Source: Armatimonadota bacterium (lineage in GTDB: Bacteria > Sysuimicrobiota > Sysuimicrobiia > Sysuimicrobiales > Kaftiobacteriaceae). From it: DNA of 64,000 nt. The notes beneath the pieces were generated by a model that saw nothing but the letters and a program-made list of their open reading frames with translations, was not told the DNA's origin and made no database searches. The stretch spans positions 1 to 64,000 of the forward strand of contig JAVHLZ010000009.1 of NCBI GenBank assembly GCA_031081675.1, read 5' to 3'. The position numbers and the translations under genes were made by a program. Positions 1-64,000 of the stretch are shown here, in pieces. How positions within the stretch are numbered: position 1 is the first letter of the stretch; each line of letters begins with the position of its first letter.

Positions 1-37
1 GACGACGGCACAGCCGGCGGGCGAGGCCCCCACAACG

Positions 38-68
38 ACCGGGGGCCGCCCGGGCAGCGGCCCCCGGT
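38..68 (-). terminator. Terminator-like hairpin after groEL
   Basis: A perfect 12-bp inverted repeat (38-49 pairs with 57-68, 7-nt loop) lies 25 nt downstream of the groEL stop on the minus strand. There is only a weak T-rich tail (GTTGTG), so it is a probable terminator or 3' stabilising hairpin. Confidence 0.5.
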
Positions 69-93
69 CGCGTCCGGGTCGCGTTCCCGCGGC

Positions 94-1772
<1,679 letters not shown>

Positions 1773-1848
1773 CAACCTTAATATTGGTGGGGGGCGGGCC
1801 CGTAAATCAAGGGGGCACCCGCGCTGGCCGGCGGGCCCGCCCGGCGCC

Positions 1849-1854
1849 TATACT
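1849..1854 (+). promoter_or_regulatory. -10 box TATACT of the DUF881 gene
   Basis: TATACT ends 9 nt before the ATG of the DUF881 gene, so transcription would start at or within a few bases of the start codon. No good -35 is seen. This is one of several such arrangements in the window. Confidence 0.45.
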
Positions 1855-1863
1855 GGGGGCAGC

Positions 1864-2586
1864 ATGAGGCTTCGGTGGCCGGTCCGGCGCTGGCAGTGGT
1901 TTCTCGCGGGATTCCTGGGGGCGGTGGGCTTTGGCGCCGTCCTGCAACTGCGGGCCGGGCTGGAGATGCGCCGGGCGGTGGAACTGCCCACGGTCCGGGT
2001 CCAGGAGCTGGCGGTCCTGGTCCGCCAGCAGGAAGAGGCGCTGGCGGCCCTGCAGGCCGAAGTGGATACCCTGCGGCGCACGCTGGCCGAGTACGAGGCG
2101 GCGGCGGTCGAGGGGCGCCTGTCGGCGGACACCCTCGCCCGGGAGATCCGGGCCTATGAGATGGTCCTGGGCCTGGTGGCGGTGGAGGGCCCGGGCGTGC
2201 GCGTGCGGGTGGACGACTCCCGCGCCCGGGGCGGCGTGATTCCCGTCGCGGTGGAGGCGGCCGACCTCAGCGGCCTGGTGAATGAACTGTGGGCGGCCGG
2301 CGCCGAGGCCGTGGCGATCAACGGCCGCCGGATCCTGGCCACCACCGGGTTCCGCCAGGATGCCGGGGGGCTCAGCGCCGGGGTGTTACGCCTGCGTCCG
2401 CCCTACGACATTCTCGCCATCGGCGACCCGGAAGCGATGCTGGCGGCCCTGAACCTCCGGGGCGGGTTCGTGGACGGCCTGCGGGCGGTGGGGCTGACCG
2501 TGGAGGTGGAGACCCGGCCCACCATCGTCCTGCCTCCCTACCGGGGTCCCCTGGGATTCCGCTACGCCGTTCCGGCGGCTCCCTGA
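1864..2586 (+). CDS. DUF881 membrane-anchored coiled-coil protein
   Basis: 240 aa. A short basic N-terminus is followed by one transmembrane segment (about res 12-30), a Leu/Ala/Glu-rich coiled coil (about 45-95) and a DUF881 (YlxW/YlxX-like) domain. Its recognisable parts are the VEGPGVRVRVDDS strand, the LVNELWAAGAEAVAINGRRI segment and a YDILAIGDP turn. Relatives sit in the cell envelope of Firmicutes and Actinobacteria, often near division genes, but the biochemical role is unknown. It is divergent from groEL and convergent with the protease gene, whose stop is only 10 bp away. The -10 box so close to the ATG suggests a leaderless message. Confidence 0.85.
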   Translation: MRLRWPVRRWQWFLAGFLGAVGFGAVLQLRAGLEMRRAVELPTVRVQELAVLVRQQEEALAALQAEVDTLRRTLAEYEAAAVEGRLSADTLAREIRAYEMVLGLVAVEGPGVRVRVDDSRARGGVIPVAVEAADLSGLVNELWAAGAEAVAINGRRILATTGFRQDAGGLSAGVLRLRPPYDILAIGDPEAMLAALNLRGGFVDGLRAVGLTVEVETRPTIVLPPYRGPLGFRYAVPAAP

Positions 2587-2596
2587 CCCCGCGCGG

Positions 2597-3277
2597 CTAG
2601 CGGCCCGCCAGCAGGGCGGCGTGAATCTGCTGCGCGGGGACCACCGCGGCGATGTCCTGCCGGTCCGCCAGAAACCCGACCACCATGCCGATCAGCAGCC
2701 CGTCGGCCGCGTCCACCACCGGCGACCCGCTGGTGCCCGGGGCGCTGAACAGGGGGAGGGCGACGGCCGAGGGGTGGTTGTGGAAGCGGATCTCCCACAG
2801 CACCCGCGGGATGCCGGCGTCCGCGACCCGCACGTCCGCGTCGCGGTCGCGCAGCAGGTACAGGACCCTGAACGCCCCGGAGGGCAGCGGTTTCCACGCC
2901 CGCAGGGCGGGGAGCTGGCCCCGGGGAACCCACAGTGCCATCACGTCCAGGTCCTCCCAGCGGGCCATGGCCGTGGCGTAGACGGCCTGGCCCGTGGAGA
3001 CGTGCAGGCGGTAGCGGGCGTCGGGGCGGAAGCAGTGGGCGGCGGTGTAGACCGCGCTGCGGGACGGTTCGCTCCACCCCACCCACCCGGTGCACACCCC
3101 GCGCATCTCGGCGAGTTCCACATCCACCCGCACGGCAACCCGCGCGAGGAGCGCGCGCCAGCGGTCCTCCTGCGCGGGCGCGGCGCGTCCCACCGAGAGG
3201 ATCCCCAGCCAGGCCAGCGCCGCGGCCAGGGCACCCGCGCCCGGTCTCCGGGGCATCGGCAGCACATCGCATCCCAT
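2597..3277 (-). CDS. Secreted trypsin-like serine protease
   Basis: About 226 aa from the chosen ATG at 3277, which has GGAGG 8 nt upstream. The frame stays open further upstream but encodes low-complexity sequence without a good ribosome site. The N-terminus (MPRRPGAGALAAALAWLG then AAPAQ) looks like a Sec signal peptide. The S1 catalytic triad is visible: His in TAAHC, Asp in WEDLDVMAL and Ser in APGTSGSP. No PDZ domain follows, unlike DegP/HtrA. It probably acts outside the membrane; the substrate is unknown. The gene is convergent with the DUF881 gene. Confidence 0.82.
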   Translation of the reverse strand: MGCDVLPMPRRPGAGALAAALAWLGILSVGRAAPAQEDRWRALLARVAVRVDVELAEMRGVCTGWVGWSEPSRSAVYTAAHCFRPDARYRLHVSTGQAVYATAMARWEDLDVMALWVPRGQLPALRAWKPLPSGAFRVLYLLRDRDADVRVADAGIPRVLWEIRFHNHPSAVALPLFSAPGTSGSPVVDAADGLLIGMVVGFLADRQDIAAVVPAQQIHAALLAGR

Positions 3278-3458
3278 GCCCGCGGCCTCCGGGAAGGTAG
3301 ACGGCTTTTCGGGTGGCGCGTGCCTCAAAGACGGGTCCCGGGCACGTGGGGGAGGGGACGGTGCGGTGCTCCCCGCCCACGGCGCCCCTGACCGCCCGGA
3401 AGAGGGAAGCCGGCGGGGAATCCGTTCCGGCGGCCCCGGACCTTCCCCGCCCTCGACC

Positions 3459-3487
3459 TTGACAGCCCCGGCGGGGCGTGCTAGGGT
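3459..3487 (+). promoter_or_regulatory. Strong sigma-A-type promoter
   Basis: TTGACA (3459-3464), 17-nt spacer, TAGGGT (3482-3487). The -35 is a perfect consensus. It reads toward the secreted protein at 3719 and leaves a leader of about 225 nt. Confidence 0.75.
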
Positions 3488-3492
3488 GAATT

Positions 3493-3639
3493 CCCGTCTC
3501 GACGGAAGGCCGGCACACCGGGCCGCCTGCGAAGCCATCGAACCCGCGGCCCGGTGCAAGGCGCCGGACCCCGAGACGGGATCGGGCGGCTGCGTCGGCC
3601 GAGAGACCTGGCGTCAGGTCACTCGGCGGCAGCCGCCCG
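3493..3639 (+). ncRNA. Structured 5' leader, unassigned class
   Basis: This fills most of the roughly 440-nt gap before the gene at 3719. The first module has an outer 9-bp stem (3493-3501 with 3572-3580) enclosing an 11-bp stem (3516-3526 with 3546-3556). The second module is an 11-bp stem (3583-3593 with 3629-3639) with further internal pairing (CCGAG/CTCGG, ACCTG/CAGGT). All these helices are perfect and directly follow a strong promoter. I could not match the conserved cores of common riboswitches. It may be a new cis-regulatory RNA, a small RNA or an attenuator. Confidence 0.45.
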
Positions 3640-3718
3640 GCGTTAGGCCTCCCCGCGTCCGGTCCGGGAACTTTTTGCCCCTCCGATCCGTCGGTGTCAT
3701 CGGACTGGAGGTGGCCTC

Positions 3719-4339
3719 ATGCGGATGCATCGGGTGGCTGCGGTTCTGGCGGCGGTGGTCCTGGTCCCTCTGACCGGCGCGTGGGCGGACCACCGCGACG
3801 GTGTCGGGCTGTACGGACGCATGGCCGTGGACGGCGTGGTGGTGTCCGTCCGCCCCCTGACGTCCACGTTTGCCCTGCGGGTGGTGCGGCCGTCCCACAT
3901 CCGGGAGCGGGGGGACCCGATCCTGACCGTATGGGTGCAGCGGGGAACCCGGGTGGACGAGGGGGGGCATCCCCTGGCGGTGCTGGATGCCCTGCGCCCC
4001 GGAGACCGGGTGCGCGTGGACGGCTTCCGCCTGGACGACGGTCGCCTGCTCGCCCTGGAGATGGAGGTGCGGGAGCGCGCCGGCGTGACCCCCGGGTCGG
4101 GCGTGGTGGTCGTGCGGGGCGTGGTGGTGGCCCGGGGGCCTGCCCTCATCGTGATCGTCGATAGCCAGGGAACCACGCGCGTCATCCTGGTGGTGGCCAC
4201 CACCCGCCTAGTGGGCCCGCGGCAGGCGTTCCACCTGCTGCAGCCCCGGGACGAGGTGGTCGTTCTGGGACTGGCCAACGCCGACGGGACGATCGCCGCC
4301 CGGCAGATCCAGGTGGTGGCCGTCTCTCCCGGGCCCTGA
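3719..4339 (+). CDS. Secreted protein of unknown function (DUF5666-like)
   Basis: 206 aa. There is a clear signal peptide (MRMHRVAAVLAAVVLVPLTGAWA, in two parts: a basic start and a hydrophobic core ending GAWA). The mature part is beta-rich with two similar halves of the type VxGVVVSVxP...RxGDRVxVDGF and VRGVVVARGP...LQPRDEVVVLG. This pattern resembles OB-fold DUF5666 proteins; that assignment is from pattern only. The start is supported by GGAGG upstream. Expression is probably governed by the promoter and structured leader before it. No enzymatic motif is seen. Confidence 0.7.
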   Translation: MRMHRVAAVLAAVVLVPLTGAWADHRDGVGLYGRMAVDGVVVSVRPLTSTFALRVVRPSHIRERGDPILTVWVQRGTRVDEGGHPLAVLDALRPGDRVRVDGFRLDDGRLLALEMEVRERAGVTPGSGVVVVRGVVVARGPALIVIVDSQGTTRVILVVATTRLVGPRQAFHLLQPRDEVVVLGLANADGTIAARQIQVVAVSPGP

Positions 4340-4375
4340 ATCCCCGCGCCCGGGCCGCCTCCCCTCCCGGAGCAT

Positions 4376-4404
4376 TTGCGTCCGCCCGCCCCCCGGGGTA
4401 CACT
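4376..4404 (+). promoter_or_regulatory. Promoter and likely CsoR operator of the copper operon
   Basis: TTGCGT (4376-4381), 17-nt spacer, TACACT (4399-4404). The spacer contains the G/C-tract pseudopalindrome CCCCCCGGGG running into TAC, typical of CsoR sites, so autorepression by CsoR is likely. A second C8/G6 inverted pair lies at 4415-4430. Confidence 0.65.
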
Positions 4405-4445
4405 GGGAGGAGAACCCCCCCCAGGGGGGAGGGGAGGTCGGCGAG

Positions 4446-4754
4446 ATGGCACTGTCGGGCCAGCACCTCCGCCACGGCAGCGAGGACGTCCGTACCCGGG
4501 TGGCCGCGCGGCTGCGCAGCATCGAGGGCCACGTGCGGGGCGTGACCCGCATGGTGGAGGAAGGCGCCTACTGCATCGACATCATCAAGCAGACGCTGGC
4601 CATCCAGCGGGCGCTGGAGAAGGTCAACGCGCTGCTGCTGGAAGACCACCTGAAGACGTGCGCCAGCACGGCCATCCGGTCGGCCGACCGGGCGGAGCGG
4701 GAGCGGACCATCCGCGAACTGCTGGAGGTCTTTGAGACCTCCGGGCGGCTGTAG
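4446..4754 (+). CDS. csoR: Copper-sensing transcriptional repressor CsoR
   Basis: 102 aa, all-helical DUF156 family. The copper ligands of the family are present with exact spacing: Cys43, His68 and Cys72 (25 and 4 residues apart, as in the Mycobacterium protein). Cu(I) binding releases the repressor from DNA. The gene is first in an operon with copA and copZ, with GGGGAGG upstream of its ATG. The retained His ligand argues for copper rather than for RcnR/FrmR-type effectors. Confidence 0.95.
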
Positions 4755-4777
4755 CAGCGCCGGGAGGAGCGGATCCC

Positions 4778-7294
4778 ATGGTGACGGCGACGGACATCAG
4801 GGAGATCGACCTTCCCGTGGAGGGGATGAGCTGCGCCAGCTGCGTCCTGAAGGTGGAGGACGCGCTGCGCGCCGCCGGCGGCGCGGTGGAGGTGGCCGTC
4901 AACCTGGCCACCGCCCGGGCCCGGGTGGCCTACGACCCGCACCGCACGGATCTCACCCGCCTGGTGCGCGCCGTGCGCTCCGCCGGATACGACGTTCCCC
5001 TGCGCCGGGTGCAGATTCCGGTGCGGGGCATGTCCTGCGCCTCCTGCGTGGAGAAGGTGGAGCGGGCGCTGCGATCGGTGGACGGGGTCGTGGCGGCGTC
5101 GGTGAACCTCGCCCTGGAGCGGGCCACCGTGGAGATGGTGGCCACCACCCCCGTGGCGGACCTGCGCCGGGCCATCCGGGAGGCGGGCTACGAGCCCCTG
5201 GAGGCGGAGGGGGAGGAGGCCTGGGACTACGAGCGGCAGGCGCGGGCCCGGGAGCTGGCGGCCCTGCGCCGGCGGCTGGTGGGAGCGGCTCTGCTCAGCC
5301 TGCCCCTGCTGTGGGGCAGCCTGGCCCACATGGGGCTGCCCGTGCCGGCCCCGGAGGTCCTGATGTCCCCGTGGGTCCAGCTGGTCCTGGCCACGCCGGT
5401 GCAGTTCTGGGCCGGCTGGCAGTTCTACCGCGGCGCCTGGATCCTGGCCCGCCGGGGGACGTCGGACATGAACACCCTGATCGCGGTGGGGACCAGCGCG
5501 GCCTACCTGTACAGCCTGGTGGCCACGGTGGCGCCCCAGGTCTTCACCGCCCGCGGGCTCGTCCCCCAGGTCTTCTACGAAACCGCCGCCATCATCATCG
5601 TCCTGATCCTCCTGGGACGGTATCTGGAGGCGCGCGCCCGCGGCCAGACCTCGGAGGCCATCCGGCGGTTGATGGACCTGCGGCCCACCACGGCCCGCGT
5701 CCTGCGCGACGGCCGCGAGGTCGAGGTCCCCGTGGAGGACGTGCAGGTGGGCGACGTGCTCGTGGTGCGGCCCGGGGAGAAGGTGCCGGTGGACGGGGTG
5801 ATCCTGGAAGGTCGCTCGGCGCTGGACGAGTCCATGATCACGGGAGAGTCGCTGCCCGTGGAGCGGGGGCCGGGAGACCGGGTCATCGGCGCCACCATCA
5901 ACACCACCGGCGCGTTCACCTTCCGGGCCACCCAGGTGGGCAAGGACACGGTGCTGGCCCAGATCATCCGGCTGGTCCAGGACGCGCAGGCGAGCAAGGC
6001 GCCCATCCAGCGGCTGGCGGACCGGGTCAGCGCCCGCTTCGTCCCCGCCGTCATCGCGGTGGCCGTGGGGACTTTCGGGATCTGGCTGGCGTTCGGCCCG
6101 CCGCCGGCTCTCACCCACGCCCTGGTGGCGTTTGTGTCGGTCCTCATCATCGCCTGCCCGTGCGCCCTGGGTCTGGCCACCCCCACGGCCATCATGGTGG
6201 GGACCGGCCGGGCGGCCGAGAGGGGAGTCCTGATCAAGAGCGGCGAGGCCCTGGAGATCGCTCACCGGGTGGACACCGTGGTCCTGGACAAGACGGGCAC
6301 GCTCACCCGGGGACGGCCCGCGGTCACCGACGTGGTGCCCCTCAACGGGTTCTCGGCCGCCGAGGTGCTGGGTCTGGCCGCGGCCGCCGAGTGGGGCTCG
6401 GAGCACCCCCTGGGGCAGGCCGTGGTCCGGCGCGCGGCCGACGAGGGGTTGCAGCCTCCCCGGCCGGAGCGGTTTTCCGCGCTGCCGGGCCTGGGGATCG
6501 AGGCCGTGGCAGACGGGCGACAGGTCCTGGTGGGAACTCCCCGCCTGCTGGAGCAGCGCGGCGTGCCGTCGGACGGGGCGGCAGACGTCGGGCGGGCGCT
6601 GGCCGGAGAGGGCAAGACTCCCCTCTACGTGGCGGTGGACGGGACGGTGGCCGGGGTGGTGGCGGTGGCTGACACGCTCAAGCCCTACGCCCGGGAGGTG
6701 GTCCATGCGCTGCGGCAGATGGGCCTGGACGTCGTCATGCTGACCGGAGACAACCGGGTCACGGCCCAGGCCATCGGCGCCCAGGTGGGGATCTCCCGGG
6801 TCCTGGCCGAGGTCCTGCCCCAGCACAAGGTGGAGGAAATCCGGCGCCTGCAGGCCGCCGGGCGGGTGGTGGCCATGGTGGGCGACGGGATCAACGATGC
6901 TCCGGCCCTGGTGCAGGCGGATCTGGGCGTGGCCATCGACGCGGGGACCGACGTGGCCATGGAGTCGGCCGACATCGTCCTGGTGGGGGATGACCTGCGG
7001 GGAATTCTCACCGCCATCCGCATCAGCCGGCGGACGGTGCGCACGATCCGGCAGAACCTGTTCTGGGCCTTCGCGTACAACGTGATCCTGATCCCGGTGG
7101 CCGCGGGGGCGCTGTACCCGGCGTTCGGCATCCTGCTCAACCCCATGCTGGCCGCGCTGGCCATGGCCTTCAGTTCGGTGTCGGTGGTCACCAACAGCCT
7201 GCGACTGCGGGCGGGTGACGGTGAGATACCGGCCGGCTCCCCGCCGGCCCAGACGGTAGCCGGGCAGCTCGCCCGGACGGCGCAGCACGGATGA
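4778..7294 (+). CDS. copA: Copper-exporting P1B-type ATPase CopA
   Basis: 838 aa membrane pump that exports Cu(I). Two N-terminal heavy-metal domains carry GMSCASC (Cys19/22 and Cys87/90). Then come the membrane helices, the actuator loop, the CPC transport motif in [11 protein letters not shown], the phosphorylation motif DKTGTLTRG, the HP motif in SEHPLG and GDGINDAP. The last helices contain the YN and SS residues expected for Cu(I) specificity ([18 protein letters not shown]). It lies 23 nt after csoR and just before copZ. Confidence 0.97.
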
Positions 7295-7310
7295 AAGGAG
7301 GGACAGGCAG

Positions 7311-7517
7311 ATGCAGGTGGTGACGTTGAAGGTGCCCCGCATCCACTGCGGGGGGTGCGTGAAGACCGTCACCCAGGCGCTGGGAAAGGTGCCGGGGGTG
7401 CTGGCGGTCGAGGCGAGCGAGACCACCAAGGAGGTCAGGCTGCAGTTCGATCCGGCCCAGGTCAGCGAGGAGAAGATCCGCACCACCCTGGCGCTGATCG
7501 GGTACCCCGCGGCCTGA
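7311..7517 (+). CDS. copZ: Copper chaperone CopZ (HMA domain)
   Basis: 68 aa, a single heavy-metal-associated domain with the ferredoxin-like pattern. The metal site is HCGGC near residue 12 in place of the more common MxCxxC. It probably hands Cu(I) to CopA or to CsoR. It is the last gene of the copper operon, 16 nt after copA, with a strong AAAGGAGGG ribosome site. Confidence 0.93.
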   Translation: MQVVTLKVPRIHCGGCVKTVTQALGKVPGVLAVEASETTKEVRLQFDPAQVSEEKIRTTLALIGYPAA

Positions 7518-7533
7518 CCGATTCCGAGATGCG

Positions 7534-7560
7534 GGATCCGGGTTCTGAGATCCCGGATCC
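7534..7560 (+). terminator. Hairpin terminating the copper operon
   Basis: Perfect 9-bp inverted repeat GGATCCGGG (7534-7542) and CCCGGATCC (7552-7560), 16 nt after the copZ stop. There is no U tract, so termination is inferred from position and structure. Confidence 0.5.
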
Positions 7561-7607
7561 GTCGTGCCGGATCCCGAGCGGTGGTCGGTGGGCTCCGGCC
7601 CGGGTGC

Positions 7608-7613
7608 TATAAT
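7608..7613 (+). promoter_or_regulatory. -10 box TATAAT of tRNA-Arg
   Basis: A perfect TATAAT ends 9 nt before the first base of the tRNA. The -35 is not recognisable. Confidence 0.7.
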
Positions 7614-7622
7614 CAGACCGGT

Positions 7623-7698
7623 GCGCCCGTAGCTCAACGGACAGAGCGGCAGGCTTCGAACCTGTAGGCTGGGGGTTCGACTCCCTCCGGGCGCGCCA
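7623..7698 (+). tRNA. tRNA-Arg (anticodon TCG)
   Basis: 76-nt cloverleaf with the acceptor stem GCGCCCG/CGGGCGC, D arm GCTC/GAGC, anticodon stem GCAGG/CCTGT with loop CTTCGAA (anticodon TCG, reads CGA), T arm with TTCGACT, discriminator G and encoded CCA. Confidence 0.96.
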
Positions 7699-7776
7699 GC
7701 CCTCCGTCGTTTCCGCCCGCCGCCTCGCAGATCCGACCCGGCCCCGAGCCGGGAGGTTCCGCCGCGGTGGCGGCCG

Positions 7777-8841
7777 TCAGGGGCTGGAGGGTGGGGAGAG
7801 GACAGACCGCAGCAGGGCCCGGGCGTAGGCCAGGGTGTCGTCCACCGCCCGGACGTCCACGTTGTCGGGCGTGTCCGTCGGCCAGTGCCAGTGAGGCGGA
7901 ACGCCCCCCTCCAGGCGGATCAGGGTGAGGCAGGGATAGCCGGCGCGCGTGAGAGGGAGGGTGTCGAAGTAGGCCAGCCGGTATCGCAGCGGAGCGGCGC
8001 CCTCCAGGCCCCGCGCCGCCGGGACCAGCGGCCCGGCGTAGCGGTACAGCCGCAGCATCCCCTCCGCCTCCGCGTAGTACAGCTGGCCCTGTCCCACGTT
8101 GTCAATGTTGAGGACGAGCGTCTGCGCAGGCGGGGGAAGGTCGGCCAGCAGCGCCCGCGCGCCCCGCGCTCCCACTTCCTCCGCCCCCGTCAGGACCACC
8201 CACAGCTCCACCCCCGGAGGCAGGCGGGGCGCCTCCTCCAGGAACAGCTGCACGGCCACCGCCACGCCGGTGGCGTTGTCGTTGGCCCCGTTGACGTAGG
8301 GGGCCGTGCGCTCCCGGTGCAGCAGCAGGGCCGCCTGCATCAGGAAAAACACGCCCGCCGCCCGGGCCAGGATCGGAATCCAGACCACCAGAAGTGGCAG
8401 GCTGGTGGCCAGCACGGCGTGGATCAGGAAGGTGCGGCGGAACCCGCGCACGCGCCGCGGGTGGTACAGAAAGAACGTCTTGGCCGAGTCGTAGTGGGCC
8501 AGGAGCACGATCCGCCGCTCGCCCCGTCCCGCCCGGGCCACCACGTTGTGGGAGATGTGGGGCGCGAATAGGGAATCCCAGGGGGTGCCCCACCCGTCGA
8601 AGTACGCCCAGAACCAGAACGTTCCCAGCAGGGCCAGCCAGGGCAGGGGCTGCAGACCCCCCAGCCCCAGCAGCGCGCTGATGAACAGCAGCTCCCACCC
8701 GTAGGTCTGGGGAGCGCGAAACTGCCGGACCTCGGCCGCATACCCGCGCTCGGCCAGGTAGGCCCGCAGGATCTCCGCCGCCCGGTGCTCCCACGGTGTG
8801 GCGGTGCCCCGGTGCGGCAGCGCGGTCAGGCGGGTGAACAG
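7777..8841 (-). CDS. Membrane-associated M28-family metallopeptidase, start codon unclear
   Basis: Zinc aminopeptidase-type domain with all metal and catalytic residues: LAHYDS, NGANDNATG, GAEEVG, NIDNVG and HWHWPTDTPDNVD. A hydrophobic insertion (TFLIHAVLATSLPLLVVWIP region) sits between the first two metal motifs, and another hydrophobic stretch precedes the catalytic domain, so it is membrane-bound. The only ATG/GTG/TTG in frame is GTG at 8544, immediately before the catalytic part. Upstream, however, the frame stays open and encodes family-like sequence (PHRGTATPWEHRAAEIL, then SHNVVARAG). The true start therefore lies near 8829-8856, perhaps CTG at 8841, overlapping or abutting xpt. Confidence 0.82.
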   Translation of the reverse strand: MFTRLTALPHRGTATPWEHRAAEILRAYLAERGYAAEVRQFRAPQTYGWELLFISALLGLGGLQPLPWLALLGTFWFWAYFDGWGTPWDSLFAPHISHNVVARAGRGERRIVLLAHYDSAKTFFLYHPRRVRGFRRTFLIHAVLATSLPLLVVWIPILARAAGVFFLMQAALLLHRERTAPYVNGANDNATGVAVAVQLFLEEAPRLPPGVELWVVLTGAEEVGARGARALLADLPPPAQTLVLNIDNVGQGQLYYAEAEGMLRLYRYAGPLVPAARGLEGAAPLRYRLAYFDTLPLTRAGYPCLTLIRLEGGVPPHWHWPTDTPDNVDVRAVDDTLAYARALLRSVLSPPSSP

Positions 8842-8852
8842 GTCCCTCCAGC

Positions 8853-9422
8853 TCAGGCCAGCACCACGCGCCCGTCGCTCATGTCGGTGACCACCGCCAG
8901 GGACTCCACCGGGACGCCCAGGCGGCTGAGGGCGGCGCGCCCGCCCTCAAAGGACTTCTCGATGACGGCCCCCACGCCCACCACCACGGCCCCGGCGGCC
9001 TGAGCCAGGCGGGCCAGGCCCAGGATGGTCTGCCCCGTGGCCAGGAAGTCGTCCACGATCAGGACCCGGTCCTCCGGCCCCAGGTATTCGGGGGAGACGA
9101 TGAGCTCCACCGTCTGACCCCGGGTGTGGGACGGCGCCACGGTCAGCAGCACCTGGTCCGGCATCGTCACCGGCCGGCTGCGCCGAGCGTACACCAGAGG
9201 CACCCGCAGGTGCAGGGCCGTGGTCACCGCCGGCGCAATCCCCGAGATCTCCGCGGTGAGCACCTTGGTGACGCCCACGCCGGAAAAGCGCGCCGCCAGC
9301 TCGCGTCCGCAGGCGTCGATCAGCACGGGGTCGACCTGGTGGTTGAGGAAGCTGTCGACCTTGAGGATGCCCCGCCCCAGATTGCGTCCGTCCCGGAGAA
9401 TCCGATCCCGCAGAGCCTGCAC
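8853..9422 (-). CDS. xpt: Xanthine phosphoribosyltransferase
   Basis: 189 aa (Bacillus Xpt is about 194). It transfers phosphoribose from PRPP to xanthine in purine salvage. The PRPP-binding motif is VLIVDDFLATGQT. The N-terminus LRDRILRDGRNLGRGILKVDSFL and the segment EISGIAPAVTTAL are typical of Xpt rather than Apt. The GTG at 9422 is chosen because GGGGAGGG lies just upstream and homology starts there; the open frame continues upstream only as noise. No purine riboswitch is visible. It is divergent from pilT and its stop abuts the M28 gene. Confidence 0.88.
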   Translation of the reverse strand: MQALRDRILRDGRNLGRGILKVDSFLNHQVDPVLIDACGRELAARFSGVGVTKVLTAEISGIAPAVTTALHLRVPLVYARRSRPVTMPDQVLLTVAPSHTRGQTVELIVSPEYLGPEDRVLIVDDFLATGQTILGLARLAQAAGAVVVGVGAVIEKSFEGGRAALSRLGVPVESLAVVTDMSDGRVVLA

Positions 9423-9580
9423 GTCGCCCTCCCCGCATCCGCGAGCCGCCCGGGGGGCGACCGCGACCTGCCCCGTCCCTGTCAGCCCGGGCGGGCTGTG
9501 ACGATGTTCCGCCCGGCGGAGGCTGTTCCCTGTCGGGGGCGGTCTGGAGGGGAGGCGGGGGCGGGCAGGACACAGGCGGG

Positions 9581-9602
9581 TCCGGACGCGGGCGCGTCCG
9601 GA
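9581..9602 (+). promoter_or_regulatory. Hairpin in the pilT leader
   Basis: Perfect 9-bp inverted repeat TCCGGACGC/GCGTCCGGA with a 4-nt loop, ending 4 nt before the pilT ribosome-binding site. It could occlude the site or be an operator. The rest of the 195-bp xpt-pilT divergent gap shows no clear promoter. Confidence 0.35.
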
Positions 9603-9617
9603 TGCGGAGGGAGCGGC

Positions 9618-10679
9618 GTGGAGATTCGCGACCTGCTGGCCGTGGCCCGCGAGCGCCAGGCCTCGGACCTGCACATCAAGGTGGGCAACCACCCCATCCT
9701 CAGGGTGAACGGCCGCCTTCTGCCCCTGACCGACCTGCCGGTTCTGGACGCCGCCTCCGCCCGGGCCCTCGTCGAGGCCATGATGACCGACGAGCAGAAG
9801 GCGCACTTCCGCAAGCACCTGGAGCTGGACTTCGCCTACAGCCTGCCCGGGGTGTCCCGGTTCCGGGTGAACGTGTATCAACAGCGGGGATCCATCGGCG
9901 CGGCCGTCCGGGCCATCCCCACGGGCGTGCCCACCCTGGAGGACCTGGGGCTGCCGGAGGTGGTCCGCCGGCTGGCCGGCCTGCCCCGGGGGCTGGTCCT
10001 GGTGACCGGACCCACCGGCAGCGGCAAGTCCACCACCCTGGCGGCCATGATCCACCACATCAACCAGACCCGGGCCGTCCACATCGTCACCATCGAAGAC
10101 CCCATCGAGTACCTCCACAAGGACATCCGCAGCGTCATCAACCAGCGGGAGGTGGGCATGGACACCCACTCCTTCGCCAACGCCCTCCGCCACGTCCTGC
10201 GCCAGGACCCCGACGTGATCCTCATCGGCGAGATGCGGGACCTGGAGACCATTTCCACGGCCGTCACCGCCGCCGAGACCGGGCACCTGGTCCTGGCCAC
10301 CCTCCACACCCAGAGCGCCGCCCAGACCGTGGACCGGATCATCGACGTCTTCCCGCCCCACCAGCAGGCGCAGATCCGCACCCAGCTGTCGGTGGCCCTG
10401 GAGGGGGTGGTCTCCCAGGCGCTGGTGCCGCTGGCGTCCGGAGCCGGACGGGTGGCGGCCGTGGAGGTGATGGTGGCCACCGGGGCGATCCGCAACCTCA
10501 TCCGGGAGGGCAAGACCCACCAGATCCCCTCGGCCATCATGTCCGGCGCCCGCGACGGCATGCAGACCCTCAACCAGGCCCTGCGGGCGCTGGTGGAGCA
10601 GAAGAAGGTCGCCTACGGGGACGCCGTCAGCGCGTCGCCCCACGAGAAGGACCTCGCCCAGCTGCTGGGGCGGGTTTAG
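9618..10679 (+). CDS. pilT: Type IV pilus retraction ATPase PilT
   Basis: 353 aa hexameric cytoplasmic ATPase that depolymerises pili. It has an N-terminal PAS-like domain (DLLAVARERQASDLHIKVG), Walker A GPTGSGKSTT, the Asp box VTIEDPIEY, Walker B LIGEMRD, the His box TGHLVLATLHT and the PilT-specific C-terminal AIRNLIREGK. GTG 9618 is supported by GGAGGG 6 nt upstream. The C-terminal AIRNLIRE motif separates it from the two PilB paralogues elsewhere in the window. Confidence 0.95.
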   Translation: MEIRDLLAVARERQASDLHIKVGNHPILRVNGRLLPLTDLPVLDAASARALVEAMMTDEQKAHFRKHLELDFAYSLPGVSRFRVNVYQQRGSIGAAVRAIPTGVPTLEDLGLPEVVRRLAGLPRGLVLVTGPTGSGKSTTLAAMIHHINQTRAVHIVTIEDPIEYLHKDIRSVINQREVGMDTHSFANALRHVLRQDPDVILIGEMRDLETISTAVTAAETGHLVLATLHTQSAAQTVDRIIDVFPPHQQAQIRTQLSVALEGVVSQALVPLASGAGRVAAVEVMVATGAIRNLIREGKTHQIPSAIMSGARDGMQTLNQALRALVEQKKVAYGDAVSASPHEKDLAQLLGRV

Positions 10680-10776
10680 GATCTGCTCGACCTGCGCGGT
10701 CTGCCCGACCCACCCGATCTTCTATGCTCCGGTCGGATCGGGCAGATCCAGGAGATTGAGGAGATCGGGAAGATGG
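10680..10776. repeat. 9-bp-period intergenic repeat array A (inverted arms)
   Basis: The left arm reads as units like GACCTGCGC and GGTCTGCCC, the complement-oriented form. The right arm (about 10735-10775) has units GGGCAGATC, CAGGAGATT, GAGGAGATC and GGGAAGATG. Both fit the 9-bp consensus GNGNAGATY and face each other, so a long imperfect hairpin can form directly after the pilT stop. Confidence 0.7.
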
Positions 10777-10789
10777 AATCGCCATCCCT

Positions 10790-10838
10790 CGTCCCTCTTC
10801 CTTCTTCCTTCTTCCCTCTTCCTTCTTCCCTCTTCCCT
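10790..10838. repeat. Polypyrimidine tract of CCTTCTT/CCCTCTT units
   Basis: About 50 nt of tandem 7-8 nt pyrimidine units immediately before the tRNA-Lys promoter. Similar purine/pyrimidine tracts recur at 10951-11048, 58472-58507 and 61982-62030. Confidence 0.7.
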
Positions 10839-10845
10839 GTTTGTG

Positions 10846-10851
10846 TATAAT
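10846..10851 (+). promoter_or_regulatory. -10 box TATAAT of tRNA-Lys
   Basis: A perfect TATAAT ends 15 nt before the tRNA. The -35 position falls in the polypyrimidine tract (TTCTTC). Confidence 0.65.
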
Positions 10852-10866
10852 GTCTACCGGACCGGT

Positions 10867-10942
10867 GGGCCGGTAGCTCAACTGGTAGAGCAGCGGACTC
10901 TTAATCCGCGGGTTGAGGGTTCGAGTCCCCCCCGGCCCCCCA
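10867..10942 (+). tRNA. tRNA-Lys (anticodon CTT)
   Basis: 76-nt cloverleaf: acceptor GGGCCGG/CCGGCCC, D arm GCTC/GAGC, anticodon stem GCGGA/TCCGC with loop CTCTTAA (anticodon CTT), T loop TTCGAGT and encoded CCA. The T stem GAGGG/CCCCC has one A-C mismatch. Confidence 0.93.
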
Positions 10943-10953
10943 CGTGCGAGGAA

Positions 10954-11048
10954 AAGGGAAGAGGGAAAAGGGAAGGCGCGCGGGAAGGCACGGCGGGTTA
11001 CGCGGGGTGCATCCCCTTTTTTCCTTTTTCCCTTTTCCCTCTTCCCTT
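10954..11048. repeat. 19-bp perfect inverted repeat of GA-rich tract between two tRNAs
   Basis: The purine tract at 10954-10972 is exactly complementary to the pyrimidine tract at 11030-11048. It lies between tRNA-Lys and tRNA-Leu. The run of six Ts within the right half (about 11017-11022) makes a transcription stop or processing hairpin plausible. Confidence 0.7.
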
Positions 11049-11055
11049 GCCGCGT

Positions 11056-11143
11056 GCGGGCGTGGCGGAACCCGGCAGACGCGCAGGACTTAGGATCCTG
11101 CGGGGGTCACCCCGTGGGGGTTCAACTCCCTCCGCCCGCACCA
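11056..11143 (+). tRNA. tRNA-Leu (anticodon TAG)
   Basis: 88-nt class II tRNA: acceptor GCGGGCG/CGCCCGC, anticodon stem CAGGA/TCCTG with loop CTTAGGA (anticodon TAG), long variable arm CGGGGGTCACCCCGT, T loop TTCAACT, discriminator A and encoded CCA. Confidence 0.96.
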
Positions 11144-11186
11144 GGTCTCCCTGCCCGGGCGGCGGGGTGGGAAGGGATGGACGACG

Positions 11187-12440
11187 ATGAAGGTCGAGGT
11201 CCGCAGGGAGGCGCCGGCGCGGGCGGTCCTGGAGGTGGAGATCCCGCCCGAGGTGGTGTCCCGGGGCGTCGAGCGGGCGCTGCAGCGGGTGAACCAGCGG
11301 GTCGAGATCCCCGGGTTTCGTCGGGGACGGGCTCCCCGGTCGCTGCTGGTGCGCCACGTGGGGTGGGAGGCCATCTCCGACGAGGCGGTGAAGCTCCTGG
11401 TGCCCGACGCCTACGCCGAGGCGGTGCGCCAGTCGGGGCTGCGGCCGCTGGCTCAGCCCGAGATCCAGGTGGACGAGGTGGCGGAGGGCCGGCCCCTGCG
11501 CTTTGTGGCCACCGTGGACCTGGTGCCCGAGGTGGACCCGGGCGACTACCGGGGGATCCGCATCGACCCCGCCGATCCCCGGGTCACCGAGGCGGATGTG
11601 GACACGGCGGTGGAGGATCTGCGCGCGCGCCACGCGCGCCTGGAGAGCGTCCCCGGCCCCGCCGAGGGGGGAGACTACGTCCTCATCCGTACGGAGGAGG
11701 TCAGCGGCGCAGCGGAGCGCTGGCTGCCGGGCAAGGAGTACCTGGTGGAGATCGGCAGCGGGGTGTACCCGGCCGCGCTGGAATCGGCCCTCACCGGCGT
11801 CCGGGCCGGGGACCGCCGGAGCGTGACCCTGGAGGGCGGAGCGCAGGTCACGGTCCAGGTGGTGGACGTCCGGCGCCGCCGGCTGCCGGAGCCGACCGAC
11901 GACTTCGCGCGCCTGGCGGCCGGGGTGGAGACGATGGAGCAGCTGCGGGCGCGCCTGCGGGAGCGCCTGGAGGCGGAGGCCCGGGAGCGGGCGCGGCGGG
12001 AGGACGAGCAGCGGACGCTGGATGCGCTGCTCGCCCGCGCCCGGGTGGAGCTGCCGGCGCGCCTGGTGGATCACGAGGTGGACCACCTGGTGGAGGACCT
12101 GACCGAATCGCTGGCGCGCCGCGGCCTGACCCTGGAGCGGTACCTCCAGGTGCAGGAGATGACGGAGGCGCGCCTGCGCGAGGACCTGCGCCCGGTGGCC
12201 GAGAAGCGGCTGCGGACGCGGCTGGTGTTGGACGAAGTGGCGCGGGCGGAAGGACTGGATCCCGCGCAGGAGGAGATCGATCACGAAGTAGAGAACGTTG
12301 CCCGCGACCTGCGCCAGGACCCGCTGCAGGTGCGCCAGTGGCTGGAGCGGTCGGGGCGGCTGGAGGGCATGCGGGCTGCCTTGCGCCGGCAGAAGGCGCT
12401 GGCCTTCCTGGTGGCCGTCGCCCGCGGTGAGACGACATGA
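11187..12440 (+). CDS. tig: Trigger factor
   Basis: 417 aa ribosome-associated chaperone that receives nascent chains at the exit tunnel. The ribosome-binding signature GFRRGRAP is at about residues 43-50. A compact FKBP-like middle domain (about 150-235) and a long Glu/Arg-rich helical C-terminal domain follow. It shares a 4-nt ATGA overlap with clpP, so the two are probably co-translated, and clpX and lon follow in the same direction. This forms a folding and proteolysis block. Confidence 0.95.
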
Positions 12441-13048
12441 CGCTGGTACCCATTGTGGTGGAGCAGACGGCCCGGGGCGAGCGGGCCTACGACATTTACT
12501 CGCGGCTGTTGAAGGACCGGATCGTCTTCGTGGGGGGGCCCATCGACGACGATGTGGCCAACCTGGTGATCGCCCAGCTCCTGTTCCTGGAAGGGGAGGA
12601 TCCGGAGAAGGACATCTACCTGTACATCAACAGCCCCGGGGGTGTCCTGCAGGCGGGGCTGGCCATCTACGACACCATGCAGTACATCCGGCCCGACGTG
12701 GCCACCATCTGCGTGGGTCTGGCGGCCAGCGTGGCGGCCGTCATCCTGGCCGGCGGCGCCAAGGGGAAGCGGTCGGCCCTGCCGTACTCCCAGGTCCTCA
12801 TCCACCAGCCCTGGGGTGGAGCCCAGGGGACGACGGCCGATATTGATATTCAGGCCAAGCAGTTTCTCAAGCTGCGGGCCCTGGTGAACGAGATCCTGGC
12901 CAAGCACACCGGCCAGCCGGTGGAGCGCATCGAGAGGGACACCGACCGGGACTTCTGGATGGACGCCCAGGCGGCCAAGGAGTACGGGCTGATCGACGAG
13001 GTCATCCGGTACCGGGAGAAGGTGTCCGCCGCTCCCCGGGACCGATAG
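12437..13048 (+). CDS. clpP: ATP-dependent Clp protease proteolytic subunit
   Basis: 203 aa serine peptidase that forms a 14-mer chamber with ClpX. The catalytic triad is Ser98 (GLAASVAA), His123 (LIHQP) and Asp172 (DTDRDF), numbered exactly as in Bacillus subtilis ClpP. The usual GMAASMGA around the serine reads GLAASVAA here, a conservative change. The ATG overlaps the tig stop. The maturation pro-segment is short, as in Firmicutes. Confidence 0.96.
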
Positions 13049-13076
13049 GGAGTCTGGCCGGGGACTGCCGCGACGA

Positions 13077-13103
13077 CGCCCCGGGGTTCCCCCGGACGGG
13101 GCG
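13077..13103 (+). terminator. Possible hairpin after clpP
   Basis: CGCCCC (13077-13082) pairs with GGGGCG (13098-13103), with GGGG/CCCC pairing inside. There is no U tract, so it may be an RNA-processing or partial-termination hairpin between clpP and clpX. The rest of the 180-bp gap shows nothing further. Confidence 0.3.
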
Positions 13104-13228
13104 CGCCCGCGGGGGCGGGTGAGGAGGATGGCGGTGAGGCGGGAGGGGAGTCTCCCCCAGTGCGGGCAGCCAGGCGGGGAGTGCCGGTGCGCCTCCGGTA
13201 CGGTCCGCGGTGAAGGGCGGCCACGTCC

Positions 13229-14506
13229 ATGACGCGAGATCGCTTCCGCTTCGGGGACGGGGAGCGGCTCAAGTGTTCCTTCTGCGGCAAGTCCCAGGAC
13301 CAGGTCCGCAAGCTGGTGGCCGGCCCGGGGGTCTACATCTGCGACGAGTGCATCGAGCTGTGCAACGAGATCATCGAGGAGGAGCTGTACGGGGAGACCG
13401 ACACCCCCGCCGCCCCGCGGCAGACGCCCAAGCCCAAGGAAATCTACGACACCCTCTGCCAGTACGTGGTGGGCCAGGACCGGGCCAAGAAGGCCCTGGC
13501 GGTGGCCGTGTACAACCACTTCAAGCGCATCGGGACCCGCCGGTCCAGCGACGTGGAGCTGCAGAAGTCCAACATCCTGCTCATCGGCCCCACCGGATGC
13601 GGCAAGACGCTGCTGGCCCAGACCCTGGCCAAGATCCTGGACGTGCCCTTCGCCATCGCCGACGCCACGTCCCTGACCGAGGCCGGCTACGTGGGCGAGG
13701 ATGTGGAGAACATCCTCCTGCGCCTGATCCAGGCCGCCGACTTCGACGTCAAGAAGGCCGAGCGGGGGATCATCTACATCGACGAAACCGACAAGATCGC
13801 CCGCAAGTCTGAGAACCCCAGCATCACCCGGGACGTCTCCGGCGAAGGGGTGCAGCAGGCCCTGCTGAAGATCCTGGAGGGCACCGTGGCCAACGTGCCG
13901 CCCCAGGGCGGCCGCAAGCACCCGCACCAGGAGTTCATCCAGATCGACACCACCAACATCCTGTTCATCTGCGGGGGGGCGTTCGAGGGCCTGGACCGCA
14001 TCATCGAGTCCCGCCTGCGCCAGACCACCATCGGGTTCGGCGCCCACATCGAGCCCCGGACCAAACGGTCCCTGGCCGAGATCTTGTCCCACGTGATGCC
14101 GCAGGACCTGCTGCGGTATGGCATGATCCCCGAGTTCATCGGCCGGCTGCCCATCATCGTGCCCCTGGACCCGCTGGACGAGGCGGACCTGGTGCGCATC
14201 CTGGTGGAGCCCCGCAACGCCCTGGTGCGCCAGTACCAGAAGATCCTGGAGATGGACGGGGTGGAGCTGGTGTTCACCGACGACGCCCTGCGGGCCATCG
14301 CCCGAGAGGCCCTCGCCCGCAACACCGGCGCCCGGGGGCTGCGCACCATCATCGAAGACATCATGCTGAACATCATGTACGAGATCCCCTCCCGTCCCGA
14401 CGTGAAGCGCTGCGTCGTCACCGAGGACGCGGTGCTGCGCCGCACCGAACCCCTGCTGCTGACCGCCTCCGACCTCAAGCGGGCGGCCAAGGACCGGCCC
14501 GCCTGA
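13229..14506 (+). CDS. clpX: ATP-dependent Clp protease ATP-binding subunit ClpX
   Basis: 425 aa AAA+ unfoldase. It has an N-terminal zinc domain with four cysteines (CSFC and CDECIELC), Walker [11 protein letters not shown], pore loop GYVG, RKH loop [10 protein letters not shown] and the ClpP-docking region. Walker B reads YIDETDKI, whereas almost all ClpX have DEIDKI; the codon is ACC. The hydrolytic Glu is retained. It follows clpP by 180 bp. Confidence 0.97.
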
Positions 14507-14537
14507 CCGCGCCGGGAGACGGGGACCCGGGCCGGCG

Positions 14538-14546
14538 TGGTACAAT
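14538..14546 (+). promoter_or_regulatory. Extended -10 promoter of lon
   Basis: TGG-TACAAT forms an extended -10 (TG at 14538-14539, hexamer 14541-14546). It lacks a good -35, as expected for extended -10 promoters, and gives a leader of about 125 nt before lon. Confidence 0.6.
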
Positions 14547-14582
14547 AGCACGTGGGCGGGCGCCCGCGCCCGCCTGCGGGGT

Positions 14583-14608
14583 TGCGGGGGGATCTCGGTC
14601 CCCCCGCA
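14583..14608 (+). promoter_or_regulatory. Stable hairpin in the lon leader
   Basis: Perfect 10-bp stem TGCGGGGGGA/TCCCCCCGCA with a 6-nt loop, followed by CCGTTTGTGG. It lies between the lon promoter and start codon and could attenuate or stabilise the message. Confidence 0.45.
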
Positions 14609-14677
14609 CCGTTTGTGGAGCGGCGGGAACGGTATCGTCCCCGCGGACGTCCTGAGGCCCCGCCTGAAGGAGGAGAC

Positions 14678-17092
14678 ATGGCCGAGCGCGCTGAGATGCC
14701 CGTTCGTGAGGTTCTGCCCCTGCTGCCGCTGAAGGGCACGGTGATCATGCCCCGCCAGGTGGCCCCCCTGGGGGTGGGGCGGCCCAAGTCCCTGCGGGCC
14801 CTGGAGGCGGCCCTGGCCGCCGACCGCACCATCCTGCTGGCGGCCCAGAAGCAGGAGGACCTGGACGACCCCACCCCGGCGGACATCTACACGGTGGGGA
14901 CCGTCTGCCGCATCCTGCAGGTGGCCCGGCAGCCCGACGGGGTCCTGCAGGCGGTGGTGGAGGGGGTCGTGCGGGCCGAGGTGCGGGCGGTGGAGCGCAC
15001 CGACCCCTACTTCGAGGTGCGGGTGGCCCTGCGGCCCGATGCGGTGGAACGGACCCTGGAGGTGGAGGCCCTGGTCCGGGGCGTGCTGTCCCAGTTCGAG
15101 CGGTTTGCGCGCCTCAGCCGGGCGGTCCCGCCCGAGCAGTACACCGCCGTCATGCAGGCCGACGAGCCGGGGGTGCTGGCCGACCTGGTGGCTCCCCACC
15201 TGCCCATCAAGCTGGAGGAGCGCCAGCGGCTGCTGGAGGCCCCGCCCCGGGATCGGCTGGACCTGTTGAGCCAGATCCTCTCCCGGGAGATCAGCATCCT
15301 GGAGCTGGAGCGCAAGATCCAGAACCGGGTGCGCAAGCAGATGGAGAAGAGCCAGCGGGAGTACTTCCTCAAGGAGCAGATGAAGGCCATCCAGCAGGAG
15401 CTGGGCGAGATCGACGAGCGCGCCAGCGAGGTGGCCGAGTACCGGAAGAAGATCGAGGCCGCCCATCTGCCCGACCACGTGCGGGAGAAGGCCCTGGAAG
15501 AGCTGGCCCGGCTGGAGAAGATGCCGCCCATGGTGGCCGAGGCGGTGGTGGTGCGCACCTACCTGGACTGGCTGCTGGCCATCCCCTGGTCGGTGCGCAC
15601 CGAGGACCGGCTGGACATCGCCGAGGCCCGCCGCATCCTCGACGAAGACCACTACGGCCTGGAGAAGGCCAAGGAGCGGGTGATCGAGTACCTGGCGGTG
15701 CGCAAGCTGGCCCCCACCAGCAAGGGCCCCATCCTGTGCTTCATCGGGCCGCCGGGCGTCGGCAAGACCTCCCTGGGGCGCTCCATCGCCCGGGCCCTGG
15801 GGCGCAAGTTTGTCCGGGTGAGCCTGGGCGGCGTGCGGGACGAGGCGGAAATCCGCGGCCACCGCCGCACCTACGTGGGGGCGCTGCCCGGCCGCATCGT
15901 GCAGGGCCTGAAGACCGCCGGCAGCAAGAACCCGGTGTTCATGCTGGATGAGATCGACAAGCTGGGGGTGGACTGGCGGGGCGACCCCTCGTCGGCGCTG
16001 CTGGAGGCCCTGGACCCGGAGCAGAACCACAGCTTCAGCGACCACTACCTGGAGCTGCCCCTGGACCTGTCCGAGGTGATGTTCATCTGCACCGGCAACA
16101 TCCTGGACACCATCCCGCCGGCGCTGCGGGACCGGCTGGAGGTGATCCGCTTCCCGGGCTACATCGAGGAGGAGAAGCTGAAGATCGCCACCCAGTTCCT
16201 GGTGCCCAAGCAGCTCCGGGAGAACGGCCTGCGGCCCGAGCAGGTGACCCTCTCGGAGGACGCCCTGCGCCGGATCATCCGCGAGTACACCCGGGAGGCG
16301 GGGGTGCGCAACCTGGAGCGGGAGATCGCCACCATCTTCCGCAAGGTGGCCACCGAGGTGGCCACCGGCCGCGCCACCCGGGTGAAGGTGACCCCGGCCC
16401 GCCTGCACCGCTTCCTGGGCCCGCCCCGGTTCCGGTACGGGGTGGCCGAGCAGTCCGACGAGGTGGGTGCGGCCACGGGGCTCATCTACAGCGAGATGGG
16501 CGGCGACGTGGTGACCGTGGAGGCCACCCTGATGCGGGGCGAGGGCAAGCTCATCCTCACGGGCCAGCTGGGCGACGTCCTGAAGGAGTCCGGCCAGGCG
16601 GCCGTGTCCTACGTGCGCTCCCGCTCCCGCCGGCTGGGGGTGGATGAGGAGTGGTACAGCAAGTACGACGTGCACATCCACATCCCGGCGGGCGCCGTGC
16701 CCAAGGACGGCCCGTCGGCGGGCATCACCCTCGCCACGGCCCTGGCGTCGGCGGTCACCGGCCGCCCGGTGCGCAAGGACGTGGCCATGACCGGGGAGAT
16801 CACCCTGCGGGGTAAGGTGCTCCCCATCGGGGGGGTGAAGGAGAAGGTCCTGGCGGCCCACCGGGCCGGCATCAAGACCGTCATCCTGCCCAAGGAGAAC
16901 GAGAAGGACCTGGAGGAGATCCCGCTCCACGTCCGCCAGCGGCTGCGGTTCGTGTTCGTGGACCACGTGGATCAGGTCCTGGCCGAGGCCCTGCTGCCGG
17001 CGCCCGCGCCGGGAGCCCGGGACCTGGTGCCGCCGCCGGCGGTGGAGCCCCTCCGGCCGACCCCCCAGCCCACCCAGCAGATGCTGTCCTGA
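14678..17092 (+). CDS. lon: ATP-dependent protease Lon (LonA)
   Basis: 804 aa. It has an N-terminal LON substrate-binding domain ([19 protein letters not shown]), a coiled-coil region, the AAA+ module (Walker [13 protein letters not shown], Walker [10 protein letters not shown]) and a C-terminal protease domain with the Ser-Lys dyad in KDGPSAGIT and [10 protein letters not shown]. It degrades damaged and regulatory proteins. ATG 14678 is preceded by AAGGAGGAG; the open frame further upstream spans the promoter. No membrane segment is present, so it is LonA, not LonB. Confidence 0.97.
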
Positions 17093-17097
17093 CACCC

Positions 17098-17174
17098 CAT
17101 CTTCGCGATCCCCCGATCTTCCCAATCCTCCGGATTGGGGAGATTGGGTAGATTGCGTAGATCGCGCAGATGGC
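17098..17174. repeat. 9-bp-period intergenic repeat array B (inverted arms)
   Basis: The left arm (about 17099-17129) is antiparallel to the right arm (17132-17172), whose units GGGGAGATT, GGGTAGATT, GCGTAGATC and GCGCAGATG repeat every 9 bp. The arms are separated by 2-3 nt, so an extended hairpin forms right after the lon stop, where it may act as a terminator. Confidence 0.75.
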
Positions 17175-17223
17175 GTGGGTCCCCCGGCGTGGCACGCCGC
17201 TTGCTCCAGAAGGCGGGTGTCCC

Positions 17224-18948
17224 ATGGCTACGGCGCGGGCGTATCCATCCAGGACCACCAAGCGGCTGGGCGAGCTGTTGCTGGACGCCGGCGTGATCAC
17301 CCCGGACCAGCTGGCCGAGGCCCTGGAGGAACAGAAGCGCACCGGCAAACGGCTGGCCCAGATCTTCATCGACCGGGGGCTGCTGGCCAAGGGCGAGGCC
17401 GGCCGCTGGCTGGCCCTGCAGCAGGGTTATGAGTATGTGAACCTCACGGCGGAGCCCATCGACGTCCGCATCGCCCGGCTGCTGCCCGAACCGTTCATCC
17501 GCCGCCTGATGGCCCTGCCCATCCGCCAGGAGGGCAACGAGCTGGTGGTGGCGATGGCCGATCCGTCGGACATCCTCGCCATCGACGAGATCGCCCGCGC
17601 CACCGGCCTGCGGGTGCAGCCCGTGTTCACCACCGAGAGCGATCTGGAGTGGGCGCTGGGGCAGCTCTTCGACGACGTGGCGGGCAAAATCAGCAAGGCC
17701 GCCAGCCTGGTGGACACCATCGAGTTCGGCGACTCGCGCAACGGCGAGGGCCCCGAGGAGGGGGTCGTGGTCCTGGGGAACGAGTCCTCGCCCCCCGTCA
17801 TCCAGATGGTGGACTCGATCCTGCAGGCCGCCATCACCTCCCGGACCACCGACATCCACCTGGAACCGCAGCTGCACCAGGCGCGGGTCCGATTCCGCAT
17901 CGACGGCATGCTGTACGACAAGGCCACCATCCCCCGGCTGCTGTACGCCGCGGTGGTGAGCCGCATCAAGGTCCTGGCGGCGCTGGACATCGCCGAGCAC
18001 AACAAACCCCAGGACGGCCGCATCACCATGCGCCTGCGGGACCGGGAGTACGACGTGCGGGTGGGCATCACCAGCACGGCCTTCGGCGAGCGGGTGGTGA
18101 TGCGGCTGCTGGACAAGAGCAACGTGATGCTGGGGCTGGACCGGCTGGGCATCCCGCCCGAGCAGGAGGAGCTGATCCACAACATCATCCGCAAGCCCCA
18201 CGGCATGGTCCTGGTCACCGGGCCCACCGGCAGCGGCAAGACCACCACCCTGTACTCCTGCCTGCACGCCATCAACGACCCCTCCCGCAACATCATCACC
18301 ATCGAGGACCCCATCGAGTACTACCTGGAGGGGATCTCCCAGATTCCGGTGCGGCCCCGGGCCGGGGTGACCTTCGCCACGGGCCTGCGCAGCATTCTCC
18401 GCCAGGACCCCGACGTGGTCATGGTGGGAGAGATCCGCGACGCCGAGACGGCCAAGATCTCGGTCCACGCAGCCCTCACCGGCCACCTGGTCTTCAGCAC
18501 CCTGCACACCAACGACGCCGCCGGGTCGGTGGTGCGGCTGGTGGACATGGGCATCGAGCCCTACTTCATCACCTCCTGCCTGATCGCCACCATCGGCCAG
18601 CGCCTGATGCGGCGCCTGTGCCCCGCCTGCAAGCAGCCCTACCCCGTCACCCCCGGCCTGGTCACCGAGCTGGGCCTGCCCGGGGATGCCGCCGTCACCC
18701 TGTACCGCCCGGTGGGATGCCCCGAGTGCGACCACACCGGGTACCGGGGGCGCTTCTGCGTCATGGAGATCTTCCGGATGACCGACGCCATCCGGGACCT
18801 GGTCCTGGCCCGCAAACCCGCCAGCGCGCTGCGGGACGCCGCCGTGGCGGGGGGCATGACCACCATCCAGGAAGCCGCCCGCGCGCGGGTTGTGGACGGC
18901 ACCACCAGCGTGGAAGAACTGCGCCGGGTCATCTACGTCGACGAGTAG
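17224..18948 (+). CDS. pilB: Type IV pilus assembly ATPase PilB (first copy)
   Basis: 574 aa GspE/PilB-family motor that powers pilin polymerisation. It has an N-terminal MshEN domain (RLGELLLDAGVITPDQL), Walker A GPTGSGKTTT, Asp box TIEDPIEY, Walker B MVGEIRD, His box TGHLVFSTLHTND and a zinc motif CPAC...CPEC that PilT lacks. It is separated from the main pilus cluster and sits before valS. About 7 kb downstream is a second paralogue; which one serves the pilus cannot be told from sequence. Confidence 0.92.
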   Translation: MATARAYPSRTTKRLGELLLDAGVITPDQLAEALEEQKRTGKRLAQIFIDRGLLAKGEAGRWLALQQGYEYVNLTAEPIDVRIARLLPEPFIRRLMALPIRQEGNELVVAMADPSDILAIDEIARATGLRVQPVFTTESDLEWALGQLFDDVAGKISKAASLVDTIEFGDSRNGEGPEEGVVVLGNESSPPVIQMVDSILQAAITSRTTDIHLEPQLHQARVRFRIDGMLYDKATIPRLLYAAVVSRIKVLAALDIAEHNKPQDGRITMRLRDREYDVRVGITSTAFGERVVMRLLDKSNVMLGLDRLGIPPEQEELIHNIIRKPHGMVLVTGPTGSGKTTTLYSCLHAINDPSRNIITIEDPIEYYLEGISQIPVRPRAGVTFATGLRSILRQDPDVVMVGEIRDAETAKISVHAALTGHLVFSTLHTNDAAGSVVRLVDMGIEPYFITSCLIATIGQRLMRRLCPACKQPYPVTPGLVTELGLPGDAAVTLYRPVGCPECDHTGYRGRFCVMEIFRMTDAIRDLVLARKPASALRDAAVAGGMTTIQEAARARVVDGTTSVEELRRVIYVDE

Positions 18949-18956
18949 CCCGGCTG

Positions 18957-18965
18957 TGGTATAAT
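18957..18965 (+). promoter_or_regulatory. Extended -10 promoter of the valS T-box leader
   Basis: TGG-TATAAT (hexamer 18960-18965), starting 9 nt after the pilB stop. The -35 overlaps the end of pilB. Confidence 0.7.
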
Positions 18966-18970
18966 ACCCG

Positions 18971-19215
18971 GCAAGCGACGGGGAGGAGTACCCGCGCGGC
19001 CCTCCCAGAGAGGGGCGCCCACGGCTGGCAGGCGCCCTGTGTCGGCCCGCGGGGAAGGTCGCCCCGGACGGCGACCGCGATCGAGCAGCCTGACGGCCTG
19101 CCAGAGCGGTCCGGGGTGCGCCCGTGATCGCGCTCCAAGAGCCGCACCGTCCGGGTGCGGAAGACAGGTGGTACCGCGGGGCCCGCGCCCCGTCCTGAGC
19201 GGACGGGGCGCTTGT
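18971..19215 (+). promoter_or_regulatory. T-box riboswitch controlling valS
   Basis: The conserved T-box GGTGGTACCGCGG lies at 19167-19179. Directly after it is an intrinsic terminator, a perfect 11-bp stem (19185-19195 with 19201-19211) followed by TTGTCATT. Upstream is a Stem I-like region with AGAGAGG and, on its 3' side, TGTGTCGG, where GTC would be a valine specifier codon. Uncharged tRNA-Val should pair with the specifier and T-box and prevent termination. Confidence 0.9.
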
Positions 19216-19238
19216 CATTCACGCCCGGGGAGGATGCC

Positions 19239-21908
<2,670 letters not shown>

Positions 21909-21914
21909 GGCGCT

Positions 21915-23501
21915 GTGGAGGAGCCGGCCGCCGGACCGCAGAGGTACGAGGCGGCGCGCCGCGCCGCCCGCGCGCTTGCGGCCGCCGTGCGGGCTGCGCG
22001 GCTGTACTCGGTCGGACACGACCTGACGATCCGCCTGCTGCGGTCGGCCGGGCAGGCCCTGCGGGCCTACCTGGATGCCCACGGGCCCCTGGATCTGCGG
22101 GTGGCGCCCCGAGGGGTGGCGTTCGATTTCGCCCCCCAGGCCTGCGAGGACGACGTCGTCGCCGACCTCGGGCGGGCGCTGGATCTTGCCGGCGTCGACG
22201 GGCTGCGTTTTCTTCCCGACGTGACCGACGCGGACCTGGAGGCGCTGGCGGACGCCCTGGCGATGCCCCGGTCGGCCCTGGAGCGGGCGGGCGGCCTGGG
22301 GCGGCTGCTGGCGGGCCGCGGCGTCCGCGGGGTGTCGGCGCGCGGGCCTGCGCCCTCCGCGCCGGCCGGGGATCCGGTCGAGGATCTGCTGCGCGCCGTG
22401 CGGGAACGCCCCGACGAGGTCCCTGCCCGCCTGGTCCGCCTGGGTCCGGATCCCCTGGTGGCGGCGGAGATGCTGCGGAGGGCCGACGCCCGCGTGGCTG
22501 CCTGGCCCCCGGCGCAGAGGGACCAGGCCCGCGGCATCCTGGCCGATGCCCTGTTGAAGCTGGACGATCCTCTGCGGGCGGCCCTGGGCCGCGTGGTGGC
22601 CGACCATCTGGCCGACCCGTGGGCCGCGTCGGTGGCTGCCCGCTGGCCCGCGGTGGTGGCCGGTTCCCTCCTCGCGGATGTGGCGGACCTGCCGGGACGC
22701 CTGCGCGCGCTGCACCGGGGCCCCTTTGGCGGCCCGCTGCCCGATGCCCCTCCTCCCGCCGACGCAGAGGCGGCCCGGGCGGCGCTGGAGGCAGGCGTCG
22801 GGCGCAGCCGGGCAGCCGCCCGCCTGGTGGACGCCCTGCCTCACCTGGATGCCGCGCAGGTGGCCGAGGCGCTGGGGGTGGTGGAGCAGGTCCTGCACGA
22901 TGCCGCCGCAGAGGGAGACACCGACGCGGTCGTCCGGATCCTGGCAGCCCTGGATCGGGTGTCGCGGCGCCTGCCCGACGCGCGGGCGGACCAGGTGCGC
23001 CAGGCCCTGGGCCGCCTCATGTCGGTGGAGGTGCGCGAAGTGCTGGCCGCGGGTGCCGCCGACCTGCCCGCGGACCACCCGCTGCGGGGGCTGCTGGCGG
23101 GGGCACCCGAAGCCATACCCGTGTTGCTGGAACTGCTGGCCGACGAGGAGCGGCTGGCGGTACGGCGGCGGCTGGTCGCCCTGCTGGCCGAGGCGGCGCG
23201 GGACCGGCTGCCCGCCCTGGCCGAGCACCTCTCCGATCCCCGCTGGTACGTGGCGCGCAACGTGGTCACCGCCCTGGCGTGGACCGCCGATCCCCGGGCG
23301 GTTCCGTACCTGCGGGCCGCCCTTCATCACGGCGACCTGCGCGTGCGCGCCGAAGCCCTGGCCGGGCTCGCCTCCCTGGGGACGCCGGAGGCCCGCGGGG
23401 CCCTCCAGGAGGCGACCCGTCACCCGGATCCGGCGACGCGGGAGGCCGCGGGGCGGTGGCTGGCCGCCCTGGGTGGGGGAGGGGATGGACGGAGCGGCTG
23501 A
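21915..23501 (+). CDS. HEAT-repeat protein with Y-x-x-GH N-terminal domain
   Basis: 528 aa, not an enzyme by any visible motif. The first about 130 residues form a domain (VRAARLYSVGHDLTIRLL ... LDLRVAPRGVAFDF ... VDGLRFLP) also found at the start of the next gene. The middle is Ala/Arg-rich helical. The C-terminal about 120 residues are HEAT-like repeats (LSDPRWYVARNVVTALAW, LHHGDLRVRAEALAGLA). HEAT repeats usually mediate protein contacts. The GTG start is 6 nt after valS and the end overlaps the following gene by 17 nt. It is probably co-expressed with the HD protein and near the pilB genes. Confidence 0.75.
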   Translation: MEEPAAGPQRYEAARRAARALAAAVRAARLYSVGHDLTIRLLRSAGQALRAYLDAHGPLDLRVAPRGVAFDFAPQACEDDVVADLGRALDLAGVDGLRFLPDVTDADLEALADALAMPRSALERAGGLGRLLAGRGVRGVSARGPAPSAPAGDPVEDLLRAVRERPDEVPARLVRLGPDPLVAAEMLRRADARVAAWPPAQRDQARGILADALLKLDDPLRAALGRVVADHLADPWAASVAARWPAVVAGSLLADVADLPGRLRALHRGPFGGPLPDAPPPADAEAARAALEAGVGRSRAAARLVDALPHLDAAQVAEALGVVEQVLHDAAAEGDTDAVVRILAALDRVSRRLPDARADQVRQALGRLMSVEVREVLAAGAADLPADHPLRGLLAGAPEAIPVLLELLADEERLAVRRRLVALLAEAARDRLPALAEHLSDPRWYVARNVVTALAWTADPRAVPYLRAALHHGDLRVRAEALAGLASLGTPEARGALQEATRHPDPATREAAGRWLAALGGGGDGRSG

Positions 23502-24582
23502 GCTGGTCCAGGCGCTGTGGGCGGCCCTTGCGCACGTCCGCCACTACGGATCCGGCCATCCGTCCGCCGGCGTGGCCATCCGCCGGTGCGCCGACCTGTT
23601 CCGGAAGGCCGCTCCGGTCCAGATCGTGGTGGAGCCCAGACGCCTCGTGGTCCAGGGCCAGCCCTTCGGGCCCGGCGATCCCGCCGCCGCGTCCCTGAGG
23701 GCCTACCTCGAGGCCCGAAGGGTCCCGGGGTTGGTGATCGGCATCCAGGCCGCCGAGGCCTCGGTGGCGGCCCTCATCCGGGTCCTGGCCCGCGAGCCCG
23801 AGGAGATCGTTGCGGCCGGCGGCCTGCGGGATGCCCTGGGGGAGGAGGGAGCGGACGGGATCGACCTCCCCGAGCAGACCTCGCCACCCCCGAGCCACGA
23901 TGCCTACGACGCCGCCCTGGACGCCGCGGCCGCGGCGGCCGAAGCCGCCGAGCGGGGCGAGCCGGTGGACCTGCCCCGGGTGCGGGACGCGGCGGCCGCC
24001 CTGGTCCGGGCGATGCGGGACAGCCCGCCCGCCGTCTGGATCCGCGTCGCCGACAGGGCGCACGATGAAACCGATCCGGCTCATGCCGTCAACGTGGCCG
24101 TCCTGACCGCGGGAGCAGGTGCCGCCCTGGGACTGACCCCGGCCGCGCTGACGGAGCTGGCCGCCGCCGCCTTCCTGCACGACATCGGCCTGGCCATTCT
24201 GCCGTATCCCCGGCGCCTGGCCGAGAGGACGGCACAAGGACCGTCGCCGGAGTGGACGCACCCGGCGGCGGGCGCCTGGCTGCTCCGCCATGCGGCCCGA
24301 ACGAGCCCGGTGCTTGTGGTGGTCGCATCCGAGCACCACCTGCCGTCGCTGGGGGATGAGGCCTCCGCGCCAGCCCGCCTGGTGTCCCTGGCAGACTACG
24401 TGGACGCCCTCACCTGCGGGCGGGTCCCCGCCCACCGGAAGGCGGCGGTGGGCCCGCTGCTCTCGCAGGTGCTGGCGGGAGGAGGTCCGGCCTTCGATCC
24501 GTCCTACGTGCGGGCCCTCGCCCGCGCGCTCCGGGAGGCGGAGGGGTCCGGCGCCAGGTTCTCACCACCCGAGCGGCCCTGA
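23485..24582 (+). CDS. HD-domain protein (HD-GYP-like) with shared N-terminal domain
   Basis: 365 aa. The N-terminal about 120 residues (HVRHYGSGHPSAGVAIRRC ... IVVEPRRLVVQGQPF ... VPGLVIGI) parallel those of the preceding HEAT protein. The C-terminal half is an HD metal-dependent phosphohydrolase: His in AHAVNVAVL, the HD doublet in FLHDIGLAILP, His in WTHPAAGAWLL and VVASEHHLP. The GYP triplet of c-di-GMP phosphodiesterases is not obvious (LADYVDALT follows). It could degrade a cyclic dinucleotide or be a signalling scaffold. ATG 23485 has GGGGAGGGG upstream. Confidence 0.78.
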   Translation: MDGAAELVQALWAALAHVRHYGSGHPSAGVAIRRCADLFRKAAPVQIVVEPRRLVVQGQPFGPGDPAAASLRAYLEARRVPGLVIGIQAAEASVAALIRVLAREPEEIVAAGGLRDALGEEGADGIDLPEQTSPPPSHDAYDAALDAAAAAAEAAERGEPVDLPRVRDAAAALVRAMRDSPPAVWIRVADRAHDETDPAHAVNVAVLTAGAGAALGLTPAALTELAAAAFLHDIGLAILPYPRRLAERTAQGPSPEWTHPAAGAWLLRHAARTSPVLVVVASEHHLPSLGDEASAPARLVSLADYVDALTCGRVPAHRKAAVGPLLSQVLAGGGPAFDPSYVRALARALREAEGSGARFSPPERP

Positions 24583-24658
24583 CGTCTGCCGGAGACGCCG
24601 GCGGGGTACCTGGCCGGAAGGACCATGCCCGGGGGGGCCCGCAGGGACGAACGGCCCA

Positions 24659-24688
24659 TTGAGCCCGCCCGCGAGTCCCCTCTACACT
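24659..24688 (+). promoter_or_regulatory. Promoter of the second pilB
   Basis: TTGAGC (24659-24664), 18-nt spacer, TACACT (24683-24688). The predicted transcription start (about 24695) coincides with the GTG at 24696. Confidence 0.6.
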
Positions 24689-24695
24689 GGGTCGG

Positions 24696-26390
24696 GTGGC
24701 GGAGCGTCCGGTGGCCAAGGTCCAGCGCAAGCGCATCGGTGACATCCTGGTGGAGACCGGGGTCATCACCCCCCAGCAGCTGGCCGAGGCGCTGGCCCAG
24801 CAGCGCCGCACCCGCGAGCGGCTGGGCCGCATCCTCGTCGAGCAGGGGGCGGCGACCGAGCGCCAGCTCGCCCAGGCCCTGGCGGCCCAGCTGGACCTGC
24901 CCCTGGTGAGCCTGTCCTCCGCCCGCATCGACCCCGCCGCCGTCCGCCTGGTCCCGGAGGTCATCGCGCGCAAGCGCAAGGTCCTCCCCCTGCAGCTGGA
25001 CGGAGGCCACCTGGTCGTGGCCATGGCCGACCCCCTGGACGTCTTCGCCCTGGACGACGTGGCCATCGCGGCCCGCCGCCCGGTCAAGCCGGTGGTGGCG
25101 ATGGAGTCGGAGGTTGAAGCGACCATCGAGCGCGTCTACGGCATGGGGGCGGCCGCCCAGGCGGTCCTGGGCGAGGTGGAGGAGGCCGTGCCGTCGGTGG
25201 AGGAGGCCGAGGACGCCCCGGTGGTGCGGCTGGTCAACCTGATCCTCTCCCAGGCCGTCCGCGACCGGGCCAGCGACATCCACCTGGAACCGACCGAGGG
25301 CGACGCCCGGGTGCGCTACCGGGTGGACGGCGTCCTGCACACGGTGATGACGGTGCCGCGCTCGGTCTACCCGGCGGTGGTGTCCCGGGTGAAGGTCCTG
25401 GCGCGGCTGAACATCGCCGAGCGGCGGCTGCCCCAGGACGGCGCGTTCGAGTCGGCCCTGGACGGCCGGAGGATCGACGTCCGGGTCTCCACGGTCCCCA
25501 CGGTGCACGGGGAGCGGGTGGCCCTGCGCCTGCTGGACCGCAGCCAGGGGGTGCTGCCCCTGGACCAGCTGGGGATGGATGCCCGCACCCGCCGCCGGTA
25601 CGAGGGGCTGATCCGCCAGCCCTTCGGCATCATCCTGGTCAGCGGCCCCACCGGCAGCGGCAAGACCACCACCCTCATCAGCACCCTGGCGCAGCTCAAC
25701 GCGCCCGACAGGAACATCATCACCATCGAGGATCCGGTGGAGTACCAGCTGCCCGGCGTCAGCCACATCCAGGTGAACCCCCGGTCCGGGCTCACGTTCG
25801 CGACCGGGCTGCGGTCCATCGTCCGCCAGGATCCGGACATCATCATGATCGGCGAGATCCGCGACGTGGAGACGGCCGAAATCGCCATCCACGCCGCGCT
25901 GACCGGGCACCTGGTGCTCACCACCATCCACACCAACGACGCCCCCTCGGCCCTGACCCGCCTGGCCGACATGGGGATCGAGCCCTACCTGATCGCCTCG
26001 GCGGTGATCGGCGTGGCCTCCCAGCGGCTGGTCCGGCTGCTGTGCGCCGAGTGCAAGCAGCCGGCGCCCATCCCCAAGGACCTGATGGCCTGGCTGGCGG
26101 GGGCGGTGCGCGAGCCCCTGCCGGCGGCGGAGTTCGCGCGGCCGGGGGGGTGCGCCGCCTGCCGCCACACCGGCTACCAGGGCAGGACGGGGATCTTCGA
26201 GGTGCTGGTGATGACCGACGCCGTGCGCCGCAAGGTCCTGGCCCGGGCGTCCGCCGCCGAGATCGGCGAGGCGGCCCGGGCGGAGGGGATGATCCCCATG
26301 CGGGCCGACGGCATGCTCAAGGCCCTGCGCGGGCTCACGACGGTGGAGGAGGTCCTGCGGGTCACGCGGGTGGAGGAACCCACACTGTAG
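24696..26390 (+). CDS. GspE/PilB-type assembly ATPase (second copy)
   Basis: 564 aa, same architecture as the first PilB: MshEN domain (RIGDILVETGVITPQQL), Walker A GPTGSGKTTT, Asp box TIEDPVEY, Walker B MIGEIRD, His box TGHLVLTTIHTND and tetracysteine zinc site CAEC...CAAC. The GTG at 24696 lies 7 nt after the -10 box, implying a leaderless message; GTG 24711 is an alternative start. It lies nearest to the regulator genes and main pilus cluster, so it may be the pilus motor, with the other copy serving secretion or competence. Confidence 0.9.
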   Translation: MAERPVAKVQRKRIGDILVETGVITPQQLAEALAQQRRTRERLGRILVEQGAATERQLAQALAAQLDLPLVSLSSARIDPAAVRLVPEVIARKRKVLPLQLDGGHLVVAMADPLDVFALDDVAIAARRPVKPVVAMESEVEATIERVYGMGAAAQAVLGEVEEAVPSVEEAEDAPVVRLVNLILSQAVRDRASDIHLEPTEGDARVRYRVDGVLHTVMTVPRSVYPAVVSRVKVLARLNIAERRLPQDGAFESALDGRRIDVRVSTVPTVHGERVALRLLDRSQGVLPLDQLGMDARTRRRYEGLIRQPFGIILVSGPTGSGKTTTLISTLAQLNAPDRNIITIEDPVEYQLPGVSHIQVNPRSGLTFATGLRSIVRQDPDIIMIGEIRDVETAEIAIHAALTGHLVLTTIHTNDAPSALTRLADMGIEPYLIASAVIGVASQRLVRLLCAECKQPAPIPKDLMAWLAGAVREPLPAAEFARPGGCAACRHTGYQGRTGIFEVLVMTDAVRRKVLARASAAEIGEAARAEGMIPMRADGMLKALRGLTTVEEVLRVTRVEEPTL

Positions 26391-26422
26391 GGGGAAATCC
26401 CCCGTGGAAACGTTGAAAATTC

Positions 26423-26516
26423 AATCCACTCCATCTCCTCAATCTGCCCGATCTTCTCAATCCGGCGACGCGTAGATCGAGTAGATTGGGTAGATTGAGG
26501 AGATCGAGTAGATCGT
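26423..26516. repeat. 9-bp-period intergenic repeat array C (inverted arms)
   Basis: Left arm about 26426-26463 in complement orientation, right arm about 26469-26514 with units GCGTAGATC, GAGTAGATT, GGGTAGATT, GAGGAGATC and GAGTAGATC. It separates two convergent genes and could serve as a bidirectional terminator. It is preceded by a GTGGAAACGTTGAAAATT unit of another repeat type (26404-26421). Confidence 0.75.
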
Positions 26517-26517
26517 C

Positions 26518-26889
26518 TCAGCGGTTCGCCGCCTGGCGGATCGCCGCGATGATCTCGGTGGCCGGCTGGTCCTTGACCAGCAGCCCCTGCAGCCCGCTGC
26601 GGGCGACCCGCTCGGGATCCAGGGCGCCGGGAAACGCGGTGAGCATGAAGACCTTCGTCTCCGGCAGCTCCCGCACGATGGTCCGGGCAGCCGTGTAGCC
26701 GTCCATCCCGCTCATGCGGAAGTCGATCAGCACCACGTCGGGGCGCAGCTCCCGGGCGCGCGCCACCGCCTCGCCGCCCTCCCCGGCCTCGCCCACCACC
26801 TCCAGGTCGGGCTGGGTCTGCAACACCCGGGCCATCCGCTGCCGGTAGGAGGGGTTGTCGTCGACCAGCATCACCCGGATCTTCCGCAC
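26518..26889 (-). CDS. Single-domain response regulator (CheY-like receiver)
   Basis: 123 aa receiver domain without an output domain. The acidic pair is in VMLVDDNPSY, the phospho-acceptor Asp is in VVLIDFRMSGMDG, the switch Thr is in FMLTAFPG and the Lys is in LLVKDQP. The GTG at 26889 follows GGAGG; in-frame residues further upstream are dispensable. It lies downstream of a NarL-type regulator and a histidine kinase, so it may be a phosphate sink or act on the pilus machinery by protein contact. Confidence 0.88.
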   Translation of the reverse strand: MRKIRVMLVDDNPSYRQRMARVLQTQPDLEVVGEAGEGGEAVARARELRPDVVLIDFRMSGMDGYTAARTIVRELPETKVFMLTAFPGALDPERVARSGLQGLLVKDQPATEIIAAIRQAANR

Positions 26890-26993
26890 CGCACGCCTCC
26901 CCGCAGGCACACCCACTGTACGGCCGCCCCCGCCGGGGGTAAATCGGACGAAGGTACCAGGGAATCCGGGACAGGAGCCGGGCGGGCGCCGCT

Positions 26994-27668
26994 CTACCCG
27001 CCTCCTTCCGGAGGCCGCACCAGCCCGCTGCGCAGGGCCAGCACGGCCGCCTGGGTGCGGCTGTTCACGTGGAGCTTCTCCATGATGTTGCTGAGGTGGT
27101 TCTTGACGGTGCGCTCGCTGATGGACAGGCGGCGGGCGATCTCCTTGTTGGCCAGCCCGCCGGCCACCAGCTGCAGGATCTCGACCTCCCGGGGGGTGAG
27201 GGGGAGGTGGACCCCGGCCAGGTCGGTCCTCTCCCGGGTGCGGGCGAACTCGCGCATGACCTTGGCGGCCATGGTGGGCGCCAGCAACCCCTCCCCGCCG
27301 TGGACCACCCGGATGGCCCGGACCAGTTCGTCGGGAGTGCAGTCCTTGAGCAGGTAGCCCATGGCGCCGGCCTTGATGGCCTCGAACAGGTACTCCTCGT
27401 CGGCGTGCACGGTCAGCATGATGATGCCGGTGCGGGGGCTGCGGGCCTTGATCATCCGGGCGGCGTCGATGCCGGACAGGCCGGGCATGGCCACGTCCAG
27501 CAGGACCACGTCGGGCGCCAGGTCCTCCACCATCCGGACGGTCTGGTCGCCGGTCTCGGCCTCGCCCACCACCTCCACATCGCCGGCCGCCTCCAGCAGC
27601 CGGCGCACCCCCTGCCGGAACAGGGCGTGGTCGTCCGCGAGCAGCACCCGCACCGCGGCCCCGTTCAC
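26994..27668 (-). CDS. NarL/LuxR-family response regulator
   Basis: 224 aa. It has a receiver domain (VLLADDH, phospho-Asp in VVLLDVAMPG, Lys in YLLKDC) and a C-terminal LuxR helix-turn-helix (LTPREVEILQLVAGG ... ISERTVKNHLSNIMEKL). It is a DNA-binding transcription regulator. The start GTG lies 4 nt after the kinase stop with GGAGG inside the kinase end, so the two are translationally coupled and are the likely cognate pair. Its targets may include the divergent pilC cluster (inference). Confidence 0.93.
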   Translation of the reverse strand: MNGAAVRVLLADDHALFRQGVRRLLEAAGDVEVVGEAETGDQTVRMVEDLAPDVVLLDVAMPGLSGIDAARMIKARSPRTGIIMLTVHADEEYLFEAIKAGAMGYLLKDCTPDELVRAIRVVHGGEGLLAPTMAAKVMREFARTRERTDLAGVHLPLTPREVEILQLVAGGLANKEIARRLSISERTVKNHLSNIMEKLHVNSRTQAAVLALRSGLVRPPEGGG

Positions 27669-27672
27669 CCGC

Positions 27673-29730
27673 TCACCTCCCCAGCGGCACCCGCACCGTG
27701 ACCGTGGTTCCCCGCCCGGGCGCGCTCTCCACGTCCAGGCGTCCGCCCACCAGCGCCGCCCGCTCTTCCATGGACACCAGCCCCAGGTGGCGCCGGCCCG
27801 GCGGCTGGGCCCGGTAGGCGGCCACGTCGAAGCCGATGCCGTTGTCGGTGACCGAGGCGGTGCACCCGTCGTCGTCCACCCGCGCCCGGATCTGCACCGC
27901 CGTGGCCCGGGCGTGGGTCCGCACGTTGGTCAGGGCCTGGCGCACGATGGCCAGGATGGCGTGGCGGACCGCCGACGGCAGGCGGGAGGTCTCGCCGGTG
28001 GTCTCCACGGCGGTGGCGATGCCCGTCTGCCTCTGGAACTCCCGCCCCAGCGCCTCCAGGGCGGCCGGCAGCTCGCTGCCGACGTCGGGCTGCCGGCGCA
28101 GGTCCGACATATACTCCCGCAGTTCCCGCATGGCCCGCTCCAGCAGCCCCCGGAGATCTGCGAGGTCTGTGGCCGTCCGGTCGCCGCCGGAGAGGGTCAG
28201 GGCCACCAGGTCCGTCTGCAGGAGGGCGTCGGCCAGGGTCTGGGCCACCCCGTCGTGGAGCTCCCGGGCGATGCGGCGGCGTTCCTCCACGATGCCGATG
28301 TCGGCGATGCGGTGGGCGGTGCGGACCATCTGCACCGCGGCCGCCATCTGCGCGGACACGGCCGCCAGCCGGTCCGGGGCGGTCGGGCCGTCCGCGGCCA
28401 GGCCGAACGCCACCGCGCCGATGGTCTTGCCGTCCACGGTGAGGGGCACGCACGCCGCCACCTCCTGCGATCCGGGCGGCGCGCTGAGGGTGTGCACCTG
28501 CCCCTGGGTGCTGGCGGCCAGCAGCCCGGGCAGCAGGCCCAGCGCCGCCTGACCGCCGATGCCCCGGCTGGCCACCACCTCCACCATGCCGGTGTCCTCC
28601 CGCTCCAGGGCCAGGACGGCAAACCGCGCCGCCGTCAGCGAGCGGGCCTGGTCGAGCAAAGCCGGCCACAGCACCGAGGGGTCTCGGGCCAGAGCCCGGG
28701 TCACGTCGCCGATGCCCGCGGCCACCTCGACCAGCGCCGCGGCCAGCTCGCGCTCGGCCCGGGCCCTGATCAGGACCGGAGCGGCGGCCCGGGCCAGCAG
28801 GTCGGCCGTCTGGAGATCCTCCAGGGTGAACCACGGCCGGGTGGCCATCCGGTTGAGGTTCAGCACGCCCAGGGGGCGCGATCCGGCGGTGAGCGGCACG
28901 CACAGGGACGAGCCCAGTTCCTGGCGCGTCAGGGGGACGGGGGTGGAGGTCCCGGGCGTCAGCAGGATCGGACGGCCCTCCCGGGCCACCCACCCGGCGA
29001 TTCCCTCGCCCAGGCGAGGCCGGGCGTCGGCGGACCCCTCCCGGAGGCCGCGGGACGCCAGGATCTCCAGCCGGTCCTCGCGGTCCAGGTAGACCATCAC
29101 CGACCCGCTGTCGGCACCCAGCAGCCTTGACATTTCGTCCAGGACTGCCTCGGCCGTGGCCTGCACGGGTCCCGGCGACGTCGCCCGCTCAGACAGGACT
29201 CTCACCGCGGCCTCCAGTGCGGCCCGCCGCCCGCTGCGGACGCCGGCGGCCGCGGCGGTCAGGGCGGTGGCCACAAGCGCCACTGCGGCCGCCGCCCATC
29301 CGGCCGCCGAGGGGACCGGCAGCGCCCTCTGCGCGGTGGCCGCGGCGCCGGCCACCACCGCTGCCGCCGCGACCCCACCCTGGTAGCCCGTGAGCACGCC
29401 CGCGGCCGCCACCACCGGAAATCCGAGGAACAGAAAGCCCTGGGCGCGCGCGGCCAGCAGCAGTCCGGCGGCGACGGCCGCGACATCCAGCCCGATCCCC
29501 ACGCGGGCTGCCCGGACCGCCTGGGTCGGCAGCCTCCACGCCCACAGCGCCAGGACGAGGGCGTACCCCGCCATGCCCACGAACAACGCCGCCGGCGTGT
29601 GCGGCCCGCCGGGAGCGGCAACATCGTGGGCCACCAGCAGTGCCAGGACCAGCCACCGGACAGCCAGGGTGGCGTGGGCGACGTCAGCGTGAGTGTCCAC
29701 CGGCCCGCCGGCCGCAGAAACACGATGCAT
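27673..29730 (-). CDS. GAF-domain sensor histidine kinase (HisKA_3 type)
   Basis: 685 aa. The N-terminal about 150 residues hold several hydrophobic membrane segments, followed by two GAF domains (about 190-335 and 360-480). The dimerisation motif ERRRIARELHDGVAQTL carries the phospho-His, and a HATPase_c domain has the N and G boxes (TNVRTHA, VTDNGIGFD, GRGTTVTV). This is the NarX/DegS-type partner of LuxR-family regulators. The GAF domains suggest sensing of a small molecule, redox state or light; the ligand is unknown. It is transcribed divergently from pilC. Confidence 0.92.
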   Translation of the reverse strand: MHRVSAAGGPVDTHADVAHATLAVRWLVLALLVAHDVAAPGGPHTPAALFVGMAGYALVLALWAWRLPTQAVRAARVGIGLDVAAVAAGLLLAARAQGFLFLGFPVVAAAGVLTGYQGGVAAAAVVAGAAATAQRALPVPSAAGWAAAAVALVATALTAAAAGVRSGRRAALEAAVRVLSERATSPGPVQATAEAVLDEMSRLLGADSGSVMVYLDREDRLEILASRGLREGSADARPRLGEGIAGWVAREGRPILLTPGTSTPVPLTRQELGSSLCVPLTAGSRPLGVLNLNRMATRPWFTLEDLQTADLLARAAAPVLIRARAERELAAALVEVAAGIGDVTRALARDPSVLWPALLDQARSLTAARFAVLALEREDTGMVEVVASRGIGGQAALGLLPGLLAASTQGQVHTLSAPPGSQEVAACVPLTVDGKTIGAVAFGLAADGPTAPDRLAAVSAQMAAAVQMVRTAHRIADIGIVEERRRIARELHDGVAQTLADALLQTDLVALTLSGGDRTATDLADLRGLLERAMRELREYMSDLRRQPDVGSELPAALEALGREFQRQTGIATAVETTGETSRLPSAVRHAILAIVRQALTNVRTHARATAVQIRARVDDDGCTASVTDNGIGFDVAAYRAQPPGRRHLGLVSMEERAALVGGRLDVESAPGRGTTVTVRVPLGR

Positions 29731-29815
29731 CGCGGCTCACACTTCGTACATGCCCGCCCCAACCCCTGTCGGCGCCGCCGGGCGTGCCCGGGCGGGGCGT
29801 GGGACTTTCGTCCGA

Positions 29816-29844
29816 TTGCCGCCCGCGCGCACCGCTGGTACACT
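29816..29844 (+). promoter_or_regulatory. Promoter of the pilC pilus cluster
   Basis: TTGCCG (29816-29821), 17-nt spacer, TACACT (29839-29844) with an extended -10 TGG. It drives pilC and perhaps the pilin genes. It lies in the 146-bp gap divergent from the kinase gene, a natural target for the adjacent NarL-type regulator. Confidence 0.65.
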
Positions 29845-29876
29845 GGCGCCGCCCGGGCGGCGGGGGAGGAGGGGGA

Positions 29877-31088
29877 ATGGCGCGCTACGTGTACCGGGCC
29901 TGGGATCAGGCCGGCCGGCTGGCGACCGGGGTTCTGGACGCCGACAGCCCCCGGGTCGCCGCCGCCCTGCTGCAGGCCCGGGGCTACCTGGTGACGTCCC
30001 TGCAGGAACAGGATCAGACCCCGAAGGCCGCAGGGCAGATCCGGGGAGGACGCATCGGGCGCGCCCAGCTGGTCCTGTTCACCCGCCAGCTGGCCACCAT
30101 GATCTCGGCCGGCCTGCCCATCGTCACGGCCCTGCATGTCTTAGAGGACCAGATCGGCCACCGGCGGTTCCGGGACGTCATTGCGGCCGTGCGCGCCGGC
30201 ATCGAGCGGGGCGGCAGCCTGTCCGAGGAGATCGCCCGCCACCCGAACGTCTTCTTCGAGTTCTACGTGAACACGGTCCGCTCCGGCGAGGTCAGCGGCG
30301 TCCTGGACGCCTCCCTGAACTACCTGGCCGACTACCTGGAGAAGGAGTACGACCTGGTGCAGCGGGTGCGCACCGCGGCCACGTACCCGCTGCTGGTTCT
30401 GGCCTTCACCCTGCTGGTGGCCGCCGCCGCCGTCGTCTTCATCGTCCCGGTCTTCGTCCAGATTTTCGCCTCCTTCAAGGTGCCCCTGCCCCTGCTGACC
30501 CGCGTCCTGGTCAGGACCAGCGTCCTGGTGCGCACCTACTGGTGGGCGGCCGGGGCAGCCCTGGCCCTGGCGGCCGCGGGCGCGGGGTCCCTCCGCCGCA
30601 CCCGGACCGGCCGGGAGGTCCTGGACGCCCTCCTGCTCCGTCTGCCGGTGGCCGGGTCCCTGATCCACCGGCTGGCGCTGGCGCGCTTTGGCCGGGCGAT
30701 GGCGGTGATCATCCGCAGCGGCATCCCCCTGCTGGAGGGCCTGGCGGTGGTAGCCACGGCGCTGGGCAACCGGGTCGTGGGCCGACAGGTGGAGGCGGCC
30801 CGGGAAGGGATGCGGGCCGGGCTGTCCATGGCCGAATCCCTGCGCCGCCAGCCCCTGATCCCCCCCATGGTGGTGCAGATGGTGCGGGTGGGAGAGGAGA
30901 CCGGCGCGATGGAGGACGTGCTCATCAAGCTGGCCGAGTTCTACGAGCGCGAGGTGGACAACGCGGTCAAGAGGTTCGCGTCGGTGGTGGAGCCCATCCT
31001 GATCGTCTGCGTGGGCGGCGTGGTGGCCGTGGTGGCGCTGGCGGTCCTGCTGCCCATCTGGACGCTGATCGCCACCCTGCCGCGCTGA
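29877..31088 (+). CDS. pilC: Type IV pilus inner-membrane platform protein PilC
   Basis: 403 aa GspF-family protein. Two homologous cytoplasmic helical domains (RQLATMISAGLPIVTALHVLE and FGRAMAVIIRSGIPLLEGLAV) alternate with three membrane segments (about res 170-190, 220-240 and 375-398). It couples the PilB/PilT motors to pilin insertion. ATG 29877 is preceded by GGAGGAGGGGGA. It is the first gene of the pilus cluster. Confidence 0.95.
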   Translation: MARYVYRAWDQAGRLATGVLDADSPRVAAALLQARGYLVTSLQEQDQTPKAAGQIRGGRIGRAQLVLFTRQLATMISAGLPIVTALHVLEDQIGHRRFRDVIAAVRAGIERGGSLSEEIARHPNVFFEFYVNTVRSGEVSGVLDASLNYLADYLEKEYDLVQRVRTAATYPLLVLAFTLLVAAAAVVFIVPVFVQIFASFKVPLPLLTRVLVRTSVLVRTYWWAAGAALALAAAGAGSLRRTRTGREVLDALLLRLPVAGSLIHRLALARFGRAMAVIIRSGIPLLEGLAVVATALGNRVVGRQVEAAREGMRAGLSMAESLRRQPLIPPMVVQMVRVGEETGAMEDVLIKLAEFYEREVDNAVKRFASVVEPILIVCVGGVVAVVALAVLLPIWTLIATLPR

Positions 31089-31157
31089 CCGGGCCCAAAG
31101 CGCGGGCCCCGCCTCCCCGTAGGCCGTTGGTCCCATCCGAATCGCCCGAACGTCCCA

Positions 31158-31187
31158 TTGTGACGGCACCCCAGATGCCCTGACAAT
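31158..31187 (+). promoter_or_regulatory. Possible promoter of the major pilin
   Basis: TTGTGA (31158-31163), 18-nt spacer, GACAAT (31182-31187) in the 177-bp gap after pilC. It is a moderate match. A separate promoter would fit the higher demand for pilin. Confidence 0.35.
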
Positions 31188-31265
31188 GGCGGCGGAACGC
31201 GCCACCGGCCGCCGGCACGGCGGTGGGGGCGCGCATCCCGCACAACCGTCGAGGGGGAGACGAGC

Positions 31266-31763
31266 ATGGACGCCATGGGGAAGGACCGGAGGGGATTCAC
31301 CCTCATCGAGATCGCCATCGTGGTGGCGATCATCGGCATCCTGCTGCTGATCGCGCTGCCGCTGTTCACCGGCGCGCGCACCCGGGCGTATGTGGCCGAG
31401 GCCCGCAGCCTGGCCTCCGAGTGGAAGGCGCTGGCGTGGAGCTGCCTGGTGGAGCGCAACTTCCGGGAGTCACGCTGCGACAGTATGGCGAAGATCGGGT
31501 GGACGCCTCCGCCTGACAGCGACGCGTGGGACTGGACCGGAGGAGCGTTTGTGGCCTGCGGCATCGCGGCGGCCGGCACCATCAACCCCGCGACGCTGAC
31601 CCCGTGCGCGGGAGCCACGGACAACACCAACAACGACTCGTACCTGGCGCTGGTCGTGCCGCCCAACACCACCACCAACCTGGTGACCAACCGCTACGTG
31701 CTGGTGATCCGGACCAACACCGGGGTCGTGCAGGAGAGCCCGGCCGACGGGTCGACGATCTAG
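31266..31763 (+). CDS. Type IV prepilin (likely major pilin)
   Basis: 165 aa. A 10-residue leader ends in Gly and is followed by FTLIE and a hydrophobic helix (IAIVVAIIGILLLIALPLF). This is the class III signal cleaved and methylated by PilD, with the required Glu5. The C-terminal domain has four Cys that may pair (SCLVERNFRESRC; VACG...TPCAG) and a Thr/Asn-rich loop, possibly glycosylated. It is first among the pilin-like genes and the best candidate for the main subunit. ATG at 31275 is an alternative start. Confidence 0.88.
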   Translation: MDAMGKDRRGFTLIEIAIVVAIIGILLLIALPLFTGARTRAYVAEARSLASEWKALAWSCLVERNFRESRCDSMAKIGWTPPPDSDAWDWTGGAFVACGIAAAGTINPATLTPCAGATDNTNNDSYLALVVPPNTTTNLVTNRYVLVIRTNTGVVQESPADGSTI

Positions 31764-31788
31764 CCGCCCGCCGGGTCCGGGGGGTCCT

Positions 31789-32271
31789 GTGGAGCAGCGG
31801 CGCGATTCCTGCCGGCAGGCGGGCGGGCGGCGGGACCAGACGGGCCTGGGCGCCCTCGAAGTCCTGCTGGCCCTGACCCTGGTGGCCGTCCTGGTGGCGG
31901 TGGGCCTGCCCCCCCTGCAGCGGTACCTGGCGCTGCGGGACCTGGAGCAGGCCGCCCGGGGCCTGGCCGCCGACCTGCGGCTGACCCAGCAGTATGCCCT
32001 GACCCAGCACGAGGCCTACCGCCTGGCCTACGCCGCGGGCCGCTACACCGTCGCCCGGGTCAGCGACGGCGCGGTCAGCAAGCAGGTGGACGTGCCGGCG
32101 TCGGTGACGGTCACCAGCACCTGGGCGGGGGACGCCGTCGAGTTCGCGCCCACGGGAGCGCCCGCGGCGGCGGGGTCGTTCTGCCTGACCGACGGGGCCA
32201 CCGCCAGGCAAGTGGAGGTCCTGCCGACGACGGGGCGGGTCTCCGTCCAGGAGGTCCCGACGTGTCCGTAG
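31789..32271 (+). CDS. GspH/FimT-like minor pseudopilin
   Basis: 160 aa. The leader ends in QTG and the helix begins LGALEVLLALTLVAVLVAV, so the cleavage site is G|LGALE, with Leu instead of the usual Phe at +1 but Glu5 kept. The sequence after the helix (LRLTQQYALTQHEAYRLAYAAGRYTV) matches GspH/FimT minor pilins. It probably belongs to the priming complex at the pilus tip. GTG start; it overlaps the next gene by 10 nt. Confidence 0.8.
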   Translation: MEQRRDSCRQAGGRRDQTGLGALEVLLALTLVAVLVAVGLPPLQRYLALRDLEQAARGLAADLRLTQQYALTQHEAYRLAYAAGRYTVARVSDGAVSKQVDVPASVTVTSTWAGDAVEFAPTGAPAAAGSFCLTDGATARQVEVLPTTGRVSVQEVPTCP

Positions 32272-32657
32272 GCGGCGAGAGAGGGATGACCCTGGTCGAG
32301 GTGGTGGCCGCCGTGGCGGTGTTCGGCCTGGTGGCCGCCGTCCTGACGGGGTTCTACCTCATCGCCTCGACCCGCGGGCTGCTGGGGCGCGACACCACCG
32401 CAGCGGCGCTGCTGGCCCAGCAGCGCATCGAGCAGGCGCAGGTCCTGGCCTACGGCAGCCTGGCCGGCCTGGCCGGCACCGAGGTCCTGGACTCCCTGGG
32501 CGTCCCCGCCGCCGACGGCCCGTACACGCGGACGACGGTGGTGACCACGCCGGCGCTGGGAACATCCCGGCTCACCCAGGTGGACGTCACCGTGTCCTGG
32601 ACGGACCAGAACATCCCCCGGCAGGTCACCCTGTCCACCCTGGTGGTCCAGCGATGA
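32262..32657 (+). CDS. PilV-like minor pseudopilin
   Basis: 131 aa. A short leader ends GERG, then MTLVEVVAAVAVFGLVAAVLTGFYLI, a class III prepilin signal with Glu5. The body AALLAQQRIEQAQVLAYGSL resembles PilV/GspI. It overlaps its neighbours on both sides (10 nt and 4 nt), showing tight operon packing. Confidence 0.82.
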   Translation: MSVGGERGMTLVEVVAAVAVFGLVAAVLTGFYLIASTRGLLGRDTTAAALLAQQRIEQAQVLAYGSLAGLAGTEVLDSLGVPAADGPYTRTTVVTTPALGTSRLTQVDVTVSWTDQNIPRQVTLSTLVVQR

Positions 32658-33733
32658 GTCCCTCCCGCGCCCAGCAGGGCCTGACGCTGCTGGAGACGGT
32701 GCTGGCCGTGGCGCTGCTGGCCCTGGTCCTGGCCGCAGTGTATGCCCTGGTGACCGTCGGTGCGCGCGGGTGGGCCGGACTGGTGGGCCAGGCCGACGTC
32801 CAGCAGCACCCGCGGGTGGCGGTGTCCCGGATCCTCGCCGAGGTGCGCCAGTCGCGGGACTTCGTGATCTCCTCCGGCGGGACCAGCCTGGGGCTGGTGA
32901 AGGTCACCCGCCTGACCGCCGACGCCCTGCCGGGGGCGACGGCGGTCTCGGTGGAGGACGCCTCCCCGCTGGCCGCCGGCCGGCCCGTGACCCTGATCCG
33001 CCTCACCAGCGCCGAGACGGCATCCGCGGCATCCGTGGCGGGCACCACGGTCACCCTGTCGGCGCCTCTGGGCCTGCCCCACCGCCGCGGGGAGCCGGTC
33101 CGCCGGGGCCAGACCACCCTGGCCGCCCCCGCCGCCGCCGGGACCACCACGCTGGCCGTCGCGGACGCTGTCCTGGCAGCGGGGGATGCGGTGGCCGTGG
33201 GGACGGAGGGGCCGTTTGTCGTCACCGCGGTCGCCGGAACCAGCGCAACCGTGACGCCCGCGCTGGGCCGCTCCCACGCCGCCGGAGAGCCCGTGCAGCC
33301 GCTGGCGGTGGTGTACACGCTGGCCGGCACGCAGCTCCTGCGCAACGGGGTGGTGCTGGCGGACCTGCTGTCGGCTCCTCCGGGACGCGCCCTGTTCAGC
33401 GCTCCCGCCGCCGTCCTCGCCGCGGGGGTTCCGGTGGGAGCGACCCGGCTGTGCGTGGACACGGTCGCCGGCTTCTCCGCCGGAGACCGCGTGCAGGTCG
33501 GACAGGAGCTCTACGGGGTCCAGGCCTTCCCGGCGGACCGCCTCCAGGTGCTGAGCGTCGACTCCGCCGCCGGCTGTCTTGTGGTCAGCCCCGGCGTCGC
33601 GTTCGCGCGCCCGGCCGGAACCCCCGTGCGGGTGATGGTGGTGGAGGTCAGCCTTCTGGCTTCCCAGTACAACGACGCCCTCGGCCAGACCCAGACCGCC
33701 GCCATCGTGTCCAGGGCGGCCCTGAGGAACTGA
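32654..33733 (+). CDS. PilW-like minor pseudopilin with inserted beta repeats
   Basis: 359 aa, longer than ordinary PilW/GspJ. Prepilin signal QQG|LTLLE and a hydrophobic helix, then the VSRILAEVRQSRDFVI segment typical of the family. The middle and end contain about three copies of a roughly 65-residue unit of the form GATxLxVxDxxxLxAGDxVxV...VTxVxGxxVTVxPxLxxxHxAGxPV (about residues 95-155, 160-220 and 265-330). Such modules may extend the tip surface or bind a ligand. ATG overlaps the previous stop. Confidence 0.78.
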   Translation: MSPSRAQQGLTLLETVLAVALLALVLAAVYALVTVGARGWAGLVGQADVQQHPRVAVSRILAEVRQSRDFVISSGGTSLGLVKVTRLTADALPGATAVSVEDASPLAAGRPVTLIRLTSAETASAASVAGTTVTLSAPLGLPHRRGEPVRRGQTTLAAPAAAGTTTLAVADAVLAAGDAVAVGTEGPFVVTAVAGTSATVTPALGRSHAAGEPVQPLAVVYTLAGTQLLRNGVVLADLLSAPPGRALFSAPAAVLAAGVPVGATRLCVDTVAGFSAGDRVQVGQELYGVQAFPADRLQVLSVDSAAGCLVVSPGVAFARPAGTPVRVMVVEVSLLASQYNDALGQTQTAAIVSRAALRN

Positions 33734-33746
33734 GGGGGGACCGACG

Positions 33747-35351
33747 GTGCTCGGGGTCCGGATTGCGTGCTTCGGCAAGATGAGGACGGCGTGCCCGGCT
33801 CTTGAGTCCCACACCGCGGACCGCTCGCCGGGTGAGCACGGGGCCGCCCTGGTGGCCGTGCTGGTCATCATCGTCCTGCTGACGGTGCTGGGCGCGGCCA
33901 TGGTCAGCCTGGCCCTGACCGAGGTGACCATCGCCTTCGCCCAGGCCGACGCCGCCGCCGCCCAGGCGCTCGCCGACGCCGGCGCGGCGCGGGCCGCCTA
34001 CGAACTCAGCGTCGACCCGGCGTGGCCGGGCGGGACCGGCTCCCTGGGCGGAGGGCAGTACCAGGTGACCGTCGCCGGCGGCGGGACCGTCGCGGTGATC
34101 GATGCCGTGGGCACCCAGGGCGGGGGACGCCGCCGGGTGGCCGCCGCCGTCGTGGTCCTGCCGCCGTTCCTGGCGTACGCGGTCCTGGCCAACACCACCG
34201 CCACCCTGGGCGGTCCCGCGCCGGGGCTGGTCGTCCGCAACGGTCTGCCGTCGGCTGACGCGGGCGCAGCCCACGCCAGCAACCGCCTGGGAGCGGCCAC
34301 GGCGCTGACCGTGAGCACCGCCACGGCCACCGTGGCGGGGGGCCTGACGGCCCAGGGGACCATCGCCGGGGTCAGCTGCGCCACCTGGCCGTGGCGGTGC
34401 AGCGAGACCTTCGGGGTGCTGCCGTTTCCGCGCCTGGACGTCGACGGCGCGGGGGCCGGCAGCCTGCAAAGCCGCGCCCGCGCCGCCGTGGATCCTGTGG
34501 ACGGCCTGAACCTGTACTTCCGGGGAGGGGACCGGACCAGCCGGTGCCGCAGCGGCGGGGCGTGGAACTTCGGCGCCAACGAGACCCAGCGGTGCTGGGA
34601 CAAGTACGTGAACGACCGCGGGGGCGTGCTGGGCGCGGGGATGGCCGGCGCGGTGTTCTACGTGGAGTTCAACCCCAACGAGAACACCAGCTACCGCCAG
34701 CCCATCGGCGGACCTCCAGGCCCCCGCACCGTGGACTGCATCGGATGGGAGTCGGCCACCGAGACCCTGTGCCTGCGCGCGCGGCCGGCCCAGGCCCGGG
34801 GATCGTGCGCGCCTCCGGCCCTGCCGTGCGGGAACATCGAGTACCCCCAGAGCGCCCTCCGGCAGGTCACCGGCACCATCGTGGTCTTCCGCCGGGGGGC
34901 CGGGACCACGGTGGTGGGAGATGCGGTCCTGGAAAACCCTGCCCTGCGCACGACGGACTACCTCCACGCGTCCTGGGGCCCCGACCCCGCCCTGCTCGCC
35001 GCGGGACGGCTGCTGCTGGCGTCGTCGGGCGCGGCCGCATCCGCGCGCACCGTGATCCTGCGCGGCGTGGTCTACACCCTGGCCGGCCAGGACAACCCCG
35101 ACGCGGCCGGCCAGCTGCAGGGATCGGCCTCCTCCGGCATCGCGATCCAGCACGGCGCCGATCAGGTCGCGGTGGTCATCCTGGGGGTGCTGATGTCCAA
35201 CGGGTCCATCACCGTCCAGGACACCGCCGCCAACGGGGGCACGGTGGCGGTCGAGTTCGACCCGGCCGCCCTGGACGCTCTGCCGGGCCCGTTCGCCTCC
35301 GCCACACCCGCCCGCGTCGTCATTCCCCTGTCGTGGTCCAGCGGGGATTGA
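33747..35351 (+). CDS. PilX-like large pseudopilin or pilus-tip protein
   Basis: 534 aa. The N-terminus GEHGAALVAVLVIIVLLTVLGAAMVSLALTE matches PilX (PilX_N) in two blocks, the Gly-rich leader and the long hydrophobic helix; Glu is present near the usual place at the end. The large C-terminal part is Ala/Gly/Thr-rich and beta-like, with a Cys-containing middle (SCATWPWRCSE, DRTSRCRSGG, TQRCWDKY). It may be an adhesin or tip protein of the pilus. GTG 33747 is taken as the start; ATG 33780 is possible. Confidence 0.72.
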   Translation: MLGVRIACFGKMRTACPALESHTADRSPGEHGAALVAVLVIIVLLTVLGAAMVSLALTEVTIAFAQADAAAAQALADAGAARAAYELSVDPAWPGGTGSLGGGQYQVTVAGGGTVAVIDAVGTQGGGRRRVAAAVVVLPPFLAYAVLANTTATLGGPAPGLVVRNGLPSADAGAAHASNRLGAATALTVSTATATVAGGLTAQGTIAGVSCATWPWRCSETFGVLPFPRLDVDGAGAGSLQSRARAAVDPVDGLNLYFRGGDRTSRCRSGGAWNFGANETQRCWDKYVNDRGGVLGAGMAGAVFYVEFNPNENTSYRQPIGGPPGPRTVDCIGWESATETLCLRARPAQARGSCAPPALPCGNIEYPQSALRQVTGTIVVFRRGAGTTVVGDAVLENPALRTTDYLHASWGPDPALLAAGRLLLASSGAAASARTVILRGVVYTLAGQDNPDAAGQLQGSASSGIAIQHGADQVAVVILGVLMSNGSITVQDTAANGGTVAVEFDPAALDALPGPFASATPARVVIPLSWSSGD

Positions 35352-35406
35352 CCTGCGCGGCGCCGGGGGAACTGCCGGCGGCCGGCGCGAATACAGGGCG
35401 GGGTGC

Positions 35407-36489
35407 GTGAACGCGGTCATGCCGGCGCTTGCGGACGTTCTGCAGATCGGCGCGGTGGCGGCGGGCGTGGACGTCGGCCGGGCCGCCATCAAGATCGCCG
35501 AGATCCGGCGGACCGCGCGCGGGGTGGAACTCCACCGCGCGGCAGTGGCGCCCACCCCGCCGGGAGCCGTGGCGGGGGGCGTGATCCTGGACCCTGCCGC
35601 CGTCGGATCCGCCGTGGACGCCCTGCGGCGGCGCACGGGGATCCGCTCGCGCCGCGCCGTGGTGGCGGTGACCGGCCAGAACGTCCTGGCCCGGGTCCTG
35701 CGCCTGCCACCCATTCCCGAGGAGGAAGTACGGCAGGCCATCCGCTGGGAGGCCGAGCGCCACCTGCCGATCCCCGTGGACGAGGCCGTCACCGACGTCC
35801 AGGCGGTGGGCGAGGTCACCGAGGACGGCCAGCGCCGCCTGGAGGTGCTGCTGGCCGCCGCGCCCGAGTCGGTCGTCCTCGCCCACGTCCAGGCGGTGGA
35901 GCGCGCCCGCATGACGGTGGAGGCGGTGGAGGTGGGCGCGCTGGCCATGGTGCGCGGGCTGGGCCACACCGACACCCGGGGCACGCGGGCCCTGGTCAAC
36001 CTGGGCGCGTCGACCACCGACGTGGCCGTGGTCCGCGACGGCGTGCCCCAGTTCACCCGTACGATCCCGGCCGGGCTGGAGACGGCGGCCGCAGCCGTGG
36101 GCCGCCTGGCCGGTGTGGACGCCGCCGCCGCGCAGCAGGTTCTGGCGCGCTACGGGCTGGGGTGGGACGAAAGCCTCCCCGAGCTGCCGCCGGGCACGTA
36201 CGCCACCGAGGTCACCGCGGCCCTGGAGGAGGTGGTGACCCAGCTGCGGCGCACCCTGGACTTCGTCCGCGCCCAGTTCGCCGGGGTCACGGTGTCCGAG
36301 ATCGTCCTGTGCGGCGGGGGCGCCCGGCTGCGCCACATGGACCGCCACCTGACCGCCGAACTGGACCTGCCGGTCACCGTCGGCGTCCCCCCGGTCCGGG
36401 CGCGCGCCGGCCGGCGGGGAGAACAGCACGACGCCATCTCCCCCCAGCTGGCCGTGGCGGTCGGGCTGGCGCTGCGGACGGTGGGGTGA
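35407..36489 (+). CDS. pilM: Type IV pilus assembly protein PilM
   Basis: 360 aa actin-like ATPase fold of the inner-membrane alignment complex. Motifs: AAGVDVGRAAIKIAEI (phosphate 1), IPEEEVRQAIRWEAERHLPIPVDEAV (conserved PilM segment) and ALVNLGASTTDVAVVRDG (phosphate 2). It binds the N-terminus of PilN in the cytoplasm. GTG 35407; ATG 35419 is an alternative. It heads pilM-pilN-pilO. Confidence 0.9.
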   Translation: MNAVMPALADVLQIGAVAAGVDVGRAAIKIAEIRRTARGVELHRAAVAPTPPGAVAGGVILDPAAVGSAVDALRRRTGIRSRRAVVAVTGQNVLARVLRLPPIPEEEVRQAIRWEAERHLPIPVDEAVTDVQAVGEVTEDGQRRLEVLLAAAPESVVLAHVQAVERARMTVEAVEVGALAMVRGLGHTDTRGTRALVNLGASTTDVAVVRDGVPQFTRTIPAGLETAAAAVGRLAGVDAAAAQQVLARYGLGWDESLPELPPGTYATEVTAALEEVVTQLRRTLDFVRAQFAGVTVSEIVLCGGGARLRHMDRHLTAELDLPVTVGVPPVRARAGRRGEQHDAISPQLAVAVGLALRTVG

Positions 36490-36558
36490 CAGGCCTGCCG
36501 ATGGAGGGCGCGCGGCGGGGTCGCCACATGTCGCGGGCGGGCGCCAGGGTGTCTTGAG

Positions 36559-37107
36559 GTGCGCATCGTCCTGAACCTGCTTCCGCCTTCGGTGGTCCAG
36601 CGCCGGCGCCGGGCCGCGCGCCGGCGGGTGCTGATCGGCCTGCCGCTGATCGGCGCCGCGGCGGCCGCCGGGGCGTGGGCGGTGATCCAGGTGTCGCTGC
36701 ACCAGGCCCGGGCGGCGGTGGAGGACGTCGGCCGGCAGCTGCAGGTCGTCCAGCCCATTGCGGTGGAGGTCCTGCGCCTGCAGGCGGAGATCGCCGACCT
36801 CGAGGAGCGCCGCCGCGCGCTGGCGGCCCTGGCCGGCCAGCAGGTTCCCCGTACTCCCGTGCTCGACGAGATCAGCCGGACCATCCCGCACGACGCCTGG
36901 TTGCAGTCCCTGACCATCGACGGGCAGACGGTGTCCCTGGGGGGCCAGTCGCTCACGCTGCGGTCGGTGGCGGAGTTCGCCTCCTCCCTGGAGGCCTCGC
37001 CGGTGTTCTCCGGAGTGCGGGTGGCGAGCCTCCAGCAGGTCTCCACCGCCCCGCGCCCCGTCGTCCAGTTCCGCATCGACGCCCGGCTGGAGGGCCGCGC
37101 CCCGTGA
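36559..37107 (+). CDS. pilN: Type IV pilus assembly protein PilN
   Basis: 182 aa bitopic membrane protein. A short cytoplasmic N-terminus with the PilN motif RIVLNLLPPSV that docks into PilM, one membrane helix (about 30-50), a coiled coil and a ferredoxin-like domain (LDEISRTIPHDAWLQSLTIDG). Its stop overlaps the pilO start (GTGA). Confidence 0.9.
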   Translation: MRIVLNLLPPSVVQRRRRAARRRVLIGLPLIGAAAAAGAWAVIQVSLHQARAAVEDVGRQLQVVQPIAVEVLRLQAEIADLEERRRALAALAGQQVPRTPVLDEISRTIPHDAWLQSLTIDGQTVSLGGQSLTLRSVAEFASSLEASPVFSGVRVASLQQVSTAPRPVVQFRIDARLEGRAP

Positions 37108-37652
37108 GCCCCCTGCGGCCACGGGAACGGACGCTGCTGGGCGCGGGCGCGGCGGTGCTGGCCGGGGTGCTCCTGGGTGGCCTGCTGTACCTGCCCGCCC
37201 TGCTGGACCTGACCGCCGCCCGGCGGGAGGTCGTACGGAAGAGCGCGGAGCTGCGCCGCGCGACCGCCCTGGCACAGCAGCGCCCGGAGGTGGAGAGTCG
37301 GTACGCCGCCGAACGGCGGGCCGCCGAGCAGCTGCTCACCCGCATCCCGCGCGAGCCCGACCTGCCCGACCTGATCGTGCGCCTGGACGGGGCGCTGAGC
37401 GGAAGCGGTGTCGAGCTGATGGAGGTCACGTTTCCCCCCGAGACGTCTTCCCCGGCCTCCCCGGCCGAACCCGCCCCGGTGAGCGCCCTGCCGGTGCAGA
37501 TCCGGGTGCGGGGACGCTATCCCCAGGTGCGCGCCCTGGTGGAGGCCATCGAGCGGTCCCCGCGCCTGCTGGTCATCGACCGCGTGATGGTGACCGGGGC
37601 CGAGGCAGGCGTCGTCGCCGAACTGCAGATGCGCGCACTGTACAGGCGGTGA
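37104..37652 (+). CDS. pilO: Type IV pilus assembly protein PilO
   Basis: 182 aa: one membrane helix near the N-terminus, a coiled coil (REVVRKSAELRRATALAQQRPEVESRY region) and a C-terminal ferredoxin-like fold with LPVQIRVRGRYPQVRALVEAIE. It forms a heterodimer with PilN. No pilP or pilQ follows, which is typical of monoderm pilus systems; alternatively they lie elsewhere. GTG start overlaps pilN. Confidence 0.9.
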   Translation: MSPLRPRERTLLGAGAAVLAGVLLGGLLYLPALLDLTAARREVVRKSAELRRATALAQQRPEVESRYAAERRAAEQLLTRIPREPDLPDLIVRLDGALSGSGVELMEVTFPPETSSPASPAEPAPVSALPVQIRVRGRYPQVRALVEAIERSPRLLVIDRVMVTGAEAGVVAELQMRALYRR

Positions 37653-37729
37653 GACTGTCGGGAGGGGGGACCGGGGAACAGGGAAGAAGGGGGCGCGGGA
37701 ATGCGGGGAGCGAACGTGGGAGACGAGGA

Positions 37730-38743
37730 GTGAGCCGGTGGGTGCGGGTGGGTCTGCTGGCGCTGGGGGCAGCGCTCCTGGCCGCCTTCCTGGCGTCGGT
37801 GGATTACCCCGCCGCCCGCGCGGCCCTGGAGGGGGTGGATCCGGCACGGGCCGCCGTGGCCCTCGTCCTGCTGGCGGCCAACGTCGCCGTCAAGGCCGTC
37901 CGCTGGCGCCTGATGGCCGCGCGTCTGACCGGCCGCCGGCTGCCCCTGCCGGCCGCCGCCGCCGCGGTCCTGGCCGGCGTCGCGTCGGCCAGCGTGAGCC
38001 CCGCCCGCGGGCTGGACCTGGCCAAGCCTTTGCTGTTGCACGGCAGCCACGGGGTTCCCATGGCCTCCACGACCGCGGCGGTGGTGGTGGAGCGGCTGCT
38101 GGATGGCGCCGCCCTGGCGGTCGTCTTCGGCCTCTCCCTGGCGGTGGCGCCCCCGGGAGGCCGGCCGGACGTCATCCCGGTCCTGGCGGCCATCGCCGCG
38201 CTGGCGGCGGCGGCGGGCGGGCTGCTGTGGCGTCCCCGGTTCCTGATCGAACCGGCCCAGGCGCTGGCCCGGCGGCTGCCGGCACCGCGGCGGGAGGAGG
38301 TCGCGGCGTCGCTGGACCGCTTCGCCCGCGGCCTGGACGACTGGCGGCGCAGCGGCCTGATGGCGCCGCTGCTGGCGCTGTCGGTGGTCGCGGCGGGCCT
38401 GGAGGTGGCGCGCCTGCACAGCGTGCTGGCGGCCGTCCACCGCCCGGCCGGGCCGACCCAGGTCGCCCTGGCATTCAGCGCGGCCAACCTGGTGGCAGCG
38501 CTGAGTTTCATCCCGGGAGGCCTGGGGGTGACCGAACTGTCCCTGGCCCACCTGCTCCAGAGGCTGAGCCCGGGGCCCGACGCCTCGGCCGCCGTCCTGC
38601 TGGACCGGACGCTGTCGTACTACCTGGTGGTGGCCGCCGGAGCCGTCGTCCTGCTCCTGGCCGCGCGCCGCGCGCCGCCGGCAGGTGAGGACACCCGGAG
38701 CCGCCGAATGCCGTACGGGACGTCCCGGAGCGTGATCCGGTGA
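37730..38743 (+). CDS. Flippase-like integral membrane protein (LPG synthase TM / UPF0104 family)
   Basis: About 337 aa with seven to eight hydrophobic segments. Family marks include KAVRWRLMAARL, SARPL-like region ASVSPARGLDLAKPLLL, VVVERLLDGAALAVVFG and SFIPGGLGVTELSLAHLL. Relatives resemble the membrane half of MprF and are thought to move lipids; the substrate is unknown. GTG 37730 is preferred; starting at 37649 would add a low-complexity Gly/Arg stretch encoded by a GGGAAGA-type repeat. It partly overlaps the next gene. Confidence 0.75.
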   Translation: MSRWVRVGLLALGAALLAAFLASVDYPAARAALEGVDPARAAVALVLLAANVAVKAVRWRLMAARLTGRRLPLPAAAAAVLAGVASASVSPARGLDLAKPLLLHGSHGVPMASTTAAVVVERLLDGAALAVVFGLSLAVAPPGGRPDVIPVLAAIAALAAAAGGLLWRPRFLIEPAQALARRLPAPRREEVAASLDRFARGLDDWRRSGLMAPLLALSVVAAGLEVARLHSVLAAVHRPAGPTQVALAFSAANLVAALSFIPGGLGVTELSLAHLLQRLSPGPDASAAVLLDRTLSYYLVVAAGAVVLLLAARRAPPAGEDTRSRRMPYGTSRSVIR

Positions 38744-39789
38744 TCACCGAAAGCCCCGAAGCCCGGCGCGAACGACAGGCCTGTCCGGTGTGCCGGTGCC
38801 CGCAGCGGCGCATGATCGAGCGGATGCGCCAGATCAGCCGGGTGCCCTACCGGGACATCCTGGCGACCCTGGACCCGGCGGCCGGGATTTCGCTGCGCTC
38901 TCTCATCCGCCATTTCACCCGGGGCCACACCGAGTTCGCGCCCGTCGAGGACCTGCCGCTGCCGTCCTGGCTGCTGGAGGATGAGACCGAGCTGGACCGG
39001 TACATGCGGGAGGCGGGGTTCTGCCGTACCATCGAGGATCTCTGCCCCCACGTGCCGCCGGGTGTCATCTCCACCTGCGAGCGGATCGGACACGCCGAGT
39101 GCGCCCGCTTCCGGCTCTACACCTTCCGGGAGCGCCTGCTGGATGCCGAGGGCCGGGCCGGCCCGCCATCACCCGAGGCCAGCCGCCCGACCGAAGCCGT
39201 GTCCCTCACCGAGCCCCTGACGGTCCATCAGGCCGTGGAAGTGGAGAGCCTCGCCGGCACCCAGGGCGGCGTCTTCGCCAGCACCGTGCTGGCCATCGAA
39301 CCCGACGCGATCCGCATCGCCCTCCCCACGCGGCTGACGGAAACCCTCAGCCTCACCCCGGGAGACCGGCTGGCCGTCCACTATCAGGGGCGGATTTCCA
39401 AGTACGCCTTCGAGACCACCGTGCGGGCGGTCCGGGGGCGGGAGGTGGACCTGGCCGCGCCCGCCTCGGTGGGCATCGCCTCCCGCCGCAGTCCCCGGGT
39501 GCGGCTGCGGGACTCGGCGGTGCGCGTGATCCGGGTGGAGCAGGGCGGCCGGGAAGTGGCCGGAGTGGCCCTGGACGCCAGCCTCCAGGGGGTGCGGGTG
39601 CAGGCGGCAGCCGACCTGGTGCTGTGGGAGCGGGTGAGGGTCATCGTGTCTCTCCCCGATGGCCCCCTCGCCGCCGACGGAGAGGTCGTCCGGGTGGAAC
39701 CCTCCGGGGCGGACCAGCGGGCATACGGAATTTACTTCATCGGCCTGGGGGCCGACAGCCTGGCCCGGCTGCGGCGGCTGGGAGGCTGA
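38740..39789 (+). CDS. PilZ-domain protein with N-terminal zinc/HTH-like module
   Basis: 349 aa. The N-terminal part (Cys15-x2-Cys18-x-Cys20, then SLRSLIRHFTRGH with His58 and His63) looks like a small zinc-bound DNA-binding or HTH-like domain. After a Cys-containing linker, residues 160-345 are YcgR-like. The PilZ domain has Arg249-x3-Arg253 and Asp279-x-Ser-x2-Gly, the c-di-GMP-binding motifs. It may report c-di-GMP to the pilus or regulate genes directly. The fusion is unusual. It sits in the pilus cluster and overlaps the previous gene by 4 nt. Confidence 0.82.
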   Translation: MITESPEARRERQACPVCRCPQRRMIERMRQISRVPYRDILATLDPAAGISLRSLIRHFTRGHTEFAPVEDLPLPSWLLEDETELDRYMREAGFCRTIEDLCPHVPPGVISTCERIGHAECARFRLYTFRERLLDAEGRAGPPSPEASRPTEAVSLTEPLTVHQAVEVESLAGTQGGVFASTVLAIEPDAIRIALPTRLTETLSLTPGDRLAVHYQGRISKYAFETTVRAVRGREVDLAAPASVGIASRRSPRVRLRDSAVRVIRVEQGGREVAGVALDASLQGVRVQAAADLVLWERVRVIVSLPDGPLAADGEVVRVEPSGADQRAYGIYFIGLGADSLARLRRLGG

Positions 39790-39796
39790 GAGGGAC

Positions 39797-40276
39797 ATGC
39801 GTCTGCAGCCCCTGGTGGCGGTTCTGGCGTTGATCGGCCTGTTCAGCGTGTCGGTGCTGGCCGGCTATCTGGCCGGAACGGCCTTCCTGACCCCGCCTGC
39901 CCCTGCGCCGGCGCGGGGGACTCCTCCGTCCGCCGCACCACCGGCCGCCCCGTCTCCTCCCAGCCCGGAGGTCGGCCCGCCGGCCCCTCCCCAGGCCACT
40001 CCCCGCCCGGCCCCCGCCGCCCCGCCGCCTCCCCCCGCTCCGGCCTCCCCGCCGGCCGGCGGAGCCCTGTACCGCGTCCAGGTGGGAGCGTTCCTGTCGC
40101 GGGCCAACGCCGATGCGCGCGCCGAGGCACTGCGGCAGCTGGGATTCGAGGCGTACGTCACGGCCTCCGGCGGGCTGTACCGGGTCCAGGTGGGGGCGTT
40201 TGCCCGGCGGGAAAACGCCGAGCGGCTGGCCGAGCAGCTGCGCGCGGCCGGGTACGAGGTGCTCATCGTCCGCTGA
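39797..40276 (+). CDS. SPOR-domain membrane protein
   Basis: 159 aa. One N-terminal membrane segment (LVAVLALIGLFSVSVLAGYL), a long Pro/Ala-rich linker (about 35-90) and a C-terminal SPOR domain with two matching halves, each starting LYRVQVGAF. SPOR domains bind glycan strands lacking stem peptides at division or remodelling sites. It is the last gene of the pilus cluster, perhaps anchoring the pilus in peptidoglycan (inference). Confidence 0.88.
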   Translation: MRLQPLVAVLALIGLFSVSVLAGYLAGTAFLTPPAPAPARGTPPSAAPPAAPSPPSPEVGPPAPPQATPRPAPAAPPPPPAPASPPAGGALYRVQVGAFLSRANADARAEALRQLGFEAYVTASGGLYRVQVGAFARRENAERLAEQLRAAGYEVLIVR

Positions 40277-40331
40277 GCGCGAGGGCGCGGACGCGGCCGC
40301 GCGAACAGCGGAATCCCCCGGGGGGTCCACA

Positions 40332-40356
40332 GGCAGGCGGACGGAATGCGCCTGCC
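40332..40356 (+). terminator. Possible terminator of the pilus cluster
   Basis: GGCAGGCG (40332-40339) and CGCCTGCC (40349-40356) form an 8-bp stem about 55 nt after the SPOR gene. No T tract. The rest of the 186-bp gap shows nothing else. Confidence 0.35.
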
Positions 40357-40462
40357 CGTCCCCGCGTCCCGGGACTTCGGTGCCCGCATCGTCCGCCCCA
40401 GGCGGGTGATCCTCTGGCGCGCCGCGAAAGAACCAGCGACGACGTACCCGGGGGAGGAGCCC

Positions 40463-41236
40463 ATGCCGTACCAGCACATCGAGGTATCCACAGACGGCCC
40501 GGTGGCCACGGTGGCCCTCAATCGCCCGCAGGTGCTCAACGCCCTCAACCAGGCCACCATGGACGAACTGGTGGACGCCCTGGAGGCGCTGGACAGGGAC
40601 GAGGCCATCCGGTGCATCGTGCTCACCGGGCGCGGGCGGGCGTTCGCCGCCGGAGCCGACATCACGGAGTTTGCCGGGGCCACCGCCGTCGGGATGCTGG
40701 CGGGCTACCGGTTCCAGCAGTGGGAGCGCATCGCCCGGCTGCGCACGCCGCTGATCGCGGCGGTGCACGGGTACGCCCTGGGGGGCGGCTGCGAGCTGGC
40801 CATGCTGTGCGACATGATCGTGGCGGCCGAGGACGCGCAGTTCGGCCAGCCCGAGATCTCCCTGGGCCTGATGCCCGGGGCGGGGGGGACCCAGCGGCTC
40901 ACCCGCGCCGTCGGGAAGGCCCGCGCCATGGAACTCATCCTCACCGGCCGGAGATTTTCGGCCCGACAGGCGGAAGCCTGGGGGCTGGTGACCCGCGTGG
41001 TGCCGCCGGAGGCGGTCCTGGACGAGGCCCTCCGGCTGGCCCGCGAGATCGCCGCGCGCCCCCCGGTGGCGGTCCGGCTGGCCAAGCAGGCGGTGCTGCG
41101 GGCCTTCGACACGCACCTGGAGGCGGGGCTGGACTACGAGCGCCAGTGCTTCTACCTGCTGTTCGCCACCGACGACGCGGCCGAGGGCGTCCGGGCGTTC
41201 CTGGAAAAACGACCCCCTCGCTTCACCGGCAGGTAG
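40463..41236 (+). CDS. Enoyl-CoA hydratase/isomerase (crotonase)
   Basis: 257 aa, standard length. It hydrates enoyl-CoA in beta-oxidation or related pathways. Oxyanion-hole residues are in FAAGADI and HGYALGGG; the two catalytic Glu are in GGCELAM and FGQPEISLGLMPGAGG. The C-terminal AEGVRAFLEKRPPRFTG is typical of hydratases. ATG 40463 has GGGGGAGGAG upstream. It stands alone without other fatty-acid genes, so the exact substrate (crotonyl-CoA or another) is not determined. Confidence 0.92.
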   Translation: MPYQHIEVSTDGPVATVALNRPQVLNALNQATMDELVDALEALDRDEAIRCIVLTGRGRAFAAGADITEFAGATAVGMLAGYRFQQWERIARLRTPLIAAVHGYALGGGCELAMLCDMIVAAEDAQFGQPEISLGLMPGAGGTQRLTRAVGKARAMELILTGRRFSARQAEAWGLVTRVVPPEAVLDEALRLAREIAARPPVAVRLAKQAVLRAFDTHLEAGLDYERQCFYLLFATDDAAEGVRAFLEKRPPRFTGR

Positions 41237-41246
41237 GCGCGGGCGG

Positions 41247-41807
41247 TTACCGCCGCGGCAGAGGGGCAGCTGGCCGCGGAGGGCGCCACCGCTCTGACGA
41301 CGACGCCAGGGACGCCTGCACCAGCGGAGGTCCCTCTCGCGTCGCGCGGGTGGCGGGCCCGGCATCCACGGCCACGGTCCGCGCGCGGGAGAAGTCGGCC
41401 CGCACCGGGACCAGCGTCACCGGATCGGGGGCTGGCACGAACGCGGCCACCGGTTGCGGCGGGCCTCCGTCGGTCAACCACACGCGGTAGACCCGCCCCG
41501 CGCCGGGCTCTCCCAGCCGGACCACCACCAGGACCCCCCGCCGGCGCGCCGGATCGTACACCAACCTTACACGGGCTCCCCGCCGGCCCTGCAGGCTCAC
41601 CACGCGGGCCGACCGGCTGGCCAGCACCGCCAGGGCCTCTGCGGACGGCCCCAGGCTGTCCTGGAGGGCCGCGCTGCGCCTGTACGCCGCCGCGGTCTGC
41701 GCCGCGACGATCATAAGACCCGCGGCGAAGACCATCACGGCGCTCAGGGCCCACCTCGATGGCCCGGTGCGCCGCAGTCCCCCGGGGCCTGCGCGTGTCG
41801 TGGGCAC
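41247..41807 (-). CDS. Orphan anti-sigma-K-factor (RskA) C-terminal-domain protein
   Basis: 186 aa: one membrane helix (WALSAVMVFAAGLMIVAAQ) then an extracytoplasmic domain with the RskA pattern (YDPARRRGVLVVVRL ... GRVYRVWLTDGGPPQPVAAF ... VAVDAGPATRA). The cytoplasmic zinc anti-sigma domain is absent, and no sigma factor gene adjoins. It may be a sensor remnant or a surface protein. GTG start without a clear ribosome site. Confidence 0.7.
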   Translation of the reverse strand: MPTTRAGPGGLRRTGPSRWALSAVMVFAAGLMIVAAQTAAAYRRSAALQDSLGPSAEALAVLASRSARVVSLQGRRGARVRLVYDPARRRGVLVVVRLGEPGAGRVYRVWLTDGGPPQPVAAFVPAPDPVTLVPVRADFSRARTVAVDAGPATRATREGPPLVQASLASSSERWRPPRPAAPLPRR

Positions 41808-41867
41808 GATGGGATCAGGGCGTCGCGGTGTGCGTGCGACTCCCCTCCTGAGATGTACCCCCGGTAG

Positions 41868-41898
41868 TTGACTGTTCGACCTCGAACAGTGGTAAAGT
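41868..41898 (+). promoter_or_regulatory. Palindrome-containing promoter of the RecA-like/PolB cassette
   Basis: TTGACT (41868-41873) and extended -10 TGG-TAAAGT (41893-41898) with a 19-nt spacer. Overlapping the -35 end and spacer is a near-perfect palindrome at 41871-41890: arms ACTGTTCGA and TCGAACAGT around CC. It contains GTTC/GAAC half-sites, so a dimeric repressor probably binds. Confidence 0.65.
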
Positions 41899-41908
41899 CT
41901 GCTATGGG

Positions 41909-41922
41909 CGAACGTTTGTTCG
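41909..41922 (+). promoter_or_regulatory. LexA (SOS) box CGAAC-GTTT-GTTCG
   Basis: A perfect match to the Gram-positive LexA/DinR operator core GAAC-N4-GTTC with flanking C/G, located between the -10 box and the ATG at 41927. LexA would repress this operon until DNA damage. lexA itself is not in the window. Confidence 0.82.
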
Positions 41923-41926
41923 CATT

Positions 41927-42577
41927 ATGGTGCTGGATACCCGGATAGGACTGCCGGATCTCCCCGTCAGCGGCCCTGCGGTGTTCGCCGGAGACGACGC
42001 CTGCCTGACCGTGGGTCTCCTGGTGAGCCTGGGGGCGGTGCGGGAGGGGCGCCCGCTGCTGGTGGTGGACGGCGCCAACGCATTCGACCCGTTCCTGGTC
42101 GCCGATCTGGCGCGCCGGGGTGGCCTGCGGCCCCGGGCGCTGCTGGACCGCATCCGCCTCTCGCGGGTGTTCACCTGTCACCAGCTGGAGGCGCTGCTGC
42201 GGGGACGGCTCCTGGCTGCCGCCTCGCGGTGGGAGGCGGGAGCGGTGTACGTCTCCGGCCCGCTGGACCCGCTGCTGGACGAGGAGGTGCCGGTCGGCGA
42301 AGCCCGGCGGATCTTCCGCCTGATCCCGCCCACGGTGCGACAACTGCAGGGCGCAGGCTACCGGGTGGTGATTGCCTGCCCGCCGCCTCAGGCCGTCCCC
42401 GGCCGGGAGGAGTTCTTCCCGGCGCTGTGCCGGGAGGCCGGGTGGGTGTTCACCGTCGCCCGCCTGCCGGATGCCGGGGATCCCGGAGCCGTCCGCATCA
42501 CCTGCACGGCGCCCCGCCCGGCCGCGTGGACGTGGGAACCCCGCATCGGGTTGATCACGCCCCGGCGGTGGTGGTGA
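41927..42577 (+). CDS. Degenerate RecA/Rad51-superfamily protein (ImuA-like role proposed)
   Basis: 216 aa. The pattern VVDGANAFDPFLVADLARR ... LLDRIRLSRVFTCHQLEALL, in two adjacent blocks, resembles the RadA/Rad51 core after the first strand. The Walker A lysine motif is missing (FAGDDACLTVGLL occupies that place), so ATP hydrolysis is doubtful. It starts right after a LexA-type box, with no ribosome site, and is followed by a small protein and a B-family polymerase. By analogy with ImuA it may help load the polymerase at damaged DNA. The family assignment is from pattern recognition only. Confidence 0.65.
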   Translation: MVLDTRIGLPDLPVSGPAVFAGDDACLTVGLLVSLGAVREGRPLLVVDGANAFDPFLVADLARRGGLRPRALLDRIRLSRVFTCHQLEALLRGRLLAAASRWEAGAVYVSGPLDPLLDEEVPVGEARRIFRLIPPTVRQLQGAGYRVVIACPPPQAVPGREEFFPALCREAGWVFTVARLPDAGDPGAVRITCTAPRPAAWTWEPRIGLITPRRWW

Positions 42578-42652
42578 GGAGGCGGGAGTGCGGGAGGGGA
42601 GAACACGGGAGCGCGCATCGGATGGACACCACGAGAGATGGGGAGGGATCCG

Positions 42653-42955
42653 ATGGGACGGACGATCCAGACCATGACACAGCTGGTGGCCCAGGAGGAA
42701 GCCGCCTGGGCGCCGTTCCGGCGCGCGCTGCGCGCGGAGGACCGCGAGATCTTCGACCGGCTGTTTGCCGCCGCGCGGCACCACTCGGCGCCCGCCCACT
42801 ATGCCTCCCACGCCACGCCCTTTGACGCCATGCTGGTGGCCATGATCCTGGAGACGATGAAGGCCGTCGAGCAGGTGCGGCGGGACCTGGAACGGATGAA
42901 GGGCGAGGGCGGGGCTGCGGCGGGAGGGTGGAACGCTGAAGCGTTGGAACGTTGA
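42653..42955 (+). CDS. Small helical protein of the PolB cassette, unknown function
   Basis: 100 aa, predicted all-helical (WAPFRRALRAEDREIFDRLF, DAMLVAMILETMKAVEQVRRDL). ATG 42653 has GGGGAGGG upstream. It ends where the polymerase frame has already opened, suggesting coupled translation. I do not recognise the family. Its position between the RecA-like and polymerase genes suggests an accessory subunit. Confidence 0.7.
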   Translation: MGRTIQTMTQLVAQEEAAWAPFRRALRAEDREIFDRLFAAARHHSAPAHYASHATPFDAMLVAMILETMKAVEQVRRDLERMKGEGGAAAGGWNAEALER

Positions 42956-45311
42956 AGCGCGTTCCCCCCAGGCGGACCCGGGCCGTTCGGAGAATCCCGG
43001 ACCCCGGCATCTCGAGGGCTGGCTCTTCGACGTCTACCCCGACGCCTGGGGGATGGTGGTGTGGCTGCTGGAGACCTCCGGCCGCGCCCACCGCCTGCGC
43101 TATCCCTACGCGCCCACCCTGTACATGGCCGGATCCCGCCAGGCCCTCCGGGCGGCCCGCCGGGTGCTGGACCGCCTGGCCGCGCCGGTGACCTGCACGC
43201 CGGTTCTTCGCCGGGACCTGCGCAGCGGGGATGAGGTCCCCGTGGTGGCGGTCACCGTGGGGTCACCCCTGGCGTATCCGGCGGCGGCGCGGATGCTGAG
43301 CCGCGTGCCCGGCCTGACCGTGTACACCTGCGACATCCCCACTCCCCGGCTGTTCTTCTACGAGACCGGCCTGTTCCCGCTGGCCCGGTGCGCGGTGGCC
43401 TGTCGGGGAGACGTGATCCAGGAGGTGGACCTGCGCTCGCGCATCGAGGACCTGGAATACGACCTCCCGCCGCTGACCGTCCTGCGGATCCGCCCGGATC
43501 CGGACGGCCTGCCCGACGATCCCGACCTGCCGGTGCCCCACCCGGGCCACGGCCGGCCGGGGCGGCTGGAGGTCAGCGTGGACGGGGAGACCGTCGTGCT
43601 GGACGGCGACGACCCCGCCGACCTGGTCCGCAGCCTCCAGCGGATGCTGCAGCGGTACGACCCCGACATCATCCTGACCGAGTGGGGGGACGCGGTCCTG
43701 CTGCCGGGCCTGCTGCGCGAGGCGGCCCGGACCGGCCAGGACCTGGGCCTCAACCGCGACCCCGGCCGCCCCCTGCGGATCCGCCGCCCGCGCTCGTACG
43801 TGACCTACGGCCAGGTCGTCCACCAGGCCGGTGCGCGGCTGCTGGCCGGACGCTGGCACCTGGACCTGCGCAACTCCTTCATCTACGCCGAATCGGAACT
43901 GGCGGGGGTGCTGGAGGTGGCGCGGCTGTCCTGCATCCCGGTGCAGGATCTGGCCCGCACCTCCACCGGCACCGCCATCAGCTCCATGCAGCTGCGCCGG
44001 GCGGTGCAGGACGGCATCCTGGTCCCCTGGCAGAAGAGCGAGCCCGAAGAGTTCAAGACGGCCAGCCAGCTGCTCCTGACCGACAAGGGCGGGCTGACCT
44101 ACCAGCCCCTGGTGGGACTGTACGAGCAGGTGGGCGAACTGGACTTCTCCTCCATGTACCCCACCCTGATGGCCACCTACAACATCTCGCCCGAGACCGT
44201 GGGGTGCGGGTGCTGTCCGGAGTCCCGGGTGCCGGAGATCGGCGTGACCGTGTGCCGGCGGCGGCGCGGGCTGGTGCCCCAGGTGCTCGACCACCTGCTG
44301 GCCCGGCGGGCGTACTACAAGCGCCGCCGGCGGGAGACCGCGGGTAGCCAGCGCGCCCTGTACGACCAGCGGCAGACGGCCCTCAAGTGGTGCCTGGTGA
44401 CGTCGTTCGGCTACCTCGGGTACCGCAACGCCCGCTTCGGGCGCATCGAGGCGCACGAGGCGGTCACCGCCTACGCCCGGGAGATGCTGCTGCGGGCCAA
44501 AGAGACGGCCGAATCCCGCGGCTTCCGGATGCTGCACGCCCTGGTGGACTCCCTGTGGCTGTACCGCCCCGGCGCCACCCCTGCCGACTACGAGGACCTG
44601 GCGCAGGCCGTCAGCCGGGCCACGGGGCTGCCCATCGCCGTGGAGGGCGTGTACCGGTGGGTGGCCTTCCTGCCCTCCCGGACCCATCCCGGGGTGGGGG
44701 TGCCCAACCGCTACCTGGGCGTGTTCACCGACGGCACCACCAAAGTCCGCGGCATCGAGGCGCGCCGGTCGGACATGCCGGCCCTGGTGGTCCGCACCCA
44801 GGAGCGGATGCTGCGGCGCCTGTTCCGCTGTCCCACCCTGGCCGACGCCCGGGCGGCCCTGCCGGAGGTCCTGGCGGTGCTGGAGGACGCCCTGCTGCGG
44901 GTGCGGGCCGGCGAGGTGACGGCCGCCGACCTGGTGATCACTACCCGCCTGTCCCAGGAGGTGAGCCGGTACCGCCACAACACGGCACAGGCCCTGGCCG
45001 CCCGCGCCCTGGCCCGGGCGGGGGTCCGGGTGAGTCCGGGCGAGCCGGTGCAGTACATCCTCGTCGATGCCGGCGCGCGGGTGCCCCGGGACCGCGTGCG
45101 CCCCTACGGGCTGCGGGGAGACGACTGGCACTACGACCGGGAGGCCTACGCCACCCTGCTGCTGCGGGCGGCCGCCACGGTCCTGGAACCGTTCGGATAC
45201 GGCGAGGACCGCCTGCGGCGCGAGGTGTGGGAGCCGATCAGCGCGCCTGCTCCAGCAGCGTGGCGATCTCCCGGGCGTTGCGGGCGGACTGGCCCCGGTA
45301 GTGGTTGTTGA
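42936..45311 (+). CDS. Family-B DNA polymerase, divergent (PolB2-like)
   Basis: About 791 aa if CTG 42936 (GGGAGG 8 nt upstream) is used; ATG 43053 would drop the family-like N-terminus EGWLFDVYPDAWG. Polymerase motif A is DFSSMYPTLM (Asp at 44142), motif B KWCLVTSFGYLGY (44385), motif C HALVDSLWL (Asp at 44547) in place of YxDTDS, so the first Asp of motif C is lost. Exonuclease motifs I and II look degraded (LTVLRIRPD; TEWGDAVLLP). Downstream, RYLGVFTDGTTKVRGIEARRSD matches the thumb region. It probably has weak or specialised synthesis without proofreading. Its 3' end overlaps DUF72 by 74 bp, convergent. Confidence 0.85.
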   Translation: MKRWNVEARSPQADPGRSENPGPRHLEGWLFDVYPDAWGMVVWLLETSGRAHRLRYPYAPTLYMAGSRQALRAARRVLDRLAAPVTCTPVLRRDLRSGDEVPVVAVTVGSPLAYPAAARMLSRVPGLTVYTCDIPTPRLFFYETGLFPLARCAVACRGDVIQEVDLRSRIEDLEYDLPPLTVLRIRPDPDGLPDDPDLPVPHPGHGRPGRLEVSVDGETVVLDGDDPADLVRSLQRMLQRYDPDIILTEWGDAVLLPGLLREAARTGQDLGLNRDPGRPLRIRRPRSYVTYGQVVHQAGARLLAGRWHLDLRNSFIYAESELAGVLEVARLSCIPVQDLARTSTGTAISSMQLRRAVQDGILVPWQKSEPEEFKTASQLLLTDKGGLTYQPLVGLYEQVGELDFSSMYPTLMATYNISPETVGCGCCPESRVPEIGVTVCRRRRGLVPQVLDHLLARRAYYKRRRRETAGSQRALYDQRQTALKWCLVTSFGYLGYRNARFGRIEAHEAVTAYAREMLLRAKETAESRGFRMLHALVDSLWLYRPGATPADYEDLAQAVSRATGLPIAVEGVYRWVAFLPSRTHPGVGVPNRYLGVFTDGTTKVRGIEARRSDMPALVVRTQERMLRRLFRCPTLADARAALPEVLAVLEDALLRVRAGEVTAADLVITTRLSQEVSRYRHNTAQALAARALARAGVRVSPGEPVQYILVDAGARVPRDRVRPYGLRGDDWHYDREAYATLLLRAAATVLEPFGYGEDRLRREVWEPISAPAPAAWRSPGRCGRTGPGSGC

Positions 45312-46206
45312 ACATCAGGTACAGCCGATCCAGCTTCGGCGAAATCTCCCGCACCCGCTGCGCCCACGGCCGCAGCTCGTCGAGGGTGTAACAGTAGTCG
45401 TAGACCCGGCTGGTCGGCGCGCGGCGCTCCAGCATGGCCGGGTTGCGGCCGTGAAACCGCACCACGCTCCAGGACGTGGTCAGCTCCACGTCGGGGGGAG
45501 GCAGGTAGGCCCGCTGGACCATGTCCGGGACCACGTAGGCATAGCCCCGCCGCCGCAGGTAGTCCAGGAACCGCGAGCGGGCGGGCTCCGCCAGCCAGCT
45601 GCGGTGCCGGATCTCCACCGCCACCGGCCACCGGCGCAGGTAGGGCTCCCAGCGATCCAGGTGCTCCAGGATCTCGGGGCTGAAGCCGGCGCCTTTGGGG
45701 AACTGGAACAGGACGTAGCCCAGCCGGCCCGACCGCGCCAACGGCTCCAGGAACGCCGCGTAGTAATCCCAGCAGGCGATGAGCACTTCCTCGGGCAGGT
45801 CGCGGGGGCTCACCGACTCCGCCGACCGCGTGGACGCCGGCAGCAGCGCGGCGATCTCCCGGGGAAGGCGCCGGGGGTCGGTGCCGTGGCCGGTGAACAG
45901 GGCAAAGGCCTTGGTGGTGAAGACAAACCCCGGCGGCGTCCACTCCACCCACTGGGCCGCCCGCTCCCGCGGCTGCAGCGCGTGGTAGGTGGCATCCACC
46001 TCGACCACCGGGAAGACGGTGGCGTAGTACTGCAGCCGCCGGCGCGGGTCTGTGCCCACCCCCGGCGGATAGAACTGGCCTTCCCGGACGAAGTGCGGGT
46101 CGGCCCACGAGCAGGTGCCCACGTACACGCGGCACGAGCCGACGTGGAGCGGGCGCGCCGCCGGGGCCAGGTCCAGGGAGGTCTGATCGCCCGACGCCGG
46201 TGCCAT
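45238..46206 (-). CDS. DUF72 family protein (YecE-like)
   Basis: 322 aa TIM-barrel-like protein. Family hallmarks: VGTCSWADPHF near the N-terminus, VEVDATYHALQ, GFVFTTKAF, LFQFPKGAGFS, VAVEIRHRSWL, VVRFHGRN and the C-terminal LYLMFNNHYRGQSARNA. The biochemical activity is unproven, although an iron-sulphur or nuclease link has been suggested for relatives. ATG 46206 is favoured by GGGAGG upstream. It is convergent with the polymerase gene. Confidence 0.9.
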   Translation of the reverse strand: MAPASGDQTSLDLAPAARPLHVGSCRVYVGTCSWADPHFVREGQFYPPGVGTDPRRRLQYYATVFPVVEVDATYHALQPRERAAQWVEWTPPGFVFTTKAFALFTGHGTDPRRLPREIAALLPASTRSAESVSPRDLPEEVLIACWDYYAAFLEPLARSGRLGYVLFQFPKGAGFSPEILEHLDRWEPYLRRWPVAVEIRHRSWLAEPARSRFLDYLRRRGYAYVVPDMVQRAYLPPPDVELTTSWSVVRFHGRNPAMLERRAPTSRVYDYCYTLDELRPWAQRVREISPKLDRLYLMFNNHYRGQSARNAREIATLLEQAR

Positions 46207-46303
46207 CTCGTCGCCTCCCACTTTCTCAGCGTATCATGAAGACCGTCTGCCTGTCGCGGACCACTCGTTCGCCTGTGCCGGCAGGCCGTGTCGAGGCGGA
46301 TGC

Positions 46304-46370
46304 GGTGGATCCCGGAGATCGCGCAGATTGCGTAGATCGAGCGGACCGAGCAGATCGCGTGGATCTCCTC
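46304..46370. repeat. 9-bp-period intergenic repeat array D
   Basis: Units GCGCAGATT, GCGTAGATC, GAGCGGACC, GAGCAGATC and GCGTGGATC repeat every 9 bp. Only one orientation is obvious here. It ends 4 nt before the secD promoter. Confidence 0.7.
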
Positions 46371-46373
46371 GCG

Positions 46374-46402
46374 TTGACACCCCCGCGGGCCCTCCCTATA
46401 AT
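46374..46402 (+). promoter_or_regulatory. Consensus promoter of secD-secF
   Basis: TTGACA (46374-46379), 17-nt spacer, TATAAT (46397-46402): both hexamers and the spacing are perfect. Confidence 0.92.
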
Positions 46403-46443
46403 GATGCGGGCTTGCGACCACCTTCCCGTCTGGTGACCCCGGC

Positions 46444-47778
46444 GTGAGATCTCGCCTGTGGCTGCGGTGGCTGTTCGTCGGCGCGCTGGCGCTGGCCGCG
46501 TGTCAGGTGGCCTTCCAGCCGGTGCGCCTGGTGCGGTGGACCCCCCAGTGGCAGCCGCCGCGCCTGCGGGTGACCCTGGGCCTGGACCTGCAGGGCGGCA
46601 GCTACCTGGTCCTGGAGGCCCAGGACACCCCGCGCACGCCCGCCACCCCGGAGGCCGTGGACGCGGTGATGAGCGTCATCGCCAACCGCATTGACCAGCT
46701 GGGGGTGGTGGAGCCCACCGTGCAGCGCCAGGGAGCCCGCCGCATCATCGTGGAGCTGCCGGGCATTCAGGACCCCGAGCGCGCCATCGAGCTGATCGGC
46801 AAGACCGCGCTGCTGGAGTTCGTGGACACCGGCACCACCCAGCTGCCCGAGGGGGCCCGGTGGTCCGCCGACGGCAAGACCGTCACCCTGCCCGCGCCCG
46901 GCGCGCAGCCCCTGGCGCTGGAGAAGAAGGTGATCCTGACCGGCGCCGACCTGGCCGACGCCCAGGCCGGCTTTGACCAGACCACGGGCGAGCCGATCGT
47001 CAACTTCCAGTTCAAAGGCCAGGGCGCCAAGACCTTTGAGGAGTTCACCGCCGCCCACATCGGCCAGTTCCTCACCATCGTCCTGGACAACGAGGTGATC
47101 TCCTCCCCGGTCATCCGCGACCGCATCACCGGCGGCCGCGGCCAGATCAGCGGCGGGTTCCGGGACCTCACCGAAGCCCGGGACCTGGCCGTGCTGCTGC
47201 GGGGAGGAGCCCTCCCGCTGCCGGTGGAGGTGGTCGAGCGCCGGTCGGTGGGGCCCACCCTGGGCCGGGACTCCCTGGAGCGCAGCCTGCGGGCCGGTGC
47301 GGTGGCCCTGGCCATGGTCTCCACCTTCATGGTCCTCCTCTACCGCCTGCCGGGCCTGCTGGCCACAGTCGCCCTGGGCCTGTACGGCCTCCTGCTGCTG
47401 GCGGCCCTGGTGGCGTTGGGAGCCACCCTCACGCTGCCGGGGATCGCCGGATTCATCCTGTCGGTGGGGATGGCCATCGACGCCAACGTCCTGATTTACG
47501 AGCGGGTGAAGGAGGAACTCCGTGCCGGCAAGTCGGTGGGCAGCGCCATCGCGTCCGGCTGGAGCCGCGCTCTGTCGGCCATCCTGGACAGCAACGTCAC
47601 CACCCTCCTGGGCGGCGCCGTCCTGTTCCTGCTGGGCACGGGGCCCATCAAGGGGTTCGCGGTGACGCTGGTCCTCGGCGTCGCCATCAGCATGCTCACC
47701 GCCGTGGTGATCACCCGCGTCTTCGTGGACAGCGCCGCCGGCGTCCTGCGGGCCCCCCGGCTGGGGTTCGGGCGCTAG
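46444..47778 (+). CDS. secD: Protein translocase subunit SecD
   Basis: 444 aa. It couples the proton gradient to late steps of Sec export, with SecF. One N-terminal membrane helix, the GLDLQGGSYLVLEA signature, the periplasmic P1 region (SVIANRIDQLGVVEPTVQRQG) and five C-terminal membrane helices with SVGMAIDANVLIYERVKEE. GTG start without a good ribosome site but the N-terminus fits the family. It lies 1 nt from secF. Confidence 0.95.
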   Translation: MRSRLWLRWLFVGALALAACQVAFQPVRLVRWTPQWQPPRLRVTLGLDLQGGSYLVLEAQDTPRTPATPEAVDAVMSVIANRIDQLGVVEPTVQRQGARRIIVELPGIQDPERAIELIGKTALLEFVDTGTTQLPEGARWSADGKTVTLPAPGAQPLALEKKVILTGADLADAQAGFDQTTGEPIVNFQFKGQGAKTFEEFTAAHIGQFLTIVLDNEVISSPVIRDRITGGRGQISGGFRDLTEARDLAVLLRGGALPLPVEVVERRSVGPTLGRDSLERSLRAGAVALAMVSTFMVLLYRLPGLLATVALGLYGLLLLAALVALGATLTLPGIAGFILSVGMAIDANVLIYERVKEELRAGKSVGSAIASGWSRALSAILDSNVTTLLGGAVLFLLGTGPIKGFAVTLVLGVAISMLTAVVITRVFVDSAAGVLRAPRLGFGR

Positions 47779-47779
47779 C

Positions 47780-48739
47780 ATGGAGACGCGGTCCTGGGAC
47801 ATCATCGGCCGCCGGCGGTGGGGGTACGCCCTGTCGCTGCTGATCATCCTGCCGGGCCTGGTGGCCCTGCTGACCCGGGGCCTCAACCTCGGCATCGACT
47901 TCACCGGGGGGACGCTGCTGGACGTCCGCCTGGGGCGGGACGCCCCGCTGGCGGAGGTCCGGACCACCCTGCAGGCCTTCGGCCTGGCCGACGCGATCAT
48001 CCAGAAGTCGCCCGACCGCCCCCGGCAGGTCCTCATCCGGACGCCTCCCCTGGACGAGGCCACCACCGCCCGAGTGACGGCCACCCTGGCCCGGCACTTC
48101 GGGGGGGCGGAGGTCCTCCTGGCCGAGCGGGTCGGCCCCACGGTGGGCCGGGAGCTGCGCACCCGGGCCATGGTGGCCGTGGTGCTGGGGTTGCTGCTGC
48201 AGGTGGTGTACATCAGCTGGCGGTTCCGCTCGGTCCGCTTTGCCGTGACGGCGGACATCGCCCTGGTCCACGACCTCCTCGTGGTCGTGGGCCTGTACGC
48301 GCTGCTGGGCATCCAGGTGGACAGCTCGTTCGTGGCGGTGCTGCTCACGGTGGTCGGCTACTCCATCAACGACACCGTGGTCATCTTCGACCGGATTCGG
48401 GAGAGCCAGGCGGCCTTCCGCGGCCGCACCCCCTTCGACCGGCTCGTCAACCGCAGCATCCTCGAAGTGCTGGTGCGCTCCCTGACCACGGGGCTGGGAG
48501 CGCTGATGGCCATCGGGGCCATCTACTTCCTGGGCGGGGTCACGCTGCGGGACTTCGCCTTCGGCCTGGGGGTGGGGGTCCTGACCGGCACCTACTCCTC
48601 GATCTTCGTGGCCTCGCCCCTGCTGGTGGAGTGGGAGCGGTGGACGGCCCGGGCCCGCGGGCCCCAGCCGGCCGCCGCCGCCCGCCCGGCGGGGACCAAG
48701 AGGATATCCCCGTCCGGGTCGAAAAGGACACTTCCATGA
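47780..48739 (+). CDS. secF: Protein translocase subunit SecF
   Basis: 319 aa, six membrane segments. N-terminal GLNLGIDFTGGTLLDVRL, then SVGPTV-like RVGPTVGRELR, and the C-terminal GYSINDTVVIFDRIRES that is diagnostic of SecF. Adjacent to secD. The stop overlaps the following lapA-like ATG. Confidence 0.95.
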   Translation: METRSWDIIGRRRWGYALSLLIILPGLVALLTRGLNLGIDFTGGTLLDVRLGRDAPLAEVRTTLQAFGLADAIIQKSPDRPRQVLIRTPPLDEATTARVTATLARHFGGAEVLLAERVGPTVGRELRTRAMVAVVLGLLLQVVYISWRFRSVRFAVTADIALVHDLLVVVGLYALLGIQVDSSFVAVLLTVVGYSINDTVVIFDRIRESQAAFRGRTPFDRLVNRSILEVLVRSLTTGLGALMAIGAIYFLGGVTLRDFAFGLGVGVLTGTYSSIFVASPLLVEWERWTARARGPQPAAAARPAGTKRISPSGSKRTLP

Positions 48740-49020
48740 TCGTCGTCGGCCTGCTGCTGGCCGCCGCATTCGCGGTGTTCGTCTGGCAGAACCGGACGCC
48801 GGTGACCGTCGCCTTCCTGTCCTGGCGCTACGACACCACCCTCGGCATCGCCGTGGTGGCGGCGCTGGCTGCGGGAGCGCTGGCGATGTACCTGGTGGCC
48901 CTGGTCCGCGAACAGCGGCTGCGGGCGCTCCTGCGCACCGCCGAGTCCCGCACCCGGGCGGCGGAGTCGCGGCTGCGGGAGGTGGAGCGACAGCGGGAGG
49001 CCGCCGAGGACCAGACCTGA
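48736..49020 (+). CDS. LapA-domain (DUF1049) membrane protein
   Basis: 94 aa. Two membrane helices (IVVGLLLAAAFAVFVWQNRTPV with the family WQN motif, and AVVAALAAGALAMYLVALV) followed by a charged coiled coil. In enterobacteria LapA/LapB regulate lipopolysaccharide assembly; here the role is unknown. It overlaps secF by 4 nt (ATGA). Confidence 0.85.
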   Translation: MIVVGLLLAAAFAVFVWQNRTPVTVAFLSWRYDTTLGIAVVAALAAGALAMYLVALVREQRLRALLRTAESRTRAAESRLREVERQREAAEDQT

Positions 49021-49072
49021 CCGGACGCGTCCGGGTCGTCCGTCGGACCCGGCGGCGCCGCCCCGTTCGCCG

Positions 49073-52000
49073 GTGAGTTCGCTCATCCCTCCCGGCACCG
49101 TTCTCCGGGACGGCCCACCCGCGCGGTGGGTCGTCCTCCCGCCTGCCCCGCAGGCGGATGACCTGGCGCGGGCGCTGGGCCTCCACCCGGTGGCCGCGCG
49201 CATCCTCTGCGCCCGCGGCCAGGCGGCTCCCGCCCAGGCCCGGCGGTTCCTGGACTGCCCCCTGGACGACCTGGAGGATCCCGAGCGCATCGTGGACATT
49301 CCCCGCGCGGCCGACCGCCTGGCGGCGGCGGTGCGACGCGGGGAGCCGATCGCCGTCTACGGCGACTACGACGCCGACGGGGTCTGCGGGACGGCCATCC
49401 TCCTGCGGGGCCTGGCGCAGGTGGGCGCGGCGGTGCGCTTTCTCATCCCCCACCGGCTGCGGGACGGCTACGGAGTGCGCGACGCGCTCCTTCTTGCCCT
49501 GGCAGACGACGGCCACCGCCTGGTGGTGACCGTAGACTGCGGCGTCACCGCCGTGGACGAGGTGGCCCGGGCCGTCTCCCGGGGGCAGGAGGTCATCGTC
49601 GTGGACCACCACCAGCCCGGACACCGCCTCCCGGCGGCTGCGGCGGTGGTGGACCCCTGGAGGGCCGACGCGCCGGGTTCCTTCCGGGAGTACGCGGCCG
49701 CGGGGTTGGCCTTCCAGCTCCTGCGGGCAGTCCGCCGCCGGCTGGGGGTGCCGGACCTGCCGGCCGACGTGCTGGACCTGGCCGCGGTGGGCACGATCGC
49801 CGACGTGGTGCCCCTCCGCGGACCCAACCGCATCCTGGCCCGGTGGGGGTTGCACAGACTGTCCACCGGACCGTGCGCCGGCCTGGCCGCCCTGGCGGCC
49901 GCGGCCGGACTGACGGGGGAGATCACCGCGCGCCACGTGGGATTCATCCTGGCCCCGCGGCTGAACGCGGCAGGGCGTCTGGCCGACGCCGCAGCCGCGG
50001 TGCGGCTGCTGACCACCGAGGATCCGGCGGAGGCCGGCGCGCTGGCCGGCCAGCTGGACGCCCTCAACCAGCAGCGCCGGGCCCTGTGCGACCAGATCCT
50101 GGACCAGGCCCTCCAGCAGGTGGCCGCCGGAGGCCTGGAGCGGGCGCCGGCCGTGGTGGTGGCCGGAGAGGGGTGGCATCCCGGCGTCCTCGGCATCGTC
50201 GCGGGCCAGCTCTGTGAGCGTTACTACCGGCCGGCGGTGGTCCTGACCATCCAGGAAGGCCGGGCCCGGGGGTCGGCCCGCAGCATTCCGGCGCTCCACC
50301 TGGTCCAGGCGCTGGCCGACTGCGCCGACGTGCTGGAACGATACGGGGGACACGCCCAGGCCGCCGGGGTGGAGGTGCGGGCCGACCGGATCGAGGAGTT
50401 CGCCCGGCGCTTCACCGGAGCGGTGGCGGCCCGCCTCCGGCCCGACGACCTGGTCCCCACTCTGACCATCGACGCCGAGATCCGTCTGTCCGACCTCACC
50501 CTCGAGCTGGCCGAACAGCTGCGGCGGATGGAGCCGTTCGGCGCGGGCAACCCGGAACCCATCCTGGCCTGCCGGGGGTTGGTGGCCCTCGCCACCCGGG
50601 CGGTCGGCGACGGCCAGCACCTGCGCCTGGGCGTCACCGACGGCCTGTCCTACGCCGAGGCGGTGGGGTTCCACATGGGCGACGCCTCCGAGGTGCTGGC
50701 GTTCACCCGCGCCACGGTGGACCTGGCGGGCGCCCTCGCCGTGGACCCCTGGACCGATCCGCCGCGGCCGCACCTGGTGGTGCGGGACCTGGTGGCCCCC
50801 GGCCTGGATCTGGACGAGGTGCTCAGCGACGGGCGGCTGCTCCTGGAGAGGCTGTTCGCCCGCGCCGCCGACTACCTCGCCGACGACGCCCGGGCCGTGG
50901 AGCAGGCGGAGGCATTCTTCACCAAGGTGGTGGGGGTCACGTTCGAGGGCCGCCAGCAGGTGGTGGCAGGTCTGCGGCCCGGGGACGCGCTGCGCCTGCG
51001 CCGGGAGCCGCGCAACCCCCACGACCCCCATGCCGTGCAGGTGCTGACCGCGTCCGGAGTCCCCGTCGGCTACCTCAGCGCCCGCCTGGCCGGCCGGATC
51101 GCGCCGTCGCTGGACGCCGGCGTCCGCTACGCCGTCACCGTCGCCCAGGTCACCGGCGGCGGGGACCGCCCTCACGGCCTGAACATCTCCGTGCACAGGC
51201 AGGACGACGCCGGGGACCTCGGGCCCCGGCGGGTCGCCTGTGCGGGAGACCCCCCGCACGCGCTGGTGGACCGCCTCCGCCCGCACCTTTTGGGGGACCG
51301 GCCGCTGCGGGACGTCCAGCGACGCGTTGTGGACCTGCTGCTGTCGGGGCGCCCGGTGGCGGGAGTCGTGGGGCCGGCCGCCGAGCGGCGGGCGGTGATG
51401 GGGGTCGCCGGGGCGTGCTGGGCGGCGGCCGGATGCGGCCTGGCGGTGCTGGCGGTACCGCTCGCCAGCCAGGTGGACCGGTGGTACGAGCGCCTGGCGC
51501 CCCGCCTGCGGAGGCTGGGCATCTCCTGCGCGCGCGCCCACGGAGCCCTGGGGTGGCGGGCGCGGCAGCGGCTGGCCGGCGTGGCCCGCGAGGGACCGGC
51601 CGTCGTCCTGTGCAGCCTGGAGTATCTGCGCGCCACCCTCGCGGGCGAGGCGGAGGTGGAGCTGCGCCCGTCTTTGCTTGTGGTGGATTGCGAACCTACA
51701 ATAGACGGTACTACGCTGGATCTGGACGCGGCGGGCGGGCCCGCAGCGGTCCTGGGAGGCCGGGCGGACGCGGTCCGCCGGTGGATGCGGGCGGCCGAGG
51801 TCGTCCGGGACGAGGCCGTGCGGCCGCAGCTGGGGCTGGTGGACCGCCGCGGGATCGCCGCCGCAGAGCGGGAGGAGATGATCGCCCGGATCGCCGGGCG
51901 AGGGGAGAAGACTGTGGTGTACGTGGGCACGCGGCCGCAGGCGGTGGAGCTGGCGCGGCGCCTGCGGGAGGCCGCCGGCGGGCAGGTGGCTTACTATCAC

Positions 52001-52630
52001 GATGGCCTGCCGCTGCGGGTGCGGGAGGTGATCGAGCAGCTGCTCGCCGACGGCAAGATCCGGACCCTGGTGGCCGCCGACCTGCCGGGCGCCGTCCCTG
52101 TGGACCTCCGCCAGATGGTGGTGGCGGGAATCCCGGCGCACCGGGCAGACCTGGTGGACCTGATCGCCGCCGCCGGGAGGGACGGGCGGCAGGCCGCGGT
52201 GACGCTGGCCTGCCGGCGGGAGGACGTCGGCGACCTGCGGGCCGCTGTCTCCGCCCGGCACCCGGCCCGGGACGTCCTGGCTGCCCTGTACCGGGCGGTG
52301 CGGGCGCGTGCGGAGCGCGCGGGCGAGATGAGCTGGCCCGACGAGGGGCTGGCCGCCGACCTCCGCCAGGCGGGCATCGGCTCCCGGACGGCCTCCGTCG
52401 GCCTGGAGATCCTGGCCGAAGCCGGGGTCCTGACCCGCGAGTACGACGGGGAGCGGTGGCGGATCTCGCTGGTCCCGGGGGGGCGGCGCGAGCTGGCCAC
52501 ATCGCTGCGCTACGCCGAAGGGCGCCGCGAGGAGGCGGCGGCCGCCGACGTGGCCCGGTGGGCGTTCGGGCCGCTGGTGGACATTCTGACGGAGGCGGCC
52601 GGGCCGGCGGACGGAGGCATCCCGCGGTGA
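49073..52630 (+). CDS. recJ: RecJ exonuclease fused to HIRAN and inactive RecQ-like helicase domains
   Basis: 1185 aa, about twice a normal RecJ. Residues 1-560 are a 5'-3' single-strand exonuclease with DYDADG (98-103), TVDCGVT, DHH (179-181), DHHA1 (GWHPGVLGIVAGQL, YGGHAQAAGV) and the OB fold. Residues about 615-710 are a HIRAN domain (GVTFEGRQ ... REPRNPHDPHAV ... VGYLSARLA). Residues about 745-1090 resemble a RecQ-type SF2 helicase, but Walker A (GVVGPAAERRAVM) lacks GKT and motif II reads VVDCEP; YVGTRPQAVELARRLR and AYYHDGLP keep the C-terminal lobe. GTG 49073 has no clear ribosome site. It overlaps rel by 4 nt. Confidence 0.9.
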   Translation: MSSLIPPGTVLRDGPPARWVVLPPAPQADDLARALGLHPVAARILCARGQAAPAQARRFLDCPLDDLEDPERIVDIPRAADRLAAAVRRGEPIAVYGDYDADGVCGTAILLRGLAQVGAAVRFLIPHRLRDGYGVRDALLLALADDGHRLVVTVDCGVTAVDEVARAVSRGQEVIVVDHHQPGHRLPAAAAVVDPWRADAPGSFREYAAAGLAFQLLRAVRRRLGVPDLPADVLDLAAVGTIADVVPLRGPNRILARWGLHRLSTGPCAGLAALAAAAGLTGEITARHVGFILAPRLNAAGRLADAAAAVRLLTTEDPAEAGALAGQLDALNQQRRALCDQILDQALQQVAAGGLERAPAVVVAGEGWHPGVLGIVAGQLCERYYRPAVVLTIQEGRARGSARSIPALHLVQALADCADVLERYGGHAQAAGVEVRADRIEEFARRFTGAVAARLRPDDLVPTLTIDAEIRLSDLTLELAEQLRRMEPFGAGNPEPILACRGLVALATRAVGDGQHLRLGVTDGLSYAEAVGFHMGDASEVLAFTRATVDLAGALAVDPWTDPPRPHLVVRDLVAPGLDLDEVLSDGRLLLERLFARAADYLADDARAVEQAEAFFTKVVGVTFEGRQQVVAGLRPGDALRLRREPRNPHDPHAVQVLTASGVPVGYLSARLAGRIAPSLDAGVRYAVTVAQVTGGGDRPHGLNISVHRQDDAGDLGPRRVACAGDPPHALVDRLRPHLLGDRPLRDVQRRVVDLLLSGRPVAGVVGPAAERRAVMGVAGACWAAAGCGLAVLAVPLASQVDRWYERLAPRLRRLGISCARAHGALGWRARQRLAGVAREGPAVVLCSLEYLRATLAGEAEVELRPSLLVVDCEPTIDGTTLDLDAAGGPAAVLGGRADAVRRWMRAAEVVRDEAVRPQLGLVDRRGIAAAEREEMIARIAGRGEKTVVYVGTRPQAVELARRLREAAGGQVAYYHDGLPLRVREVIEQLLADGKIRTLVAADLPGAVPVDLRQMVVAGIPAHRADLVDLIAAAGRDGRQAAVTLACRREDVGDLRAAVSARHPARDVLAALYRAVRARAERAGEMSWPDEGLAADLRQAGIGSRTASVGLEILAEAGVLTREYDGERWRISLVPGGRRELATSLRYAEGRREEAAAADVARWAFGPLVDILTEAAGPADGGIPR

Positions 52631-54831
52631 AGTGGCTGCAGGCCCGACAGTCGGGCGTGTTTGCGGACCTGCCGGCGGACGTCCAGCAGCTGCTGGCCCG
52701 CCTGCGGGAGCAGTTCCCGCGGGCCGACCTGGACGTGGTACGGGCAGCCTACCTGTTCGCCGAGCAGGCGCACCGGGCGCAGACCCGGGCATCGGGGGAC
52801 CCCTACATCACCCACGCGGTGGCGGTGGCCTCCGTCCTGGTGGAGCTGCGCCTGGACCCGGTGACCGTGGCCGCGGGGCTGCTCCACGACGTGGCCGAGG
52901 ACACGGGCGTGACCCTCCAGCAGGTGGAGGAGCACTTCGGTCCCGAGATCGCCGCGCTGGTGGACGGGGTCACCAAGCTGGGCCGCATCGAGTGGATGAG
53001 CCGGGAGCAGCGGCAGGCCGAAAGCCTGCGCAAGATGTTCCTGGCCATGGCCAGCGACATCCGCATCGTCCTCATCAAGCTGGCCGACCGCCTGCACAAC
53101 ATGCGCACTCTCCAGTACCTGCCCGAGTGGAAGCAGCGGCGCACCGCCCAGGAGACCCTGGACATCTACGCCCCCCTGGCCGAACGCCTGGGAATCGGCC
53201 GCATCCAGCGGGAGCTGGAGGACCTGGCGTTCGCGGTCCTGCAGCCCGACGCCTACCAGGAGATCCGCCGCCAGCTGGCCGAGGCCGAAAGCAGCCGTGC
53301 CCAGTTCCTGGAGCAGGTGGCCGACACCCTGCACCGGGAGCTGAACCGGGCCGGCGTCCGGGTGGCCCGGGACCGCATCACCGCCCGGCCCAAGCACGTG
53401 TACAGCATCTGGAAGAAGATGCAGCGGCCCAAGTACGCCGGCCAGCCGGTGGCCCGCATCTACGACCGGCTCGGGGTGCGGGTGATCCTGGACGACGTCA
53501 AGGACTGCTACGCGGCCCTGGGGGTGGTGCACTCGCTGTGGAAGCCCATCCCCGGGGAGTTCGACGACTACATCGCCAACCCCAAGACCAGCGGCTACCA
53601 GTCCCTGCACACCACCGTGCTCTACCAGGGCGAGCCCCTGGAGATCCAGATCCGGACCCTCCAGATGCACCGGGAGGCGGAACACGGCATCGCCGCCCAC
53701 TGGAAGTACAAGGAAGGGCGGCCGGCCGAAAAGGAGTTCGAGCAGAAGCTGGCCTGGCTGCGCCAGCTGCTGGAGTGGCACGCGGAGCTGCAGGACGCCC
53801 GGGCGTTCGTGCGATCGGTGAAGATGGACCTCTTCCAGAACGAGGTGTTCGTCTTCACCCCCAAGGGCGACGTGATCGACCTGCCGGCGGGGGCCACCCC
53901 CGTGGACTTCGCCTACCGGATCCACACCGACGTGGGCCACCGGTGCGTGGGGGCGCGCGTCAACGGCCGGCTGGTCCCCCTGTCCCACCGGCTGCGCACC
54001 GGCGACATCGTCGAGATCCTCACCAGCAAGACCGAGGGCCGCCCCAGCCGCGACTGGCTGACATTCGTGGTCACCACCAACGCCCGCGCCAAGATCCGCC
54101 AGTGGTTCAAGAAGGAGGCCCGGGAGGAGAACATCCAGCGCGGGCGGGAGATGCTGGAGAAGGAGCTGCGCCGGCTGGGGCTGCTGGCCCAGCTGCGCCC
54201 CGAGCGCCTGCGGGAGGTCGCCCCGCGCCTGGGGCTGGCCGGCGACGAGGACCTGCTGGCGGCGCTGGGCAACGGCGACGTCTCCCTGCTGCAGGTGGTG
54301 CAGGCCCTGCGGCCGCCGGATGCTGCCCGGCCGGCCGAGGCGGGCGGCGAGCCGGCCCCCCTGCCGCCGCGGCCGGCGGCGCCGGGAGGGGTGCGCGTGC
54401 GCGGGGCGGACAACGTCCTCACCCGTCTGTCCCGCTGCTGCACCCCGCTGCCCGGCGACCGCATCATCGGCTATGTGACCCGGGGGCGGGGGGTGGCCAT
54501 TCACCGCCAGGATTGCCCCAACGTCAAGGCGCTGGGCGCGCACCCGGAGCGCTTCCTGGAGGTGGAGTGGGAGTCCATCCCCGAGGGCAGCTACCCGGTG
54601 GAGATCGAGGTGGCGGCGTTTGACCGGGTGGGCCTGCTCAAGGACATCCTGGCCGCCATCGCCGACACCAAGACCAACGTGGTCTCGGTGAACGCCCGGG
54701 TGCGGCGGGACAAGATCGGCGTGATCAACGTGGTCCTGGACATCCGCAGCCTCGCCCAGCTGCACACGGTGATGGAGAAGGTGGGCCGGGTTCCCGAGGT
54801 GTACTCGGTGGAGCGGGTGCTGCACGGCTAG
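52627..54831 (+). CDS. rel: Bifunctional (p)ppGpp synthetase/hydrolase Rel
   Basis: 734 aa stringent-response enzyme. The hydrolase HD domain (THAVAVASVL, GLLHDVAEDTG) is intact. The synthetase has RLGVRVIL, DDYIANPKTSGYQSLHTTV (Asn replaced by Ser in the usual NGYQSLH) and EIQIRTLQMHREAEHG with AAHWKYK. TGS (VFVFTPKGDVIDLPAGATPVDFAY), zinc-finger/CC region (RCCTPLPGD) and a C-terminal ACT domain follow. All four regions suggest both activities. GTG overlaps the recJ stop. Confidence 0.95.
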   Translation: MKWLQARQSGVFADLPADVQQLLARLREQFPRADLDVVRAAYLFAEQAHRAQTRASGDPYITHAVAVASVLVELRLDPVTVAAGLLHDVAEDTGVTLQQVEEHFGPEIAALVDGVTKLGRIEWMSREQRQAESLRKMFLAMASDIRIVLIKLADRLHNMRTLQYLPEWKQRRTAQETLDIYAPLAERLGIGRIQRELEDLAFAVLQPDAYQEIRRQLAEAESSRAQFLEQVADTLHRELNRAGVRVARDRITARPKHVYSIWKKMQRPKYAGQPVARIYDRLGVRVILDDVKDCYAALGVVHSLWKPIPGEFDDYIANPKTSGYQSLHTTVLYQGEPLEIQIRTLQMHREAEHGIAAHWKYKEGRPAEKEFEQKLAWLRQLLEWHAELQDARAFVRSVKMDLFQNEVFVFTPKGDVIDLPAGATPVDFAYRIHTDVGHRCVGARVNGRLVPLSHRLRTGDIVEILTSKTEGRPSRDWLTFVVTTNARAKIRQWFKKEAREENIQRGREMLEKELRRLGLLAQLRPERLREVAPRLGLAGDEDLLAALGNGDVSLLQVVQALRPPDAARPAEAGGEPAPLPPRPAAPGGVRVRGADNVLTRLSRCCTPLPGDRIIGYVTRGRGVAIHRQDCPNVKALGAHPERFLEVEWESIPEGSYPVEIEVAAFDRVGLLKDILAAIADTKTNVVSVNARVRRDKIGVINVVLDIRSLAQLHTVMEKVGRVPEVYSVERVLHG

Positions 54832-54872
54832 GCGGCCCCCCGGCCCCGCCGGGCCGGCGGCCAGCAGATCCC

Positions 54873-55295
54873 ATGGCGTCCCGAACCGATCTGACCCGCC
54901 TGCTGGAGGTGCACCGGCGCGCCGTCAACGCCCGGGACCTGGAGGCGCTGATGGCGCTGTACGCCGAGGACGCCGTCCTGGAGTTTCCCGCCAGCCCCCG
55001 GGTGGAGGGCAAGGCCCAGATCCGCCGGGCGTACCAGTCGTTCTTCGACAACTGGGAGGAGACCAGCGCCTACCGGGTGGTGGTCATCCAGGGCAACACG
55101 GCGGCGGTGGAGGGGACCGTCACCGGGCGCCACAAGACCCTGCACCTGCGGATCCCCGGCCGGATTCCCACGGCGGCCCGCACCTACCGGCACGACTTCG
55201 CCATGTTCATCGACGTGCAGGACGGCAAGATCATCCGCCAGCGGGTCTACTTCGACGCCCGGGAGCTGGTGCGCCAGCTGCTGGGCCAGGACTGA
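54873..55295 (+). CDS. NTF2-like (SnoaL) family protein
   Basis: 140 aa cone-shaped alpha+beta fold. Pattern: HRRAVNARDLEALMALYAEDAVLEFPASP, in two parts the helix and the EDA turn, then GKAQIRRAYQSFF and DGKIIRQRVYFD. Members bind or isomerise small molecules, but no catalytic residues can be assigned. It lies 41 nt after rel and may be cotranscribed. Confidence 0.8.
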   Translation: MASRTDLTRLLEVHRRAVNARDLEALMALYAEDAVLEFPASPRVEGKAQIRRAYQSFFDNWEETSAYRVVVIQGNTAAVEGTVTGRHKTLHLRIPGRIPTAARTYRHDFAMFIDVQDGKIIRQRVYFDARELVRQLLGQD

Positions 55296-55387
55296 TCCCG
55301 GCAGGGCCGGCCCCGGCGACGTCTAACAGTAGGAGAGTACCAGCCGGTCCGTGCCGCTGCGGCACGCCGGATCCAGGAGGGTCGCCG

Positions 55388-56578
55388 GTGTCCCAGCGCA
55401 TCGCCGCCGCCCGGGTGGGCGTGTTCACCGAATCGGTCATCCGGGAGATGACGCGCCTGTGTCTGGAGTACGGGGGCGTCAACCTGGCCCAGGGGTTTCC
55501 CGACTTCGACCCGCCCGCCGCCCTGCTGGACGCCGCCGCGCGCGCGCTGCGGGAGGGGTACAACCAGTACGCCATCACCTGGGGCTCGCCGCGGCTGCGG
55601 CAGGCCATCGCCGCGAAGGTGGCCTGGTACAACGGGCTGGAGGTGGACCCCGAGCAGCACATCACCGTGACCTGCGGCGCCACCGAGGCCATGATGGCCA
55701 CCCTCCTGGCGCTGGTGGATCCCGGGGACGAGGTGGTCATCTTCGAGCCGTTCTACGAGAACTACGGCCCCGACGCGATCCTGGCGGGCGCCACGCCGCG
55801 CTATGTGCGGCTGCACCTGGACGACCCCCAGGTGGCGTTCGACCCCGGGGAGCTGACCCGGGCGTTCTCCCGCCGCACCCGGGCCATCATCGTCAACACC
55901 CCCCACAACCCCACCGGCAAGGTCTTCACCCGCGCCGAGCTGGAGCTGATCGCCGATCTGTGCCGCCACTACGGCGCCGTGGCCGTCACCGACGAGGTGT
56001 ACGAGCACCTGCTCTATGACGGCGCCACCCACGTCAGCCTGGCAGCGCTGCCGGGGATGGCCGAGCGCACGGTGACCATCAACAGCGTGAGCAAGACCTA
56101 CAGCGTCACCGGGTGGCGGGTGGGGTGGGCGATCTGCCGTCACCCCGCCCTCACCACGGGGATTCGCAAGGCCCACGACTTCCTCACGGTGGGCGCCGCG
56201 GCCCCCCTGCAGGAGGCGGCGGTCACGGCCCTGGCCTTTCCCCCCACCTACTACACCGACCTGGCGGCGCTGTACCGCCGCAAGAGGGACCGCCTGCTGC
56301 AGATCCTGGAGCGGTACGGCTTCCGCTGCCTGCCTCCCCGCGGCGCCTACTACATCATGGCGGCCATCGACCGGTTCACCCCCGACGACGTGGCCTTCGC
56401 CCACACCCTGGTCAAGGAGATCGGGGTGGCCGCCGTGCCCGGCAGCAGTTTCTTCCACGAGCCCTCCCTGGGGCGCGGCTACGTCCGCTTCGCGTTTCCC
56501 AAGCGGGACGAGACCCTGGACGAGGTCGACCGCCGCCTGGCCCGACTGCCGGCCGCCGCCGGCAGCCTGTTCCGCTGA
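55388..56578 (+). CDS. PLP-dependent aminotransferase (class I/II, KAT/methionine type)
   Basis: 396 aa fold-type I enzyme. N-terminal NLAQGFPDFDPP typical of kynurenine/methionine aminotransferases, TCGATEAMMATLLAL, NTPHNPTGKV, VTDEVYEHL and the PLP lysine in SVSKTYSVTGWRVGW; the substrate-binding Arg is in GYVRFAFPKRDE. It probably transaminates an aromatic or sulphur amino acid with a 2-oxoacid. A kynureninase-like gene follows 28 nt later, hinting at tryptophan catabolism. GTG start. Confidence 0.88.
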   Translation: MSQRIAAARVGVFTESVIREMTRLCLEYGGVNLAQGFPDFDPPAALLDAAARALREGYNQYAITWGSPRLRQAIAAKVAWYNGLEVDPEQHITVTCGATEAMMATLLALVDPGDEVVIFEPFYENYGPDAILAGATPRYVRLHLDDPQVAFDPGELTRAFSRRTRAIIVNTPHNPTGKVFTRAELELIADLCRHYGAVAVTDEVYEHLLYDGATHVSLAALPGMAERTVTINSVSKTYSVTGWRVGWAICRHPALTTGIRKAHDFLTVGAAAPLQEAAVTALAFPPTYYTDLAALYRRKRDRLLQILERYGFRCLPPRGAYYIMAAIDRFTPDDVAFAHTLVKEIGVAAVPGSSFFHEPSLGRGYVRFAFPKRDETLDEVDRRLARLPAAAGSLFR

Positions 56579-56606
56579 CCCGTCCACCCCACCGAGGCCC
56601 GGCGCC

Positions 56607-57779
56607 GTGGACCCGCAGGCCCCCTCCCCGCCCCCGACGTGGGACGCCTACCGGGCCGAGTTCCCGATCCTGCGGCGGACCACGTACCTCAACACGTGTT
56701 CCCTGGGGGCCCTCTCCCTCCGGGTGGCCGACGCCGTGCAGAGGTTCCTGCGGGAGTGGCACGAGCGGGGCGCAGCGTCGTGGTACGCCCGCTGGCTGCC
56801 GGAAAGCGATCGCCTGCGGACGGTGGTGGCGGGGCTGGTGGGGGCCGATCCGGACGAGGTGGCCCTGTTCCCCTCGGTGAGCGCCGCCCTGGCGGCCGTG
56901 GCCAGCGCGTTCGATTACCGCGACCGGCCGGGGGTGGTGGCCTCGGACCTGGACTTCCCGACCACCGTGTACCAGTGGCTGGTCCGGGAATCGGAGGGGG
57001 TGCAGGTGGACGTGGTCCGCAGTCCGGACCGCCTCACGGTGCCCGTGGACGCCTACCGCCGGGCGGTGGACCGGCGCACGCAGCTGCTGGTGGCCTCCCA
57101 CGTGTACTTCACCAGCGGCGCCATCCAGGATATCGCGGCGCTGGCGGAGGTGGCCCACCGGCAGGGCGCGCTGTGCCTGGTGGACGCCTACCAGGCCGTC
57201 GGCCAGCTGCCCATCGACGTGCGCGCCGCGGGCGTGGACTTCCTGGTCACCGGCGGCCTCAAGTGGCTGCTGGGCGGGCCGGGCATCGCCTTCCTGTACG
57301 CCCGGCGTGAGGTCGCCGAGCGGCTGGCTCCGCGCAGCGTGGGGTGGTTCGCCCACCGGGACCCCTTCGCCTTTGACGTCCGGACGTTCACCTATGCGGC
57401 GGGCGCCCGCCGCTTTGAGGGGGGCACGCCGTCCGTGGCGGCCGTGTACGCCGCCCGCGCCGGCGCGCAGATGGTGGCGGAGGTGGGCGTGGAGCGCATC
57501 CGGCGGCGCCAGGTGGAGCTGGTGGGCCTCCTGGTGGAGGAGGCCCGCCGGGCGGGCCTGCGCCCGCGGGTGCCGGGTGAGGTCGAGAACCTGGCCGGCA
57601 TCGTCACCGTGCCCCGCGAGAATCCCTCCGCCGTGGTCGCAGCCCTCGCCCGCCAGGGCATCGTGGTGGATGCCCGCCCGGGGATCGTCCGCCTGTCGCC
57701 GTACTTCTACAACACGCCCGACGAGTGCGCGCAGGTGGTGCGGGCCCTCTCCGACCTGGACCGCGCCGGCATCCGATGA
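56607..57779 (+). CDS. Class V aminotransferase/kynureninase-like PLP enzyme
   Basis: 390 aa. Class V landmarks: YLNTCSLGALS at the N-terminus, SHVYFTSGAIQD, CLVDAYQAVGQLPIDV (Asp that holds the pyridine ring) and the PLP lysine in TGGLKWLLGGPG. The FEGGTPSVAAVYAA and GIVVDARPGIVRLSPYFYNT segments resemble kynureninase or isopenicillin-N-epimerase-like enzymes. The substrate is not certain. It overlaps the phosphatase gene by 4 nt. Confidence 0.82.
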   Translation: MDPQAPSPPPTWDAYRAEFPILRRTTYLNTCSLGALSLRVADAVQRFLREWHERGAASWYARWLPESDRLRTVVAGLVGADPDEVALFPSVSAALAAVASAFDYRDRPGVVASDLDFPTTVYQWLVRESEGVQVDVVRSPDRLTVPVDAYRRAVDRRTQLLVASHVYFTSGAIQDIAALAEVAHRQGALCLVDAYQAVGQLPIDVRAAGVDFLVTGGLKWLLGGPGIAFLYARREVAERLAPRSVGWFAHRDPFAFDVRTFTYAAGARRFEGGTPSVAAVYAARAGAQMVAEVGVERIRRRQVELVGLLVEEARRAGLRPRVPGEVENLAGIVTVPRENPSAVVAALARQGIVVDARPGIVRLSPYFYNTPDECAQVVRALSDLDRAGIR

Positions 57780-58453
57780 GCCGGATGTCAGGGGTCCCCG
57801 ATCGCGCCCCGCCCGCCGGAGCCACCGTGCACCTGGTCCGCCACGGGATGCACGACTGGCTGCTGCCGGGCCGCAACCGCCTGGCCGGCCGGCTGCCGGG
57901 CGTGCACCTCAACCGGCAGGGCAGGGAGGAGGCGGAGCGCCTGGCCGCCCGGCTCAGGGGGGAGCCGCTGGCGTGGGTGGCCAGCAGCCCCCTGGAACGC
58001 ACCCTGGAGACGGCCGAGATCATCGCCCGTCCCCACGGCCTGGCCGTGGTCCCGGACCCGCGGCTGCTGGAGTGGGCGTTCGGCCCCTGGGAGGGGATGG
58101 AGATCGACGCCATCCGCCGGGCCGACCCGCGCCGGTGGGAGCTGTGGCGGCAGGCGCCCGACCTGTTCTCCCTGGCCGGCGCCGAGACGCTTCAGGAGGT
58201 GGCCGAGCGGATGGAAGCCGCCTACCGGGAGTGGGCCGGCCGGGGCGGGGTGGGGGTGATGGTGTCCCACCAGGACCCCCTGGCCGCCCTGCTGTGCCGG
58301 CTGGTCGGCGCCCCCCTGCGGGCGATGCGGGCGCTGGAGGTGCCCACGGGAGCGCTGGCCACATGCCGGGAGACGCCCTGGGGCACCGTGCTGGTGCGCC
58401 TCAACCCCGGATTCCCGACGAGCGTGGAAACGTGGAAGGTCGAGGGCAAATGA
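57776..58453 (+). CDS. Histidine phosphatase family protein (phosphoglycerate mutase-like)
   Basis: 225 aa. RHG motif in HLVRHGMHDW, second Arg in ASSPLERTLETAEII, Glu in LLEWAFGPWEGM and second catalytic His in VMVSHQDPLAALL. It removes phosphate from small metabolites; specificity is unknown. ATG overlaps the previous stop (ATGA). The last about 10 residues (SVETWKVEG) are encoded by a GTGGAAACGTGGAAGG repeat unit. Confidence 0.88.
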   Translation: MSRMSGVPDRAPPAGATVHLVRHGMHDWLLPGRNRLAGRLPGVHLNRQGREEAERLAARLRGEPLAWVASSPLERTLETAEIIARPHGLAVVPDPRLLEWAFGPWEGMEIDAIRRADPRRWELWRQAPDLFSLAGAETLQEVAERMEAAYREWAGRGGVGVMVSHQDPLAALLCRLVGAPLRAMRALEVPTGALATCRETPWGTVLVRLNPGFPTSVETWKVEGK

Positions 58454-58471
58454 CCACCACCAGCAGTCGTG

Positions 58472-58507
58472 ACCCTTTTCCCTCTTCCTCTTCCCTTTTC
58501 CCTCTTA
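58472..58507. repeat. Pyrimidine tract CCCTTTTCCCTCTTCC between convergent genes
   Basis: About 35 nt of CCCTTTT/CCCTCTT units spanning the convergent junction; it supplies the stop codon and 3' end of the nucleotidyltransferase gene. Confidence 0.6.
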
Positions 58508-59212
58508 CGCCAGAAAACTCGTCATCAGCCGCTGCTCGAGTTCCTTGTGGACCTCGGAGAGGTCCTTGACCGTGTCCACCGCCCGCCAGTAGGCCCGGGA
58601 TTTGAACGCCGCCAGCCGGCGCTCGCTGGCCAGGCGGGGGAAGGTGGAGTCCTCGTGGTCCCCCTGGTCGGGCAGCAGCGGCTCAATCTCCCGGGCCAGC
58701 ACGTAGATGCCGGCGTTCACCCAGTAGGGCAGTTCCGGCTTCTCGTGAAAGGCCACAATGCGGTCTTCGTCGTCCACCTCCACGATCCCGTAGGGGCTGA
58801 TGAAGGGGGTGAGGACCACGGTGGCCACGCACCCGCTGGCCCGGTGGGTCTGGAGGAGGGGTTTGATCCGCACATTGGTGATGATGTCGCCGTTGGTGGC
58901 CAGGCAGATGTCCTCGCCCTCGCCCACCAGGCCCAGGGCCATCTTCAGGGCGCCCCCCCGACCCAGGGGCTGCGACTCCACCGCGTAGCGGATCCGCACC
59001 CCCCACTTCTCGCCGGTCCCGAAGTAGTCCTGGATCACCTCATGGCGGTAGCCGCAGGCGATGATGATGTCGGTAACGCCCTGGGTCTGCAGCCACTGGA
59101 GCTGGTAGCCGAGGATCGGGACACCCAGGACCTCCACCATGGGCTTGGGCCGGTCCGACGTGAATGGCCGCAGCCTCTCGCCCTTGCCTCCCGCCAGGAT
59201 GATGGCGTACAT
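58505..59212 (-). CDS. Sugar-phosphate nucleotidyltransferase
   Basis: 235 aa. Nucleotide signature LAGGKGERLRPFTSDRPKPM at the N-terminus, then LGVPILGYQLQWL, LATNGDIITN (metal Asp) and FHEKPELPYWVNAGIYVLA. It makes an NDP-sugar, most like mannose-1-phosphate guanylyltransferase or glucose-1-phosphate thymidylyltransferase; which one cannot be told. ATG 59212 with GGAGGTGA upstream. Divergent from hisS. Confidence 0.9.
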   Translation of the reverse strand: MYAIILAGGKGERLRPFTSDRPKPMVEVLGVPILGYQLQWLQTQGVTDIIIACGYRHEVIQDYFGTGEKWGVRIRYAVESQPLGRGGALKMALGLVGEGEDICLATNGDIITNVRIKPLLQTHRASGCVATVVLTPFISPYGIVEVDDEDRIVAFHEKPELPYWVNAGIYVLAREIEPLLPDQGDHEDSTFPRLASERRLAAFKSRAYWRAVDTVKDLSEVHKELEQRLMTSFLA

Positions 59213-59256
59213 TGCGTCACCTCCGGACGGCCCGTCCTGCGGCGGGCCGCAGTGCT

Positions 59257-59285
59257 TTGACAGCGCCGACACCTGCCAGTATAAT
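59257..59285 (+). promoter_or_regulatory. Consensus promoter of hisS-aspS
   Basis: TTGACA (59257-59262), 17-nt spacer, TATAAT (59280-59285): perfect on all counts. Confidence 0.93.
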
Positions 59286-59296
59286 CCATTCGAGCC

Positions 59297-59326
59297 GACT
59301 CCCGTCCCGGCTGCGGGGCGGGAGTC
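59297..59326 (+). promoter_or_regulatory. Hairpin in the hisS leader
   Basis: GACTCCCG (59297-59304) pairs with CGGGAGTC (59319-59326), followed by TCTGTGTGG. It sits in a 90-nt leader. No T-box sequence was found, so it may be a simple attenuator or stabiliser. Confidence 0.4.
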
Positions 59327-59376
59327 TCTGTGTGGCCGGCCAGGGCCGGTCCGATCCCGATATCGGTGGAGCCGTC

Positions 59377-60651
59377 ATGAAAGCCCCCCGGGGCATGCAC
59401 GACATCCTGCCCGACGAGACCCCCCGCTGGCAGGCGCTGGAAGCCCTCATCCGGGAGTTTGCGGCCCGCTATGGCTACCGGGAGATCCGCACCCCGCCGG
59501 TGGAACACACCGAGGTGTTCCTGCGGACCGCGGGGGAGACGTCGGACATCGTGGAGCACGAAATGTACACCTTCACCGACCGCGGCGGGCGCAGCCTCAC
59601 CCTGCGGCCGGAGGGAACCGCCGGGGTGGTCCGCGCCTACCTGGAGCACGGGATGGCCTCCTGGCCCCAGCCTGTGCGCCTGTACTACATCGCGCCCATG
59701 TTCCGCTACGACCGGCCCCAGAAGGGCCGCTACCGGCTGCACCACCAGTTCGGCGCCGAGGTGCTGGGCTCGGCCTCGCCCCTGGCCGACGTCGAGGTCC
59801 TCAGCCTGCCCATCCGGCTGGTCCAGGCCCTCGGGCTGACCGAGGTGGTGGTCCGCCTGAACAGCGTCGGCGATCCGGCCTGCCGCCCTGCCTACGTGGA
59901 GCGGCTGCGCGAGTACCTCCGCCCGCACCGGGACCGCCTGTGCGACGACTGCCGGCGCCGCCTGGAGGTCAACCCCCTGCGGGTCCTGGAGTGCCGCCAG
60001 GCGGGCTGCCAGGCGGTGGCCCGCGACGCCCCCCGCATCACCGACCACCTCTGCCCTGACTGCCGCGCCCACTTCGAGCAGGTCAAGGAGCTGTTCGGCC
60101 TGCTGCAGATTCCCTACGTCGAAGATCCCTTCATCGTCCGGGGGCTGGACTACTACACCCGCACCGCCGCCGAGGTGCACTCGGGCCGTCTGGGAGGAGC
60201 CCAGCACCAGGTCCTGGGCGGGGGACGCTACGACGGGCTGGCCCAGCAGCTGGGCGGACCCCCGGTGCCGGGGGTGGGGTTCGGCCTGGGGCTGGAGCGG
60301 CTGCTGCTGGTCCTGGAAGCAGAGGGTCTGGAGGTCCCCCGCGCCGCCGCCGCGGACGGGGTGGACGTGTACGTGGCCGCGGTGGGCGACGCGGCCGGAC
60401 GGGAAGCGTTCCGGCTGCTGGACCGGCTGCGCACGGCGGGGCTGCGGGCGATGGGCGATGTGGGGGAGAGGGGGCTGCGGGCTCAGATGAAACAGGCCGA
60501 CCGGGTGGGCGCCCGGTTCGCCGTCATCCTGGGCGACCAGGAGCTGGCGGAGCGGCGCGCCGGCGTCCGCGACATGCGCGCCGGCGCCCAGCAGGACGTG
60601 CCCCTGGACGATCTGGTGGCCCACCTGATGGCCGCCCGGCAGGCGCCATGA
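59377..60651 (+). CDS. hisS: Histidine--tRNA ligase
   Basis: 424 aa class II synthetase. N-terminal PRGMHDILPDE, motif 2 region LRPEGTAGVVRAYLEHG and YYIAPMFRYDRPQKGRYRLHHQFGAE split around the Arg, histidine A motif VRGLDYYTRTAAEV, motif 3 GFGLGLERLL, and a C-terminal anticodon domain. ATG 59377. It overlaps aspS by 4 nt. Confidence 0.96.
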   Translation: MKAPRGMHDILPDETPRWQALEALIREFAARYGYREIRTPPVEHTEVFLRTAGETSDIVEHEMYTFTDRGGRSLTLRPEGTAGVVRAYLEHGMASWPQPVRLYYIAPMFRYDRPQKGRYRLHHQFGAEVLGSASPLADVEVLSLPIRLVQALGLTEVVVRLNSVGDPACRPAYVERLREYLRPHRDRLCDDCRRRLEVNPLRVLECRQAGCQAVARDAPRITDHLCPDCRAHFEQVKELFGLLQIPYVEDPFIVRGLDYYTRTAAEVHSGRLGGAQHQVLGGGRYDGLAQQLGGPPVPGVGFGLGLERLLLVLEAEGLEVPRAAAADGVDVYVAAVGDAAGREAFRLLDRLRTAGLRAMGDVGERGLRAQMKQADRVGARFAVILGDQELAERRAGVRDMRAGAQQDVPLDDLVAHLMAARQAP

Positions 60652-61982
60652 CCGTGAACGCCCCGACCCTGCCCCGGGTCCTGATCCGCGACCTGCGCCA
60701 GCACGTGGGCCGGACGGTGCGCGTCTGCGGATGGGTACGGGCCATCCGGGACCAGAAGCGCGTCCAGTTCCTGATCCTCCGGGACCACACGGGGCTGGCC
60801 CAGGTGACCGTGGAGCGCTCTGTGGAGCACGCCGCCCTCAATGCCGCCATCAGCGGCCTGACCCGCGAGTCGGCGGTGGCGGTGGTCGGGGTGGTGGAGG
60901 AGAACCCCATCGTCAAACTGGGCGGGGTGGAGATCCGCCTGCGGGACCTGACGGTCCACGGCCTGGCCGACCGGATCCTGCCCCTCGATCCTTCGGGGGC
61001 GGAGGAGCCCAACCCCGACGTCCGCCTGAACTGGCGCTTTCTGGACCTGCGCCGCCCCGAGAACCTGCTCATCTTCCAGGTGCAGACGGTGGTGGAGCAC
61101 GCCATGCGCGAGTACTGGATCCGGGAGGGGTTCCTGGAGATCCACTCGCCCAAACTCATGGGCAGCGCCAGCGAGTCCGGGGCGGAGCTGTTCGAGCTGT
61201 CGTACTTCGGCCGGCCGGCGTACCTGGCCCAGTCCCCCCAGTTCTACAAGCAGATGGCCATGGCGGCCGGCTTCGACCGCGTGTTCGAGATCGGGCCGGC
61301 CTTCCGGGCCGACCCGTCGTTCACTCCCCGCCACGCCACCGAGTTCACCAGCGTGGACGTGGAGATGTCCTGGATCGACTCCCACGAGGACGTCATGGCG
61401 TTCGAGGAGCGGTGGCTGCAGTACGTCCTGCAGGTCACCCGCGACCGCCTGGGGGAGGCCATCCACCGGACCTTCGGCGTGGAGGTGGTGGTGCCGTCGG
61501 TCCCGTTTCCCCGCATCCCCCTGGAGGAGGCCCTGCGCATCGTGGCCCGCCGCGGCCACACCCCCCAGCGGCCCGACCTGGACCCCGCGGGGGAACGACT
61601 GCTGGGGGAGTACGCCGTGCGGGAGCTGGGACACCCCTTTGTCTTCGTCACCGACTACCCGGCCGAGGTCCGGCCTTTCTACCACATGCGCCACCCCGAC
61701 CGGCCATCCCTGACCCGGAGCTTCGACCTCCTGTGGAACGGCGTGGAGGTCACCACCGGCGCTCAGCGGGAGCACCGCTACGAGATCCTGGTGGCCCAGG
61801 CCCGGGAGAAGGGCCTCAGCCTGGAGCCGCTGCAGTTCTACCTGGACTTCTTCCGCTACGGCTGCCCGCCCCACGGGGGGTTCGGGTTCGGCCTGGCGCG
61901 CATGCTGATGATCCTGCTGGGCCAGCCCAGCATCCGGGAGGTCACGTTCATCTACCGCGGGCCCACCAGGCTGTATCCGTAG
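60648..61982 (+). CDS. aspS: Archaeal-type aspartate--tRNA ligase (AspS2; possibly Asp/Asn nondiscriminating)
   Basis: 444 aa, much shorter than the usual bacterial AspRS (about 590 aa) because the bacterial GAD insertion is missing. OB-fold anticodon domain (VRVCGWVRAIRDQKRVQFLIL split), then HSPKLMGSASESGAELFEL, AQSPQFYKQM, motif 2 FEIGPAFRADPS and TPRHATEFTSVDVEM, and motif 3 GGFGFGLARMLMILLG. These are archaeal/eukaryal-type features. Such enzymes in bacteria often charge both tRNA-Asp and tRNA-Asn and work with GatCAB; that needs testing. Confidence 0.92.
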   Translation: MTVNAPTLPRVLIRDLRQHVGRTVRVCGWVRAIRDQKRVQFLILRDHTGLAQVTVERSVEHAALNAAISGLTRESAVAVVGVVEENPIVKLGGVEIRLRDLTVHGLADRILPLDPSGAEEPNPDVRLNWRFLDLRRPENLLIFQVQTVVEHAMREYWIREGFLEIHSPKLMGSASESGAELFELSYFGRPAYLAQSPQFYKQMAMAAGFDRVFEIGPAFRADPSFTPRHATEFTSVDVEMSWIDSHEDVMAFEERWLQYVLQVTRDRLGEAIHRTFGVEVVVPSVPFPRIPLEEALRIVARRGHTPQRPDLDPAGERLLGEYAVRELGHPFVFVTDYPAEVRPFYHMRHPDRPSLTRSFDLLWNGVEVTTGAQREHRYEILVAQAREKGLSLEPLQFYLDFFRYGCPPHGGFGFGLARMLMILLGQPSIREVTFIYRGPTRLYP

Positions 61983-62030
61983 GGAAAAGGGAAGAGGGAA
62001 GAAGGAAGAGGGAAGAAGGAAGAGGGGAAG
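61982..62030. repeat. GA-rich tract of GGGAAGA/GGAAGAA units after aspS
   Basis: About 49 nt of GGGAAAA/GGGAAGA units starting at the aspS stop, followed (62037-62072) by CCTTCAACGTCCAACCTTCAACG units, the complement of GTTGAAGGTTGGACGTTGAAGG. Both repeat types recur elsewhere in intergenic DNA. Confidence 0.7.
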
Positions 62031-62090
62031 TGCCTTCAGCCTTCGACCTTCAACGTCCAACCTTCAACGTAGTTCCCCCCGGGGCGGGGC

Positions 62091-62119
62091 TTGCGCCCGG
62101 GGGGCGCCGGGGGTACGAT
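62091..62119 (+). promoter_or_regulatory. Promoter of the 6S RNA candidate
   Basis: TTGCGC (62091-62096), 17-nt spacer, TACGAT (62114-62119). The predicted start is about 62126. Confidence 0.6.
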
Positions 62120-62125
62120 ACGGGT

Positions 62126-62320
62126 GGACGCGGGGTCCTGCCGTGCGCGTGTGGGTCACACGTTCCGACCCAACACTCATGACACCGGGAGCCCGCCTCT
62201 GACCGTGGACGACAGGCCTCCCGCCCCGGTGGGCGGCTTGGGGACGTCGGAAGCGGCCAGGAGGGCACCCACCTGTTGAGAGACAGGATCGGGAACGGCG
62301 ACCCGACGGCACGGCGGGAG
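62126..62320 (+). ncRNA. ssrS: Probable 6S RNA
   Basis: About 190 nt without an open frame of note, behind its own promoter. A closing stem TCCTGCCGTG (62136-62145) pairs with CACGGCGGGA (62310-62319). An inner stem TTCCGAC (62163-62169) pairs with GTCGGAA (62246-62252), and CACCGGG/CCCGGTG continues the rod. Between them lies a large internal bubble whose 3' strand has a small hairpin CCTGT-TGAGAG-ACAGG. This is the 6S architecture, and the location between aspS and rarA matches Bacillus bsrA. 6S RNA binds the housekeeping RNA polymerase. No database check was possible. Confidence 0.6.
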
Positions 62321-62326
62321 GATGGG

Positions 62327-62362
62327 GCGAGGGGGACGCGGCGGTGGCCACGTCCCCCTCGC
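62327..62362 (-). terminator. Terminator hairpin of HU
   Basis: A perfect 12-bp inverted repeat (62327-62338 with 62351-62362), 20 nt after the HU stop on the minus strand. It may also terminate the convergent 6S candidate. Confidence 0.6.
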
Positions 62363-62381
62363 GGTCTTCCAGGATGAGGCC

Positions 62382-62672
62382 TTACTTCTCGCTGCCGAGG
62401 ATGGCCTCCTTGGCCACCTTGCTGATGCGGAAGCGGACGACCCTCTTGGCGGGGATGCGGATCGGTTCGCCGGTCTGCGGATTGCGCCCCATGCGCGCCT
62501 TCCGGTTCACCACCACCAGCTTCCCCAGTCCGGGGAGGGTGAACGAGTTCTTCGCCTCGCGGTAGGCCAGCTGGGCCAGCTCGTCCAGAAACGCCATGGC
62601 GGTCTTGCGGGGGACGTCCAGCTTGTCGGCCAGATACTCGGCGATCTTGGCCTTGGTCATCGACTTGGGCAT
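62382..62672 (-). CDS. hup: HU family DNA-binding protein
   Basis: 96 aa histone-like dimeric protein that bends DNA. N-terminal MTKAKIAEYLADKLDV, the hydrophobic core TAMAFLDELAQLAYREAK, the FTLPGLGKLVVVNRKARMGRNPQTGEPI arm region (Arg/Pro tip in two parts) and the C-terminal ISKVAKEAIL. ATG 62672 with GGAGGGG upstream. It stands alone, divergent from rarA. Confidence 0.95.
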   Translation of the reverse strand: MPKSMTKAKIAEYLADKLDVPRKTAMAFLDELAQLAYREAKNSFTLPGLGKLVVVNRKARMGRNPQTGEPIRIPAKRVVRFRISKVAKEAILGSEK

Positions 62673-62788
62673 GCGCACCCCTCCTGACTCAGTGTCGGTC
62701 ACCCGCGTCCAGTCCGGATGCGGGATTTCCGCACCCCGCCTGATTTTCCTGCCCCCGGCCCCGGCCCCGGGCGCGGCCGGGCGGGGTG

Positions 62789-62797
62789 TGCTACGAT
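62789..62797 (+). promoter_or_regulatory. Extended -10 promoter of rarA
   Basis: TGC-TACGAT (hexamer 62792-62797), 10 nt before the GTG at 62808. No -35. The message would start at or near the start codon. Confidence 0.5.
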
Positions 62798-62807
62798 CAC
62801 TGGCGGG

Positions 62808-64000
62808 GTGAGGCCGGTGGAGCTGTTCCGGCAGGACGAGCGGGACCGGGTACCGGCGGACGCGCCCCTGGCCGCCCGGATGCGTCCCCGCACCCTGGAC
62901 GAGTTCGTGGGGCAGGAGCACCTGGTGGGCCCGGGCCGGGTCCTGCGGGAGGCCATCGAGCGGGACGCACTCACCTCCCTGATCCTGTACGGCCCCCCCG
63001 GCACCGGCAAGACCTCCCTGGCCCACATCATCGCCCGGGCCACCCGCTCGGAGGTCGAGCAGGTCAACGCCGTCACCGCCGGCGTGGCCGATCTCAAGGA
63101 GGTCATCGCCCGCGCCCGCGACCGCCGGGCGCTGTACGGCCGGCGCACCATCCTGTTCATCGACGAGATTCACCGCTTCAACAAGGCCCAGCAGGACGTG
63201 CTGCTTCCCCACGTGGAAGACGGCACCGTCATCCTCATCGGGGCCACCACCGAGAACCCCTTCTACGAGGTCACCCCGACCCTGGTGTCGCGCTCCCGGG
63301 TTCTCCGGCTGGAGCCGCTCTCGGAGGACCACATCCGCACCCTGCTGCTTCGGGCGGTGCGGGATTCCGAACGCGGGCTGGGCGCCCTGCGGGTGGAGGT
63401 GGATGACGACGCCCTGTCCCACCTGGCGGCCGCCAGCAACGGCGACGCCCGGGTGGCCCTCAACGCCCTGGAGGTTGCGGCGCTGGCGACGCCGCCCGAC
63501 GCCCGGGGGGTGCGCCGCGTCACCCTGCGGGCCGCCCAGGACGCCACCCAGCACCGGGCTCTGGTGTACGACCGCGAGGGTGACGCCCACTACGACCACA
63601 TCTCGGCGTTCATCAAGAGCCTGCGCGGCTCCGACCCCGACGCGGCGGTGTACTGGCTGGCCCGCATGCTGGCGGCGGGGGAGGACCCCCGGTTCATCGC
63701 CCGGCGCATGGTGATCCACGCCGCCGAAGACGTGGGCCTGGCCGATCCCCTCGCGCTGGTGGTGGCCACGGCGGCGGCGCATGCGGTGGAGTTCGTGGGC
63801 CTGCCGGAGGCCCAGATTCCCATGGCCGAGGCGGCCATCTACATCGCCACCGCCCCCAAGAGCAACGCCGTCGTCCGCGCCATCGGCGCGGCGATGCGGG
63901 ACGTACGCGAGCGCCGCGCCGAGCCCGTGCCCGTCCACCTGCGGGACAGCAGTCACCCCCAGGCAGCCCGGGTTCTGGGTCACGGCCACGGCTACCAGTA
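62808..64000 (+). CDS. rarA: Replication-associated recombination protein RarA (MgsA), partial at window edge
   Basis: At least 397 aa, open to the right edge. AAA+ clamp-loader-like ATPase that acts at stalled forks. N-terminal [22 protein letters not shown], Walker [13 protein letters not shown], Walker [16 protein letters not shown], sensor 1 [12 protein letters not shown] and the RarA-specific C-terminal part ([28 protein letters not shown] in two parts, AEDVGLADP). GTG 62808 is chosen; GTG 62817 is possible. Confidence 0.95.

Follow-up and report, generated by a model that had tools for sequence, protein, structure and literature searches.

A predicted LexA-repressed iRadA-PPB2-PolB2 translesion operon behind an SOS-type box conserved across Sysuimicrobiota

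A three-gene operon encoding an inactivated RadA/Rad51 homologue (iRadA), a small helical protein (PPB2) and the B-family DNA polymerase PolB2 was predicted in 2014 for archaea and some bacteria (Makarova; PMC4104785), and a heteropentameric 'PolB2 mutasome' was modelled in 2025 (Timinskas; PMC11791011). The latter study reported iRadA-PPB2-PolB2 as the sole gene order in bacteria and an enrichment of lexA and DUF72 genes near polB2 (PMC11791011). Some members of the module only have a sliding-clamp motif in the C-terminus of iRadA or PolB2. The archaeal polymerase Dpo2 is reported to be active as an extender and to be needed for targeted mutagenesis (PMC8764526, PMC7390963).

Here we present a locus that belongs to this module. 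In the window (the whole stretch of DNA analysed, 64 kb), three + strand genes stand behind a promoter and a perfect GAAC-N4-GTTC box, as the earlier note on this DNA had described, and they encode iRadA, PPB2 and PolB2. The order iRadA-PPB2-PolB2 on one strand is conserved in relatives from the phylum, a conservation on which that note had staked its interpretation, and it recurs in Nitrospirae, Nitrospinota and Ignavibacteriae loci. Relatives carrying the name Terrabacteria group bacterium ANGP1 are here taken to be CSP1-3/Sysuimicrobiota. Nearly all testable sequence hallmarks of the bacterial PolB2 mutasome are present at the locus, including the bacterial gene order, the MGRT arm, the lost first DxD aspartate (LVD), the D(K/R) loop (DKGG) and the Walker A loss of an inactive iRadA, and the likeness extends to a DUF72 neighbour and a link to LexA. 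Because these hallmarks match the published module (PMC4104785, PMC11791011), the locus is a bacterial copy of a described, archaea-derived DNA-damage-bypass module, and the system itself is not new. The earlier note knew of no characterised bacterial example; this seems to hold insofar as bacterial members are treated only computationally in the literature found, and fails in that the operon, the lexA link and the mutasome reading had all been published (PMC4104785, PMC11791011). New here are the module's predicted control by a LexA-type box and its distribution within the phylum, for which no earlier description of occurrence or regulation was found in the open-licence literature, a search that could miss an earlier report.

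The first gene (41927..42577, + strand) encodes iRadA, a protein of 216 aa whose single-sequence similarity to Rad51 is sub-threshold only. A profile of 23 homologues, two of them archaeal, matches RadA structures of the PDB (E=3e-11), and the predicted monomer (pLDDT 91) matches DMC1, RAD51 and RadA in Foldseek searches, with DMC1 as top PDB match (E=1.8e-9), which bears out the RecA/Rad51-like protein without Walker A first read from the letters. Alignment, profile and predicted structure agree in lacking the N-terminal helical domain and the Walker A/ATPase motifs. Since two residues alone join a strand (18-22) to the next helix (25-35) in the model, leaving no room for a P-loop, Walker A is physically absent. 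The C-termini of same-family iRadA proteins follow EPQIG[LM]I..RRWW and that of the window is EPRIGLITPRRWW, with no clear QLxLF; because RIGLI replaces QIG[LM]I in the window's protein, a beta-clamp contact of iRadA is doubtful.

The second gene (42653..42955, + strand) encodes PPB2. The earlier description of a 100-aa helical protein stands, and its start, placed at 42638, moves to 42653 on account of the invariant MGRT with which the protein begins. Across 20 PPB2 homologues 16 columns are invariant, comprising MGRT and 12 other residues. The monomer model is helical (pLDDT 80) and found no fold match in the PDB, so the reported likeness of PPB2 to sigma-factor N-termini was not reproduced.

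The third gene (42936..45311, + strand) encodes a PolB2-type B-family polymerase, as proposed, with support from the family model NF004416 (E=1e-122) and from a match to Pyrococcus PolB (E=1.5e-51) accompanied by alignment of the motifs. Its start had been put at 43053, and this part did not hold: an ORF beginning there misses the conserved N-terminus LEGWLFDVYPD, inside which the first in-frame ATG falls. The frame is open from 42900 and offers no ATG, GTG or TTG until 43053, and our best guess for the start is the CTG at 42936, behind GGGAGGGTGG, which is the likeliest candidate from the sequence. Its 3' end overlaps by 74 nt that of a convergent gene (45238..46221, - strand) encoding a DUF72 protein (PF01904, E=1.8e-53). 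A DUF72 gene also lies downstream of PolB2 in 9 further phylum genomes and is a recurrent neighbour of this polymerase.

In PolB2, motif A reads LDFSSMYP, motif C reads HALVDS, with the first DxD aspartate lost (LVD), and the loop reads TDKGG. At exonuclease motif II, NGDNF is aligned to WGDAV, the remaining exonuclease motifs being unaligned in the sequence alignment, and proofreading has probably been lost. A clamp motif was not seen by eye in the tail. The replaced aspartate and the apparent loss of exonuclease motif II could mean that PolB2 is catalytically dead and that the operon, still under SOS control, encodes a complex with a structural or regulatory role where forks stall, and the PolB2 family has indeed been called inactivated (PMC4104785). 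However, PolB2 retains its motif A aspartate and the second aspartate of motif C, and archaeal Dpo2, with a substitution of this class, is reported to work as an extender polymerase (PMC8764526, PMC7390963, PMC11791011), which makes a dead enzyme unlikely. Sulfolobus islandicus PolB2/Dpo2 shares the polymerase family, the loss of the first DxD aspartate, the partner proteins and a proposed role in damage tolerance, although induction in the archaeon passes through Orc1-2 and not LexA. By contrast, Escherichia coli DNA polymerase II (PolB), like the window's PolB2 as proposed in being a B-family, SOS-inducible, extender-type translesion polymerase, differs from it as a single subunit with active proofreading and an intact DxD, and the window's PolB2 matches the Pol II model far more weakly (NF004421, E=5e-19) than NF004416.

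Upstream of iRadA, a putative promoter (41868..41898, + strand) can be read from the sequence, with a -35 element TTGACT at 41868-41873 and a -10-like TAAAGT at 41893-41898 separated by a spacing of 19; most same-family relatives also have a TTGAC... element and GGTANAGT in their promoters. The palindrome of the earlier 'palindromic promoter' is real (CTGTTCGA-CC-TCGAACAG, 41872..41889, in the -35/-10 spacer), and only its right part is conserved among same-family relatives, the left arm being missing from the 7 other same-family promoters. Because one arm alone is kept, the palindrome was rejected as a second operator, and as such it is probably not a functional unit. The conserved right part lies inside CGAACAGTGGTA (41883..41894, + strand), an element composed of an intact CGAAC half-site and GT, which occurs in 8/8 promoters of the window's family (f1) and is missing from the corresponding position in promoters of the other families; it is possibly a weak second LexA operator or the site of another factor. 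The LexA-type SOS box itself, CGAACGTTTGTTCG (41909..41922), assigned from its conservation and its recurrence at SOS genes, lies 3' of the -10 and 4 nt from the annotated iRadA ATG at 41927, and therefore leaves little room for a Shine-Dalgarno sequence.

The CGAAC-N4-GTTCG motif is the Gram-positive type of LexA box, which LexA of Bacillus subtilis recognises. In the window's genome, two LexA proteins score above the TIGR00498 cut-off and carry the S24 domain, and absence of LexA, which would have spoken against SOS control, was not what we found. In 2.29 Mb the genome holds 7 perfect CGAACN4GTTCG sites, whereas the reversed control pattern gives none, and further perfect boxes stand just upstream of ruvC, dnaB, a DEAD-box helicase gene and a radical-SAM gene. 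RecA is also encoded, with a one-mismatch box in the -35/-10 spacer of its gene, and a box with one mismatch likewise precedes each of the two lexA genes. Two other perfect sites were set aside as probable chance matches, one (L004) apparently within a coding region and one (L006) at an ABC-type substrate-binding protein read from its ORF. The second, unexplained element kept in family f1 promoters leaves some room for a non-LexA factor, such as another repressor, that would bind the box and place the operon outside the SOS response; yet the identity of the motif as a LexA box, the two LexA proteins and the recurrence of the motif before recA, lexA, ruvC and, in other phylum genomes, ImuA-ImuB-DnaE2 make such a factor quite improbable, and LexA is the more likely ligand.

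Across the phylum, the box was sought in the 17 genomes for which the sequence upstream of iRadA is available, the window's genome included. It was present in 17/17, perfect in 15 and with one mismatch (CAAAC...GTTCG) in 2, where composition alone predicts ~0.005 perfect boxes in 17 x 250 nt; pairwise identity among the 17 genomes is 0.77-0.88 inside the box and about 0.28 in its flanks. This conservation is far beyond chance. Furthermore, the box occupies the -35/-10 spacer in families f2, f4 and f6, as TTGACATA-box-TATAAT, and lies 3' of the -10 in the window's family. Retention of the box while the surrounding promoter shifted is, from these alignments, difficult to account for unless the box is functional. 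That it might be a functionless chance palindrome, inherited with the promoter, could draw on the 7 perfect sites of the genome, at least one of which is apparently coding, but flanks at background identity around a near-invariant box, and a position relative to -35/-10 that differs between families, reduce this to a negligible probability. Outside the phylum, the sequence immediately 5' of the operons in Ignavibacteriae and Nitrospinota gave no match to the box, though LexA may recognise another motif there; in the Nitrospirae locus lexA adjoins the operon. The published link between the module and LexA is such a neighbouring lexA, whereas in this phylum the link is a conserved operator, with no lexA seen beside the PolB2 operon.

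The distribution of the module was contrasted with that of ImuA-ImuB-DnaE2, in which, as here, a RecA-like accessory comes first and an error-prone polymerase last, and which stands behind the same LexA box in the phylum, but whose polymerase is of family C instead of B and which has ImuB (Y-family-like) where PPB2 stands. In the window's genome a single DnaE and a single Y-family polymerase, of DinB type, make up the C- and Y-family polymerases, so that neither DnaE2 nor ImuB was found. Other phylum genomes carry a second DnaE adjoining a weak Y-family match. Four of these loci, examined in detail, hold ORFs that resemble ImuA, ImuB and DnaE2, arranged in this order; for the remaining Imu loci the assignment comes from a second DnaE paired with a weak Y-family match. 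In one of the loci (G010) DnaE2 scores above the error-prone DnaE2 cut-off, and its partners give an ImuA match below the cut-off of that model and an IMS match above its own. The box or a GTACG variant lies upstream of all 15 Imu loci and also of a sixteenth, which sits on a broken contig (G021). Among 43 phylum genomes, PolB2 is found in 22, Imu in 16, neither in 5 (two of them incomplete) and both in 0; the canonical ImuA-ImuB-DnaE2 was thus not found in any of the 22 PolB2-bearing genomes examined, two of which (G003 and G014) hold, besides PolB2, a different PolY-DnaE pair with a box nearby.

A naive hypergeometric test gives P values for this exclusion of 8e-8 when genomes are counted and 4e-4 when genera are. 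On the DnaE1 tree, PolB2 changes state 5 times and about 2-3 independent pairs are usable, all informative pairs being exclusive; with so few changes and pairs, a tree-aware test cannot reach significance. A swap between PolB2 and Imu is suggestive, with few independent events behind it. We consider the chances even that the PolB2 complex replaces ImuA-ImuB-DnaE2 as the SOS mutagenesis machine of the phylum, the two unrelated mutasomes exchanging behind a like LexA operator and never being kept together.

Taken together, we interpret the locus as a LexA-repressed operon encoding a predicted iRadA-PPB2-PolB2 translesion-synthesis complex, with a rough probability of 0.87. LexA would repress the operon until DNA damage, when RecA filaments would trigger its self-cleavage, clearing the box that lies between the promoter and the start codon and allowing transcription of the three genes. 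PolB2 would then bind iRadA by means of an oligomerisation motif like that of RadA, a PPB2 trimer would place its MGRT arm near the polymerase active site, and together the three proteins would extend distorted primer ends beyond lesions, at a mutagenic cost. Formation of the complex is carried over from published models and the extender activity from archaeal Dpo2 by analogy; LexA binding and damage induction are what we infer here from the sequence. The earlier proposal, in which a PolB2-like and Dpo2-like module serves damage tolerance under SOS control as a counterpart of ImuA-ImuB-DnaE2, agrees with the literature and with these sequence tests.

In the literature found, SOS control of bacterial PolB2 had previously been argued from neighbouring lexA genes, and conservation of an operator across a phylum now supports it. 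Behind this conserved LexA-type box, the PolB2 operon appears to hold the place that ImuA-ImuB-DnaE2 occupies in sister lineages, and a RecA-like partner is common to both mutasomes. The apparent exchange of B- and C-family mutasomes behind one operator would make it a testable idea that SOS mutagenesis is a role that may be filled by different polymerase families.

In several relatives, PolB2 (the B-family polymerase) is interrupted at the polymerase motif B (KWCLVT/SFGY), after PolB2 residue ~450, by an in-frame insertion 166-469 aa long; the loci concerned are L045, L046, L032 and L034 of the genomes G008, G006, G017 and G032, respectively. Both of the insertions tested matched intein splicing domains, and the largest one also includes a LAGLIDADG endonuclease; the PolB2 of the window is devoid of the motif B insertion. 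An intein-like domain was also observed in the replicative helicase gene dnaB of the genome that holds the window (G000; locus L007, G000:C22), the promoter of which displays a perfect LexA-type box (CGAAC-N4-GTTCG). The same genome encodes two LexA proteins (L009, G000:C5; L010, G000:C2), each lexA gene being preceded by a LexA-type box with one mismatch. In addition, two genomes with PolB2 harbor a distinct PolY-DnaE gene pair (L117 in G014 and L131 in G003), associated in both cases with a LexA-type box; in L117, a transposase-like ORF separates the PolY and DnaE genes.

Judging from ORF translations, the regions surrounding the operon (35407-37652 and 46444-52630) read as housekeeping genes, including PilM/PilN/PilO-like, SecD, SecF and RecJ-like genes. 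Within the promoter of the iRadA (inactivated RadA/Rad51) operon, the element CGAACAGTGGTA (41883-41894) lies between the -35 and -10 and is kept in all eight same-family promoters, the window's included; it may perhaps represent a weak second operator. Same-family iRadA proteins end with a conserved C-terminal tail, EP(Q/R)IG(L/M)I..RRWW (within 42500-42577 in the window), which could possibly be a degenerate clamp motif.
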